A stretch of 64,000 nt of DNA from Daucus carota subsp. sativus (lineage: Eukaryota > Streptophyta > Magnoliopsida > Apiales > Apiaceae): the NCBI RefSeq assembly GCF_001625215.2, contig NC_030384.2:38474390-38538389 (forward strand), given 5' to 3'. Under the pieces are notes generated by a model. That model was given only the letters and a program-made list of their open reading frames with translations. It was not told the origin of the DNA and searched no databases. Numbering within the stretch: position 1 is the first letter of the stretch; each line of letters begins with the position of its first letter. Positions 1-64,000 of this stretch are shown piece after piece. A program made the translations under genes and the position numbers.

Positions 1-18
1 AAAACAATTAATTATATA

Positions 19-348
19 CAGGGTTGGCCCTGAATATTAAAGCCCCAAGCGAATGAAAATTTTGTGACCAATAATAATTTCTGAAATCAAATATATAAAA
101 TTATTATTTCTGAAAGTTATTCTTTTATCATTTTTTTATAGCAAATTCGTTCATGAAATTTGCATAATCAACATCTATAGATATATATCATTCTCAACTG
201 TGCTCCTATATTTTTATTTTATTTTGTGCCCCTATATATTTTTGATTTCGTTTCTTCCTTGTAAAGAAAAAAAATCCCCTAAAAAGTTTAACTTTTTTGG
301 TGCCCCCATTCATTAGCATAAACGGGCGTGGCCTCAGGGCCGGCTCTG
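19..348. mobile_element. hAT-like MITE, non-autonomous
   Basis: The left end reads CAGGGTTGGCCCTGA (19-33) and the right end, read on the other strand, CAGAGCCGGCCCTGA (334-348), so the termini match at 12 of 15 bases. The interior is AT-rich with C-runs near both ends and no coding frame. The ends resemble those of the larger element at 14511-15626, so both may belong to one hAT-like family. A target-site duplication is not clear (AT-rich on both sides). It lies where the 3' part of the neighbouring tomosyn-like gene would be expected, so it probably sits in that gene's last intron. Confidence 0.5.
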
Positions 349-873
349 AATTTTAATATATACACAACAAAGGCAAAAAATATGTGTGGAGTTCACGATT
401 CGTATCATTTTATATCTTTAAAGATCAATTTGATTTGTTCCATGCAGCATAACAACAGATACTATATGCGTGAGGGAAAGGATAAAAGCAACAAAAAGGG
501 AAATCTGGGTTCATATGCATATGTACCGATATACTTGTACACAAGTGAAACAAGTATTGATTGAACATATTACTGCAAGTACCTGGATATTCAAGACATT
601 ACAATTCATCTGTATCACTTAGTTCACTGATATATGCATGCAACGGATTTAATAAATGGAGTCTGGTCAAGAAATTGTTTTCAAGTGAAATCAATCACCA
701 TGGCCACTAGTAGTATATCCAATTCATACTAGTATATTTATAGTCCTTGTTTGTAAATATGGATACTGTGTTTTTCTATTATCGCATTAATTTTAATACA
801 TGTACAAACACACATGATTATATATCACAACCACAATATATATATGGACATGAGATCTATGTTTTTGTGATAC

Positions 874-3800
874 CTGCAACTTCCTTATATTTTCACCCAG
901 CTTGTTTTGGGCCATTTTTGCAGCACTTGGTTCCTGTTTTGAAATTTATAACAGACAAGTCTTAGTTATATTTAATTATTATAAGTTCTTAAACATGAAT
1001 ATGGTTCTGTGAGTATAATAGGCGTCCCAAATCTAAACAGAAAGTGTATAAATCCTTAGCAATGTACTTTAATGTGTAGTAGATAATTCTTTTGTATGGA
1101 AACTTACAGCACTCAAAGTGTAACCATATTTTTTCTTAATTTGATCAACTGTACCAGCACCAGTGGCACCAGTTTTCTCTTCTTGTGGCTCTTCCTTGCC
1201 CACAACTTTCTCATTCTTTCCCTTCATTTGTTTTAGTTTACCTGCAACATTACCTGGATAGAGAAAACTCATCACCTTTATATCTTATTTTATATTTTCT
1301 GGGATGATAACTTCATAAATTTTAACTGTGATAAATTCTTTCATAACAATTACGTCAACATTGATGCTACTTCAGTCAATATACTATTGATATTAAAGCT
1401 GAAACAGGGAATAGCAAATTTCATTAACTTAGGTGCCATACATTTTCTAATACTCTTTCCTGTTGGTTACTGAATATACAGAAGCCAAGTAATATTAAAA
1501 AAAATTGTCCAACAACAAACTTATACTAATAGATAGTCATAAATTTTAAAAGAATTCATCATCAAGCATATCATATGAAGATAAGACATGACTTGTGCAC
1601 TAACCTTTCAACAGCTGGAATTTACTAGCCAATTTTTTCTTGTTCAGAGCTGACATCATAGAGTTTCCTTTTGGTTTATGTCCTGGATCTTCAAGGTCAA
1701 TATCATCTAGGATAAGCATAAAAATAAAAAGTAAAAGATGAGTAATTGTTGGTTTGGGGGCAACCATCAGCAACGATTGGAATGCAAATAAAGCTAAACA
1801 TGTTCCTTTTTTCAAATTTGATATCATACTATTCACTGTTTACACGTTTTGATGCCTTTTGGCATCTTCTCAAAATATTTCAAAAACATTCAGTAATTTT
1901 TAATTTTTACAATATTTAACATAATCCAAAAGATTCCATTTTTTCTCTAAAGCAGGCAGAAGTCGTGGGTTTCACGGAAACAACCCCTTTACTCTGAGCA
2001 TCTCCAGTAGGGGTGCCATTAGGGTGCCAACATCTATGTGGAATGGCAATCTTGGGTGCCTCCCTATAGCCAACTCTTGGCATCACCTTAAATTGGTAAA
2101 AATACATTCTTGTATTAAAATTACTAATCATCCATATATATTGTACTATATCTAGTTTTTCATTTAACTATACTTCATTTTTTTTTCTTAAGCACCTTAT
2201 ATGGGGTGCCATCTATTGGAGTTTAAAGGTGCCAAATTCAACATAGATGAAAGAGAATATAAAAAATTACTATTTCTAATGAGATGTCAATGCCCTCGCC
2301 TTTATTGGAGATGCTCTGAGGAACAAGCCTCTGACCCTTTGTTGGGTAAGGTCTGCATACATTTCACCCTTCCAATATCCTACTTACCCTACTTCCAAGT
2401 GAGACACACTACCTACTTTTGGTTAATGTTTTTTGCTAAGGGACATGTCCTACATTAGCATGGATATAAATAAATGATGGGGACAAAAGTTGTTTGTGCC
2501 CTATATTAGAAAATAACTCATAATCTTGGCATTGGAGTTTTCGCAAAAAAGAATGAATTTTTTTCTCTAAGGTTTGATTACAGGGTAAACAAAGTACCTG
2601 CCAGTAGTAGCTGACATTATGGGATACCCGCATTTTCAAATGGTTGCTTTGCTAAATAAATGTCCACATTAAACTAGAGGAAAAAAAAAACTTTTTGGAC
2701 CCTAATGATATTAAGAAGCGGGCAGGGTATTTATGGATTGAAGAGATTGACTTAATTTTCTGTAGCTTAGTGAATGTCCATTGAAAGTGAAAACATAAAA
2801 TTTCAGAATCAAGGAAAAATCCACCAAGAAAAGGCACAAGCTTCAATGGTCTAATACATGTGTTGTAGCCTATCTTCTGCTTTCACAGTCTTGTTTATGT
2901 GAAAAACAATATAATAATTATGCAAGGGAGGGATACCTATATCCAGTAGTTCCACTTCATCAGTATCATCTGTGATCTGATTATTATTGTTCTCCACATC
3001 CAAAGGAAAGTTATCTACTGTAAAGATAGTTGACAGTGCCTCAGCACCTTCAGCGTCTTCAGCTTCCAGTGTAGCGCCATGCGTCTCTTTAACTCCCTTC
3101 ATGTCTTTCAATACAGAACTAAAAATACCCTGGTGCAATCTAAATAAGTCAGCTAGTGCTAAATTAAGATGCGAGGAAAAGTTTGCGACACGAAGTACCT
3201 TTTTCTTTTCTTTATGGCTCGCAGTTTCGGGATCAAGCCTCTCTGCAATTACTAGATCTTTATTGTAAACTTGGCCTATAGAGTCTAAATGCCTGAATAG
3301 GACCACAAAAAAATATATTTCTAAGGAAAGCCTGCAGATTAGCAGCTAAGAAAACAAAATAGAGATGGTACAAGGTTGAATATGTTTCCCTCTCATTGTA
3401 AGTTGCTAAAGAGCAAGGATATGGGCGGGTGTGCCAATAGAATTGCATTTACTAATAGACATTGATACTTAATTTTGTGAAAATAGTTAGTTAACACAAA
3501 ATTTGACTACAAATTTTTGTAAATAACTCTGAGAATAAGGATCGTGGAAGAATCCATGTGTCCAATATGGGGATACAAATAGAAAGTTTGACAACAATTT
3601 TTGTAAGAAAAACTTAAAATTAGGATTGTGGAAGAATTCCCATGTCCGATACTCGGATACACGAGTCCCAGTGTCCAACTCGTGGACATGGCAGGTAACC
3701 AAAGTTCCCCTGATTCCTCGGTAAGTTGCAGAAGGCATCAAGACAATGATGTCCAGTTTTAGTAACATATAATATAAAACAATTAAGGACACAATTAATC

Positions 3801-6800
3801 TTTAATGATGCCAGCATCTTAAATTCATTTCAATAACATGTAAAATAACTAGACCAATGTCTATAATGAATAGTACATGATAAAGAAATTATGATAATAC
3901 TCCATGTTAGCACCAATGACATTATTGCTCATTTAAATCTTGAAATATATCAAAGGATATCAGAAAATGCATTAAATGCTCTGTTCGTTCACCGAATACC
4001 TATAGATTTCCTTCTGGAGTAAAACTGAGATGAGGAAGGCCTCCTGATCGCCGTTTACCTATATAATGAAGATTTACTGATACACATAGACACTCCACAG
4101 CAGAAATATCAAAAATAATAGTAGGAAATATAGATCAATGCATTACCACAATTATCTCTCCACTCTGTGATGAACATATTGAACTATCAGAGCTTGAGTT
4201 GGGTTTCGAAGCGGGAGGAATGAGACCTCTTATAAAAGTTTCCTTTACTAGAGACAATTCTGGCAATGATCTGAATTCCCACGACATAAAATTTTAAAAG
4301 TAAGCTCTACGTACAAAACTTGATGATATAACAAGAGCATTGCATTGGTAAAAGAAAAGTGGAAGAAATCCTGAAGATTGTATAGAAGCATGAAAAGGTC
4401 TACACCTCTACATTTTGTGGTTTAGCTTCTAATATGGTTGTGGATCATATATAGTTGCACACAGTTCTAATATTTTGGAATGATGGTGTTGTATCTTTTT
4501 TGTTAACAAGTTTGATTAATTTCAATGTAAAAGGTATTAAACAATATCTCTGACCTTATCTGAGTTTTTCCGTCAGTAAACATGAGTACAAGGTTAGCAT
4601 TTGGAGTATACATGGTTGATGCCCAGCAACAAGCAGAGGACTGAAACTTCTTTTTATAATAAACCTTTTTAATTCCCTGAACAAATGGATAACATTAGTA
4701 CAGGTTGGATCAGTTTTATAAAACTGCAAGTGGTTTGAAAGGAAATCTCATAAAACCTGAACTAAATGCACCAAAGAATAGATATAAACAGCTTTCTCCG
4801 AACACATAAGCAGACATTGCTTCTGCATGCCATCATCAACATAACTCCCCCTACTAAGATTTTGCCCCTCGTTTCCTGATGTTTCTTGTCCATCTGTGGA
4901 CCAAATTCAGATATCAATCAACTAATATGGGGACATTGCAAGTATCAATATAATTTGGAGTTAAAGACAACAATAAAGTCTGGTTTCAAATGTCTTGTCA
5001 AGCGAGGACAGTCAATAAGGGAACCCAAAACGTAGCATTCTGATACCTAGAATCTGCATAAATAAAGCCCTTGAGGGTTTTTTGGGTCGAATATTTCCTG
5101 AGCTTAGTGCCTTTCCGCTATCACTCTCAAGTGCTAAAATTGATGAATCATTTGTTGCCACTGCTAAAATATTTTTCTCAAAGCCATGTAAACTGCAGGT
5201 TGCAAATTGAAGAGATATGACATCCGTGGATAGTTCGCTGGCTATATGTTTTTCATAGAGTAGACTAGGACCTTCCAAATCAATCACTGACACCTGTAAA
5301 CAAAAAGTTGGCAAAGATATAAACTAAACTGCAGGTTGTTTATGCATAATATGGCCGTAATTTTGACTTCTCCAATTGGTACCATTTTCCCATAGTATTG
5401 GCTTCTCGAGATGGTACCAGTGGTATCACTGAGAATCCTCAAATTGCATATTAATATTAGGGAAAGAATAGTGAAAAAAAGGCGGTTAGAGAAAAGAAAG
5501 TGAAGATGAATATACTGAATTGCTTCTTGATTCAAGCAAGTCTTTATCTTCACTTTAAAATATTAGATTATAGTTAAGTATCTTATTTTGACAGATTATA
5601 AGAATATAAGACTAACAAAGTCAAAAGTTTAGGCGCGTCATAAGTCAAAAATACGAGATGGTACCACCAAGAAAAGTCAATACCACAATAGTACCATTGA
5701 GAATATCCTTTTTCAAATATAAAGTTTTCTAGTAGACTCTTAGTCAACTAATTATATAATTGCAACGCCTCTATCTCCTCTCCTTTATTAGACTGAATAG
5801 ATGAAGAAACAGAAGTGCTAAGGAACTTGAAAAACAAGCAAATAGTGTTTTGAAGAGAAACTTTTGGTGTTGTCTTTTAGAAGAAAGAAGCAAAAATATC
5901 ATTAGTTGTTTGATCTTTTATCATAAACCAGTTAATCTTCCCTTCTAAACTTTCAGTTCAAAAGTCTTTTATCTTGGCCAACTATATCAACCAATCAGTA
6001 TTTATTATATAACTGAAGCCAGCAATTTATCCTCTCTCAGTATATACTTAATGAAATAATAATTTCAAATCTAAATTTGTTGTGATAAAAGAGATTCAAA
6101 CATCAAATCTCCCAGATGGATACATCAAGAAGTGAGACAAAGTAACAGAAAATTATCTCACATATCCTTTGGCAGAGCCGACAGCAACCTGCTTTAAGTC
6201 TTGGCTCATGTTGAAAGAAAGCACACCCCCATTGACTTTCAATAGTTGAACACTGCGCATGATGTGATTGTTTCCTTTCCTTGAACTTCCTGGAAATAAT
6301 GAAAGTCCATGCTCAACGTAAGTTATTTGACAACATTAAGCTCAACTTCGCTGCAAATTTATATCAAACAAGACTAGGCGCCTGTTTGGCAAATTTTACT
6401 TATCAAATTTAAGGGCTTTTTTTTATAAAAAAAATTACACATATTTTTATAATATTTTGGGATATAAATGTTAAACTTATTCAAATTTTAATATTTTTAA
6501 TACACTTTCTAATAATAGATTCCATAGCCATTCACCAAATCATGGACAGAATAGAACACATAAATTCAGATTACAGAAGCCTATAACACTGAACACACCA
6601 AAGCAGACCAGATTAATATAGACATGAAATGGTCTGGACTAATAACCAAATACTAAAGGTTATACTATATAACTGGCGTGGCATTATGGAAAGCAAGTAC
6701 CTTGTAAGGACATGAAGCTGCTCTCTGCCAAGAAAGGCTCGGGCTTGAATTTGAATATCCGTACCTGCATGACAAAAGAAAAAAAGGTATAGAAGTCTCC

Positions 6801-9800
6801 AAAGCTGTAAAAGAGAACAATCATCACCATCTGCTGAAAATATAAAATTAAGGACACCTAACCATTCCACTTTGATCCCCAGAAATGAGGAGTCTTGAGT
6901 TGATAGAAAAGTATAGTGCCGTGACTGGAACACCGATTAATGATGAATCGTCCTCATTCTGCATGGGCCACAGTCATGGTAAAAATAAGAACATGATGGA
7001 AATGACCACAGTTTGGTAATTATTCTCAGAATAATTTCTATAAGAACAAAAGATTAAAAGTTTCAAGGCCACAAAGCTAGAATATTTGATTATCAACTCA
7101 TGTTTCTATTCCAAAGATTTACTTCCACTCTGTCCTTGCAATAATACAATTTCTGAACTATAAAATCTTGATTACAAATAACTTGAAGAATGAGGAATTA
7201 ATGTTCTTTTATGCAATAAAAAAAGCTAAACCTGTTGATTTATTGTAAAAATTGGTGAAAATAGCGGGCATGACACATCCCAGAAGCATATAGCCCCGTT
7301 AGCGTGTCCTGTTATGTACATGTGCTTCAAATCTGAGAACCTGCTAAAGTTGGCTGTCTTTGAGTTGGCTCCATCCTTTTGCCTTGTGTCATATGCAAAA
7401 AGCGCTGGAATGTGTTTTGAAAGCATAAGATAATCCTACACAAATGCTGAAGTAAGAATCACCGCAGCTGTTAAATGATTAGTCATGAAAACTAGTAATG
7501 GTAAGGAGAATTCGACTGTACCTCATTCGTTGTGCCTGACATGTATTGATTGTCTGATATGAATTTGGCTACAGTGATGGTTGGATCCGCAAATGACAGC
7601 CTAACCCTTATGTCCTTGGGAAGCGATGGAGGTGACCTAGATTGACACTGGAATAGGTACTTTTCAATCACATTATCATCATAGACATAAGCACGACCAG
7701 ATTTCCCTATCAGAAGCAAACAATCTTGGTTGTTCTTGCTTTGTATAGTGATGGTTGACATGATCTCCATGTCAACACAAGGCTCAGGTGGATGAAGCCC
7801 AAACTTTGTAGTCCGAGAATCAATGTGTTCATCAAGCAAAACTACCTGAGATTAGGTATTTATTTTATATTAAGAACCAAAAAAGAAGCGAATTTTCAGT
7901 TTATAATAATAGAGTGCGACACTTGCACAATCTTTGCATCAAATAACAACATTACCTGCAATGAATTTGCAGATAGAAAATCTGAGGATCCCAGTACATA
8001 CAACCGACTTGATTTCCCGTCGGGTATAACCCACTTTATTGATGCAATAGGTATTTTGTCAAGTTTATAGCCAAGGTTTAGTTTATGAATTGGAGAATTC
8101 TGCTTACTACATAATTCTAAATCTCTATCAAAATTTAAGGCAGAAGGAACCCTCCAGATAAAAATATCTCCATTGCTGTATCCAGTAACTAATTTGCTTC
8201 CAATTGGGCAAGCCCAACATGCAGCTGATACTTTCTTTGTTTCATGATTTACCGGTTGTAATAGAGCACCACCGCTTGTGAAGATGGCTTTACTACAATG
8301 TAAATCCCATAATGTAATGAAACCGTCTCTATAAATTATAACCACCCTGCACCAATAAATGATAAAAGATGAAGACAAAAAACGTTACATAATACAATTT
8401 CATAAACTGCCATGATATAGAAAACATTATTATAACTGAACCAAGACTTATAGCATCAACTATATGTAGATCGTAAATGGTATTTTAACTGTGAGCTTTG
8501 AAAGGTCAAGGCCTCTGCTACTAAACTTTGTCCTCCAGTGTCAATAACATGAAGAAAAATTAGCTGAGATGAAAACTATTAAGACACTGCCTACCTCTTA
8601 GTTTCAGCTGTTGGTTGAGGCATTATATACATTACAGCATTGTCATCAGCGACATCACTTGAATTGCCTATACATTTTAAATATTCGTCAAAATTAAAAG
8701 AAAAACAAACACACATTGAATACTTTTTGGACTTACAACAACAAAAGAAACTTTAGTTTTGACAACTAAAAGGAGGGTTGTAGGTGAATTTGAAGTACTA
8801 ATGACTGAAAAATGAATCTACTTTTTAGTGTAATTAATAATGGAACATTCAGTCAACCAACAGAAAAACCAAATTTGAACGAATCTTAGACCTCTTATAT
8901 ACATCTATGCAAAAAAATCAGTGAAATTTGAGCAACAATCCTTGCAGATGTTGGACTACATTATACCAAGGCCATGTTCTGTTTTATGAGATTATATACT
9001 TGGACTATTGGGTTTTCCGCTCTAACTTTGTACCATATTTAGTCTTCAGATGTATATAATTGACTAAACTTTTCATCATATCTGTTAATTGGGATAATAA
9101 TACTTAGGGACAGAGAGGGAATGTGGAATTGAAAGTCAACCTATATTACAAATACGAACAACATAAAGAAGAGGGTTACTAATAAGAAAAAAGAGTTCAG
9201 AGCCATTCAATGATTCACCCCAAAGTGAAGAAGAAAATGATCAAAAGATAGTCCCAACTCCCATGGACTGTTTAAGAGGATCAAATGTGATGGAACAAGT
9301 GGAACTTTTATTTATATAGGTATTAGAATGCTTGATAGCAGACAGCCAGCAAATAACAAGGAGTCTTTGCTGAAATAGATTTAAATGTCACTTTTTTGTT
9401 ATATTATGGTATTCAGATACAAGAGTATGAGCATCAGTGTATGTGGTTCAAAAATTTGTGCATTCACGAAAAGATGATTTAGAGGCAGGCAACAAACAAT
9501 CGTGGAAATATGAGGATGAGAAATAAAACAGTTTTCAAGTGTAAGCGGAAAAGAAATAGGAAGCAAGAAGAAAAGTGGGGTGGTTAACGCATAAGATGAA
9601 TATTACGTCTTTCAGGTAACAAGCTTCCAGCAGAGGATATTAAGTATCTGAAGTAGATAGGAGGCTGCAGGTTGGTGATCTTTTAAATGCACCTCCGCCA
9701 GATAACAATTACACAAATCTTATAAAACAACTTCAAAATTTTGAGAATTTAATCAATAAATAAAGCATATCTGTGGACTTGGGAAACCTACTTGTAGACT

Positions 9801-12800
9801 ACATTATCAGGATCAGCAAAAGAAAAAAGTTCTCTTACCATGAGATGCCGAAAACGGTATTCGGTATTCCATTTGTACTAATTTACATGATTCTTTATCA
9901 AGTTTGCAAACTGAAATATTACCAGCAGAATCTCCAATATACCTGAGAAACACGTTTCAAAAAAATTGTAAGACCCTTCTTGGAAGCGATTCACAATTAT
10001 CATATAGTTGAGTATACTCACATGTATTCAGTATGTGGACTGACAGAAATAGAGGTGACTTCTTCCTTAAAAATATGTACACAGGTCAAAATTTTCCTGT
10101 CTATGTTCCAGACCTATATATAGAATTAATGACAGGAAAAAGAATGCAGATGAAGTCCAATTCAGTTCACATTGGTAAAAAGCAAAAATAGAGAGACAAT
10201 ATTATTGGAAAAAAGCTTCAAGCATTCCGGATGACTTGCCTCAAAATGATTATTAACATTTACATTCAGAAGGATGCCTTCATTCTCCATAAACTGTAAG
10301 GTTAATGTAAACAAAGTTGGAATTATATATAGCAAAAAAAAAAAGTTGGAATTATGTTAAAACTTAGAACATTTTCCAGAATAACAGTACTATGTCGCTG
10401 TAAGTGGTTCTTTAATTTCCTGAAAAGAACTCTAGTAAATTTCATATATAAGACAAGAACTTCGTGAAATATAAAAGTAGAGGAACTGACTTGCAAGAAT
10501 TTGCTTGGTACTGATTCCGAGGATTCAAGCAAGGTTTGAGAATGACCATTTCCAAATAATTTGATGCGGCCATCTCTGAGAAAATGGGGCTGACCGAATT
10601 AAGTGATAAGCAACATAACTAAAGACATAATAACTTATAGAACATTGTTGCTGTGCATGATGTCAAGTAATTTGAATTTCTAGGAAATGTGTGAAGATAT
10701 AACTCTAGTGCCATGAATTCTGCAGATTATTATGTTCATGCAACTGTGTCACTGAATAGTAAATGTTAAGATAACAGAGCATTTTGTCATGGATACATTG
10801 CAAAAAGATAATAATATGCGGTCATGAAATCTGCATTTACTTCAGTTGAAAATCTTACTTGGTGGATATAGCAAGTATCTTTTGAGTAGAGTCATATGCC
10901 AATAAGAAACATCCTGATGGGATGCCATAATGAAAAACCACACGGGGGTTTACATCTTCGGTTTTTAAAGTATCTGAATTCCCACCTGGCTATAAAACAA
11001 TATTATAAAATACAGAACATCAAGATAATAGAAATTGTCCACCTGACAAAAGGGTTAATCTCTATATATACACATTGCGGGGACATACATCTGTCATGAA
11101 TCTATTTATACTACTATCCTAGAAATTAGTCTTTTGAATTCTGACTTCATCTCCTCTTAACTGTTATTCGCAGTTTACTATTATAAATGCAGCCATATAT
11201 ACACTGAACCTTGTTTCTCTTGACAAAGACCAGTCACAGGGTTCGGTCTATACATGTCCAGGGAAGGAGTAAAACAAAAAACAAATAAATAAAGTGCGGC
11301 TTCTTCATTCTATAGGATGAATTGTTCGAAGAAGGGATGCTTCCCTTATAGATGTTAGAAAAAAGATATTATATTACTTAATGAATATTTTTGATACTGT
11401 ACTTACTAACTAAAGTAGAATTGACTAACTGAATGAAATTTTAGCAATTCGCATGATGCAAAAAAGATATTAACCTTCCAAAATGGAGATGCAATTGCCT
11501 CAGTATTTTAAAAAATGGAGATGTATATTTTGCAAAAAACAAGATATCAATAAAAAAATAAAAAATTATCGAAGAAGTATCTTAGCCTTAAGTTTGCATG
11601 ACTTCAGTAAAAATTGGCACTTATTCTATATTTTATTTTGTGTAGTATATGCTGTTATTGTAGCATGAAGCATCCTCTACTCTGGATGAAGATCCAAGCC
11701 ATGCCATTGGTGTTGCTAAATAATAATTTAAATGACAATATGACATATAATTCTATTCAATTACCTCATCAAAAGTTCATACCCCCCAAAAAAGTGATTT
11801 TTAAAGCTTTATCTACAACACTCTGAATAATATCTCTCCTACTAATTAAATTAAAGAAGCCATGCCGGTACATCTTGGTTGAAATTTATAAAAAATAATC
11901 AGGTCTAAAAGCATGGTCAAAGAAGCAATTTCTTTCTGTAAAATATAAAAGCCACATGGTAACACAGGTTTTAGTAAAATAGCTTTTCCTGCCACTTTAC
12001 GCCTCACAAAAGTTACTAGTATACTTAGGGTTAATATCATCACTTTGTTTAGGTGACAGTTGAGCGTTGACACTGTAACAAAATAACAGGTACAAAATGA
12101 ATGCCCAGACTCTGATGCTTAAGATCCGGAAGAGGTACAAAATGAATGCCCAGAATCTGATGCTTAAGATCCGGAAGTGACATAGAATAGACTTGATTTA
12201 ATTTACAGTGAAAATTGATGATGGAGAATTCATGGAGTGACAACATGGGACTAACTTTTTTTGTTAAATTTTAGAGAAATACTACCCTGCCACCCACTAT
12301 ACTAAAGTAAAGTAGAATAAAAGAGATTTGGAGTCATTCAAGAAGGACATATCACATATCTATTGATTACATTAACCCCGCAGGTATGTGTATGATCTAT
12401 TTAAAATTTATAACAAGAGATAATACTTACATATGACAAACAAGATAACACCCTCATCCTAACAGCACAGCTAACTACTCCCCCTAGACAAAGAAAAATT
12501 TCTTCGATTATAGTAACATTCGTTGCTTTGTCTATAATATCTTATTTGGGTTAGGTTTGTCAAAACTATTCTTGTACTGTACTAATTTTCTAGTGAAAGA
12601 AATTCAATATGACAAAGCTTCCTCCTATCAAATAAATGGGCAAATGTTAAGGTAATTGTTCCTACTAATAAGTACTAATCCCGATCCTATTACTACTCAC
12701 TATGATGATGTATCTACGCTTCTAGTGAAATATGCTTAGCTGATAGACTACAATTATGAACCCTTTTGCAATCCAATAAAAAGGACATTGAACATTTAGC

Positions 12801-13302
12801 TTCTTATTCATGAAATCATCATAATAAACAACATACAATGCTCTTAAGGAAACCAATTTCTCTAAATAGTAACAGCATTCCCCAAATTGTCTCACAAATC
12901 ATCCTCCCTAAAATCCATAACAAAACATAGACTATCGCACAAAGTTGCAGCAGCTGAGTAAATTCACAAAATCAAAACCAACACGAAAAACAACAGTATA
13001 CATTTCGACAAATCTAAAAGTATAACCTAAAACGAGAGAACAATTCCAATGCAGCATGTAACTTTCAAATCAACAGAAAACTAATCATCAATCAAAGTGA
13101 TCTTCATCATCATTTATCAAAAAAATGAAAATCAAACAAATGTTCATGCGATCAGCAAATCAAAGCAAAACAAATCCATAAATTACACACACATAACATA
13201 ATATAACACTAATTATCTTAAATTTACACACAAATGAATGAAATGAAGCTGAATAAGTACCTTCTTTAAAGAAGCCTTTTCAACGAGCTTTTTAACAAAC
13301 AT
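874..13302 (-). CDS. Tomosyn/Lgl-like WD40 protein with C-terminal R-SNARE-like tail (3' end off window)
   Basis: Family role: syntaxin-binding WD40 proteins of the Lgl/tomosyn/Sro7 group regulate vesicle fusion by competing for SNARE partners. Twenty-two exons join in one frame (1047 residues so far), minus strand: 13302-13261, 10989-10859, 10575-10491, 10293-10240, 10113-10022, 9942-9839, 8667-8595, 8346-7956, 7845-7522, 7435-7232, 6958-6863, 6764-6701, 6289-6162, 5293-5047, 4893-4757, 4676-4555, 4270-4147, 4058-4000, 3292-2937, 1706-1605, 1253-1108, 933-874. The start MFVKKLVEKASLKK fits plant members. WD-like strands recur (DGRIKLFG, GYSNGDIFIWR, GHANGAICFWD, SGDQSGMVRIFKFK). Residues about 1010-1047 begin an R-SNARE-like coiled coil (VDQIKKKYGY, AAKMAQNKL). 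The final exon, roughly 35-40 residues, was not found in 1-873. The intron after exon 4 has a GC donor. Arabidopsis has two homologues (At5g05570, At4g35560); which is closer I cannot tell. Confidence 0.9.
1997..2315. mobile_element. MITE with GCATCTCC termini, in tomosyn-like gene intron
   Basis: Termini AGCATCTCCAGTAGGGGTGCC-like at the left and the inverse (ATTGGAGATGCT) at the right, with a possible 3-bp duplication CTG on both sides. The interior repeats 'ggggtgcc' boxes in both orientations (near 2010, 2040, 2203). No coding capacity. It sits in the 1.2-kb intron between exons 2937-3292 and 1605-1706. Confidence 0.6.
2322..2415 (-). repeat. SINE remnant
   Basis: Reads GGGTAAGGTCTGCATACA followed by ACCCTTCC, the reverse complement of the tail-proximal box that is typical of plant tRNA-derived SINEs (…GTACGCAGACCTTACCC). 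It directly follows the MITE at 1997-2315. Degraded; only the central box is recognisable. Confidence 0.4.
3505..3661. repeat. Diverged direct repeat of about 85 bp
   Basis: Two copies, about 3505-3575 and 3592-3661, each containing 'ATTTTTGTAA…AGGAT.GTGGAAGAAT.C.ATGT.C' and ending in 'GGATAC'. They lie in the intron between exons 4000-4058 and 2937-3292 of the tomosyn-like gene. Function unknown; probably transposon-derived. Confidence 0.4.
12088..12177. repeat. Tandem duplication, 2 x 45 bp
   Basis: Units 12088-12132 and 12133-12177 begin AGGTACAAAATGAATGCCCA and differ at a single base (ACTCTG against AATCTG). It lies in the 2.3-kb first intron of the tomosyn-like gene. One difference in 45 bases suggests a recent event. 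Confidence 0.85.
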
Positions 13303-13887
13303 AACGAAGAAGATCTGATCCAAGTAAGTAAAGATCAGCGAAGAAAACGAAAACGATGATGTATAGACACAGAAAATTGTGTGTATAATTTGCTTTGAGA
13401 GAATCGCCGTAGTGTGTAAGCGGTTGATTAACTGACATAAACTACATAAGTTTCGTTTGGATTTAGTTTTGACTTGACAAAGACAAGGAGAGTACAGGTG
13501 TTGTCTGTCTTTTTTTTATTATTTTGTAGCGTTTTTTATACACGTGGCGGTTGACTAGGCGACCGTTTGTTTTTTAAGGGTGTGATTTATTACCAGCTGG
13601 AGAAAACGACATCTGAATAGAGAAATGATCGAATTCATTAAATTATTGATAATTATATGTCTCATTCGAGATCCGATCATGCTCGCATTGAATGAGTTAA
13701 ATTACACGGATTTGGTACGTACCGAGTTGTTTTTCCTAAATAGTTATCGTCATTTGCGATTTGATCAGGAAAGATTTGTGTATTGTCCCCAATGATATCA
13801 TGGAAATAATGTTTTTCTGGATGACGAGTTTGCAAGCTCTTTAGTTTTAGTAATTTTAATTTATTTTTATATGTTAGTTATTCAAGC

Positions 13888-14270
13888 AGTATTGTAAAAA
13901 ATGTATTAAGCAGCCAAATCGGTCCTAAAACGGTTCAAGTTTGTACTAAGCGAGTGATTACGTTATTTAAAATTAAACGGACTATCAAGCGGATTAAGCA
14001 GTAATTAAGCGGTCGAAATGATGTTGACTTGCTAATTTTTAATTATAAATATTAATTTATATAATATAACTATACCTATATTATATATATATATATATTA
14101 TTAAAAATTTAAATTCTTACCACAACATAATATTATTTTTAATATTTTAATATTGTAACTATATATATAATTATATCTTCTCAATCCGTTTTTAACCCGC
14201 TTAAAATTCTGCTTAAACATCTGCTTTACTGTTATTTCCACCGGACCGATTTGCACTTTTCACACCACCG
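13888..14270. mobile_element. hAT-like MITE
   Basis: The ends are inverted copies of the pattern CRGTRTTGTRAAAARTG, and both carry CAAATCGGTCC a little further in (13914 on; inverse near 14243). Sub-terminal repeats AAGCGG/TTAAGC recur. The interior is AT-rich with an (AT)n run near 14083. No open frame of note. Confidence 0.5.
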
Positions 14271-14616
14271 CTTTTAAGTCAATATAATATACTCCTTAAA
14301 TACATAATAACCTACACTGAAACAATATTTGTATTAATTAATAATTAAAAAGTTAAAGTCTTGTCTAGTTTATAGTCGTTTCCAACAGACTAATACTTAT
14401 AATTTCATAATTTTTGAATTTTGATAACTATAATACTAAAATTGAATGTTACTCTTTCCATCTCAGTTAAATAACCATTGGATCATCCAACCGTGCTCAC
14501 ATCCTGTTATCAGGGGCGGTCCTAGCCCAGTGCAGCCAGTGCTCCCGCACAGGGTCCACCGGAGCCCAAAATATATTTTACAGTAAGATGCCCATGCAGA
14601 GTTCTATACATATATT

Positions 14617-14847
14617 TTAGTTTTTATCATACGTTTCAGGTTGATAAATTATACGTCCTCTGGTTGAATCATAACGACTTATTTCAATTTTTACTCTATC
14701 GCCTGGTAGTATCCGTATAAAGCTACTTCGGATCTTTCCTGAAACATAACCTAGAATCATATCTTGATTATCTAAGCGAATACGGAACATACCGTTGGGA
14801 AAGGATTCAGTAATTAAACCTTCATGAATCCATTTTTGTTCTTTCAT
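14617..14847 (-). pseudogene. infA: Plastid-derived infA copy (translation initiation factor 1) in a nuclear transposon
   Basis: A 76-codon open frame starts [15 protein letters not shown] and contains [20 protein letters not shown], the S1/OB-fold protein IF-1 encoded in chloroplast DNA (usually 77 codons). The first 67 or so residues are collinear with plastid infA; the last few (after RGRIIY) do not look like the normal end, which places the left breakpoint near 14635. The frame is undamaged, so the transfer may be young. Without a transit peptide or promoter it is not expected to work in the nucleus. It keeps its plastid neighbour order with rps8 upstream on the same strand. Confidence 0.85.
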
Positions 14848-14968
14848 TACAGGTAAAGCCTCCTTGAAGTATCAATTGATGGAGGAGGAACGATATTAGA
14901 CAACCCGCCTCTTTTCTTTTTGTTTTCACAAATAAGAAGTTTCGGACCCAATTCGTATATTAGAAAGA

Positions 14969-15097
14969 TTACCATATATAACACAAAACTTCTCCGTCAA
15001 TTCGTTCTAGTCGAGCTTCTCGGTATGTCATTAAACCTCGGGAAGTAGAAATAATTACAATTCCCATCCCACCTAAAATTCTAGGAATTCGTTGGTA
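14969..15097 (-). pseudogene. rps8: Plastid-derived 3' fragment of rps8 (ribosomal protein S8)
   Basis: The last 42 codons of rps8 plus stop, reading from [14 protein letters not shown] to GEVLCYIW. The fragment is cut at its 5' side at about 15097. The infA-rps8 spacer between 14848 and 14968 is also plastid-like, so the whole stretch came in as one piece. S8 is a small-subunit ribosomal protein; this piece cannot make a working one. Confidence 0.85.
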
Positions 15098-15685
15098 GTG
15101 AGCAGCCAACCCCACTTAACTTAAAATTATTTTATATTTTTTATTCATTCTAAGTAGTCTGGACGTTAAATTTAATTAAAACTTACATGCTACTTTTTAT
15201 AATTGTTAATTTTATAGAGAATAATTTTCATTTTCTTATCAATAATGCGCTCCTTTAACACACTAAAAAAATTAAAATTTAATTATTATAAAATAATGTT
15301 AAGGTTTGTCATTGTATTATTTGAATACAATTTTTTTTAAAATTTCTCATTCTATTTCTCAAGTCTTTCATTTCTCTAAATTAAGAACTATATGAAATTT
15401 ATTTTTTTTAAATCCAAACTTTAGCATTATCATTTAACATGATGTTTCATTTTTTTGAGCTTCATAATAAATTTGTTAATTCAAATTTATTTGATATAAA
15501 TTATATATTAATTTGAGTTTAAATATGAATAATATTTTTAAATAAGTTAAAATATAAATAATATATTTTATAAAAGGGCTAAAAAAAATTTCGCACGGAG
15601 CCCCATAATTCTCAGGACCGGCCCTGGCTGTTATATTTTAAGAAAGAGAGATTGCATCATGACCACAATGGCACAATCACTTTTT

Positions 15686-16542
15686 GAGTGGATCCTCTGT
15701 CCCCTCTTTGCGTCTCCCTATGTCCCTTTTTTTTTATTGGTCAGTTCTTTACCTATCACGTGATTTATAGTTGTTATTTATTCTTTTTGGATAGTTTCTC
15801 ATCAGAGATTATTAAACTTTTTCAGATCTATGAAAATATATCTTAATTAATTAAATATCTTTTTCATATAGTACATAATCAACTAAAAGTATTTTTTACA
15901 TGATATATAATATTATATAGTAACTTTATTTTTATGTTTTCTACATGAAATAATTAATTAAAATTTTGAAAAGTTTAATATTTTTAAATTTAAAAGTAAA
16001 AAATTCTTTATTTATGTATATAATAATTAGTTAAATATCTTTTTCATATAGTACATAACAACTAAAAATATTTTTTATATGATATAAATATAATATTATA
16101 TAGTAATTTTATATGCTTTGTAAAACATGTAAGCATCTTCTTCTGTTTCAAACTCAAGCCCAACTTTCGGTACCATACTTTCATTGATTTCATTAGTCTT
16201 TGTTGGAGTAATAGGTATTCCAATATCTTTCAAAGAATAATCATCAAAATTTAAGTGGCGTGATACTTGAGAAACAGTAGTCATACCTGGAGTATTAGGG
16301 TTCTTGATGGTTCCGATTTAGGTAATTGAATCGAGTGAAAACCTCTTGATATACCAGAGTTTGAGATATACACACATTCTGTAAGTAATTTATTTGTATT
16401 CTGCAACAATATTTTAAATATAACTTAATTAAAACTAATAAAATTTTGAAGGAGAGAGATCACGTGAGAAGTAAAAAAACTGACCAATGAGAAAGAGGGG
16501 ACATAGAAAGAGACACAAAGAGGGGACAGAAGATCTGAACTC
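15686..16542. mobile_element. Mutator-like (MULE) non-autonomous element
   Basis: Long terminal inverted repeats of about 80 bp: the left begins GAGTGGATCCTCTGTCCCC, and the right, inverted, begins GAGTTCAGATCTTCTGTCCC; both continue through CTCTTTG.GTCTC, ATTGGTCAGTT and TCACGTGAT. A perfect 9-bp direct duplication TCACTTTTT flanks it (15677-15685 and 16543-16551), as in Mutator elements. The 857-bp body holds only a short FAR1-like frame, so it is not autonomous. Confidence 0.85.
16096..16284 (-). pseudogene. FAR1/FHY3-family N-terminal fragment inside a MULE
   Basis: A 62-codon frame ending PKVGLEFETEEDAYMFYKAY matches the start of the FAR1-type WRKY-GCM1 DNA-binding domain, found in MULE transposases and in the light-signalling factors FAR1/FHY3 derived from them. 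The zinc-binding Cys and His residues that should follow are absent, since the frame stops a few codons later. It may be the relic of the element's own transposase or a captured host gene exon; the sequence does not decide. Confidence 0.65.
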
Positions 16543-17343
16543 TCACTTTTTCTAGGTGAATTTCAAGTATATCAGAATTATTTAAAATTTATCATCTTTA
16601 ATTGATGACCTTTCCCGAATAATAATTTGAGATTGGAAAATATTTCTTGATTAAAATCAAACAATTAATCGAATAATTTATGATTTTTCATTTTTCGCAT
16701 CTAAATTCACAAGCCTATATATTGCAAATCCGATTATAGTATTTTATATCTTCAATTTTAATTAGTTTATTCATTTTGAGATAATGTCATAATTGATGAT
16801 TTTTTGATTGTATACTGTGATTTTGTTTTGTTATTATTTAATGACCCTGCTATGTTGATGATGCTTGATTGCTTTTTCTCTTTCTTCCTTTTTTTCTTCT
16901 ATCCGTGAATCTTACGTCTTTCATCGATGTTTTCTTTCGATCATTAAAGTTTTATTGACTGAATTTTTTGGGACCATTTCTCTATGAACTTTGGTTAGTC
17001 GGTAGAATTTTTGAAACGGAAGTTTCTCTTTTCTTTTCAGTATCGTGAATTTTGTTTTTTTGTACGAGTGTTTTCCTTAAACATCAAAATTTTATTTAAA
17101 TTTTTGTGAAATATTTCGACAGGTTCTTATTAGATGAAATATTTTCATTTATACAAGAGAAGCTCTTCCAAATCTTTTCTTTTCTGTATTATATTGGATG
17201 CAATTCATCAACGTGGTGGTGCTATGGCAAAAAAAAAAAATTCCAATTAAAATCACAGAATTATCTACATTGGAAACTGAAACACGTGACTGACTGAGTG
17301 CACATAAATTTATAAGAAGAGCTATCACAGTCGCAACAACCAT

Positions 17344-17535
17344 GGGGCCGTTTGGGTGAACTTAAAATAAGTGCTTTTTGTTTAAAATAAAAAAGTGAAG
17401 TAGAATTCAGAAACAAAAGCTAGTATTCTTAACTTCCTTTAGGTGCTTCTTGACTTTTTACACAAACAGTACGAATAAGTGCTTATAACTTAAAAGCCCG
17501 GAAGCCGGGCTTTTGTGTGTTTGCCAAACACCACC
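17344..17535. mobile_element. MITE abutting the SSL gene 5' end
   Basis: Begins GGGCCGTTTGGGTGAACTTA and ends with GCCAAACACCACC, an inverted terminal match. The interior (AAATAAGTGCTT, GCTTCTTGACTT, ACACAAACAGTACGAA) is shared with the copies at 27794-28041 and 61028-61938. Near its right end a 23-bp palindrome built on GCCCGGAAGCCGGGC could form a hairpin. It ends only about 58 bp before the start codon at 17594. Confidence 0.7.
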
Positions 17536-17593
17536 TATAACTACAAGTGCATAGTAAAAAGCACAGCAGCCAGCCAACACAAGAAACTGAAAA

Positions 17594-20500
17594 ATGGTTA
17601 AAACAGATCCACCCCCACCAAAACAAAACTCCCTTCTATTCCTTCTCTCTCTACCCATACTCCTCGCACTCTTCCTATCCGTGGCATGGTACCAACTCGA
17701 CTCCTTCGACGCAGCTCCTCTCCCTATGCACGAGTTGACTCATGACGCCGTCGCTGCGCCGCTGCTTAATGCCCGCATACTGCAAGGTTCTGACAAGATT
17801 GGCGCCGGGAAAATGGTGGGCCCCGAGGATGTGTTGTATGATTCAGGGACTGGAGTGTTGTACACGGGGTGTGCGGACGGGTGGATTAAGCGAGTTAGTG
17901 TGAACGACTCGGCTCAAGACTCGGTTGTGGAGGACTGGGTTAACACTGGCGGACGTCCACTCGGACTCGCTCGGGGGCTGCATGGGGAAATAATTGTTGC
18001 TGACGCTGATAAGGTTAGATATTTCAAATATATTCTGTCGGTTTCTACTGTTTCCTCCGTTTTCCACGCATTTTTAGCTGGATCGACCAGATAATATTAA
18101 GTTTTTAATTTTGTTTTCATAGATTAAATTTTGATTATATATTTTTGTTTATAAAAAAATTATAAAATAATATTCTTAACTATGCGGTCCAAATAATTAA
18201 AAATATCTATAAAAAATAAAAATGTCAAATAAATAATTAATAAACATATCTTATCAACAGTGTTTTAATTAATCGTAGATTTTTATAAGTTGCAATATGG
18301 TTAATAATAATTAGTTGTTATTTTCAAAAATAATAATAATAATTAGTTGTTTTGTATTGGTGGTAGTAGTTGCGGAAGACCGGTGCATCTTTTTCTACTA
18401 ATGCACGCTAAGCGTTGTCATGGTCGACTTAATTAATTACAGATTGTATGTTTTAGTACGCAACGTTTAGAAAAATATGTTCTTCGTCATACTCCCTCCG
18501 TTTCTTTTTCCTTTTTCTGTCTATGATCTCGTTACTGTTCATAACATGAGACAAATTACTAATTTACATCTAATTTATAAAACTAAATATAGTCATGAGT
18601 GATTTTGCTGAATTCGTATTCAGGATTACTTTAATACAATGAAGTTTTTATATTTAATTCTAATACGAAATGAAAGATATTAACGACCAAAAATGTGTGT
18701 TGTCAAATGTGAAAAACACAAACATGAAAAGTATTTAGAGACGGAGGGAGTAACTTTTACTACTACATCTTTGGCCTCATCTTACAGAAAAATTAGTTCA
18801 GAAACAAATTAATAATTCTCAATCCTCCTATTTATTTTTTATAATCAGAAATCTATCTTTTATTTATTTAAATTCAATAAGTTAATAGTTATCATAGAAT
18901 TGTATTATTTTTACCTTTATCATGTTTTTAAATATGGACTAACATATGAAACAGGAAACGAGAATAAACCGAAAAATGAGCGAGAGGAAGGAAATAATAA
19001 TTGTTATTTTAAACTGGTGAACAACATTTTTAGAACTTTGAGTTCTTAATTGTAAACATAAGTATTTTACACTTAAGTTTTTTGAGTCCAAAGAGGTGTA
19101 ATTAACTGGGATTTTAATGGATTATTTTTTATTTATGTATTTTAATGTATTGTATCTGATTTTAATTTTGTGCGGATTCTTTATAAAATATCGCAGAGTT
19201 GATATAGATTGTTTAGGATTTAAGCACAGTGTTTCAAAGTCTCATGAATTTTTATGTGATTTCAAAAACTTAAAATACACCGAAGAATTCCACAAAATCC
19301 ATCATTTTATGAAGTCACAAAAAAACTATAGCGAATACTATCAGATTTTTAAGCATAATTTAAAATACTGATTGAAGACCACCATATTTTGTAGCTTAAT
19401 TTAAAATTCTAATCAAATATCCCAAGATTCTAATACATTTTTTCCGAGCTGAATACCCTCAGAATTTCTTGAATTATAAAAATCTTTTAAAATCCGAGTC
19501 GAATACACCTCCTGGGACTTTACACGGTGTCAAATGATAAGTAAATGAAGTTTAGATTGATCGTGTTCATCAGAAGAGGTGAAATCCAATTGAAACGACA
19601 CTTGAATAAGACAATTAGAAAAATATCACAATTACAGATTTGCAGTCTTTGTATACTTATGCTTTATGTTACGTGCTGCGTTTTTTCCCGTACTTGGTAG
19701 GCACAATGATCTTTAATTCTTTATGCTTATCCTTTGCGGTCTCATCTTGTGATTTGATTCTTTGTCACCTGAGATTTTCTACGATCTTTATGCTTATCCT
19801 CTTATGGTCTCATGTTGTGATTCGATTCTTCGTCACCCGAAATTTAGGAAGAACTGCGGCATTATGCACAATTAGTTTTTAGCAATGAGTAAATAGTACT
19901 GTATTTTCATTATGAGAGCCTAATATAACATTTCCAAGTTCTCGCCAGGCTACATATAGGGCAGTTTTTTTGGTCCAATTGTGACAAAGAACTAAAAAAG
20001 CAAGGTTGGAACACTGCCTGTGTCATGGAATTGATGCAATATATAGTAGCAGTACGGCCTTACCTCATTTTGGTTGTGGTCCATAATTGAATTAATAATC
20101 AGTCGGCAACTTTTTAAATATTTTAAATCTCCTTTTGTAACAAGAGTATCAGGAGGAAAGAATGAAGATGGACATATACACAGGTATTTAAATATATAAT
20201 TACACAATGCAATTACTTAAATAGTTCAATGAAATATTGCTTGATGTGTAACTTTTCCTTCTTCTTGGGACTATATACTTACACGATTATTTCATACCAT
20301 TATTTTAGTCAACAATTTTTGTCAACTCATTGAAGATACTATGAATAGAATCGTAATATTGCTTACAATATATTTCAAGTTACGGTATTCTAGTAAAGCG
20401 AACATCAAAGTAGTAATTGCATAGTGATTATATTGTAGGCTAAACATATAAGTTCCAGGTTAAACACAATACAAGAATGTTGGATTTTGGGGTCAAAATT

Positions 20501-21776
20501 CCAGACCCTCACATCAATTTTATGTTAAATTAATAACCAACATTTTTCAAATCATAAAGCTCGGGAGTATTAATTATTGATCTGTTAATTATATGGTATC
20601 CATGATTTTATAGTACTATAATTAATGAGAATTATATCATCTGTTCAGTAATTATGTTATATGGTATGGTTGAATGAAGGGACTACTGAATGTGAGTGAA
20701 GATGGTGTGATAGAGTTGTTAACAGACTCGGCAGAAGGACACCAATTCAAGCTAACAGACGGTGTAGACATAGCAGAAGATGGGACAATCTATTTTACAG
20801 ATGCTTCTTATAAATACAGCTTGCATCAGTATCCACTTGACATTCTCGAGGGTAGACCTTATGGAAGATTATTGAGCTATAATCCTTCTACTCGGCAAAC
20901 CAAAGTCCTCGTCCATGACCTCTACTTCGCTAATGGTGTTGTGGTCTCTCCAGATCAGAAATTTGTAGTCTTCTGTGAAACTCCCATGTACCATTCTATA
21001 TCACTTAACCTTATTCTTTATTTGATGAAAAATTTGAGCATAAACAATTTAACTACGGAAATTCTATGATAATCCTAGTGGTTGTCCTCAGTACTGCTGA
21101 ATAATTGCAATTTGGATTTGCAGGAGAAGATGTAAAAAATACTATATAGGGGATGAAAGGAAAGGATCTGTTAACACATTTGTGGATAGACTACCTGGTT
21201 TTCCTGACAACATTCACTATGATGGAGAAGGTCATTTCTGGATTGCTCTCAGCTCGGTAAGTATATATTATATCCATATAAGGACATCAAACAACAAAAG
21301 TATACATAATTTTAAAAGACCTGCATTTCAGTTGAGAAGAAGAGGCTCATTTGCAATTTTCATTTTTGTCCTAAAAATATATAGATTTGTCCACATTTAA
21401 AGTAGTGTAAAATACTGAACACTTGCAATATTCAATAAATAATTTTATCCACTGGAAAATATTGCAACTGCATTATGCACTAAGAATATTGCAGGAAGCG
21501 ACAGATTTATGGCATTTTATTCAAAACTATCCTTTCCTGCGAAAGATAATGGGCATCGTAATCAAGTACTGGGGACATCTGCCACCAATTCTTAAAAGCA
21601 GCGGAGCTATGCTTGCTGATTTAGAAGGAAAGGTGATAGAGCACTATTATGATCCCAGTTTGATATACCTTGCAAGTGCCATAAAGATCGGAGACCATCT
21701 CTATGCTGGTTCTATTGTCAATCCTTACATTTTCCGTCTCAACGTCACTAGATATCCAGCAACCTCTAGTGCCTAA
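17594..21776 (+). CDS. Strictosidine-synthase-like (SSL/APMAP-type) protein
   Basis: Four exons, 17594-18013, 20680-20987, 21124-21256 and 21495-21776, give 380 residues, all with GT-AG borders and matching phases. Residues about 13-34 form one hydrophobic segment ([20 protein letters not shown]), a signal anchor, so a membrane or secretory-pathway protein is expected. Family landmarks follow: [61 protein letters not shown], and [20 protein letters not shown]. These are strands of the six-bladed propeller of the strictosidine-synthase fold. Most plant members are not true strictosidine synthases and their substrates are unknown; I do not assign an alkaloid role. The 2.7-kb first intron holds a Stowaway MITE and another inverted-repeat element. 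Confidence 0.93.
18492..18750. mobile_element. Stowaway MITE
   Basis: CTCCCTCCGTTTC at the left, inverted at the right (ACGGAGGGAG), flanked by TA on both sides (18490-18491, 18751-18752): the Stowaway (Tc1/mariner) signature. It sits in intron 1 of the SSL gene. Confidence 0.85.
19091..19512. mobile_element. Inverted-repeat MITE, copy 1 of a local family
   Basis: Left end GAGGTGTAATTAACTGGGAT and inverted right end GAGGTGTATTCGACTCGGAT. The interior shares long stretches (ATCGCAGAGTTGATATAGAT…, AAAATACACC…, CATCATTTTATGAAGTC) with the element at 30839-31246. An 84-codon open frame inside (19117-19371) resembles nothing and is taken as chance. Confidence 0.6.
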
Positions 21777-23935
21777 ACGATATCCGAATCAAACTATATA
21801 TGATCTCTGTGTATTACATGTCGTACAAACTCATTTTTATTTTGTATGCTTGATGACTGTTTATAGTTTCCTTTTGAGTATAGAGAGACTAGTCATGGGA
21901 ACATTGGAATGTATTTTTCTAGATTTTCAGAAGCTGGTGGCTACAATAATATGAGACATTTGAAATAGTGAGATGCTGACTTTTAAGTTGAACGGTGGCA
22001 CTCTATAATGTTAGTACATGCTTACCAAAAATCTGAAGTGTGGTCAATTGTTGGATAAATCTATAACTCTTCAACGTTACCTATGCTAAACATCTTAACA
22101 TCAGAAAAGATTATTTAATAATTTATAAATCATTGATAAATCAAAATTATCCAAACAGATATTTTTAAACTACTAACCTATTACATAAATTATGTTAATT
22201 CATAAGTCATAATCTTAGTCAAACAGGCTCATAATCTTAAATCAAGTTAGTTCATAAGGTATAATAGTCAAACGGGCTCATAATATTTTCCTCGAGAGTA
22301 CGTAAAAACGTCTATAATCTTATATTAACAATTGAACATGAGTAACTAAAACAAATTTTGTTTGGGAAATTATAAAATGTTTTAAGTTCCCTTTACGATT
22401 TTATCACTTTTTGCAAAAATACATTCTACAACCAAATACAACTTCCTTTTTTTCATTTCTTTGAAAAAACATTTGAAGTGTTTTTATTCGTATTTAAGAT
22501 TTTATTTGATTGAAGTTGTTTTTATTTGTATCCATGATTTTAGTTGTATTTAGGTTGATCAAAATTTGCAAAATGGTAGTTTCACAATTTTTTTCCCGGA
22601 AACATATTTTGCAAAAAATTGAATTCTTCTGACTATTTTCAAAAAAACCCCAACATATTTTTATTAGCTTAAAACCAACATATCATTCATCACCTTTTAT
22701 TAAATTAACCGGGCTCTTGGTTCTCGTCGAATAGTTGGCGGCTGGCCCATACGAATACAACAACAACAGTGTTTCACGTCAGAGTGTTTTTGATGCATAA
22801 GCCAAAATGAAGATCCAACATTCATTCTCCTGTCTACACGACTCCTCAAATTTCACATGCAGATGGTAATATGTTTAATGTTTATGATCAATTATAGACT
22901 TGTAGTCGAATAAAGCATGTACATATGTAGTAGTACATGATAACTCGCCGGTCTTTCCGGATCGGATTGATTGGATAAAATAGTGGATGTAGAACCGACT
23001 CCATTGGTTTAAAATGAATGAACAGAAAGATTGTTCATACGGCAAACTAGGTTTAAATAAATATTTATCAAACTTGTTATTTCTGAGAACGTCACTTATC
23101 TATTTAATATTTGTAGTTTGTATTGAATTGAGTCGGGTCCTCGATCTTGTAGAAATAGACGGTAAACTATTTTTACTCGTATTTATTATGGTCTTTTCGT
23201 GATTTTTTTAATCAATATATTATGCTATATATGCTCGTAAACTTTAAAAGAAGTTAAATGTTACGTAGGTAACGATAATTCTTTGCTAAAATTGCTGTGG
23301 TTGACTGAAGTTTACTAACAATTATTTCGATATTTTTAGAATCCGTTTTTAACCGATCGAGACTTTTTACGGGGTTGGGAAAATGGTAAAGCTAACCATC
23401 AATTAATATCGAGCTAATATAATATACTTAATTTCACAATAGCCAAAATAATAACAAATAATTATTTTTAAGAGATAGTATAATTAATTGCATTTTAGTC
23501 GCCCATTATTTATATAACTAATAAAAATATCTCCGATAATACAAAAATTTGAGCAAAAAATTCAAATCACTCATTAAAAATAAAGAATATATAAATATAA
23601 ATTTCATCATTTGAACATGACAAATTTTTTTGTCTGTGACGAGGATACAAAATTGTCTATCACTGCAAATATCCATCAATAGGGATACATGTATCACTAA
23701 AAATATCCATCAATTAGAAAATATTATAGCAGTAAATTCATTTTTAAATATCGCGTGTCATGAATTAATTAATTATAATTATAATGAATTTCTATATATA
23801 AAAATGTAATCAACAGAAAAATTATGAATTTACATATGTTACGTCATTTTTAAAAAGAATTCGAATAATTAATTGGATTGTCTAACACTACTTGCGAGTT
23901 GGATCACACTCTATTTGCTCTCTGATATACACCCA

Positions 23936-24218
23936 CTCCCTCCGTCCCTCTGATTTCTATGCACTTTCTTTTTTAGATATCCCATTCAATTCTATACAAT
24001 TCTAAATTTCTCAAAATAGTAAATTTTTATAATATAAAAATCTCATCCACTCACTGCTTCTCTCTACTTTTACAAATCTACCAATTAAATATTTATGGGT
24101 CCCGTCACTTTACCTACTTTTCTTTCTCTTTCTCATTATTTTACACTACTTTATACATTTTTCTTAGTCTACGTGTCCATTTCAAATGTATACATCCCAG
24201 AAGGACGGACGGAGGGAG
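23936..24218. mobile_element. Stowaway MITE upstream of WOX13
   Basis: CTCCCTCCGTCCCTCTGATT at the left and its inverse (AGAAGGACGGACGGAGGGAG) at the right; TA follows at the right, while the left flank reads CA, presumably mutated. It lies about 550 bp upstream of the WOX13 start codon. Confidence 0.8.
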
Positions 24219-24708
24219 TATGACTTAACAACAACCAAATATTCAGAGGATCGAAGATCATGTCTTAAACGAATTTTTTGATATATGTTGATGCACATAA
24301 AATAACAATTATTTTTAATAAATAACAGATTTTATATTAACTTCAATTTTATTAATAATAATAGCTCACACATAATTCTCTTTTAAGAATTTTTTTAATT
24401 TTAAATAAAATTAAATATTATTGTGTGTCCTTGTACGGGAAAAAATACCCTATCTTAAAATTCCTACTCTACGTAATGTCATGATTTGATATTGAAATAA
24501 ATTTTATTAAAGTTACGATAATATAATATCTTAAGAAAAGATTAGTATAGTCTCGGACATAAATTTAAACCCGAACCTAACAAACAGACATAACACAGGT
24601 CACAGGGGCTAATTGTCCTCCACGCCTTTTGTCTTTATTGTCCGCCATTTTCTTCACTTTGTCGCTACCCCTTTTTCTTCTTCCTGTCCTACCAAAACCC
24701 ACTCTCAG

Positions 24709-24743
24709 ACTCTCTCTCCCTCTCTCCCTCTCGGCAAGAACAG
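24709..24743 (+). promoter_or_regulatory. CT-rich leader tract before WOX13
   Basis: An almost pure CTCTC/CCCTC tract about 20-55 bp before the start codon. Pyrimidine-rich tracts are common in plant 5' leaders near transcription starts; no TATA box was placed with confidence. Confidence 0.35.
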
Positions 24744-24764
24744 GTTGCACTCGAGAGAGATAAA

Positions 24765-27436
24765 ATGGATTGGGAAAACAATCCAGAAGAAGGAAAAGAT
24801 GCACACACCAGTAACACTATCACCACTATCAATAACAATATCAACACCAATAGTAACAATGGAGGAGCAGGGATGTTTGTCAAGGTCATGACTGATGAAC
24901 AGATGGAGGTTCTCCGCAAACAAATAGCTGTTTACGCTACTATTTGTCAACAGCTTGTTGATTTGCACAAGTCGCTCACCAATCAACACGATCTTGCTGG
25001 TACGTGTGTTAACTTTTTGTGTTCATATCATTTTTCGCTTGTTTATGTTTTGTGCTAGAACTGCTAGTGTTTACTAAATCACTGTTTCTCTGCTATTTAA
25101 TAGTGATGATAATTGTTATGTTATTTTATTATTAAATGTTGTCTGCACCTTTGTTATTGGATGACACTTTTGTTTGTGCCTTTTTTTTTAGTTATATTGA
25201 TTTTAATGTGATTACTTGATCATTTAAGGGTTTGTGATTTGGAAGCTTTAATCTAGAGTTTGGGAGGTTATATGGAGATTAGTATCTTAATATACTTTAA
25301 TTTTGTCTGGTGAGTTTTTGGAATGTCATTAAAGTTATAATCCACCGAAAAAGCCATTCTCCATAGTCCATTTGATCTGCCATTCCACGAGGTTCGGTCT
25401 GTAGGTTGGTGTCGGATAAGACACTTTCTGCATTTTTTGTGCGGATCCGTCATTTGGATGATCTTCATTTGTCGATCATCTAATCTTTGACATATAACAA
25501 TTTGTCTCAACTGAACAATGATAATACAGAAACAAACGTATTAACCTTAAAGTTTAGTAAACATATCTCTTCAATGTATTTGGATTATAATATCAGCCTG
25601 CTAACATGCTTATACTCTTCACTGTTAGTGATAGGTAGTTATTGCAATCGCTAATCACCAGTATTGATCGAACACTGGCAGTGAATGTGCTAGTCTTTTC
25701 TTGAATTTTTGTCTATGTTATAAGATTCTTGCTCTTGTTTTCCAGGAGTCAGAATGGGAAATCCGTACTGTGACCCGTCTATGGGCCACAAAATTACTGG
25801 CAGACAAAGGTGGACTCCGACGCCCGTGCAACTTCAAATACTTGAACGTATGTTTGAGCAAGGAAATGGAACTCCAAGCAAGCAGAAGATCAAGGAGATC
25901 ACCTCTGAATTGTCTCAGCATGGCCAGATTTCTGAAACCAATGTTTATAATTGGTTCCAAAATAGACGTGCTCGTTCAAAAAGAAAGCAACAGGTTTCTG
26001 CACCAAACAATGCTGAATCGGAAGTGGAGACAGAGGTTGACTCACCTAATCATAACAAAACAAAGTCTGAGGATTTTCAGTCGCAGCACGAGTCAGCTCC
26101 AAGGTCTGAAGAGCTCTGCTTTCAAAATCCTGAGATAAGTTCTGGCATGCATAGCTTAGATCCAGGGTCACATAAAGTGGAGCCTCCATATCCAAGTGGC
26201 TCCAGTTCAACGCCAGCTGCAAGTATGGGCCAAATGTCCTTTTATGGAAGCATGTTATCAAATCCAAGTACGTATATTCACAACATCTGATATATAGTTT
26301 CATTTGACATTTCATTGTTTTAGTCTATTGAAGATAGTTAAATTTGGAGCTCTTTTGCTTGTTTCCCTGTTCATGCCAAATGATAATTGGTTTATTAATT
26401 TTGTAATGATAGCTTCGTTGATGTGGAAGTTGTTTGCAGACTGTTTTATTTATTTTCCCTCACTCTTTATATAAACCGTGTAACCTAATTTTACCAAGTC
26501 TTAGTCCCCATGATTGATGCAAAACCTTCCTGAATCGAATGTTCAATTGATCATTTCAATTATTGTCTGGCCTTGCGATTAGTTTCGTTCTTTCCCTTTT
26601 TTCTGCTCTGTACTTGCATTAGAGCTGCTTTTTGTCCAAATATCGTGTCGAGTATCTTACATATTATCTATTGGCTACTTACATAAGCAAATACTTGGGG
26701 AAATCTAATTTCCTCTTTAGGTTGATTTCGTGATCCTTTAGATATAGTTGATTGGCTCCAAGTATGGGATCCTGTGAGATATATATTACCTCCTGTGTCT
26801 GTATAAGATATATGGATGACTTATGAGACTTTAGATATCTTCTGGAATTGTTACTTGTGAGGTAAGCTGAAAAACAAAGAAAGGGAAGAAAAAATACAAA
26901 GGAGAATGGTTTTAGTTCTGTGCATTATCCATCTTTGAAATTTTGGGTGGCAGCGGCAATGCTTGCATCTTTTGTTTGTTTTTCTGTCGCACCACACATT
27001 TCACTTAATAAAATCACATGTATACTGAGCTCAATGAATTACCCATTTATTACATGATCCCAGCCTATATTTTCAAGCATTTTCACTACAGATTATGTAC
27101 GGTGCCCCAAGTCCAGATAATGAGAAATACTAAAAATTGAGTACATGCTCAAGTCATATCCTGGTAAATACAGAACTGAGAAAGAATGAGAGAGGCGCAA
27201 GGGAGCAGAGCTTTCATGTGCATTAATTTATAATAAGTTGCCCCCCCCCCCCCCCCCCCCCCAAATCTTTCCTTGTTGATTTTCATTCTAGTTTGACTTG
27301 ATAATGAAGTCGTAGTTGCTTTTGTTGTCTGATATATTAATACCTTGCAGGAATGGAACACTTGATTGGAAAAATGGAGAATCCTGGAAACTACAATACA
27401 TTTTTGCATCCAGATGACTATAATATGACAGGTTGA
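24765..27436 (+). CDS. WOX13: WUSCHEL-related homeobox 13-like transcription factor
   Basis: Exons 24765-24999, 25746-26267 and 27351-27436 give 280 residues. The N-terminal block [20 protein letters not shown] (37-56), typical of the ancient WOX13 clade, precedes the homeodomain at about 97-161: [18 protein letters not shown], a long loop, then [18 protein letters not shown] as the DNA-recognition helix. An acidic [11 protein letters not shown] box, a PEELCF-like block ([11 protein letters not shown]) and a short terminal exon (MEHLIGKME) follow as in other WOX13 proteins. The protein is a nuclear DNA-binding factor; clade members act in root, fruit and cell-reprogramming processes. It lacks the WUS box of the modern clade as far as I can see. 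The second intron carries a run of 22 C. Confidence 0.95.
27241..27262. repeat. Homopolymer (C)22
   Basis: Twenty-two C in a row, in the second intron of WOX13, 88 bp before its last exon. The exact length is doubtful, since such runs are poorly read and unstable. Confidence 0.9.
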
Positions 27437-27793
27437 AGCCGCTCTATCAAACTGCAGTTGTACAGGTTACATGGGAAGCTAAAGCAGAAATCAATCTGTG
27501 TTCGAAACCTATTGCCGAGAACAAAGTGAAAATACTATTATATACTATATGAACTATATGACTACCTTGCACATTAAACTGAGGTTTTGCTTTTCAAAAC
27601 TGGTGATTTTGTTGGTTTGACATGATGTTTGAAGTTTTCCTGCTTTGGTATTGCTATTACAGGGAATATAGATTACTTTGTTGGTACTAATGATGCATTT
27701 ACGTTATTTTCTTTGGTGTTTGTATCATATTGTTAAGCTACATTTTAGATTCTGGTTAGTATTTCTCTCTGGGCAGGGAGGCGGTTTGATTAT

Positions 27794-28041
27794 GGGACCG
27801 TTTGGCTGAGCTTAAAATAAGTGCTTCTTACTTAAAATAAATAAGTGGAGTAGAAGTTAGAAGCCAGACAAGACTTATAAGTGATTAAAGTGTTTGGCAA
27901 ATAAGCAGAAGTCCTGAAACAAAAGCTAGCATTCCTAGCTTTTTATAAGTGCTTCTTGACTTATTACACAAACAGTACGAAATAAGTGTTTCCAACTTAT
28001 AAGTCCAGAAGTCGGCTTAAAAGCCGTAGCCAAACACAACC
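27794..28041. mobile_element. MITE, same family as 17344-17535
   Basis: Begins GGGACCGTTTGGCTGAGCTT and ends AGCCAAACACAACC. Internal boxes AAATAAGTGCTTCTT, GTGTTTGGCAAATAAGCAGA, GCTTCTTGACTTATTACACA and CAGTACGAAATAAGTG match the copy by the SSL gene. About 360 bp downstream of the WOX13 stop codon. Confidence 0.7.
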
Positions 28042-28718
28042 TATATCTGTTGTCATAATTGAATGTATGGACTAGAAACTAAAAAGACATTGTATGTCAA
28101 CAGAAACCAACTCCACTAACAGGCAACGGCGTAACTTAAGGCAACATCACTAAGTTCAATAATTTAAGGTCTCATTATAAATTTGATTATTTTAACAAGA
28201 GAGTTTTGTAAACAATATCCTTTTTCTGAGTTTATTTGCAATCAAGAACTCCTGTTTTATTCCCCGGCACAATCTCCTTTCGAAATATTTGCAAAACTTT
28301 GTACAGTGTCAAGAGATTTTATACGATAATCAATAATTAGGCCTAGGCGTGATGAATTATACGATGGGAAATCTATTACAATGACTAACTAGGCCTGAGA
28401 TACTTGGATGGATCTGTCATGGACTCTTGTGAGCTGTGATGACTTAACATTAGTTCTTTTGATTTTATGATAGAGATTACAAACCAATGAACCATCATAA
28501 CGCGTTGGAGAATAACAAAAAATTATTAATGTAAATGAGGATATAGATTTAGATTTTTATTAAATATTAGTTGATCGATTTGAATAAAAATATTGATGAT
28601 ACAAAGGAAGGACAAAGGTATGAGTTTATTTGCCGAGAATTGAGATTCATACAGATATCACTCGTTTTCAGAGAAGAAAGGACAAATACCATGATAAAGT
28701 CAGCCTCAAGTTACTAAT

Positions 28719-29086
28719 AGCAAGTCCAACACTATGCTAAGAGCTTCCCTAAAAATATTATAAAATAATATGTCTTAGTGATTTAGCACAATATTTAGCA
28801 CATGAGCTCCAATAGCACTCCCTATATCCATTCCCTATTATTATAATAATATTAAATTTGTGAAAGTAATAGTTGAAGTATTTGGGAAATGATGTGGAGA
28901 AGAGAGGGAAATGAATATTTTAATGATAAAAATAGTTTAGAAGTGGCTAGCATATTCTAAAAATAGGGAAGGGGAGGCTTGTGCTAGTGATTTAGCACAT
29001 CACTAGCATAGTGTTGGAGTGCAATTTTATCCCATATTCCATATTTTTGGATTTAAGACTTGATTTAGCACACCTATTGGACTTCA
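28719..29086. mobile_element. Tourist-like MITE
   Basis: Left AGCAAGTCCAACACTATGCT, right inverse GAAGTCCAATAG, flanked by TAA/TTA. The internal GTGATTTAGCACATCACTAG box and overall layout match the element at 43833-44183, so the two are one PIF/Harbinger-type family. Confidence 0.6.
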
Positions 29087-29161
29087 TTATTTACTTCCCA
29101 ATAATATCAACAAACTCATATTTACTTCTCCATAATTTATTATTGTCTTATTTTTTATATA

Positions 29162-29417
29162 TTCCCTCCGTCCCTTTTAGCCGTCAAGTTTCTATTTTTT
29201 GAGTCAAATTGATCAAATTTTGACCAAAATTTATAAGTCACTCTTTTATTATGTTAAAAAACTGAAAATTACATCTTAAAGTAGATTAAAACTTATTTCT
29301 TGTGACATTTTTTTTTTTATTTTTTCAATTGATAAAATATTAATAAATTTCAGTCAAACTTTGATCAATTTGACCGGCACAAAACTAAAGCTGACAACTA
29401 AAAAAGGACGGAGGGAG
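29162..29417. mobile_element. Stowaway MITE
   Basis: TTCCCTCCGTCCCTTTTAG at the left, inverted at the right (AAAAAGGACGGAGGGAG), with TA on both sides. Confidence 0.8.
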
Positions 29418-30122
29418 TATATGTTTTTGCCTGGAGCGCCTTTTCTTGTTTACTTTTAAGACGTCTTTAAAGTATAGTTTCATAATTATTTTTTCTAATT
29501 TCTATTTTTCTTAAAATGTTTAAATTTTTATTAAAAAAATTTAAAAAACAACATGAAACTATATTATATAAGAAATTCGAAATACGTGCAGAGATTATAT
29601 ATATATACAATCTTAAAGGGACCGAGAAAGTAAAAATAAAAATTTACTTGGAGCCGTGACATAACATGACACATCATATTTCCTTGACTTGAATGTTTAA
29701 TAGTGACAGCAATCCCAAAATAAATAAATTAAATAACATGCTGGTGAACAGTTATCACAATATACAACTAAGATCCCCTAGAATTAAATATTTATCTAGT
29801 ATCCAGGAAAAGTCCAACTGCAACACACATCAGCTGTTGAATCTAAAATAAATTGGCCACAATCCCCTCAATAAAATATGTAAATAAATAAATGATTGGC
29901 CAATGACAAAAAGAAGAGGGAAATGACTAAATTATGCTAAAAATATAAATTGTCGGTCCCTTGCCGGATGCCAAATTAATTGCAGTTAGATCCATCCTCG
30001 GCAATGAATGAAGAAAATCACATAAATTAAAGAAAGAAATAAATAAACAATCAACAATAATGTTATAATAAAACTTACTTACAATAATGCTATCATCATT
30101 CAAAAAAAATACAATAATGCTA

Positions 30123-30357
30123 CTCCCTCTGTCCCATTTTAACTGAGGTTTGACTTTTTAACACGTATATTGAGGTGTAAAAAAACAATATCTACACTCA
30201 ATAAAAAATTTCAATTCTTATATTAAATAAAAGTTTAGACTCTAAACTTTTATTTGATATAAATTTTATAAAAAATAATCATGTTTAGATGTGATTTTTT
30301 TAACATCTTAAAATACGTGTAAAAAAGTCAAAAGCAGTTAAAATGGGACGGAGGGAG
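30123..30357. mobile_element. Stowaway MITE, strongly palindromic
   Basis: CTCCCTCTGTCCCATTTTAA at the left and its inverse at the right (TTAAAATGGGACGGAGGGAG), TA on both sides. The pairing extends through most of the element to AAAGTTTAGA/TCTAAACTTT at the centre. Confidence 0.85.
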
Positions 30358-30523
30358 TATCAAAATGAAGATTTTTATTTTTTCCCTGCGACGCAACTCC
30401 TTCGATAATCACTCTTACGTCCTGCCAAAAGTTTTTTTTTTAACTGTTAGTATATGGATAATTAAAACCGCTTCTGCAATATTAGATTTCGTCAATTCAT
30501 TGACTTGGTTCACGAATTAATTA

Positions 30524-30771
30524 CTCCCTCCGTCTCGATTTATAAATCTTCTTATAAAAAATTATTTGTCCTTTATCCGTAATGTTTTAAGTGGTTTTTC
30601 TTGAAATGCTTTTGAAACATAATTTCCGGTACTTGACTAGTAGACTTACACGCACAACACATTTTAATTTGACGCAACTATCAAGGATTGACTTAGAAAT
30701 TTAAATACTCAATTAACATTATTTCAAGATGTGTAATTTTTCAAAAGAGACTTATAAATTAAGACGGGGAG
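30524..30771. mobile_element. Stowaway MITE
   Basis: CTCCCTCCGTCTCGATTTAT at the left; inverse ATAAATTAAGACGGGGAG at the right; TA at 30522-30523 and 30772-30773. Confidence 0.8.
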
Positions 30772-30838
30772 TATATATCTTTTGTGTGGCATATGCTCTT
30801 ATCATTGGAGCGAACCGAAACCTATCATGTGTTTCACA

Positions 30839-31246
30839 TCTGGGGTGTATAATCATATTCTGAATTTAAACGAAATTTGATAAAATATCGTATAGTTGAT
30901 GAAAATCGTTAGGATTTAAGTACAATATTTCGAAATCTCATTCATTTTTGTGAGATCTCAAATATCTTAAAATACACCCAGCAGACTCACAAAATTCATC
31001 ATTTTATAAAGTCCAAAAAATCCATTATCACTTGAATATTATCATATTTTGATGAATTTTAAGTAATCCAATTGAATTCCATCGACCTTTAAAACATAAT
31101 TTAAAATCCTGATTGAATACCACATGATTTTAGAATATAATTTAAAATTTTAGTTGAATATTGTGACACAATTTTTAAAGTTTGAATTAAATACTCTTGA
31201 ACTAAATGGTTGGAAAAAAAAAACTTTAAAAGTCCCAATTGAATAC
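30839..31246. mobile_element. Inverted-repeat MITE, copy 2 of a local family
   Basis: Left GGGGTGTATAATCATATTC, right inverse GGCTGTATTCAATTGGGAC. Its interior matches the element at 19091-19512 (AAAATATCG.A.AGTTGAT, AAAATACACC, ATCATTTTATAAAGTCC). Confidence 0.55.
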
Positions 31247-31366
31247 AGCCATGAACTCAAAGTACTACTTTTGTGTGTTGAATTTCGCTCAAGTTTATCC
31301 ACGATGCTCTCTATTTGACGGACTCATTTACGATGATGCTCTATGATTGAGCTCAACTGACTCAAC

Positions 31367-32038
31367 TAGGGATGGGCACGGGGGCACTTCGGGGGCGGGG
31401 AGTGCTATCCCCGACCCCGATCCCCGAATTCAATACCCCTACCCGACCCCGCCCCGAACCCCGAACGGGGATTATTTTCCGCCCCGATCCCCGCCCCGAA
31501 CGGGGAACGGGGATCCCCGCGGGGTTTCGGGGAATTTTATTTTTTAATAAAAACATAATAATTTTATAATATATAATATACTTTTTAATTAAAAAACAAA
31601 CTACAAACTCCTAATATAATAATAAAATAATATTATCTTATATTTTCAACCTCAAATCATATTAAAATTGATTTATAATATAAATAAACAACAATTTAAA
31701 ATTATAAAATATATTATATTACAATATATTTATAATCAATCAATAAAAATAAAGATTATTTTTTACTTTTAATTATATTATAAAGTTTATCTATTTTTAA
31801 TAATATATTTAGTATAATATATATAAATATATTATTATTTATATATATATATATATATAATCGGGGTCGGGGATCGGGGCGGGGAGACACCAATCCCCGA
31901 CCCCGCCCCGATCCCCGAATTTTTTATAAACCTTTCCCCGATCCCCGCCCCGCCCCCGAAAAATTCCCCGAATCCCCGACCCGAACGGGACGGGGATCGG
32001 GTCGGGATCGAGCGGGGCGGGGTAAATGCCCATCCCTA
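31367..32038. mobile_element. GC-rich-ended hAT-like element
   Basis: Termini TAGGGATGGGCA and its inverse TGCCCATCCCTA, with a perfect 8-bp duplication GACTCAAC at 31359-31366 and 32039-32046. About 170 bp at each end is a dense run of CCCCGA/GGGGAT/TCGGGG repeats, while the middle 320 bp is nearly pure A/T. Short proline- or glycine-rich frames in the ends are a by-product of the repeats. No transposase. Confidence 0.85.
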
Positions 32039-32170
32039 GACTCAACCAATTTGATTACATAAGAATACAGTTAACTGACTGGAGCATCAAAGCCCTTGGT
32101 GCTTTCTCAAATAAATTTATCAACGGTTACTAAAATACCAAGATACTATCCGGCCAAAACCATAATCCTA

Positions 32171-32381
32171 CTCACTATGTCTCGTTCAATTGTATACTTT
32201 ACTTTTTGGCATGTTTTTCAAGGCTCTTTTAAAATATAACTCTAAAAAAAGAAACTTTTTTTTAAAAAAATATCATGCAACTATATTTTATAGGAACCTT
32301 GAAACACGTGCATATTTTATAGGAGCCTTGAAATACGTGCAAACAGTAAACGTATACAGATCACCAGGACCGAGGGAGTAA
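32171..32381. mobile_element. Degraded Stowaway-like MITE
   Basis: Left TACTCACTATGTCTCGTTCA and right GGACCGAGGGAGTA are worn inverted ends; GTATAC lies inside each. 'TTTTATAGGA.CCTTGAAA.ACGTGCA' is repeated twice near the right end. Confidence 0.5.
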
Positions 32382-34079
32382 CATTTTACCCTTGCTTGTC
32401 CTTGATAAGCTCTTGATGCACAATGAGAGCTACTTATGGAAGAGGTGACATTCAGTAAAGTTAGGATAAGGTCCTTATCATCCATTTCTTTCTCTTTTCA
32501 AATATGATGAGCCAAGACTAAGACCATTTTTTCTAAATTATCCTCAAACCAGAGGAAACTTACTTACCTTATCTTCATACAGCAAGCTTGAAGTTGACTG
32601 CCTATCTATGAAGAAGCTAGCATGCAACTATTACCACTTGCAAAGCACTAACTTTAATGCACTAATCTCAACTCTCAAGCACAACTTTTGGTTATCCACA
32701 TCACTCCAAATTTCTTGAGATGCTGTAGAAAGAAAATGAAATCAGTCCATCTGATGTCAACTAATATAGGATCAGGACTCAGGATTCATGCCAACCTTTT
32801 TACTTCTCAAACTCAAGCTCCTAAGCTTGACATGTTATAGGTTCAATAGAAAAAAAATTATTATCTGGACTCGGAATTTAACAGTGGATCGGCCGGGTTG
32901 TGCCCTATGGAGTCTAACTTATCCGAGTTCGACTCCTCAAAACTTACTGAACAATATTATGTTCTGCAACTAAATTTCTTAAAAAGGCCCACCTTATTCG
33001 GTAGTTGAGCTCTACTAAAAGATTAGAATCAGTCCTGTATTGAAGAATAAACGAAAAACACGAACATAGAGGATGAACAAAAATACGTAAGGTAAAATGT
33101 AGCCTCATGGCAATATTAAAATGATATAGCTACTGACAAAGATCTATACAGAAAGGAAGTGTCATTGTTTAATATAAAATTCAGCTTTTATATGACAAAA
33201 ACATGATACCAAGGTATCTTCTTACTGGGAGCAGATTTGTAGGATCCATGAAATCTTATTCTAAACTTTATTTGATAGGCACATAGCACTTGCACAATTG
33301 ATGCATCTGTAAAAATCGTGATGACAACAAGAATATAATTCAATCAAAGCAGTACAGGAAGTCTGTGTACCATTCTATAAGCGAATAATATATGCTGTCT
33401 TTACATAACCATATTAAACACACTGAAAGATCACCGGTAATTCAAGGCAGGGCAGGACTGCAACACCTTGAGCATTGCTAAACTCACAGACAAGCTTCTA
33501 AAACTGAACCACTTGAAAATCACCAAGCAACTGTTCCGTCAAAGCTAACCTAAATCAGACAACTGCAGCAACATTTAAGAAACTACAGTTTACATAACAG
33601 AATGTAATGGTGGATATAGCATATATATACATAACAGCTTAACACAGTCGATCAGAGATCTATGGGGCCTTGGTGGAGTACTATAAACACGGTAATCTTC
33701 CCAAGCAAACACGTTGGTAATACATATTAGTTACAAAATTAGGAGAACTTTATGTATCCTGTGACATAGTCAGCCCCAAAAACAAAACAATAAAGAAATA
33801 TACAACTGGCATTTTTTGGAAGGAGGATTTTACGAAGAACAAGTAGAATAAACAACAACATATCATAGTGTCATATTGGACAAGTTTCTATAAGATATAG
33901 GACTGGCGAAAACTATTTTACAAAACATCTGTGGGATACCATCAGTTTAAAATCTGTAACCAGATAAAGACTTGCATGAGATTATATGCGTGCTCAACTC
34001 AAAAAATATAACGATGCCATCTTGGCAAAAATAGTTCTATTGAGAAGAGACGAGATAAATGGATCCATAAAAAAGGGTT

Positions 34080-34196
34080 GGACCCAGTGCACACGCTTCT
34101 CGCATCAGAAGGAGTTGCGAAGGTGGTACCAATGTACGTAGCCTTACCCTTATATTTCATTAAGAGGCTGTTTCCTGGGTTTCAAAACAATTTCCT
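34080..34196 (+). repeat. Au-type SINE
   Basis: GGACCCAGTGCACACGCTTC near the left, then ATGTACGTAGCCTTACCC and AAGAGGCTGTTTCC in the correct order and spacing for the 3' half of the Au SINE family known across flowering plants. It lies about 150 bp downstream of the stop of the minus-strand gene, hence probably in or near its 3' untranslated region. Confidence 0.65.
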
Positions 34197-34341
34197 AGTT
34201 GATAGCAAGTAGAAACTTGACAGTCGCGCCAAGCACGACCTCAGATTAATGTAGTAACAATCATCATACGAAAGTAGAAGAAAAAACTACCTTGGCTGAA
34301 GGCGTCAAGATAGCCACTGGTAGTTGCAAATAAACTTTATA

Positions 34342-35400
34342 CTATAACTGCATGTCTTTGTTTTGTTCAATTATAGGCGGTCCCTTGAATTCCTTGCATT
34401 TCCATGTTCCTGACCTTTCAAACGACATCATGCTACCACCAGCAGGTCCCACAGAGAACAGATGATTACTGCCTGCAGTATCCTTGCTTACATTCCCATC
34501 AGACAGCACCTCACTTCTAGTTTTCAGCTGTTCCTTGGGGTACTCTTGATCCCTAAAACTGCAAACGCTTAAAGGCAACTTTTTTTGTTTAATTTTCCCC
34601 CTTTTTCTGCCAAACCCAACAGGATCCTCCAACACTTCCTTCATTTTCCCCCCACAGAAACTTGAAACCCTATTTGTCATATTTGAATGATCCCCTTCAT
34701 CTAATTTTGATATGTTTTCATTAATTCTATAAGCATATGCTCCCTGAGCAGAGCCATCAGAACACAACTTATCTGTTTGGCCATTTCCATTGCTCCTAGG
34801 AGGGCTATGTCCTCCATTATTGTACTTCAACTTTTCTGAAGACAAACGTTTTACAAGCCTTTTATGTTCAACACTCTTCAGATCAGGAACTGAAGAGTTC
34901 TTTACAGTTCTTGGGGAGCTATTAATTGCCCGGTGTAAATCACGTGCTAATTCTGCATCAGTTTCAACCCTTTGTTTCTTATCATACAACATATTAACTG
35001 GGACTTGCCTCTTCATCTTATTCTTCCTCGTATATTTTTCTCTGCTAGATCTCTCCTCAGACATAGTTGCAAACAAATCCAGTGCACTCTTAGCAGCAGC
35101 CATAGCTCTGGCTGCTACCTCAGCCTTATTTTCTGCTACAGCTCTTGCAGCTTTTGCAACCTTCTTTGCAGCTTCAACTGCCGACCTTGAGACCTCCAGG
35201 ATCTCCTCTGGAGATTTATTTATATGAGACTTCAACAAATTATTGAGGAGGATGTCAAATTCACCAGTAATTACAGGTGTAGATGGAACATGTGATATTC
35301 CATCAAAATTCTGTTTCTTTAATCCGGCCAGGAGCCGCTTTCGAGGTGGTAAAAGAACATCAGCATCCAAATTATTACCATCACAGATATTAGCTTCCAT
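34342..35400 (-). CDS. Uncharacterised plant protein, Ala/Lys-rich helix region
   Basis: One uninterrupted frame of 352 codons from ATG at 35400. Not recognised by function. Residues 15-30 carry VLLPPRKRLLAGLKKQ; about 60-120 form a heptad-like Ala/Glu/Lys-rich stretch (SAVEAAKKVAKAARAVAENK…AARAMAAAKSALDLF) that should be a long helix or coiled coil. Basic clusters near 124-133 (KYTRKNKMKR) and 270-281 (GFGRKRGKIKQKK) look like nuclear localisation signals. No transmembrane segment. The end carries KEFKGPPIIEQ. An intron in the 5' leader is likely, with a donor CAG|GTACTG at about 36229. From memory, homologues are annotated as PHD-finger-like or unknown (possibly At4g35510), but I see no Cys/His zinc pattern here. 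Confidence 0.85.
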   Translation of the reverse strand: MEANICDGNNLDADVLLPPRKRLLAGLKKQNFDGISHVPSTPVITGEFDILLNNLLKSHINKSPEEILEVSRSAVEAAKKVAKAARAVAENKAEVAARAMAAAKSALDLFATMSEERSSREKYTRKNKMKRQVPVNMLYDKKQRVETDAELARDLHRAINSSPRTVKNSSVPDLKSVEHKRLVKRLSSEKLKYNNGGHSPPRSNGNGQTDKLCSDGSAQGAYAYRINENISKLDEGDHSNMTNRVSSFCGGKMKEVLEDPVGFGRKRGKIKQKKLPLSVCSFRDQEYPKEQLKTRSEVLSDGNVSKDTAGSNHLFSVGPAGGSMMSFERSGTWKCKEFKGPPIIEQNKDMQL

Positions 35401-36310
35401 AATTATTCAAAAGAAGGCATGAAACTATCCTCTCTACTACATTCGCACTACAAAAACAACAAAGGAAACAAAGCACACCTCCATAGTTAATCAAATTCTT
35501 AAGTCATCCAAAACCTGACAACTATAACCATATAAAGGTATATATTATGAACAGATAATGTGATCACAATTATCTACAAAAATAAAATAAAATTACAAGC
35601 TAAACCTAAGAAATTTAGAGAACTACACAGATAAGTTAAGCTCATCAGTGATTTTTAATTATAATTCTGCAGGGAGAAAGACAGCCAACTAAAACTCCAG
35701 GAAGTAAAAACATATCACTTATCAGCGTACAAATGATTGACATCGATACAAACATGACCTACCTTCCATAGTTCCTACAGCATTCAAACTAGAACAAAGA
35801 TCTTGAATCACACCTCACAATTGATACCAAAAACTTAAATCACCATTTAATCCAAAACCCACCAAAGATTTTCCCCATTTCTTTATAAAAACTGAATCTT
35901 TCATCAATCCAAACACTACCCAAATAGGAATTATCATAAATTCACCATTTCCTAATTCAGCATATTCAAAACAACAAGAAAACACAACAAAAACACAAAA
36001 TCAAAGGAGTAACTTAAAAGAATGAATCCACCGATACTAAACATCATAAACAAGCCGACGAAATCAAAATCAAGACCATGAGAACACATTTACAAGCAAA
36101 ATTCAAAAAATTATGCAAATTCAATACAGCTGAGAAGTGATTATGATTATGATGATAAATTCATAATTCAATTGTGCAATTACACATACATGTTAGATAT
36201 AGATTGGTAAAATGAGGTAGAATCAGTACCTGATCTTGTAATCATCAACATATGAGTTAGATTTTTTTAGGGTTTTTACAGGGGCACAGATATATATGGA
36301 AGAGAATGGT
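35401..36310 (-). promoter_or_regulatory. Probable 5' leader with intron of the 352-codon gene
   Basis: On the minus strand a donor-like CAG|GTACTG at about 36229 follows a stretch (36230-36300) that has the look of a plant first exon, with AAACCCTAA-type bases close by (TTTTTAGGGTTTTTA on plus at 36267). A candidate acceptor lies some 25-40 bp before the start codon. Leader introns are common in plant genes. The rest is AT-rich with no frame. Confidence 0.4.
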
Positions 36311-36689
36311 CTGCAAACTAGGGAAAAATAGGAGAGAGAAAATAAAAACGTAGGAATTGTAAATATAAATTATTTTGTTTTGTTGTAATTTCAAATTTTT
36401 TATTTAGCACTATTTTTGTTATTATATTCTGATTGGTTTAGTGCTCAAGTTACTCCAGTAAACCTAACAAGTAGATCGCATCGAACTGCAGGTAACCCCA
36501 CTTGTGTGAACTGCTTCCCCTTGTGAAATTCGAGGCAAGTAAACTATCATAGGCAATTTTCATTATTGGATCATATCAAGGAAAATGCATACAAGTTCGA
36601 AAAAGTAACAATATTAAATGAAGTTAAAGATTTAATATTTTAGATTCAATAATTTAATTTGAACAAATGGAAATTTTCAAAGGTATTTT

Positions 36690-37196
36690 AAATTTAGGAA
36701 TATTCCTTATAGTTTTTCTGGATGGTACTATCACATTTTTGAATTTTATCTCGGATGATCATGTATTTATGACTTTTTACAGATAATAGCCTCATGTTAT
36801 GTAAGATTTAATAGAATTGATTGAAGATTGTAAAATAAATTATATATTTGAGTTTTTTTAAAGAATACATAGAATAGACATTTTATATCATTTAAATCAG
36901 GATCAAACTAAGTGATATATAAATGGTAAAAGTTCCGGTATAAAGTTTAAATATATCTTACTCAATTTAACTTAGTTTACATGATTCAAAGTTTATTTCA
37001 GGTATTTTTTTTAGATAAGGATTGTAAATATATAATTTATTTTATAATTTAAAGTCAATTGTATTGCGTTTTACATTACAGGAGGATATTATATGTGTAA
37101 AAATCATAAATACAGGATAATCAGAGTAGGAAGTCAAAATTGTGACAGTGCCATGAAAAAAAAATCAATTCCACGAGTGTACCATAGAATACCTCT
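36690..37196. repeat. Long inverted repeat, unclassified transposon
   Basis: The left arm contains TGGTACTATCACATTTTTGA and ATGTATTTATGACTTTTTAC; the right arm, inverted, gives TGGCACTGTCACAATTTTGA and CTGTATTTATGATTTTTACA. Roughly 110 bp per arm pair imperfectly around an AT-rich centre that is itself partly palindromic. No frame; lies between the divergent genes at 35400 and 38601. Confidence 0.5.
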
Positions 37197-37291
37197 TAAA
37201 TTTAATAGGATATTTAAAATCAAATAAACTAAAATTTTTGATAAGAAAAAAATTCACAAGATCGTGCATTGTTTTAATTAATTGATAAAAT

Positions 37292-37650
37292 CAGTGTTAC
37301 AGAAATCGGGAATCGGACCTAATCGGTTGAGATACCGATTCAAAGATTAATCGGAAATCGGGGATTAATCGGAATTAAAATCGGGTTTATTTTAATATTA
37401 AAATATTATTTAATATTTAGTTATTATTATATTAGCTAGTTAGTAACTAATATATTTACTATATTCATAAACTCTATAATTATTCATATTTAAAGTAATA
37501 TAGTATTTTAATTTTAATAATTTATCACATATACTTCGATTATGAAATATATATAAAGATTAATCGGATTTCGAAAATCGGATCGGTGGCCGATCTTGCA
37601 GGGAATTAATCGAGAATTTATCGGTTAAATCGGGAATTTTTAGAACACTG
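37292..37650. mobile_element. hAT-like MITE with ATCGG boxes
   Basis: Ends CAGTGTTACAGAAATCGGGA and, inverted, CAGTGTTCTAAAAATTCCCG; 8-bp flanking repeat GATAAAAT / GATAAAAC (one mismatch). Many ATCGG/CCGAT boxes near both ends around an A/T core. It lies about 950 bp upstream of the permease gene. Confidence 0.75.
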
Positions 37651-38600
37651 GATAAAACATACGAGAAATTTGGAGAAAATTCCCGAAAAGAAGTGAGACT
37701 TGCCGGACAAAATCTCGTTCCGCTTATAATTAATCTTGTGATATCCGGTCAAAAAATGTTCGTCTCATCTTAGCCAACGACTTCAGTACTTCACCCACCC
37801 TCCTTAGCGGGTCCTGTCTTAAAATCTCTCGGATTTAGCATCACACATTACATCTTCAACATACATGAGCTCACTCTCACACAAGATTGTCCCATACTGA
37901 ATCAATCCATAAAAATCGTATAATATCAAATCAGACGTTAAGAAATCACATTATTAAGTTTAAGAGAAAATTAAATAATAATACTTGGGTGAAAAAAATC
38001 ATGATAAAAGGATTCTGGACTTATGATTAATCATATAAGTTAATTACATATGTTAGTGTTATAATTTGTCTTTTTTAATGTGATAGGATTTTTGATCAGG
38101 TACCAATAAGCTGTATTAACAGATCATGAATTTATCTCTAATTTTGTCATAGAAAATTGCGATATCATAAAAAGAACTCATGTGTAACTCTCTGAACTTA
38201 GAAAATTTTGTTTTTATGAATATTTCTTCGAAACAAATATTTGTTCTATATTTATGATTAATTATAGATTCCAATATGATATGCAATGTCCAAGCTTGAC
38301 CTGTTCAATAGATTCCAAATTGATGGTTAGAATGAGTGCAGAGACAATGGATTCTGGATCAGTTATTCCCCAAACAATCTGGCAAACTCCCAAATAATAC
38401 TCAACGTGTGCCACCTTAACTAAAGCAAGGCAAGTACTACTCCAATCAAACAACAATGAACGTTATTCAGACAAGAAGCACTTTCCAAGGTTAGTCATAT
38501 CATTTATCCTTGCAAGAACACATGCACATTTCTCTGATACACATCATTAAGCATGCGATTAAAAGAAAATTATGTGTTTGGTTGATACATCAGGAGACGA

Positions 38601-40801
38601 ATGGCGACACCGGATGCTCAGAACACTCAGTCTGAGGCCGAAAGGGAGGAAATTAATAAATGGTTGCCTATTACAGCCAACCGAAATGCCAAATGGTATT
38701 ACTCTACCTTTCATAATGTAACTGCTGTTGTTGGCGCGGGGGTGCTTGGCTTGCCTTACGCGATGTCCCAACTTGGCTGGTAGGTACTTCCATCATATGT
38801 GTGTTATTAGTCTCGTGTTTGTGTGTGTGTGTGGTCGCGGTGGTGGAACCAGAATTTGAAAACAAGGCACAAAATAAAATTTTATTATTAGGGAGGAAAA
38901 TGCATTACAAAACTCAAATAGGCAATATTAGGCCTAAATTTATATGCTCAAATTTGTAATATGCATTTTATGATTTGAATATGTAGGATTCCAGGTTTAT
39001 TGGCTCTGTCAATATCGTGGATAGTAACATTTTATTCGTTCTGGCAACTGATACATATGCATGAGATGGTGCCTGGGAAGAGATTTGACAGATACTCTGA
39101 ATTGGGAGAATATGCCTATGGACCGACAGTCGGGTACTGGATGGTAACTCCTCAGCAGTTAATTGTACAAGTCGCGACAGATATAGTGTATATGGTTACT
39201 GGAGGCAAGTCCTTGAAGAAGAGTTGTGATATGTTGCATTCATGGTTCAGTGATGTTAGACAAACTTACTTTATCCTCGTATTTGCTTTCATTCAACTGG
39301 TTTTGTCTCAAGTTCCTGACTTCAACTCCTTGAAGATTGTTTCCTTGGCCGCTGCAGTCATGTCTTTTGCGTAATTCCCTCAGCTCTACTGTTTTCTCCT
39401 AGGCTAAATGAGACTTTGGACCTTTGTAAGCCTCTTTCGGCTATAATTTTAAATTTGTATATGATGTTTTATTCATGCAGTTATTCAATGATAGCATTTG
39501 TTGCATCAATAATCAGAGGAACAGAGAATCGAAACGTAAGTTATGGGGTGAGAGCTCATACAAAAGCAGGAATAGTATTTGATGTATTCAGCAGCCTTGG
39601 TACAATTGCGTTTGCATTTGCAGGCCATAGTGTTGCTTTAGAGATTCAGGCCACCATTCCTTCGCCTTCCAAGAAGCCTATGTGGAGAGGCGTCGTCGTT
39701 GCTTATATCATTGTTGCCATCTGTTATTTCTGTGTTTCTGTTGGAGGTTTCTGGGCTTTTGGTGATCAAGTCGACGATGATGTTCTTGTTACTCTGGAAA
39801 AGCCCGACTGGCTTATTATTATTGCTAATTTTATGGTGTTCATCCATGTTCTGGGAAGTTACCAGGTAAACATTCAGTATAAATTACATTTGGCCACTGA
39901 CTGCAAGTCTTCTGGATTCAGTATAAACCATATTCTTACTTTATTATGTTCAGGTTTTTGCAATTGTTGTATTCGACAAGATTGAGTCCTATTTGTTACA
40001 AGTACGAAAACTCACTCCAGGACGACCACTTCGCCTTATCACACGTAGTACGTATGTGGGTAAGTTATTCCCAGACTTTATCAATGAATTGCCAGTAGTA
40101 ATTTGAGCTTTTCCTCAAAATTTGTATGATCTGGGAGCTTAATGTGCGTTCTGAGCAATACGCATTGCAGATGGAAAACTGCATTCGATGCATCCTTTAC
40201 ATTTCGCACATATATCATGTTGCCAGTGACATTTGTATTCTGTTTACACTTATTTCACTGAAGGCTCACGTTTCAGACATAAAACATACTCTGAATTCAT
40301 GTTCATCAAGATCCTGTATGTCTAACAAATCGCGTACATGTCACAGCTGCAACGGCTTTTATTGGGATATTACTTCCCTTTTTCGGAGGGTTATTAGGAT
40401 TTTTTGGAGGGCTTGCATTCTCATCAACATCTTACTTTGTAAGTGAAAGTCTAGCCTACCGATTTCCTCTTGTACTGCATTCATATACATATGTGATTCT
40501 AACACAAGTATTTTGCTATTAACTGTCTGTTCACAGCTCCCCTGTATTTTCTGGCTCGCCCTCAAGAAACCCAAGAGATGGAGCTTTCACTGGTTTGCTT
40601 CATATGTAAGACAATCGTTCCAAACTCCTTCTGACTACAACTTTCATCATCAGCTTATACAAAATTATGCAACTAAAACTGTCATATTGTTTATGATTTC
40701 AGGTGTGCATTCTAATTGGCGTTCTAATTACAATCCTGGCACCGATAGGAGGTTTACGAACAATTATTGTATCAGCCAGCACTTACAAGATGTTCACCTA
40801 A
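38601..40801 (+). CDS. Lysine/histidine transporter-like amino-acid permease (LHT, AAAP family)
   Basis: Seven exons, 38601-38779, 38987-39370, 39481-39865, 39954-40059, 40347-40438, 40537-40605 and 40703-40801, give 437 residues, the usual size of the family. Landmarks: [20 protein letters not shown], then the first membrane helix [60 protein letters not shown] with GGKSLKK; a [15 protein letters not shown] loop; FWAFGD; and [13 protein letters not shown] in the late helices. About ten to eleven hydrophobic segments fit a plasma-membrane proton/amino-acid symporter. Substrate range cannot be read from sequence. An apparent extra exon at 40171-40270 was left out because joining 40059 straight to 40347 restores the family alignment ([20 protein letters not shown]). 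Confidence 0.94.
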
Positions 40802-41633
40802 TAGTCTTTATATGTTATCTTTGCAATATGTTATAGATTCTAATTGTATAAGCAACTCTAGAGATATATGGGAAAACTGAAGAACTCTACTATTTTAAGG
40901 GTCTTCGTTGTAGTAGGAATGAGAAATAGTCTATAACTGAAACTCAGAAACAGAACCATATGTTCATGTCTTATGTATCAACTCAACTATGGTGGGAGGC
41001 TTACCTGAAGCAAGGTCCCGACATGGTGATTGAGACCAGATATGCCCTTTCGCTGTGCTAGCAATCAGAAGAGTGGAACAACACCTTTCCTCTTAGCGCA
41101 ACCTTCTCTGCACAGCTGATTTTGAGTTACTCAAGTCGAGACGGTTTACTTGCATCATTACCCTGATAATTAGAAACATAGCAGTTGAGAGCTGATGTCG
41201 CATAACTTGTGAAAATATGGCAAAGCTTGTTCCACAAAAATGGCAAAAAAGTTGTAATTATCATCATTTTAGTAAAAAAACAGTAAATGAATTTGATGTT
41301 GAATCAGATAATGCTTTACAATTGAAGTATAAAAATACAACATTTGGTACTGGAGCAAAATGTTAGTATGATAACACTATTAGGCTAATCTAAATAAGTG
41401 CTAGGATTCAGTAAATTCTACACTAAAGTTTCCAAGATCATGTTCTATGAAATCTGATTTGTGTAATATTTGATAAGTTACAGTAACTGAGCAGGATGTA
41501 ACTATTTCCAAAAAATTCATGGCTGTCGCTGATATAGAGCAATCTCTCGGTACATAATTCGATAATCTTGATCCCAGTAGTTACTGTCATCTTCTTCTGG
41601 AGTAAAAGTTTTTTCTCCAACCTTGCTCGAGTT
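40802..41633. other. Intergenic region between convergent genes
   Basis: The permease (plus) and PIG-H (minus) genes converge here. It likely holds both 3' untranslated regions. No frame, repeat or RNA gene recognised. Confidence 0.6.
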
Positions 41634-44600
41634 TTATCTACAATCGGCAGCTGTGCACAAAGCCTTCCAGATAGGAACTAACATTTTAATGGGTGGATGC
41701 AATTCCTGAATACCAAATGTCAACATCATTAGCCACAAGTAAAAAAAAAGTTTGGTAGTAAGGGGGTGAGTTTAAATGCAACGTCGTCAGTGTGCCTATG
41801 TAGTGGACTGATTGGGTAATTCACCGACACATAAAGTGCAGGTTGACATGTTTATAAATTCAGTTTATCAAAATATAACTGATAAATTCACACCCCTATT
41901 TTAAATATAATTAACTTGAATAGCAAAATAAATAAATTACCTTGAAAACTAATGTAAGTTCTTCTTCACCTCTTACAATTAGAGACAAACTCCAGTAGCA
42001 AGTAACAGGAGTCACACATTCGTTAAGCACTGGTTTCAAAATTTTGCTCATTGGGATGAACCGCCTGAACTTGCTCCCACTATTTTAAGATAGAGGAAGA
42101 AAAGGATCCTGTCAGTAGAGTTTGTGATAATGGAGAGAAGAGAAAGTGTAACACTAGAGTTTATACTTTATACAAACTGAAAAGAGTTTGACAGAATGTT
42201 CTGCTTGAATAATAAAATTTGTTGCCAAAAGGAGGTGTATACAAAAATTCAAGAAATCTACTCACAAGAACTAATTGCAAATTGAGTGCTACAAATTGGC
42301 CAAAAACAAGTGCATTAGATGACAAAAGGAAGACAGTCCGATGACCATTTGGGAAGGACAGAGGCTATTTAGCAAACCATTTTGCATTGCAGAATTTACA
42401 CACACATATATTATGACATGCACTCCCAATGATAATACATTGACACATATATATGACAGAATAGTGATGTACCTTCGGTATTGAGTTTCTAGCTGTACTC
42501 CAAAACTTGGCATGATTATAATTGATTCTGATACATTGGAGAAAATAATAGAAATGAGTTAATTAATGCTGGCGGTAAGTTTATTTATACAACTCATTTC
42601 TAGCATCTCATACAACAGAAAGTGAAGCACACGAGAAACAAACATATATGTGACAAACAACTACATTGTATACACGTAGTTGCCTTAATTAAAGTCTACA
42701 CCATACAAGTAGAAAATATTAATAAAGATAGGTGGCCATCAATTCAAGTTCTATCATGTGCTACCCCCTTTCCAAATTACACGATGAAATGTAAATTCTC
42801 TAAAATCTGTGCAGCACAACTTAAATTCTAAACTAAGATAATTTTTTTTAATCTTTATTATTTAGTTTGTAAATCTTGTCTTGTCTGAATATTATTTTTT
42901 AAAATATCATCATATGGCTGTAAGAAAGTCCAATTTGGTCTTAACATACTAGAATTTTTTTTTTTGGGGGGGGGGGGGGGTGTTAATTTTTTTTTTAGTT
43001 TTTGACAAAAAATTTGAATTTTTTAAAGTTTTTGTAGAAAAATTATATTACAATTATCTTCAGAGCTACATCCTCCTGTCAACAGACCTCCGCGATAAAA
43101 GACTTACAGCTTCATAGTCAGTGACAAAGGTCTTTTTTAACATTATTATAAGCGGAATTTTAATGATGCAAGAAACTTAGTGGTAGGTAGGGCACACTGA
43201 ATCAATCATTTTCAATCATATCATATTAATTGGAGCATAAGTCAGTTACTTAATTTTAATATTTGTACAAATATGCTGCTTCTCATAGAATTCTTCCATA
43301 TACATGACATACTCCATATTGACCTCAAAATGCACACAGTTCTGAAAAATTGAAGATAAAGATACATCAAATTGATCCCTCACCTTTATCAACATGCTTC
43401 CATAACAATGATTTAATGAGTAATGCTATTACAAGGAGAATCCAGAGAAGTAAAGTAGCTGATTTATCCTGTCATGTAAAATGATATAATGTAACAACAT
43501 CTTAAACATATGCATATACTAATAAACCAAAAAATTTGTGTTTACAGCTTATGATTAGTTATAAATCTGTTGAAAAACATTGCATTGATAAAAATACCAC
43601 TTCACGTGTACGAACTAAAGTAACTAAATGCACTTTGTTGGCTCAATACTGGTCTACTTATATATACTTTCTTTCACTTTTCTTCCAACTCTTTGATAAC
43701 TGACTCTACTACATACTATGTTTCTCCTCTTCCTTTACATATTCCCTTCAGTTTTAGTCCTTCCAGGCGATCAATTTACTGACCTACTTCCAGCTTCTTA
43801 TTTTTCATTTAGTGTTACGCATCAAGTACTTAGAGCAAGTCTAATAGTGTCCTAGTTCAAGCCCTAAATATAATATAAAAAATTGTGTCTTAGTAATTTA
43901 GGACATATTAAACTAACTTCAACTCCAACAATGTGCCTTATCCTCACTATAAGTTTAATATTTTATTATTAAAGATTCTCTTTCATCATAAGCACAATAT
44001 AAAGTAGAGAGAGAAATAAAGTGTGTATAAGAATATACGATAAAATATAAGATAGGGCAAGGAGAGATGTGCCCTAAAAATAAGGCTTGAAGAGGTTGTC
44101 CTAGTGATACAAGGCATCACTAGGAAATTGTTGGATCAACTTTTCTCATCAGATGTCTTAAATTATATCTCTTGGACTTGCTCTTAAGTATTACACAACA
44201 TAGTGAACATTGAAGAAATTAAAAAATCAAACTAAACTGTATAGTTACCTAATAAATTTCCAGATTTCAAGATTTTATCTGTCAAAAGATTTCAAGATAT
44301 TAATTTATCACTGATGGGATTCTGTTTTCTGTTCTTAAATCTCTAGTTACTAAAACGCAACTACTTATAAGTTAAAATAAATAACGGTTAATGTAACTCC
44401 TCACCGAACTAATAATAACAAAGCATATATCAGTTAAGAAAACTAACAGCTAATATAACTCACCAAACTAACAACAACATCTGAATGAATTTAAAAAACT
44501 CACTAACACAATAATAACATAACATATCTAGCCAAGAGTCCGCCCTACAATTTATTACTACATGTTAACACATAGATTGCTTCGACAGAAGAAAAACACA

Positions 44601-44851
44601 TTCATTTCATTTCCTAAACATCTCATACAACATTATAAAACAAGGAATGTTTAAATAAAAAATTAAAAAAAGGAAGCTTAGAATTGTTATACCTTGAGGA
44701 GCAATAGAAGAAAGGGAATCACAACGAGAAGAAACCGAGAAATAAAAAGAAAGAAAGTCACTGAGGCATTTGGTCGAACAACAAGATGGTGTGTGTCGAG
44801 AAGAGTTGTGTAGTGATGAATGTATGTAAATCTGGCGTTGGATTCCACCAT
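41634..44851 (-). CDS. PIGH: PIG-H, subunit H of the GPI-GlcNAc transferase
   Basis: Five exons on minus, 44851-44693, 43468-43384, 42527-42473, 42079-41941 and 41705-41634, give 169 residues in one frame. Family role: part of the endoplasmic-reticulum complex that adds N-acetylglucosamine to phosphatidylinositol, the first step of GPI-anchor synthesis. It starts MVESNARFTYIHHY; two hydrophobic segments follow (about 31-52, FFLFISRFLLVVIPFLLLLL, and about 56-74, ATLLLWILLVIALLIKSLL). The conserved core is IIIMPSFGVQLETQYRRSGS, then FIPMSKILKPVLNECVTPVT, CYWSLSLIVRGEEELTLVFK and ELHPPIKMLVPIWKALC. It ends soon after, somewhat short for a plant member. Exon 2 is tiny but keeps phase and supplies the second hydrophobic segment. 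A Tourist-like MITE lies in intron 1. Confidence 0.9.
42966..42980. repeat. Homopolymer (G)15
   Basis: Fifteen G in a row after nine or more T, in the PIG-H intron between exons 2 and 3. Length uncertain for the usual reasons. Confidence 0.85.
43833..44183. mobile_element. Tourist-like MITE in PIG-H intron 1
   Basis: GAGCAAGTCTAATAGTGTCC at the left and the inverse (CTCTTGGACTTGCTC) at the right, with TTA duplicated on both sides (43830-43832, 44184-44186): the PIF/Harbinger-Tourist signature. Related to 28719-29086. Confidence 0.75.
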
Positions 44852-46293
44852 CGTTGGAGTACAATTAGAGCTAGCACCATCGTGAACACCTGAATCAATG
44901 AGCATTTATATATCTGTATAATGAAAACGTTATAAGATGTAATAAATTAGTACAGTAAGTCAATTAGGTTTATAAAAAAGTACCTAGTACAACACTGTGA
45001 TTCAGCAACTCTACAGTTCATGTTATGTTTAATGTGGGTACTTCCGGAGATGAATTGAGACTTGCGAGGAGTGTTGGAATGTGATTCGGGTCGGGTACTC
45101 TGTGTACAACATCAATCAAAACCGTACACCGTTTGGCTTTCGAGTATACGCGCTCTGTTTTTTGACCCATGTTTTATCTTTTATCGTTTAGGTAGGTGAG
45201 TTGACCGGAGAGCAGTGTTCCTTAAATTAAAATTTTATGTATTTTTATTTACAAAAGATATTTTTAATTATAAAAAATGTGTTAAAAGTCGAACATTTTT
45301 TTTCAAGAAGTACATTGTTAGCAAAAATTATTATTTTACTTAGCTAAAAGTTTATATATGAATTTGTCACCCAAGCTTCTTTGTTTTTAACTTGGGACTT
45401 GTATCACTTTCTAATCCAAAAACTATGCTCATTTTGTAAATTAAATCGAACTTAAATTCAAGATGTTTGCAGTATTTTTAATTGTTTACTATATTCCTGA
45501 TTAATTCTTTTATAAATCAAATCGAACTTAAAACAATTTTCCCAAGTTTACGGTATCTGTGATTAATTTTTTATAAATTAAATCGAATTTAAGCCAAACT
45601 TTTTCCAAGCTGTTCTTGAATTAAACTTTTTCTTTGTTGCACAACGCAGTTTGCTATATTCTTATTTCAGTGCGGGCCTGCAATAAAGGCTTACTGAAAA
45701 GCCGAAACACAAGAATTATCATTCTGCCAGAGTGATTGCTGGACAGTAGCCAAACACCAATAGCAGTACCAAGGAAAATTATGAGCCCATGGCGGCTCCA
45801 TCTACTCCCCAATTCCTCAGGAAATCATAATTTGAGGAATGTCGCCGTGAAGCAGCATTTTAATACAATCATCAAGTGTTAAAATATAATACTCAATCCA
45901 GTGAGTCATCCTAAACACCAAATTATCCAAAAAATGGCCACAAGCGAGTGACAAAACGTGTAATTACCAACTTTACAACTCTACCGTAGTTTTTAGAAGT
46001 ACAAGTTCTAAAAGAAAAATGTGGCCAATGTGGTACATTTCTCTTCCTTATTCTGGTCTCCTAAGAGACCTCCGGAAAGGTATAGTATACAGTGATGAGA
46101 ATTTAAAAGAAAAATGAGAAAAAGACAACAAAAACCAGTTGAAGGTTATAAATGTTAACAGGATTCTCAATAAATCAAAAAATATTTTCTGAAGTAATAC
46201 TATATAGGCGGGGATGGAGTACTGCATATTCCCCTCCTCACTCGTCTGGCTTAATAAGGTCTCTTTCAATAATTTGACTTTTCTAGACTAGAT
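44852..46293. other. Intergenic region between PIG-H and SRPK genes
   Basis: The first part is the PIG-H promoter and leader; a possible leader-intron acceptor (TTGATTCAG) lies at about 44890. About 45420-45610 contains three loose copies of 'TATAAATYAAATCGAAYTTAA'. The part next to 46293 is likely the SRPK 3' untranslated region. No other gene seen. Confidence 0.5.
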
Positions 46294-51529
<5,236 letters not shown>

Positions 51530-53404
51530 TCAGAAGGTTTCTCCCATGAAACATATATTCTTGTTAGATAACCATACATTCTTTTGACTAATGCATACAA
51601 CTAATGAGTTCCATAAAGAAAACTCAGGAATTATACCCGTCTCAACCATTTGTAAAAACAGTGGTAAAGCCTTCTGTAAATCACCTTTCCCACAAAATCC
51701 ATCAACCACAGGACCGTAGCTACCATGGTCAGGTAAGCAACCTCTTTCGATCATGTCCTCTAGGAATTTTGAGGCACTCCCAACTCTTCCCTGCTTACAT
51801 AATTCAAGTATAAGAACATTAAGCGTCGATGCAGTTGGTAGGTAACCATGGCCAACCATCTTATTCATCAACTCAAATGCTTCTCTCGCACGACCTATTT
51901 TACAATAGCCGTGGATCAAATGAACATAGACAAGTGCACTTGGGACACCTCCTTCCTTTGTCATCTGATCATACACCCCATTTGCGTCCTCAATATTGTC
52001 GTCCTTGCATAAACCTATAATCTTTAAGCTTTTGTCAACCACTCTAGGAAACAACCTTCCCATCTTAGCAAGAAATTCAAGTGCTTCCTCAGTAAAGTTT
52101 TCCTTGTATAAACCGTATATGACACTATTATAAGGACTAATATGACCCCTGGAACCCTCTATGCTCTCTTCCATCAGCTCCAATATTTTTAATCCGTCTT
52201 TCATCCTTCCCCTCGAACAGAAACCATGGATCAATGTGTCATATGTGATAAAGTTCCAGATTATCCCAACAATCTTCATTTCATTAAACATATCATAAGC
52301 TGAATCCAACATCCCAGACTCGCAAAACCCAGAGATTAAAATGTTATATGTGTCTGCATTTGGTAGGCAACCTTTTCTCTCCATCTCCTTCAAAAATCGT
52401 TGTCCCACTTTCACTTTTCCTGAATTACAGAATCCCCTGATCAAGGTATTATAAGCCACAACATCAACTATTCCTCCTTTTCTCTCCACCGTTTCTACAA
52501 CTTCAACAGCTTCCAACGCACGACCACTACTGCATAGAATCTCTACCACCTTAGTTAAAGTAATAACGTCCGGAACAAGCCCAAGGTTGAAGCATTTCTC
52601 TAACATCACGAGAGCTTGCACTAAATTATCTTCACCACAGTAAGCAGATATCATTATATTGAACGTCACTTGACTAGGTTCTCTCATTTCCGACATCAAA
52701 CTCCTAGCCCTCCCCACTTTCCCATTCCTACAAAGAGCATGAATCAATGTATTATATATAACCGCATTGGGAATCACACCCTGGTTCTTGATCATTTGCA
52801 AAACCTTAAATCCCTCAGCAATCCTATTAGTCATGCAAAGCCCTTTCATCATGATCCCAAAAGTGTACTCATCTCCTATAACATCACTCTCCACCATCTT
52901 TTTCCTATAAAATTTCCTAGCAATATCAATATCTTCTTTAACAAGAACATCTAGGATCGAATTCAAGACTTTTAAACTCGGGGTCTTCCCAAATTTAGAA
53001 ACCCATTCAACAACCTCAATCACATCTCGAATCATTCGAGCCCGTCCAAACCCTCGAATTACAGTCACAAAAACATCCTCATCCGGGATTTCCCCAATTG
53101 AACCAGGCATTTCATCAAGCACCTCACGGGCAATATCGAAACATCGAAAACTGCAGAGCTTGTGGACTAAAGCTCTGTAGGTGGATTGAGTGTGTGTGAA
53201 ATGTGGCAACTTTGAGGCCCATTTGAAGGTCTGGATAGCTTGGGAAGGTGATTTCTGTTCAAGAATGAGATGGGCAATGTGTTGGTGAGTTGGAACAGGG
53301 CTGGTTGAGATGGGTTTAGAGTGAGAGTTTAAACAAAGTATGTAAAATGTTGGTTTGGCTCGAGAGATGGGTAATTTTGAAGGATGTAATAAAATGGACA
53401 TCAA
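51530..53404 (-). CDS. P-class pentatricopeptide-repeat (PPR) protein
   Basis: A single exon of 624 codons. After about 60 N-terminal residues rich in Ser, Pro and Lys with few acids (likely an organelle targeting peptide), some thirteen 35-residue PPR motifs follow, for example [60 protein letters not shown] and [20 protein letters not shown]. There is no E, DYW or SMR domain, so it is P-class: a sequence-specific RNA binder acting in mitochondria or chloroplasts on RNA ends, splicing or translation. The last motif is followed by about 20 residues not of the repeat type ([12 protein letters not shown]). From memory the closest relative by position is At2g17525. The target RNA cannot be told here. 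Confidence 0.92.
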
Positions 53405-54350
53405 TACTTTATATGTACAATAACTTTGTAAAGTTATATGCAGTTGAGTTTGAGACAGAGCATTAGGGTTTAGGAATTAGGATCACCCAAGCTTTCCAGG
53501 TAGAATCATGCAAATTGCGATACGAGGATGACTGATTTTCTCAGTGATTAAATATACTCTTGAAAGCCTCGTCGAAAAAAAAAATAAAGAAAAGAATATA
53601 CTTTTAAAAGCAAAAAAGTTATGTAAAATAAATTTAATTACTTTTTTCCAAAATGAATATAATTGTTTTTATTTGTGTATTAGAAGAAAATCAAAGATGT
53701 GGTATCCGATTTGAATTGAGATCGTCTCGACAATTATCAAAAATTTAAGTGAAATAAATTTAATTAGACTTTGCAAAAAAAAAATGGTATCCTTTGTTTT
53801 TGCATATTAAAATCGTGTTTGCATATTAAAAGCGTGTTGAATCGAGATAGTCTCGACAATAACGAAAAACGGATTATTACTGATTTCAATTCAAAGATAA
53901 ACTAAATAAATAAGACAACCTGACAAAAAAAAAAAAAAAAAATAAGACAAGAACTCGTTTCACAAGCCTGCTATGTGTTTATACAAAACATATGGGTGGT
54001 TTGTATGAAAAAACACCAACGTACAATAACTGTCAAGTCTCCCTTCTAAAATCCCTAAACCTGTATGATCTGAACTTAAACACATGCAACATATCTGAAA
54101 TAGAAAAGTATATAGAATGAAACCCCGCATATCTTTGAATGTAACGATGCATAACATCTTGTTGCTTTAAATAGAAGGCCGCTTGGATCCTTCTATTCTC
54201 CGCGACTAGATAAATCAAACCAAACCGAACCGAGGAAGGTGTTTGGTTCAGAGAGTCTTGGTGACCAGATAAATCAAATCAGTTCAAAAAGCATTTATGC
54301 TGAGAATATCCAAGTTCATGGAGCCGATTATTATCAATTGATCATGACGA
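53405..54350. other. Intergenic region between PPR and PILS genes
   Basis: PPR promoter and leader at the left, PILS 3' untranslated region at the right. An A-run of 17-18 bases lies at about 53925-53942. A short direct repeat 'TTTGCATATTAAAA.CGTGTT' occurs at 53800-53837. No gene. Confidence 0.5.
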
Positions 54351-57300
54351 CTAGGATAAAATCGACATATATAATGTTGACCATATCGTAAGTGCAAAAG
54401 CTGCAACTAAGTAAGTCCATAGGAAGATGATCGAACACTCTGCTTGCCCCACATCAAATAATTGAGTCATTGTACCTGTATCAGCATTTTATTTTAATTT
54501 GCAACATGAGTTCATATTGAAGTATGTTCATACTGCTGAAAGTTTGGTGTCTGTGTGTTTGTACATATCAATTATTGTGTGTTTTGGAAAATACCACACT
54601 CAAATATTGAGCAAAATTTCTTGAGATTCTATTTGTACTATTCGGTTGTGTTCACCCGGAAGGAACTAAATATTGAAGACCAACATACCAAAATTTATGA
54701 GGAAACTTGGGATTTAAGAGAAGATGCGCGAAAGCATATGAGAGGGACGGAGGGACAAAGTTTTCTATGATAAGATTTGATGAAAACAGCAGATGAAAAG
54801 AAATAAATGCTTATCTTGGAATCAGCCTGACTGGGCCTTATGTGTTTAGCTCAAGTGCATGAATTTGAAAGGAATTTTTTTTTTAACTTGTACTATTTTA
54901 TGGATAAAAGTTTATAATTTTTATCACTTTCTCCATTCCTTTCCTCATTTATTTTCCTTGCAAAACTTCATCATAAGAAAAAATGCACTCCCCCGTTTTT
55001 GTACACTCCTCCCTCATACATCTTTTATTGTCCCTTAAATGTTGCCCACAATTTTTCAATCCTTTCTCTCCGACCAAACGGAGCATTAGTATAATGTTAA
55101 GGAAAGGAAGGGAGGAATGAATGAATATTTGTTCACAATTTAGTTCAAATTTCACTCTATTTTACCACCATTTTCTTGTTCTTAACTTTTAAGTGCAGAA
55201 AACCTTAATCACAAGTCAGAGTGAAAGACCAAAAGTCTATGTCATAAACTATCAGAACTTCCTTACCAATATTCATAGCAGGTGGTAGACAAAACTGAAG
55301 CAAAAGCACAAACTGGAACAATGGATCTGATGGAAGCCAACCGAAGCTGCTGGCAGCTTTAACCACCCCAATTCCAATCACAGGAAGTATCACGTATCGG
55401 ACACAAAGTATTGCCACGATGATCATAGGTCTTATATTTGCATCTCGTAAGCCTGACACATCATACATACATATATGTTAGGGTAAACATAGTTCCTCAA
55501 ATGTATAGAGCTCTTGGACTACCCTTTTATTGATTGACAAAGCACAAAAATCTGATTGTAAAGATAGATCTGTCCAAATATGCATAGATGAGTTATTATT
55601 TTTGTTTTGTTTTATGATGTGTAAAGTTACTAATACCTTGGGCGAGGTTTCCTCCAAGTATAAGGGTGATACAAGGTATGGTTGCAGTCCTGCATAATGA
55701 GTTACACTTATGCGATGAATTGGACCAAAATGAGTTGTCAAAATACCGAATTTTAGTTTCTGATGTGTGATTACAATTAAAGATGAATGATACATACCCA
55801 AGTACCCGCACAGTGTCTTGGATCACTCTAAGTGGAGCTTCGTCACCTATCACAAGGTATTTTAGCCATGGAATTGTTCCGAAGAGGAAACCAAGAATCT
55901 GAAAACAGCAAAGACGTGTACAAGAAATTATCAATATCATTCATCTATATACAATCTATAGAAACGCCTCTTGATGTCATTTATCTGAGATATTTTACTG
56001 GTCCAACAACATCCATTCCATTTTTCATAATTTACTAATTCAACCAACAGTAAAACACAGAAGTCTGTCCTTGGACATGTTTGGTTTGTGCTGAATTTCT
56101 TGAGGAATTTCATATTTTTGTAGATAACAATCATAGATGACTCACTGTGCCAATGGTCGGAGGTGCCATCATTTCCTCTACGATCTGGTAGATAAATCCG
56201 GTAAATTTATTACAGAGTGATTCTTGCTTCTTGTTTTGAGTGCCGTCTGATCGAGGGGACATAATCTAAAAAGAAAGAATGTAATGTAAAATGCATGTGT
56301 AGTTAACAATATGTTTTAAATATGCATAATGTAGTAGACTTACAGCTGACTCCTGAACTTGCCCATTTAATAGTTTAGACTTCTCATTTGCTTCTAAATC
56401 TTTATTGGGTGATTTTGCGTCCTCTTCATATGCCTTCAAAGCATTGAGTCTTATAGATGAACTTCGTATCAATTGGTAAGTATAAGTCCATATAAAGAAA
56501 CCGCCAAGCTGCAAATGAGAAATGGTCACTTGTGTTTTTCAAGCTTCATATGAAGCAAGTAAGCTAGATCATATATACATTACTAAAAAGAATTCACTTA
56601 AATCATGTACTGATTGACAGCTTCACAAAAAGATTAACCGTTCATAAATATTACTGAAAAGGTTGAGGAACTGAACACGAGTATATATACAATTTGACAG
56701 AGCAGAACTTACAGCCATGGAGAAAGAAGAATAAGAGAGTCCTTTTGACGAGCAGACCTTATGATCGCCAAAGGGGTTGCCTTCCTCAGTGCAAATTGCA
56801 GGAACAATAATTATGACAAGGTTTCCCAAGTTTCCTATAAAACACATGTACAAAACATAACAAGGGAAAACAAATGTTGCATAAAGATGTACTCTGATTT
56901 AGGCAAGTACACGAAAGGATGAGAGGCTACTGCAATACCTGTAGAACACATGGCAATAACGAGACCCTCCAAATGTGGTTCTGGCTTAAGTAGTCTTACT
57001 GCAATCCATCCCAGAACTCCTCCAATTAAAAAAGTTAACCCAATGTTAACCGGCATATACCACCTTAGATAGAAGAACAGGAAAGTAGACACATATATTA
57101 GAATGAATAGTCCAAAACAAATTATACTAAGATCCATGCAAAATTTAAAGACTACATTAAAATCTTCAATTTTAAGTCAGGAGATCAAGCATATGGCTGC
57201 TACATATTATGTTTTGCCTGCCTACATACGCATATTGCATTTACCATGAGATAATGTCTTGAAGGGTTACACCCTCGTCTAGACTGGTAAACACAAGCGA

Positions 57301-57626
57301 GGGTGTGAACACCACAAACACGATCTGAAATTCCACATACAAGAAATGATTAAAGAGAGGAAAGATAATGAGATTAATAAGAAGATATAAAACAAATCCA
57401 ACTTGACAGACAGTGAATAAAGGGTTCACATTAGTCCCTGTTTTCTTCATGCATGCAAGGGATAAAGTGTGATGGGCACAGAAATTGCTACCTTGTTGAG
57501 GGTCTTACGAGTATCAGCAGGAAGGAGATTGAGATACTCAGTAGCCATCAAAGCTCCCAGAATGCTTATTATGAGCACCTGCATTATCGGCATTGATGCC
57601 ACTTCCAACAGCGTCAAAAATCCCAT
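54351..57626 (-). CDS. PILS: PIN-LIKES (PILS) auxin carrier family protein
   Basis: Ten exons on minus, 57626-57492, 57324-57245, 57063-56939, 56834-56713, 56508-56344, 56265-56146, 55898-55798, 55689-55637, 55452-55267 and 54475-54351, give 403 residues with consistent phases. It starts MGFLTLLEVASMPIMQVLII; conserved segments are VFTPSLVFTSLDEGVTLQDI, WWYMPVNIGLTFLIGGVLGW, GNLGNLVIIIVPAICTEEGN, GTATIPCITLILGGNLAQGL, a late LLLQFCLPPAMNIG and the end GTMTQLFDVGQAECSIIFLW. Two bundles of membrane helices flank a hydrophilic loop (about 180-250, with KSPNKDLEANEKSKLLN). PILS proteins sit in the ER membrane and control intracellular auxin stores. The last exon is 0.8 kb from the ninth. Confidence 0.93.
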
Positions 57627-58227
57627 CTTTATTTGAGCGATTCAATCTTCTTGCAATAAAGAAGAAGTGATCTTGCAGTTCTGTCAACAGTTTAGTCTCT
57701 CTACAGAGCTCTTCTTTAGACTTTTACACGCGTACATGTAGCTTCAAGCTATATTTATGGATACGCAAGCCTAGTGGAGAAGGAATGTCCTGAGAAGCAG
57801 CGAAGTAGAAGTGTGATCAGACTTCTCATTCTCAATACAAAAACGACAAATAAAGAGATATGTTGAAATATATAACATTAAAAAAACATATAGAACCAAG
57901 ACAATAACATTGGAACTTTATGAGTTCCTTGTTTGAATAGGATGACCATGCCAGACTTGAACTCCTGAGCAGTAACCCATATGAGTTCGGAACAACTGTC
58001 TTGCCTAATCAAATTTGAATGGCCAGATAATTTAGGTTTTACCTCTACGAAGGCTGCGAAATGATATCTGGGGAAGGTCTCCGATCTCCAAATTATCCAC
58101 GTTTTCTTATTCTTTTTCACACAAACTTTGTTTCATGTGGAACTAGTTACATGGACAAAACCAAATCTTCGAGGTAATAATTTACATTTTGGAGTCTGAT
58201 AACATGTTAAATGAGCGGTTCTCGTAA

Positions 58228-58410
58228 AAGAAGATTTAACCGGATCCTATATTAACGATCTAGGATCTTTCAATGACAAGGAGACACTTTAACAATTCAA
58301 AAATTAAAATTTTTAAGGCAGTACAAAGATGTTTTAACCGGATCATATATTAACGATCTACTATCTTTCAATAACAAAAAGATAATTTAACCGGATCATA
58401 TATTAACGAT
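58228..58410. repeat. Three-copy local direct repeat
   Basis: TTTAACCGGATC(C/A)TATATTAACGATCTA.(G/T)ATCTTTCAA occurs at about 58237, 58332 and 58387. The second and third copies are nearly identical and 55 bp apart, the first is more diverged. Possibly transposon debris. Confidence 0.7.
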
Positions 58411-59531
58411 CTACTATCTTTCAATAACAAAAAGACACTTTAACAATCTATAAACAAAAATTTGCACCCAATAACTAGAACAGTTCATGTACTGTTTGCA
58501 TTGTCAAAGAAAGTTGTTTTTTGGTTTAATTTATCTTATCTTCTAAATAAACAAGGCAACCTCTTAAATACTTAACTCATAAAAAATATATATTTCTTCA
58601 AAATAAGTCCTTATTCCGAGAAAATAAGTAAATCCGCTGAATATGTGCCCGTTGAAAAGTAAAAAGCTAGCCCATTCCCATGTTTCGACTGTTCTCAACA
58701 GATTTCTCGTCCCGTTCAGCTCTGGATTATAATAGGATATATGCCCTACCAATTTGTTGTAATAATTGACACAAAATGCCCCACATAACCAAGTCAGTAC
58801 TAGTATTTCGTTTGAAATATAGGTTTTAGACTCGTAGTTAGTAGTCGTAGGTAGGAAATTAAACTCTCCCACTGGAAGTAGAGGACGATTAAAAACATAT
58901 TAAATTTTACATGAGATAAATAAGCTCAATTCTACCTCTAAAGAAATCCAGAATCATGGCGGCTTCAGAACTAGGCATAAAATTATACAACAAGCCTTTT
59001 AATTAATATACAAAATTACAGAAAAGTAAGAGTAAAATATCAGTTAACATGCTAACAGAGTAACAGGGACGGAACCGAGATGACTAATCAAAGCTGAATC
59101 CCAACTCAATCAGAAAATTAATTTCCTTTTTAGCAATATTTAGTTCTTACATCGGTATATATCTTTAAAACAAAATTATCTTAAATTTTAGTCCGGATTT
59201 ATTTCGATTCAGGTTCTCCGGACAAAAATTCATCTCAATACCCCCTCATGACAAGGTCTCCAGTTCGGACATAGTTAGAATCTCCGCTCTCTTCTTTCCG
59301 TTCTTAAAAATCTAATATAATAAAATACTTCGATGTACACAATCAACTTTTTATAGAAGGAAAAAAATCACGTGTGTGTACAAAAAGGGACAGTGTTCCA
59401 TGCAGTGACACACAGAAAAGTAAATCCTCAAAGTATGTACAAAAATACCGAAACGAGAATTTTCATTTCTAGCAAATAAAGCCATTTTCTTTTCCGTGCA
59501 GATTAAAAATATTAATAAAACAGAAAAATAC

Positions 59532-59703
59532 CTTGGGAAGGGTGGCAGAATCAAGGTTGATCAGAGATGATGAGAAGACATGAAGAAGAGAAAGAGGAAG
59601 AGAAAAGATGAGGAATAAGCGGGAGAAAAGACACACCCGTCTGCACCTCAGCAAATTATGGGGACTTGTATGTCTTGCTCAAACTAGCTCACACCTATTT
59701 ATA
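59532..59703 (-). promoter_or_regulatory. Possible TATA box and non-coding first exon upstream of PILS
   Basis: On the minus strand TATAAATA (59703-59696) is followed some 30 bases later by a stretch that ends in a good donor, CCCAAG|GTATTT, at 59532. It could be a leader exon spliced to an acceptor near 57640 (TTATTGCAAG) just before the PILS start codon. The same stretch has a 61-codon frame with a signal-peptide-like start (see rejected list). A second TATA-like AT run at about 57751-57759 gives PILS a nearer alternative promoter. Confidence 0.3.
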
Positions 59704-59984
59704 CCTGTGTGTGGACACACATGTTGTAATAAAAAATCAATATTTTTGATATTTAGGAATATTTGCATGTTTGTAAACTAGTAAATGCCAGAATATATAT
59801 TGTCTTGTGAAATATTCAGATTAGAGGGAAAATCAGATCTAATAATTAGTGGGAGTTGGTGAAAATGTTTCCTGGATCTGGCATTTGAGAATATATGAAA
59901 GAAAGTAATTATATGCTTATTATATATAATAAGCGTAAGGGTGAGGAGTCCCTGTCCGGTTTTTCAATTTTAAACTGAAAAATA

Positions 59985-60270
59985 TTTGTTTGTGTAATAG
60001 TCAGAAGTGGCTTAAGTTAGAAACTGACTTTAAGCCAGAAGTTAGTTTGAGGTATCTTGTTCACTGAATTAATGTCTTAAAATTTTTTTTTTGATAAAAA
60101 TTACTTATAAGACATAAATTATCTATAAATCATTTTTATTTTTATTATTATATTTTTAGTAAGTCATAAGTCATTAATAAGTCAAAATTACTCAAACAGA
60201 TATTTTAAAATTCCAGCTTATTATAAAAATCATGTTAAGTCAAAAGTGATAAGCCAAGCCAAATGGGTTC
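59985..60270. mobile_element. Degraded MITE of the AAGTGCTT / AAGCCAAA family
   Basis: Contains TCAGAAGTGGCTTAAGTTAG, TAAGCCAGAAGTTAG near the left and ATAAGCCAAGCCAAATGGG at the right; the right half (AAGTCATAAGTCATTAATAAG, ACTCAAACAGATATTTTAAA) matches the debris at 22120-22290. Confidence 0.4.
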
Positions 60271-61027
60271 TAGATCGTCTTCAAATAAATAACTCTATAG
60301 CTTTGTAACAATATAAATAATATTATTATTTATACTTAAATTAATTTAGTATATATATAAAATCTCAAAGTATAAAATAGCATTTTCGGTTTTTCTTTAT
60401 AGATCTTCAAATTACTTTAAAGAGATATGAATTGACTTAAAAAAAATTCTAATCCAAAATATAAACGAGTAATATAACCCATTCATTTAATAACATAGCA
60501 TATTAAATATTATATATATTACACAAATCAATATAATTTTATTATTTTAGCCCGAAATTATATTATGGACCCTCCGACCTAAAGGAACGCAAATTATTTT
60601 AAAAATTAAAATCCATAGATTATTTAACAATAATAATATTAATTAATCACCACCTTAGAGATAGATATAATTAAATTTACAAAATAGATATCATAATTAT
60701 AATTTATAAATATACATAAAATATTTAAATTAATATTTTATATTGTTTACACTATCCGGTCACAACCGAGTTCGATAGAAAATAATATTCCAACCATCTC
60801 ATATAATATGTGTTGTTTTGACTTGTATGGTCAAATTGACTAAAATTTGATCGATAATTAAAAAGAAATTATTAATTATTTCAAAAAATGAAAGATACAT
60901 TTTAAAGTACATTAGGTTTATTTTCTGATGATATAAATTTTAAAATTTTATGAATTATATATTTTATGTAATGTGCAGTCAAAATTTGATCAATTTGACT
61001 ATAAAATAGTCAAAACAAGACACTTAT

Positions 61028-61938
61028 AAGCTGTGTGGGTAAAATTAAAAAAGGTGTTTCTTGTTTAAATTAAAAAAATTTGACTAAGTAAAGTGATTAA
61101 ACTGTGTGAGAAAGAAGTAGAAGTTCTGAATTTTTTAAGTGCTTCTGGATTTTTAGGGGTGAGCATTCGGTTAACCGATACCGAAACCGAATTTCTTTTC
61201 GATTAACCGAAACCGAAATAGGCAAAAGTTAGCTACCGAAAACCGAACTGAAATTTTTTTGGTTTGTAATTGAAACCGAAATTATTATTTCGGTTAATAC
61301 CGAAAATCGGAAAAAAAAACCCGAAATTCAAATCATCTACCTGTTATATGTAGTGCAGCTGATATCTGATATGAATAATATAAATTCAAGTTACATATGG
61401 ACTTACAAGACTACTTCACTTGTCCAGAACTAAACAAATACTGAGCGATGTCTTATGCAGTTACAATGAACACACGGACATCAGCCAGAGGAGAGGAGTG
61501 CTGTAAGTTTCCGATGCATTGTTATTGAAGACTGAGTTGCTAATGAAGTTACTGGAGCTACTGCTACTGGATAAACGCTTAATTATATAATACAAATACA
61601 GATAGTAACTATAAAAGCTGCCTCTAAATAATTGATATGTATATATATTAATACTAATAATATATCGTTAAATAATAAATATTGAAAATTCGGTTAACCG
61701 TTCGGTTTTTCGGTTAACCGCGGTTAAAAACCGAATTTCAAAATTTTCGCTACCGACAACCGGACCGAAATATATAATTTGGTTAACCGAACTGAAAAAA
61801 ATTCGGTTATTCGGTACGATTTTCGTTTAACTGAACCGAATGCTCACCCCTATGAATTTTTACACAAACGAATGAATAAAAGCAGAAGTCGGTTTTTTAT
61901 TGAAAGAAGCCATAAACACTGCTGACCAAACAGGCACA
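61028..61938. mobile_element. MITE of the 17344 family, split by a nested element
   Basis: Left part AGCTGTGTGGGTAAAATTAA to about 61154, and right part 61853-61938 ending CTGACCAAACAGGCAC; across the gap the family box 'GTGCTTCTGGA…TTTTTACACAAAC' is continuous. The family members at 17344 and 27794 are uninterrupted there. Confidence 0.6.
61155..61852. mobile_element. hAT-like MITE with CGGTTAACCG boxes, nested
   Basis: Ends AGGGGTGAGCATTCGGTT and its inverse AACCGAATGCTCACCCCT-type sequence, with many ACCGAAA/CGGTTAAC boxes for 150 bp at each end. Flanks TGGATTTT and TGAATTTT form an 8-bp duplication with one mismatch. It is inserted within the MITE at 61028-61938. Middle part has no frame. 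Confidence 0.75.
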
Positions 61939-62785
61939 TAATAATATAAGATGAAAACAATCTATTAACTCTGAGGAAGAGAGTAATGGCAAACTATGCT
62001 TTGAAGTAACCTCCCGTTGCACATAAACAGAAGCTCCGCTGAATAATAACAGAATGATGTAATATCCACCGAATTATAGCATTGATACATAGAACCTTTC
62101 ATCTTTAATTTAGCGTATCATCAGCAGAAACAGAATGATGCCATGTAAATAAACAAGCATTCATTTAGGCAAGCTGCCACTCCCACATCGTTCCGCCAGT
62201 AAACTCCAAACTAGCTAGATCCCCTTGTATAATACTCACAAAATACTACTAGTGCTACTAACACTTCTTTGACTGTGTCGCATTCAACGACAAATTCCTC
62301 TTTATTTTTTGACCATCATTTTTTTATGCTGTCATCCTCGTCGATTTTAGATTAACGCACACTGCGCTTTCTATTTGGTTTCCTGTGTTTACGTATTATC
62401 GATGTTGATAAAACAATTAAATTTTTCTCAATTATTTGTCGTTCAAAATTTTGTTCCACTTAATCTCCCTTTCCGGAAAACGATGGAGATACCAATTTAT
62501 CGACTTATAGACTTTACCGAAAATGTTGTTTGTTTGAGACTCGTGTTGCCGGTTGAGTATATACTTACTTGAGACAACCTTATTAGTATTGATTCTTTAA
62601 TAAGCCGGCAATGAATCCCACAGGTAGTTTAAAAATGCTTGAGGCTGTGTTGAAGCTCTTACTTGACCAGTTCAAGCTACCTTGTGCTTACGCGTTGTTT
62701 CATCAAAAGCGCTGCATTCTGCTATAACTTGATCACTCTGAAGAGGGAGTTCTATACACAAGCTAGAGTTGTTTCGTAACATGCA

Positions 62786-63876
62786 ATGGCGGTCGGTGGT
62801 TCAGGAGAAAGATCATTGAAGGAGACCCCTACCTGGGCTGTGGCACTTGTTTGCGCCGTGTTTATTGTCATTTCTATTCTTATCGAGCATGGCATTCATT
62901 CCCTTGCCAAGGTTATTTTTACTTGCATTCATAATTTCCGCTGATTGGTAATATAAATCACCTGTTTTTCTAGTGTGTGCTGATGGACGTACTATAACAA
63001 TTACTGGTTTCAATCTCGTTATGCATGGAAATCTTCATCAATAATATTGTGTGCCTGCGAGCATACCCTAGAAAGAGCAGTAGATCATAAGTATAGGATC
63101 AATCCCACATATTTGCTCAAGGACTTCTCTGATTTTGTATGTTTAAACTAATTTTTTTCTGTTACAGTGGTTTCAAAAGCGGCAAAAGAAGGCCTTGACA
63201 GAGGCTCTGGAGAAAATCAAAGCAGGTAGCCACTGATTTTTCCTTGCACTTCCTTTAACAATTTTTTTCCTTATCATAGTGCACATACTCGTATAAAATA
63301 TATTTCATAAATTTTTTTCATTTTATTTAAAAAGGTTTATCATATAATCGAAATAAATTAATCAAGTAGTCTGTTACTCTGTTACTATATGTTTGACAAA
63401 GATGGATCAATATGTTAATTTCAGACAAATGTACTAATTTCACCTACTCTTCCACTTATATACTAGAGGAAAAGAACAGACGAGTGAAGTCAGCTTCATA
63501 TGTACTGCTAATTTTTTATTTGTGTTGATTAATTATATTTATCATTGCGAATCTACAAAGCGGTCAAATATAATAATTAACCGATTTGATATGCAAAAAC
63601 ATTGCAGAGCTGATGCTACTAGGCTTCATATCGCTACTCATCACGGTGGGGACAAATGTAATAGCCAAGATATGTATTCCAAAAAGTGCGGGAAGTATTA
63701 TGCTTCCATGCAAGAAAGAATACACAGATGAAACCAAATACAAAGACAAAGGAAAGGAGGATGATGGTGATGACGATGGCGACAATAGGAGAAAATTGTT
63801 ATGGTATGCCGGAGATGCTGTCGCACGTCGAATGCTCGCACCGGCTGCTGGCGAAGAGGACTACTGTTCTAAATCT
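62786..63876 (+). CDS. MLO: MLO family seven-transmembrane protein (5' part; runs off window)
   Basis: The first three exons, 62786-62911, 63168-63225 and 63608-63876, give 151 residues in frame, and a clean donor (TCT|GTAAGT) leads on past the right edge. The start [20 protein letters not shown] with [20 protein letters not shown] is the MLO signature: extracellular N-terminus, first helix at about 16-37, then [20 protein letters not shown] with the second helix. The first extracellular loop follows with Cys residues (ICIP, LPCKK, DYCSKS), as in the family, and an acidic insert [15 protein letters not shown] proteins are calmodulin-binding plasma-membrane proteins, some giving powdery-mildew susceptibility and others acting in pollen tube or root sensing. 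Position suggests an MLO8-like member; clade cannot be fixed from 151 residues. Confidence 0.93.
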
Positions 63877-64000
63877 GTAAGTCCTAGATTATATGCACAG
63901 ACTTATTTGTAGTTTTAGAACAGGTCTCCGACTGTTTTGAAATTCTGATTCCGGTCAGAGACCTGTCGAGGGTTCAAATTTTGTCAAAAGACGTTGTGGG

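Follow-up and report, generated by a model that had tools for sequence, protein, structure and literature searches.

A plastid rps8-infA segment within a non-autonomous hAT-type element of the carrot nuclear genome

Background

Nuclear insertions of plastid DNA (NUPTs) are described as products of end joining, with 1-7 bp of micro-identity or blunt joins at their edges, and in some species they are reported to co-localise with transposable elements (PMC7037861). According to a second account, the distance of NUPTs from DNA transposons is greater than expected in 22 species and smaller in three (PMC12572781), so that landing in such a transposon would not be their commonest outcome. Foreign DNA has also been described within hAT elements: the Pack-TYPE elements treated in PMC8903248 include hAT types that carry it, and the Hatvine-6 hAT elements of grapevine carry transduplicated sequences (PMC2528002). 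Plastid DNA inside an hAT element was not found in the titles and abstract openings of the literature searched, a body of text with subscription papers mostly outside it, and this is weak evidence of absence.

Here we analyse a locus in Daucus carota subsp. sativus at which the two kinds of sequence meet. It lies in a stretch of 64,000 nucleotides (the window; C4:38474390-38538389), and the comparisons were made within a single assembly of 441 Mb and 11 contigs. The explanation that we favour, with a probability of roughly 0.8, is that a NUPT became nested by chance insertion in an old resident hAT copy, the combined unit giving no sign of movement. The case combines two known things, an hAT element and a NUPT, and is ordinary in kind and unusually clear. 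It offers a clean example, open to dating, of a transposon that received plastid DNA, in which relatives in the same genome without the insert show both loss and gain. Its interest would rise only if the loaded element proved mobile; cut-and-paste transposons would then give organelle DNA a way to spread in the nucleus.

Results

The element and its relatives

The two ends of the element are short terminal inverted repeats (TIRs) that start with CAGGG and show 92% complementarity (14511-14523 / 15614-15626); ends of this form are typical of plant hAT elements. With up to two mismatches allowed, the TIR motif was matched six times in the window against 0.53 expected, a number reached in none of 100 shuffles. 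Three of these matches are the element's own ends (two of them overlapping, on opposite strands) and three belong to a small repeat at 19-348. An extended left end, at up to three mismatches, had eight matches in the genome, and its reversed control had none. The 8-bp flanking repeat announced by the original prediction is present as a target-site duplication (TSD), but it is imperfect, with seven of eight positions identical (Table 1).

Searches of the plant's own genome, whose counts are lower bounds, used the whole 1116 bp as query (at least 40 matches, with 32 of 32 first-look candidates scored) and the plain C9 copy (at least 20 matches, 17 of 17 candidates scored). They found seven well-matching copies besides that of the window, eight in all. 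Since these sister copies exist, a chance pairing of the ends is ruled out; the matching termini and the hAT-like transposon that had been proposed are upheld by the TIRs, the duplication and the seven further copies. Weak or short matches at C1:4.05, C3:41.31, C1:31.39, C5:33.27, C7:29.84, C7:6.96, C2:46.24, C4:24.75 and C3:63.91 Mb were omitted from the count of eight; a match limited to one end, at C4:21.21 Mb, was likewise omitted. This last is a left-end match with two mismatches (C4:21211409-21211435, minus strand), absent from the similarity-search listings, and it is perhaps part of a more distant or longer relative.

The 8-bp TSD was scored in seven of the eight copies, L016/L015 being left out because its left end is lost. 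All eight positions agree in four copies, seven in two (the window and L009) and two in one. Copy number and TSD pattern together make this a low-copy, non-autonomous hAT-type family, of about 600-690 bp without inserts. Dimer_Tnp_hAT domains have at least 150 matches in the genome (150 of 525 candidates scored), none of them tied to these ends.

Several relatives carry DNA of other kinds. L014 has a 3.7-kb insert (~747-4458) that begins in poly-T and has a 16-bp duplication; it is probably LINE-like and reversed. The L016/L015 copy contains two inserts: L015 has one of about 310 bp with CTCCCTCCGTCCC ends, which we take to be a Stowaway-like miniature element, and the copy as a whole is interrupted over about 28 kb, its pieces overlapping by 5 bp. 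Counting the window, three of the four copies of its subgroup bear unrelated inserts, which fits passive landing: insertion into resident copies is not special to plastid DNA.

Other features of the window were recorded in passing. The small repeat at 19-348 (~330 bp) has hAT-like ends (CAGGGTTGGCCCT / CAGAGCCGGCCCT), and its flanking 8-mers are poorly matched by eye. Adjoining the right side of the hAT copy is an inverted-repeat element (~15691-16535) whose arms, at 15691-15764 and 16459-16535, are 83% alike and inverted; copies of its arm are scattered through the genome, and several of them form inverted pairs at a spacing of about 0.8-1.3 kb. A fragment of a homeodomain protein, recognised by its homeodomain match and presumably of the WOX type, lies at 25724-26290. 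Scanning the window for Rfam families and for tRNAs gave no match in either case, and BLAST of the element against phages gave none.

Table 1. Features of the locus and related copies in the genome (window positions unless a contig is named)
Feature	Position	Strand	Basis or remark
hAT-type element, non-autonomous, 1116 bp (element proper ~656 bp)	14511..15626	.	TIRs; 7 other genome copies; 8/8 TSDs in four other copies
Left target-site duplication CCTGTTAT	14503..14510	.	7/8 identical to right copy
Right target-site duplication GCTGTTAT	15627..15634	.	7/8 identical to left copy
Left terminal inverted repeat CAGGGGCGGTCCT	14511..14523	+	TIR complementarity, motif count
Right terminal inverted repeat CAGGGCCGGTCCT (minus-strand reading)	15614..15626	-	TIR complementarity, motif count
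Element proper, left part	14511..14639	+	aligned with 7 other copies; 85% to C9 copy
Plastid DNA, single unbroken 460 bp, in place of ~5 bp of element	14640..15099	-	9/460 differences, gapless, against three identical C1 copies
infA, first 69 of 77 codons; ORF continues to 14617 through 7 transposon codons	14641..14847	-	ORF list, Pfam, plastid-like copy
Plastid rps8-infA spacer	14848..14968	-	one substitution, at 14910
rps8, last 42 codons and stop	14969..15097	-	Pfam, structural match
Element proper, right part, A+T-rich, no transposase	15100..15626	+	91% to C9 copy; without long ORF
Sister copy L009	C9:31.13 Mb		TSD 7/8
Sister copy L014	C2:27.78 Mb		TSD 8/8
Sister copy L016 + L015, in pieces	C2:18.55-18.58 Mb		left end lost
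Sister copy L010	C7:0.79 Mb		TSD 8/8
Sister copy L011	C3:1.78 Mb		TSD 8/8
Sister copy L012	C4:24.20 Mb		TSD 8/8
Sister copy L013	C1:56.09 Mb		TSD 2/8; right end unlike the family's
Plastid-like rps8-infA copies	C1:210 kb, C1:220 kb, C1:429 kb, contig C11 (127,500 bp)		own-genome search

The plastid segment

The claim that about 460 bp of chloroplast infA-rps8 DNA lies between the element ends is borne out by three lines of evidence: Pfam (eIF-1a, 2.9e-19, in the infA frame; Ribosomal_S8, 1e-14, in the rps8 frame), the structural comparison of the S8 part, whose top match is a chloroplast ribosomal S8 (2.3e-19), and base-level alignment. For the infA part the top structural matches were bacterial IF-1 chains (2e-21), and chloroplast IF-1 was not among the 12 matches listed. 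A plastid infA codon pattern had no match in a collection of genome contigs and none in one of viral contigs, and BLAST of the plastid part against plasmids found no match.

Plastid-like rps8-infA copies occur in the same assembly near the start of C1 (L018, C1:206020-214479; L019, C1:216020-224479; L017, C1:424839-433298). Two of these three lie in opposite orientations at a distance of about 10 kb; parts of the loci read N, and the three represent either a large recent NUPT cluster or misassembled plastid sequence. They are mutually identical across the 460 bp, and the copy on C11 is identical to them across its 359 readable bp. Open reading frames in L017 comprise full-length infA (77 codons), rps8 and further frames beyond it; those in L020, on C11, are the same except for infA, which falls in a stretch reading N. 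We take the frames after rps8 in both loci to be rpl14 and rpl16. From the identity of the C1 and C11 copies and the full-length neighbouring genes of L017 and L020, the two loci whose reading frames were listed, we infer that they represent the plant's plastid genome.

Aligned with these copies, the window at 14640-15099 has nine differences in 460 bp and no gap, and holds rps8, spacer and infA in plastid gene order within nuclear DNA, as a NUPT does. The alignment that had been recommended for dating the segment gave a divergence with plastid-like copies of the same assembly as its reference. Loose plastid fragments are present elsewhere in the genome, on C5, C1, C6 and C4.

The original prediction had also described an open infA copy of 76 codons and the last 42 codons of rps8. 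The rps8 codons are there, followed by their stop, and the infA frame is indeed open for 76 codons; however, 69 of these are plastid and seven belong to the transposon, whereas the plastid-like infA has 77, and its last eight are missing here. Eight of the nine differences are coding, seven nonsynonymous (L>F, R>S, V>I and R>Q in infA; I>L, D>Y and G>D in rps8) and one synonymous. Random changes in the segment would be expected to be 77% nonsynonymous, so that seven of eight over infA and rps8 matches neutrality; the insert appears to decay as neutrality predicts, with eight changes too few to speak against weak constraint.

The gene infA could be in the course of a functional move to the nucleus, as might be read from a start codon that opens a frame of this length; we regard this as scarcely credible. 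The frame has lost its plastid end, it carries four amino-acid changes in the remaining 69 codons (three if the left join is at 14643, when R>Q drops out), the nonsynonymous share is close to the random expectation, the ATG abuts the plastid spacer directly, and a 77-codon infA is present in the plastid-like copy L017. An intact coding sequence under purifying selection was therefore not what we found, the infA being incomplete and the coding changes nearly all nonsynonymous. Selection on infA, which had been put forward as the less likely reason for the unbroken frame, is rejected on the incomplete frame and the neutral-looking changes, and the open frame is probably best put down to chance and youth.

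The joins

The joins, predicted near 14635 and 15097, lie instead at 14640 (ambiguous over 14640-14643) and 15099/15100. Six sister copies (L009, L010, L011, L013, L014 and L016/L015) read through the site without plastid DNA, and L012 is deleted there. Between CAGG and GAGCAGCC, L009 and L014 have CTTGC and the window copy has the plastid DNA; L016 has CATG-CTTGT-GAGCAGCC at the same site, and L010, L011 and L013 have related sequence across it. Relative to its sisters, the window copy has exchanged about 5 bp for 459-460 bp. The left join shares one base (G at 14640) and the right join 0-2, the number varying with which base, C or T, stood in the broken copy. An alternative placement of the left join is after an element TTG, following loss of C, with plastid DNA from 14643 or 14644, and the differences are then eight, not nine. 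Judged against L009, L014 and L016, the site bears an end-joining scar, a deletion of about 5 bp with 0-2 bp of micro-identity. The ends, the duplication, the sister copies and the replacement by plastid DNA are matters of direct observation.

Plant libraries are rich in plastid reads, and on account of this abundance plastid reads might have been misjoined into a nuclear hAT copy during assembly. Such reads would be near-identical to plastid DNA, so that nine differences in 460 from the plastid-like copies, seven of the eight coding ones nonsynonymous, count against an artefact; the clean replacement of the empty-site sequence with a small loss counts against it too, and we consider it very improbable.

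Order of events and age

In the eight-copy alignment the window element has 29 private substitutions at the 608 sites that are uniform among its three closest relatives; the same count in those relatives gives 16, 11 and 10. Polarised by four more distant copies, the window's figure is 22 of 543. Its maximum-likelihood branch is 0.0396, and its private changes amount to 4.0-4.8%. Divergence of the insert is 0.0196 (9/460; 95% interval 0.009-0.037). Fisher tests of element against insert gave p = 0.018 on raw counts, a value inflated by changes on the sister-group stem, and p = 0.067 on polarised ones; a binomial split gave 0.071. Since the private divergence of the element exceeds that of the insert, the element lineage probably predates the insert. 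The comparison leans towards plastid DNA that landed after the element's last jump rather than being captured before it; it does no more than lean, and is no proof of a post-jump landing, because the copy's private changes may predate that jump. The ordering statistics that underlie our preferred explanation are, at a polarised p of 0.067, modest.

Nuclear substitution rates range from 6e-9 to 1.5e-8 per site and year. At these rates the divergence of the insert places the insertion at about 1.3-3.3 million years, with wider limits of 0.6-6.1, and the predicted recent arrival is confirmed as a fairly recent one.

Search for a second chimera

It had been suggested that the plastid-loaded element could be copied round the genome, and that a search for further copies with this plastid segment enclosed by these ends would reveal this. 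We ran that search, and none was found. Queries over each join matched across it only the locus itself (one of 9 and one of 12 matches; 8/8 and 12/12 first-look candidates scored). Nor did the whole-element query of the plant's own genome find a second chimera, the other plastid matches (C1, C5, C6, C11, several on C4 and a few short ones) covering the plastid part only. Plastid DNA is present in one of the eight element copies found, that of the window. These searches are blind to the stretches of N in the C1 and C11 plastid-like loci, so that a chimera inside them would be missed. When the flanks were joined and searched (40 of 86 candidates scored), none of the 41 matches was a paralogous empty site: two are the window's own flanks, and 39 (one in the window) cover the right flank only, at query positions of 193 or above, a portion that belongs to another repeat. 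Amplification of the chimera is rejected as far as these searches reach, and nothing shows that the combined transposon-plastid unit has moved.

This locus shows one mark of a Pack-hAT, a non-autonomous element whose TIRs enclose foreign DNA; for the other, a loaded element that has transposed, own-genome searches found no second copy. The plastid fragment could have been taken in elsewhere, during excision or gap repair, the 1.1-kb chimera then jumping to its present site. Good TIRs and a 7/8 duplication do bound the plastid DNA, the genome is rich in hAT transposase domains, as counted above, and hAT elements with captured gene fragments are on record (PMC8903248, PMC2528002). Nevertheless we hold this capture to be unlikely, as neither a second nor a donor chimera was found in the own-genome searches, the private branch of the element looks older than its insert, and the main text of PMC8903248, in which plastid, chloroplast, organell- and mitochondri- have no mention, offers no precedent for plastid cargo. 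That an hAT element took in plastid DNA and jumped here as a unit, so that cut-and-paste transposition moved chloroplast DNA, we judge quite unlikely.

Discussion

Several observations counted for a NUPT that landed in a resident element. The site is uninterrupted in sister copies that have no plastid DNA; the plastid piece is continuous and gapless against the plastid-like copies; only one of eight copies has plastid DNA, and only the locus itself spans the joins; the private divergence of the element is greater than that of its insert; and unrelated DNA is found in sister copies too, with loose plastid fragments elsewhere in the genome. Against this explanation it counts that the TIRs and the duplication are still recognisable, as a chimera that had moved once would look alike.

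The preferred explanation implies a simple course of events. An hAT transposase acting in trans would have brought a non-autonomous hAT element of about 660 bp to this site, and the insertion would have produced the 8-bp duplication. Later, a double-strand break would have opened the element some 130 bp in from the left, and end joining would have taken in a 460-bp linear plastid fragment with the loss of about 5 bp of the element. The structure is seen directly, whereas the mechanism and the order are deduced from it. The insert would then have decayed neutrally, to nine substitutions in 460.

Proliferation of an rps15 NUPT has reportedly taken place in papaya. As told in PMC7037861, that NUPT lies near Ty3-type retrotransposons and so resembles the present one in its closeness to a mobile element; it proliferated 23 times, whereas here no second chimera was found. 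Spatial association between NUPTs and transposons has been reported more generally, positive or negative by class and species (PMC12572781, PMC7037861). Hatvine-6, as presented in PMC2528002, is like the window element an hAT element with a variable foreign interior, but it has a common transposase coding sequence and its cargo is genic or non-genic grapevine DNA, whereas the window element is without transposase and its cargo is plastid. The Pack-hAT elements outlined in PMC8903248 share with our locus hAT ends and a duplication around foreign coding DNA, with transposase absent; they differ in that the cargo here is plastid and not nuclear genic, and that one copy was found, without evidence of movement of the loaded element. 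NUPTs formed by end joining, as characterised in PMC7037861, are a further parallel, which the present segment resembles in being a single plastid piece with a small target deletion, 0-2 bp of micro-identity and neutral decay. Unlike them, it lies inside a small TIR transposon that is in principle able to carry plastid DNA.
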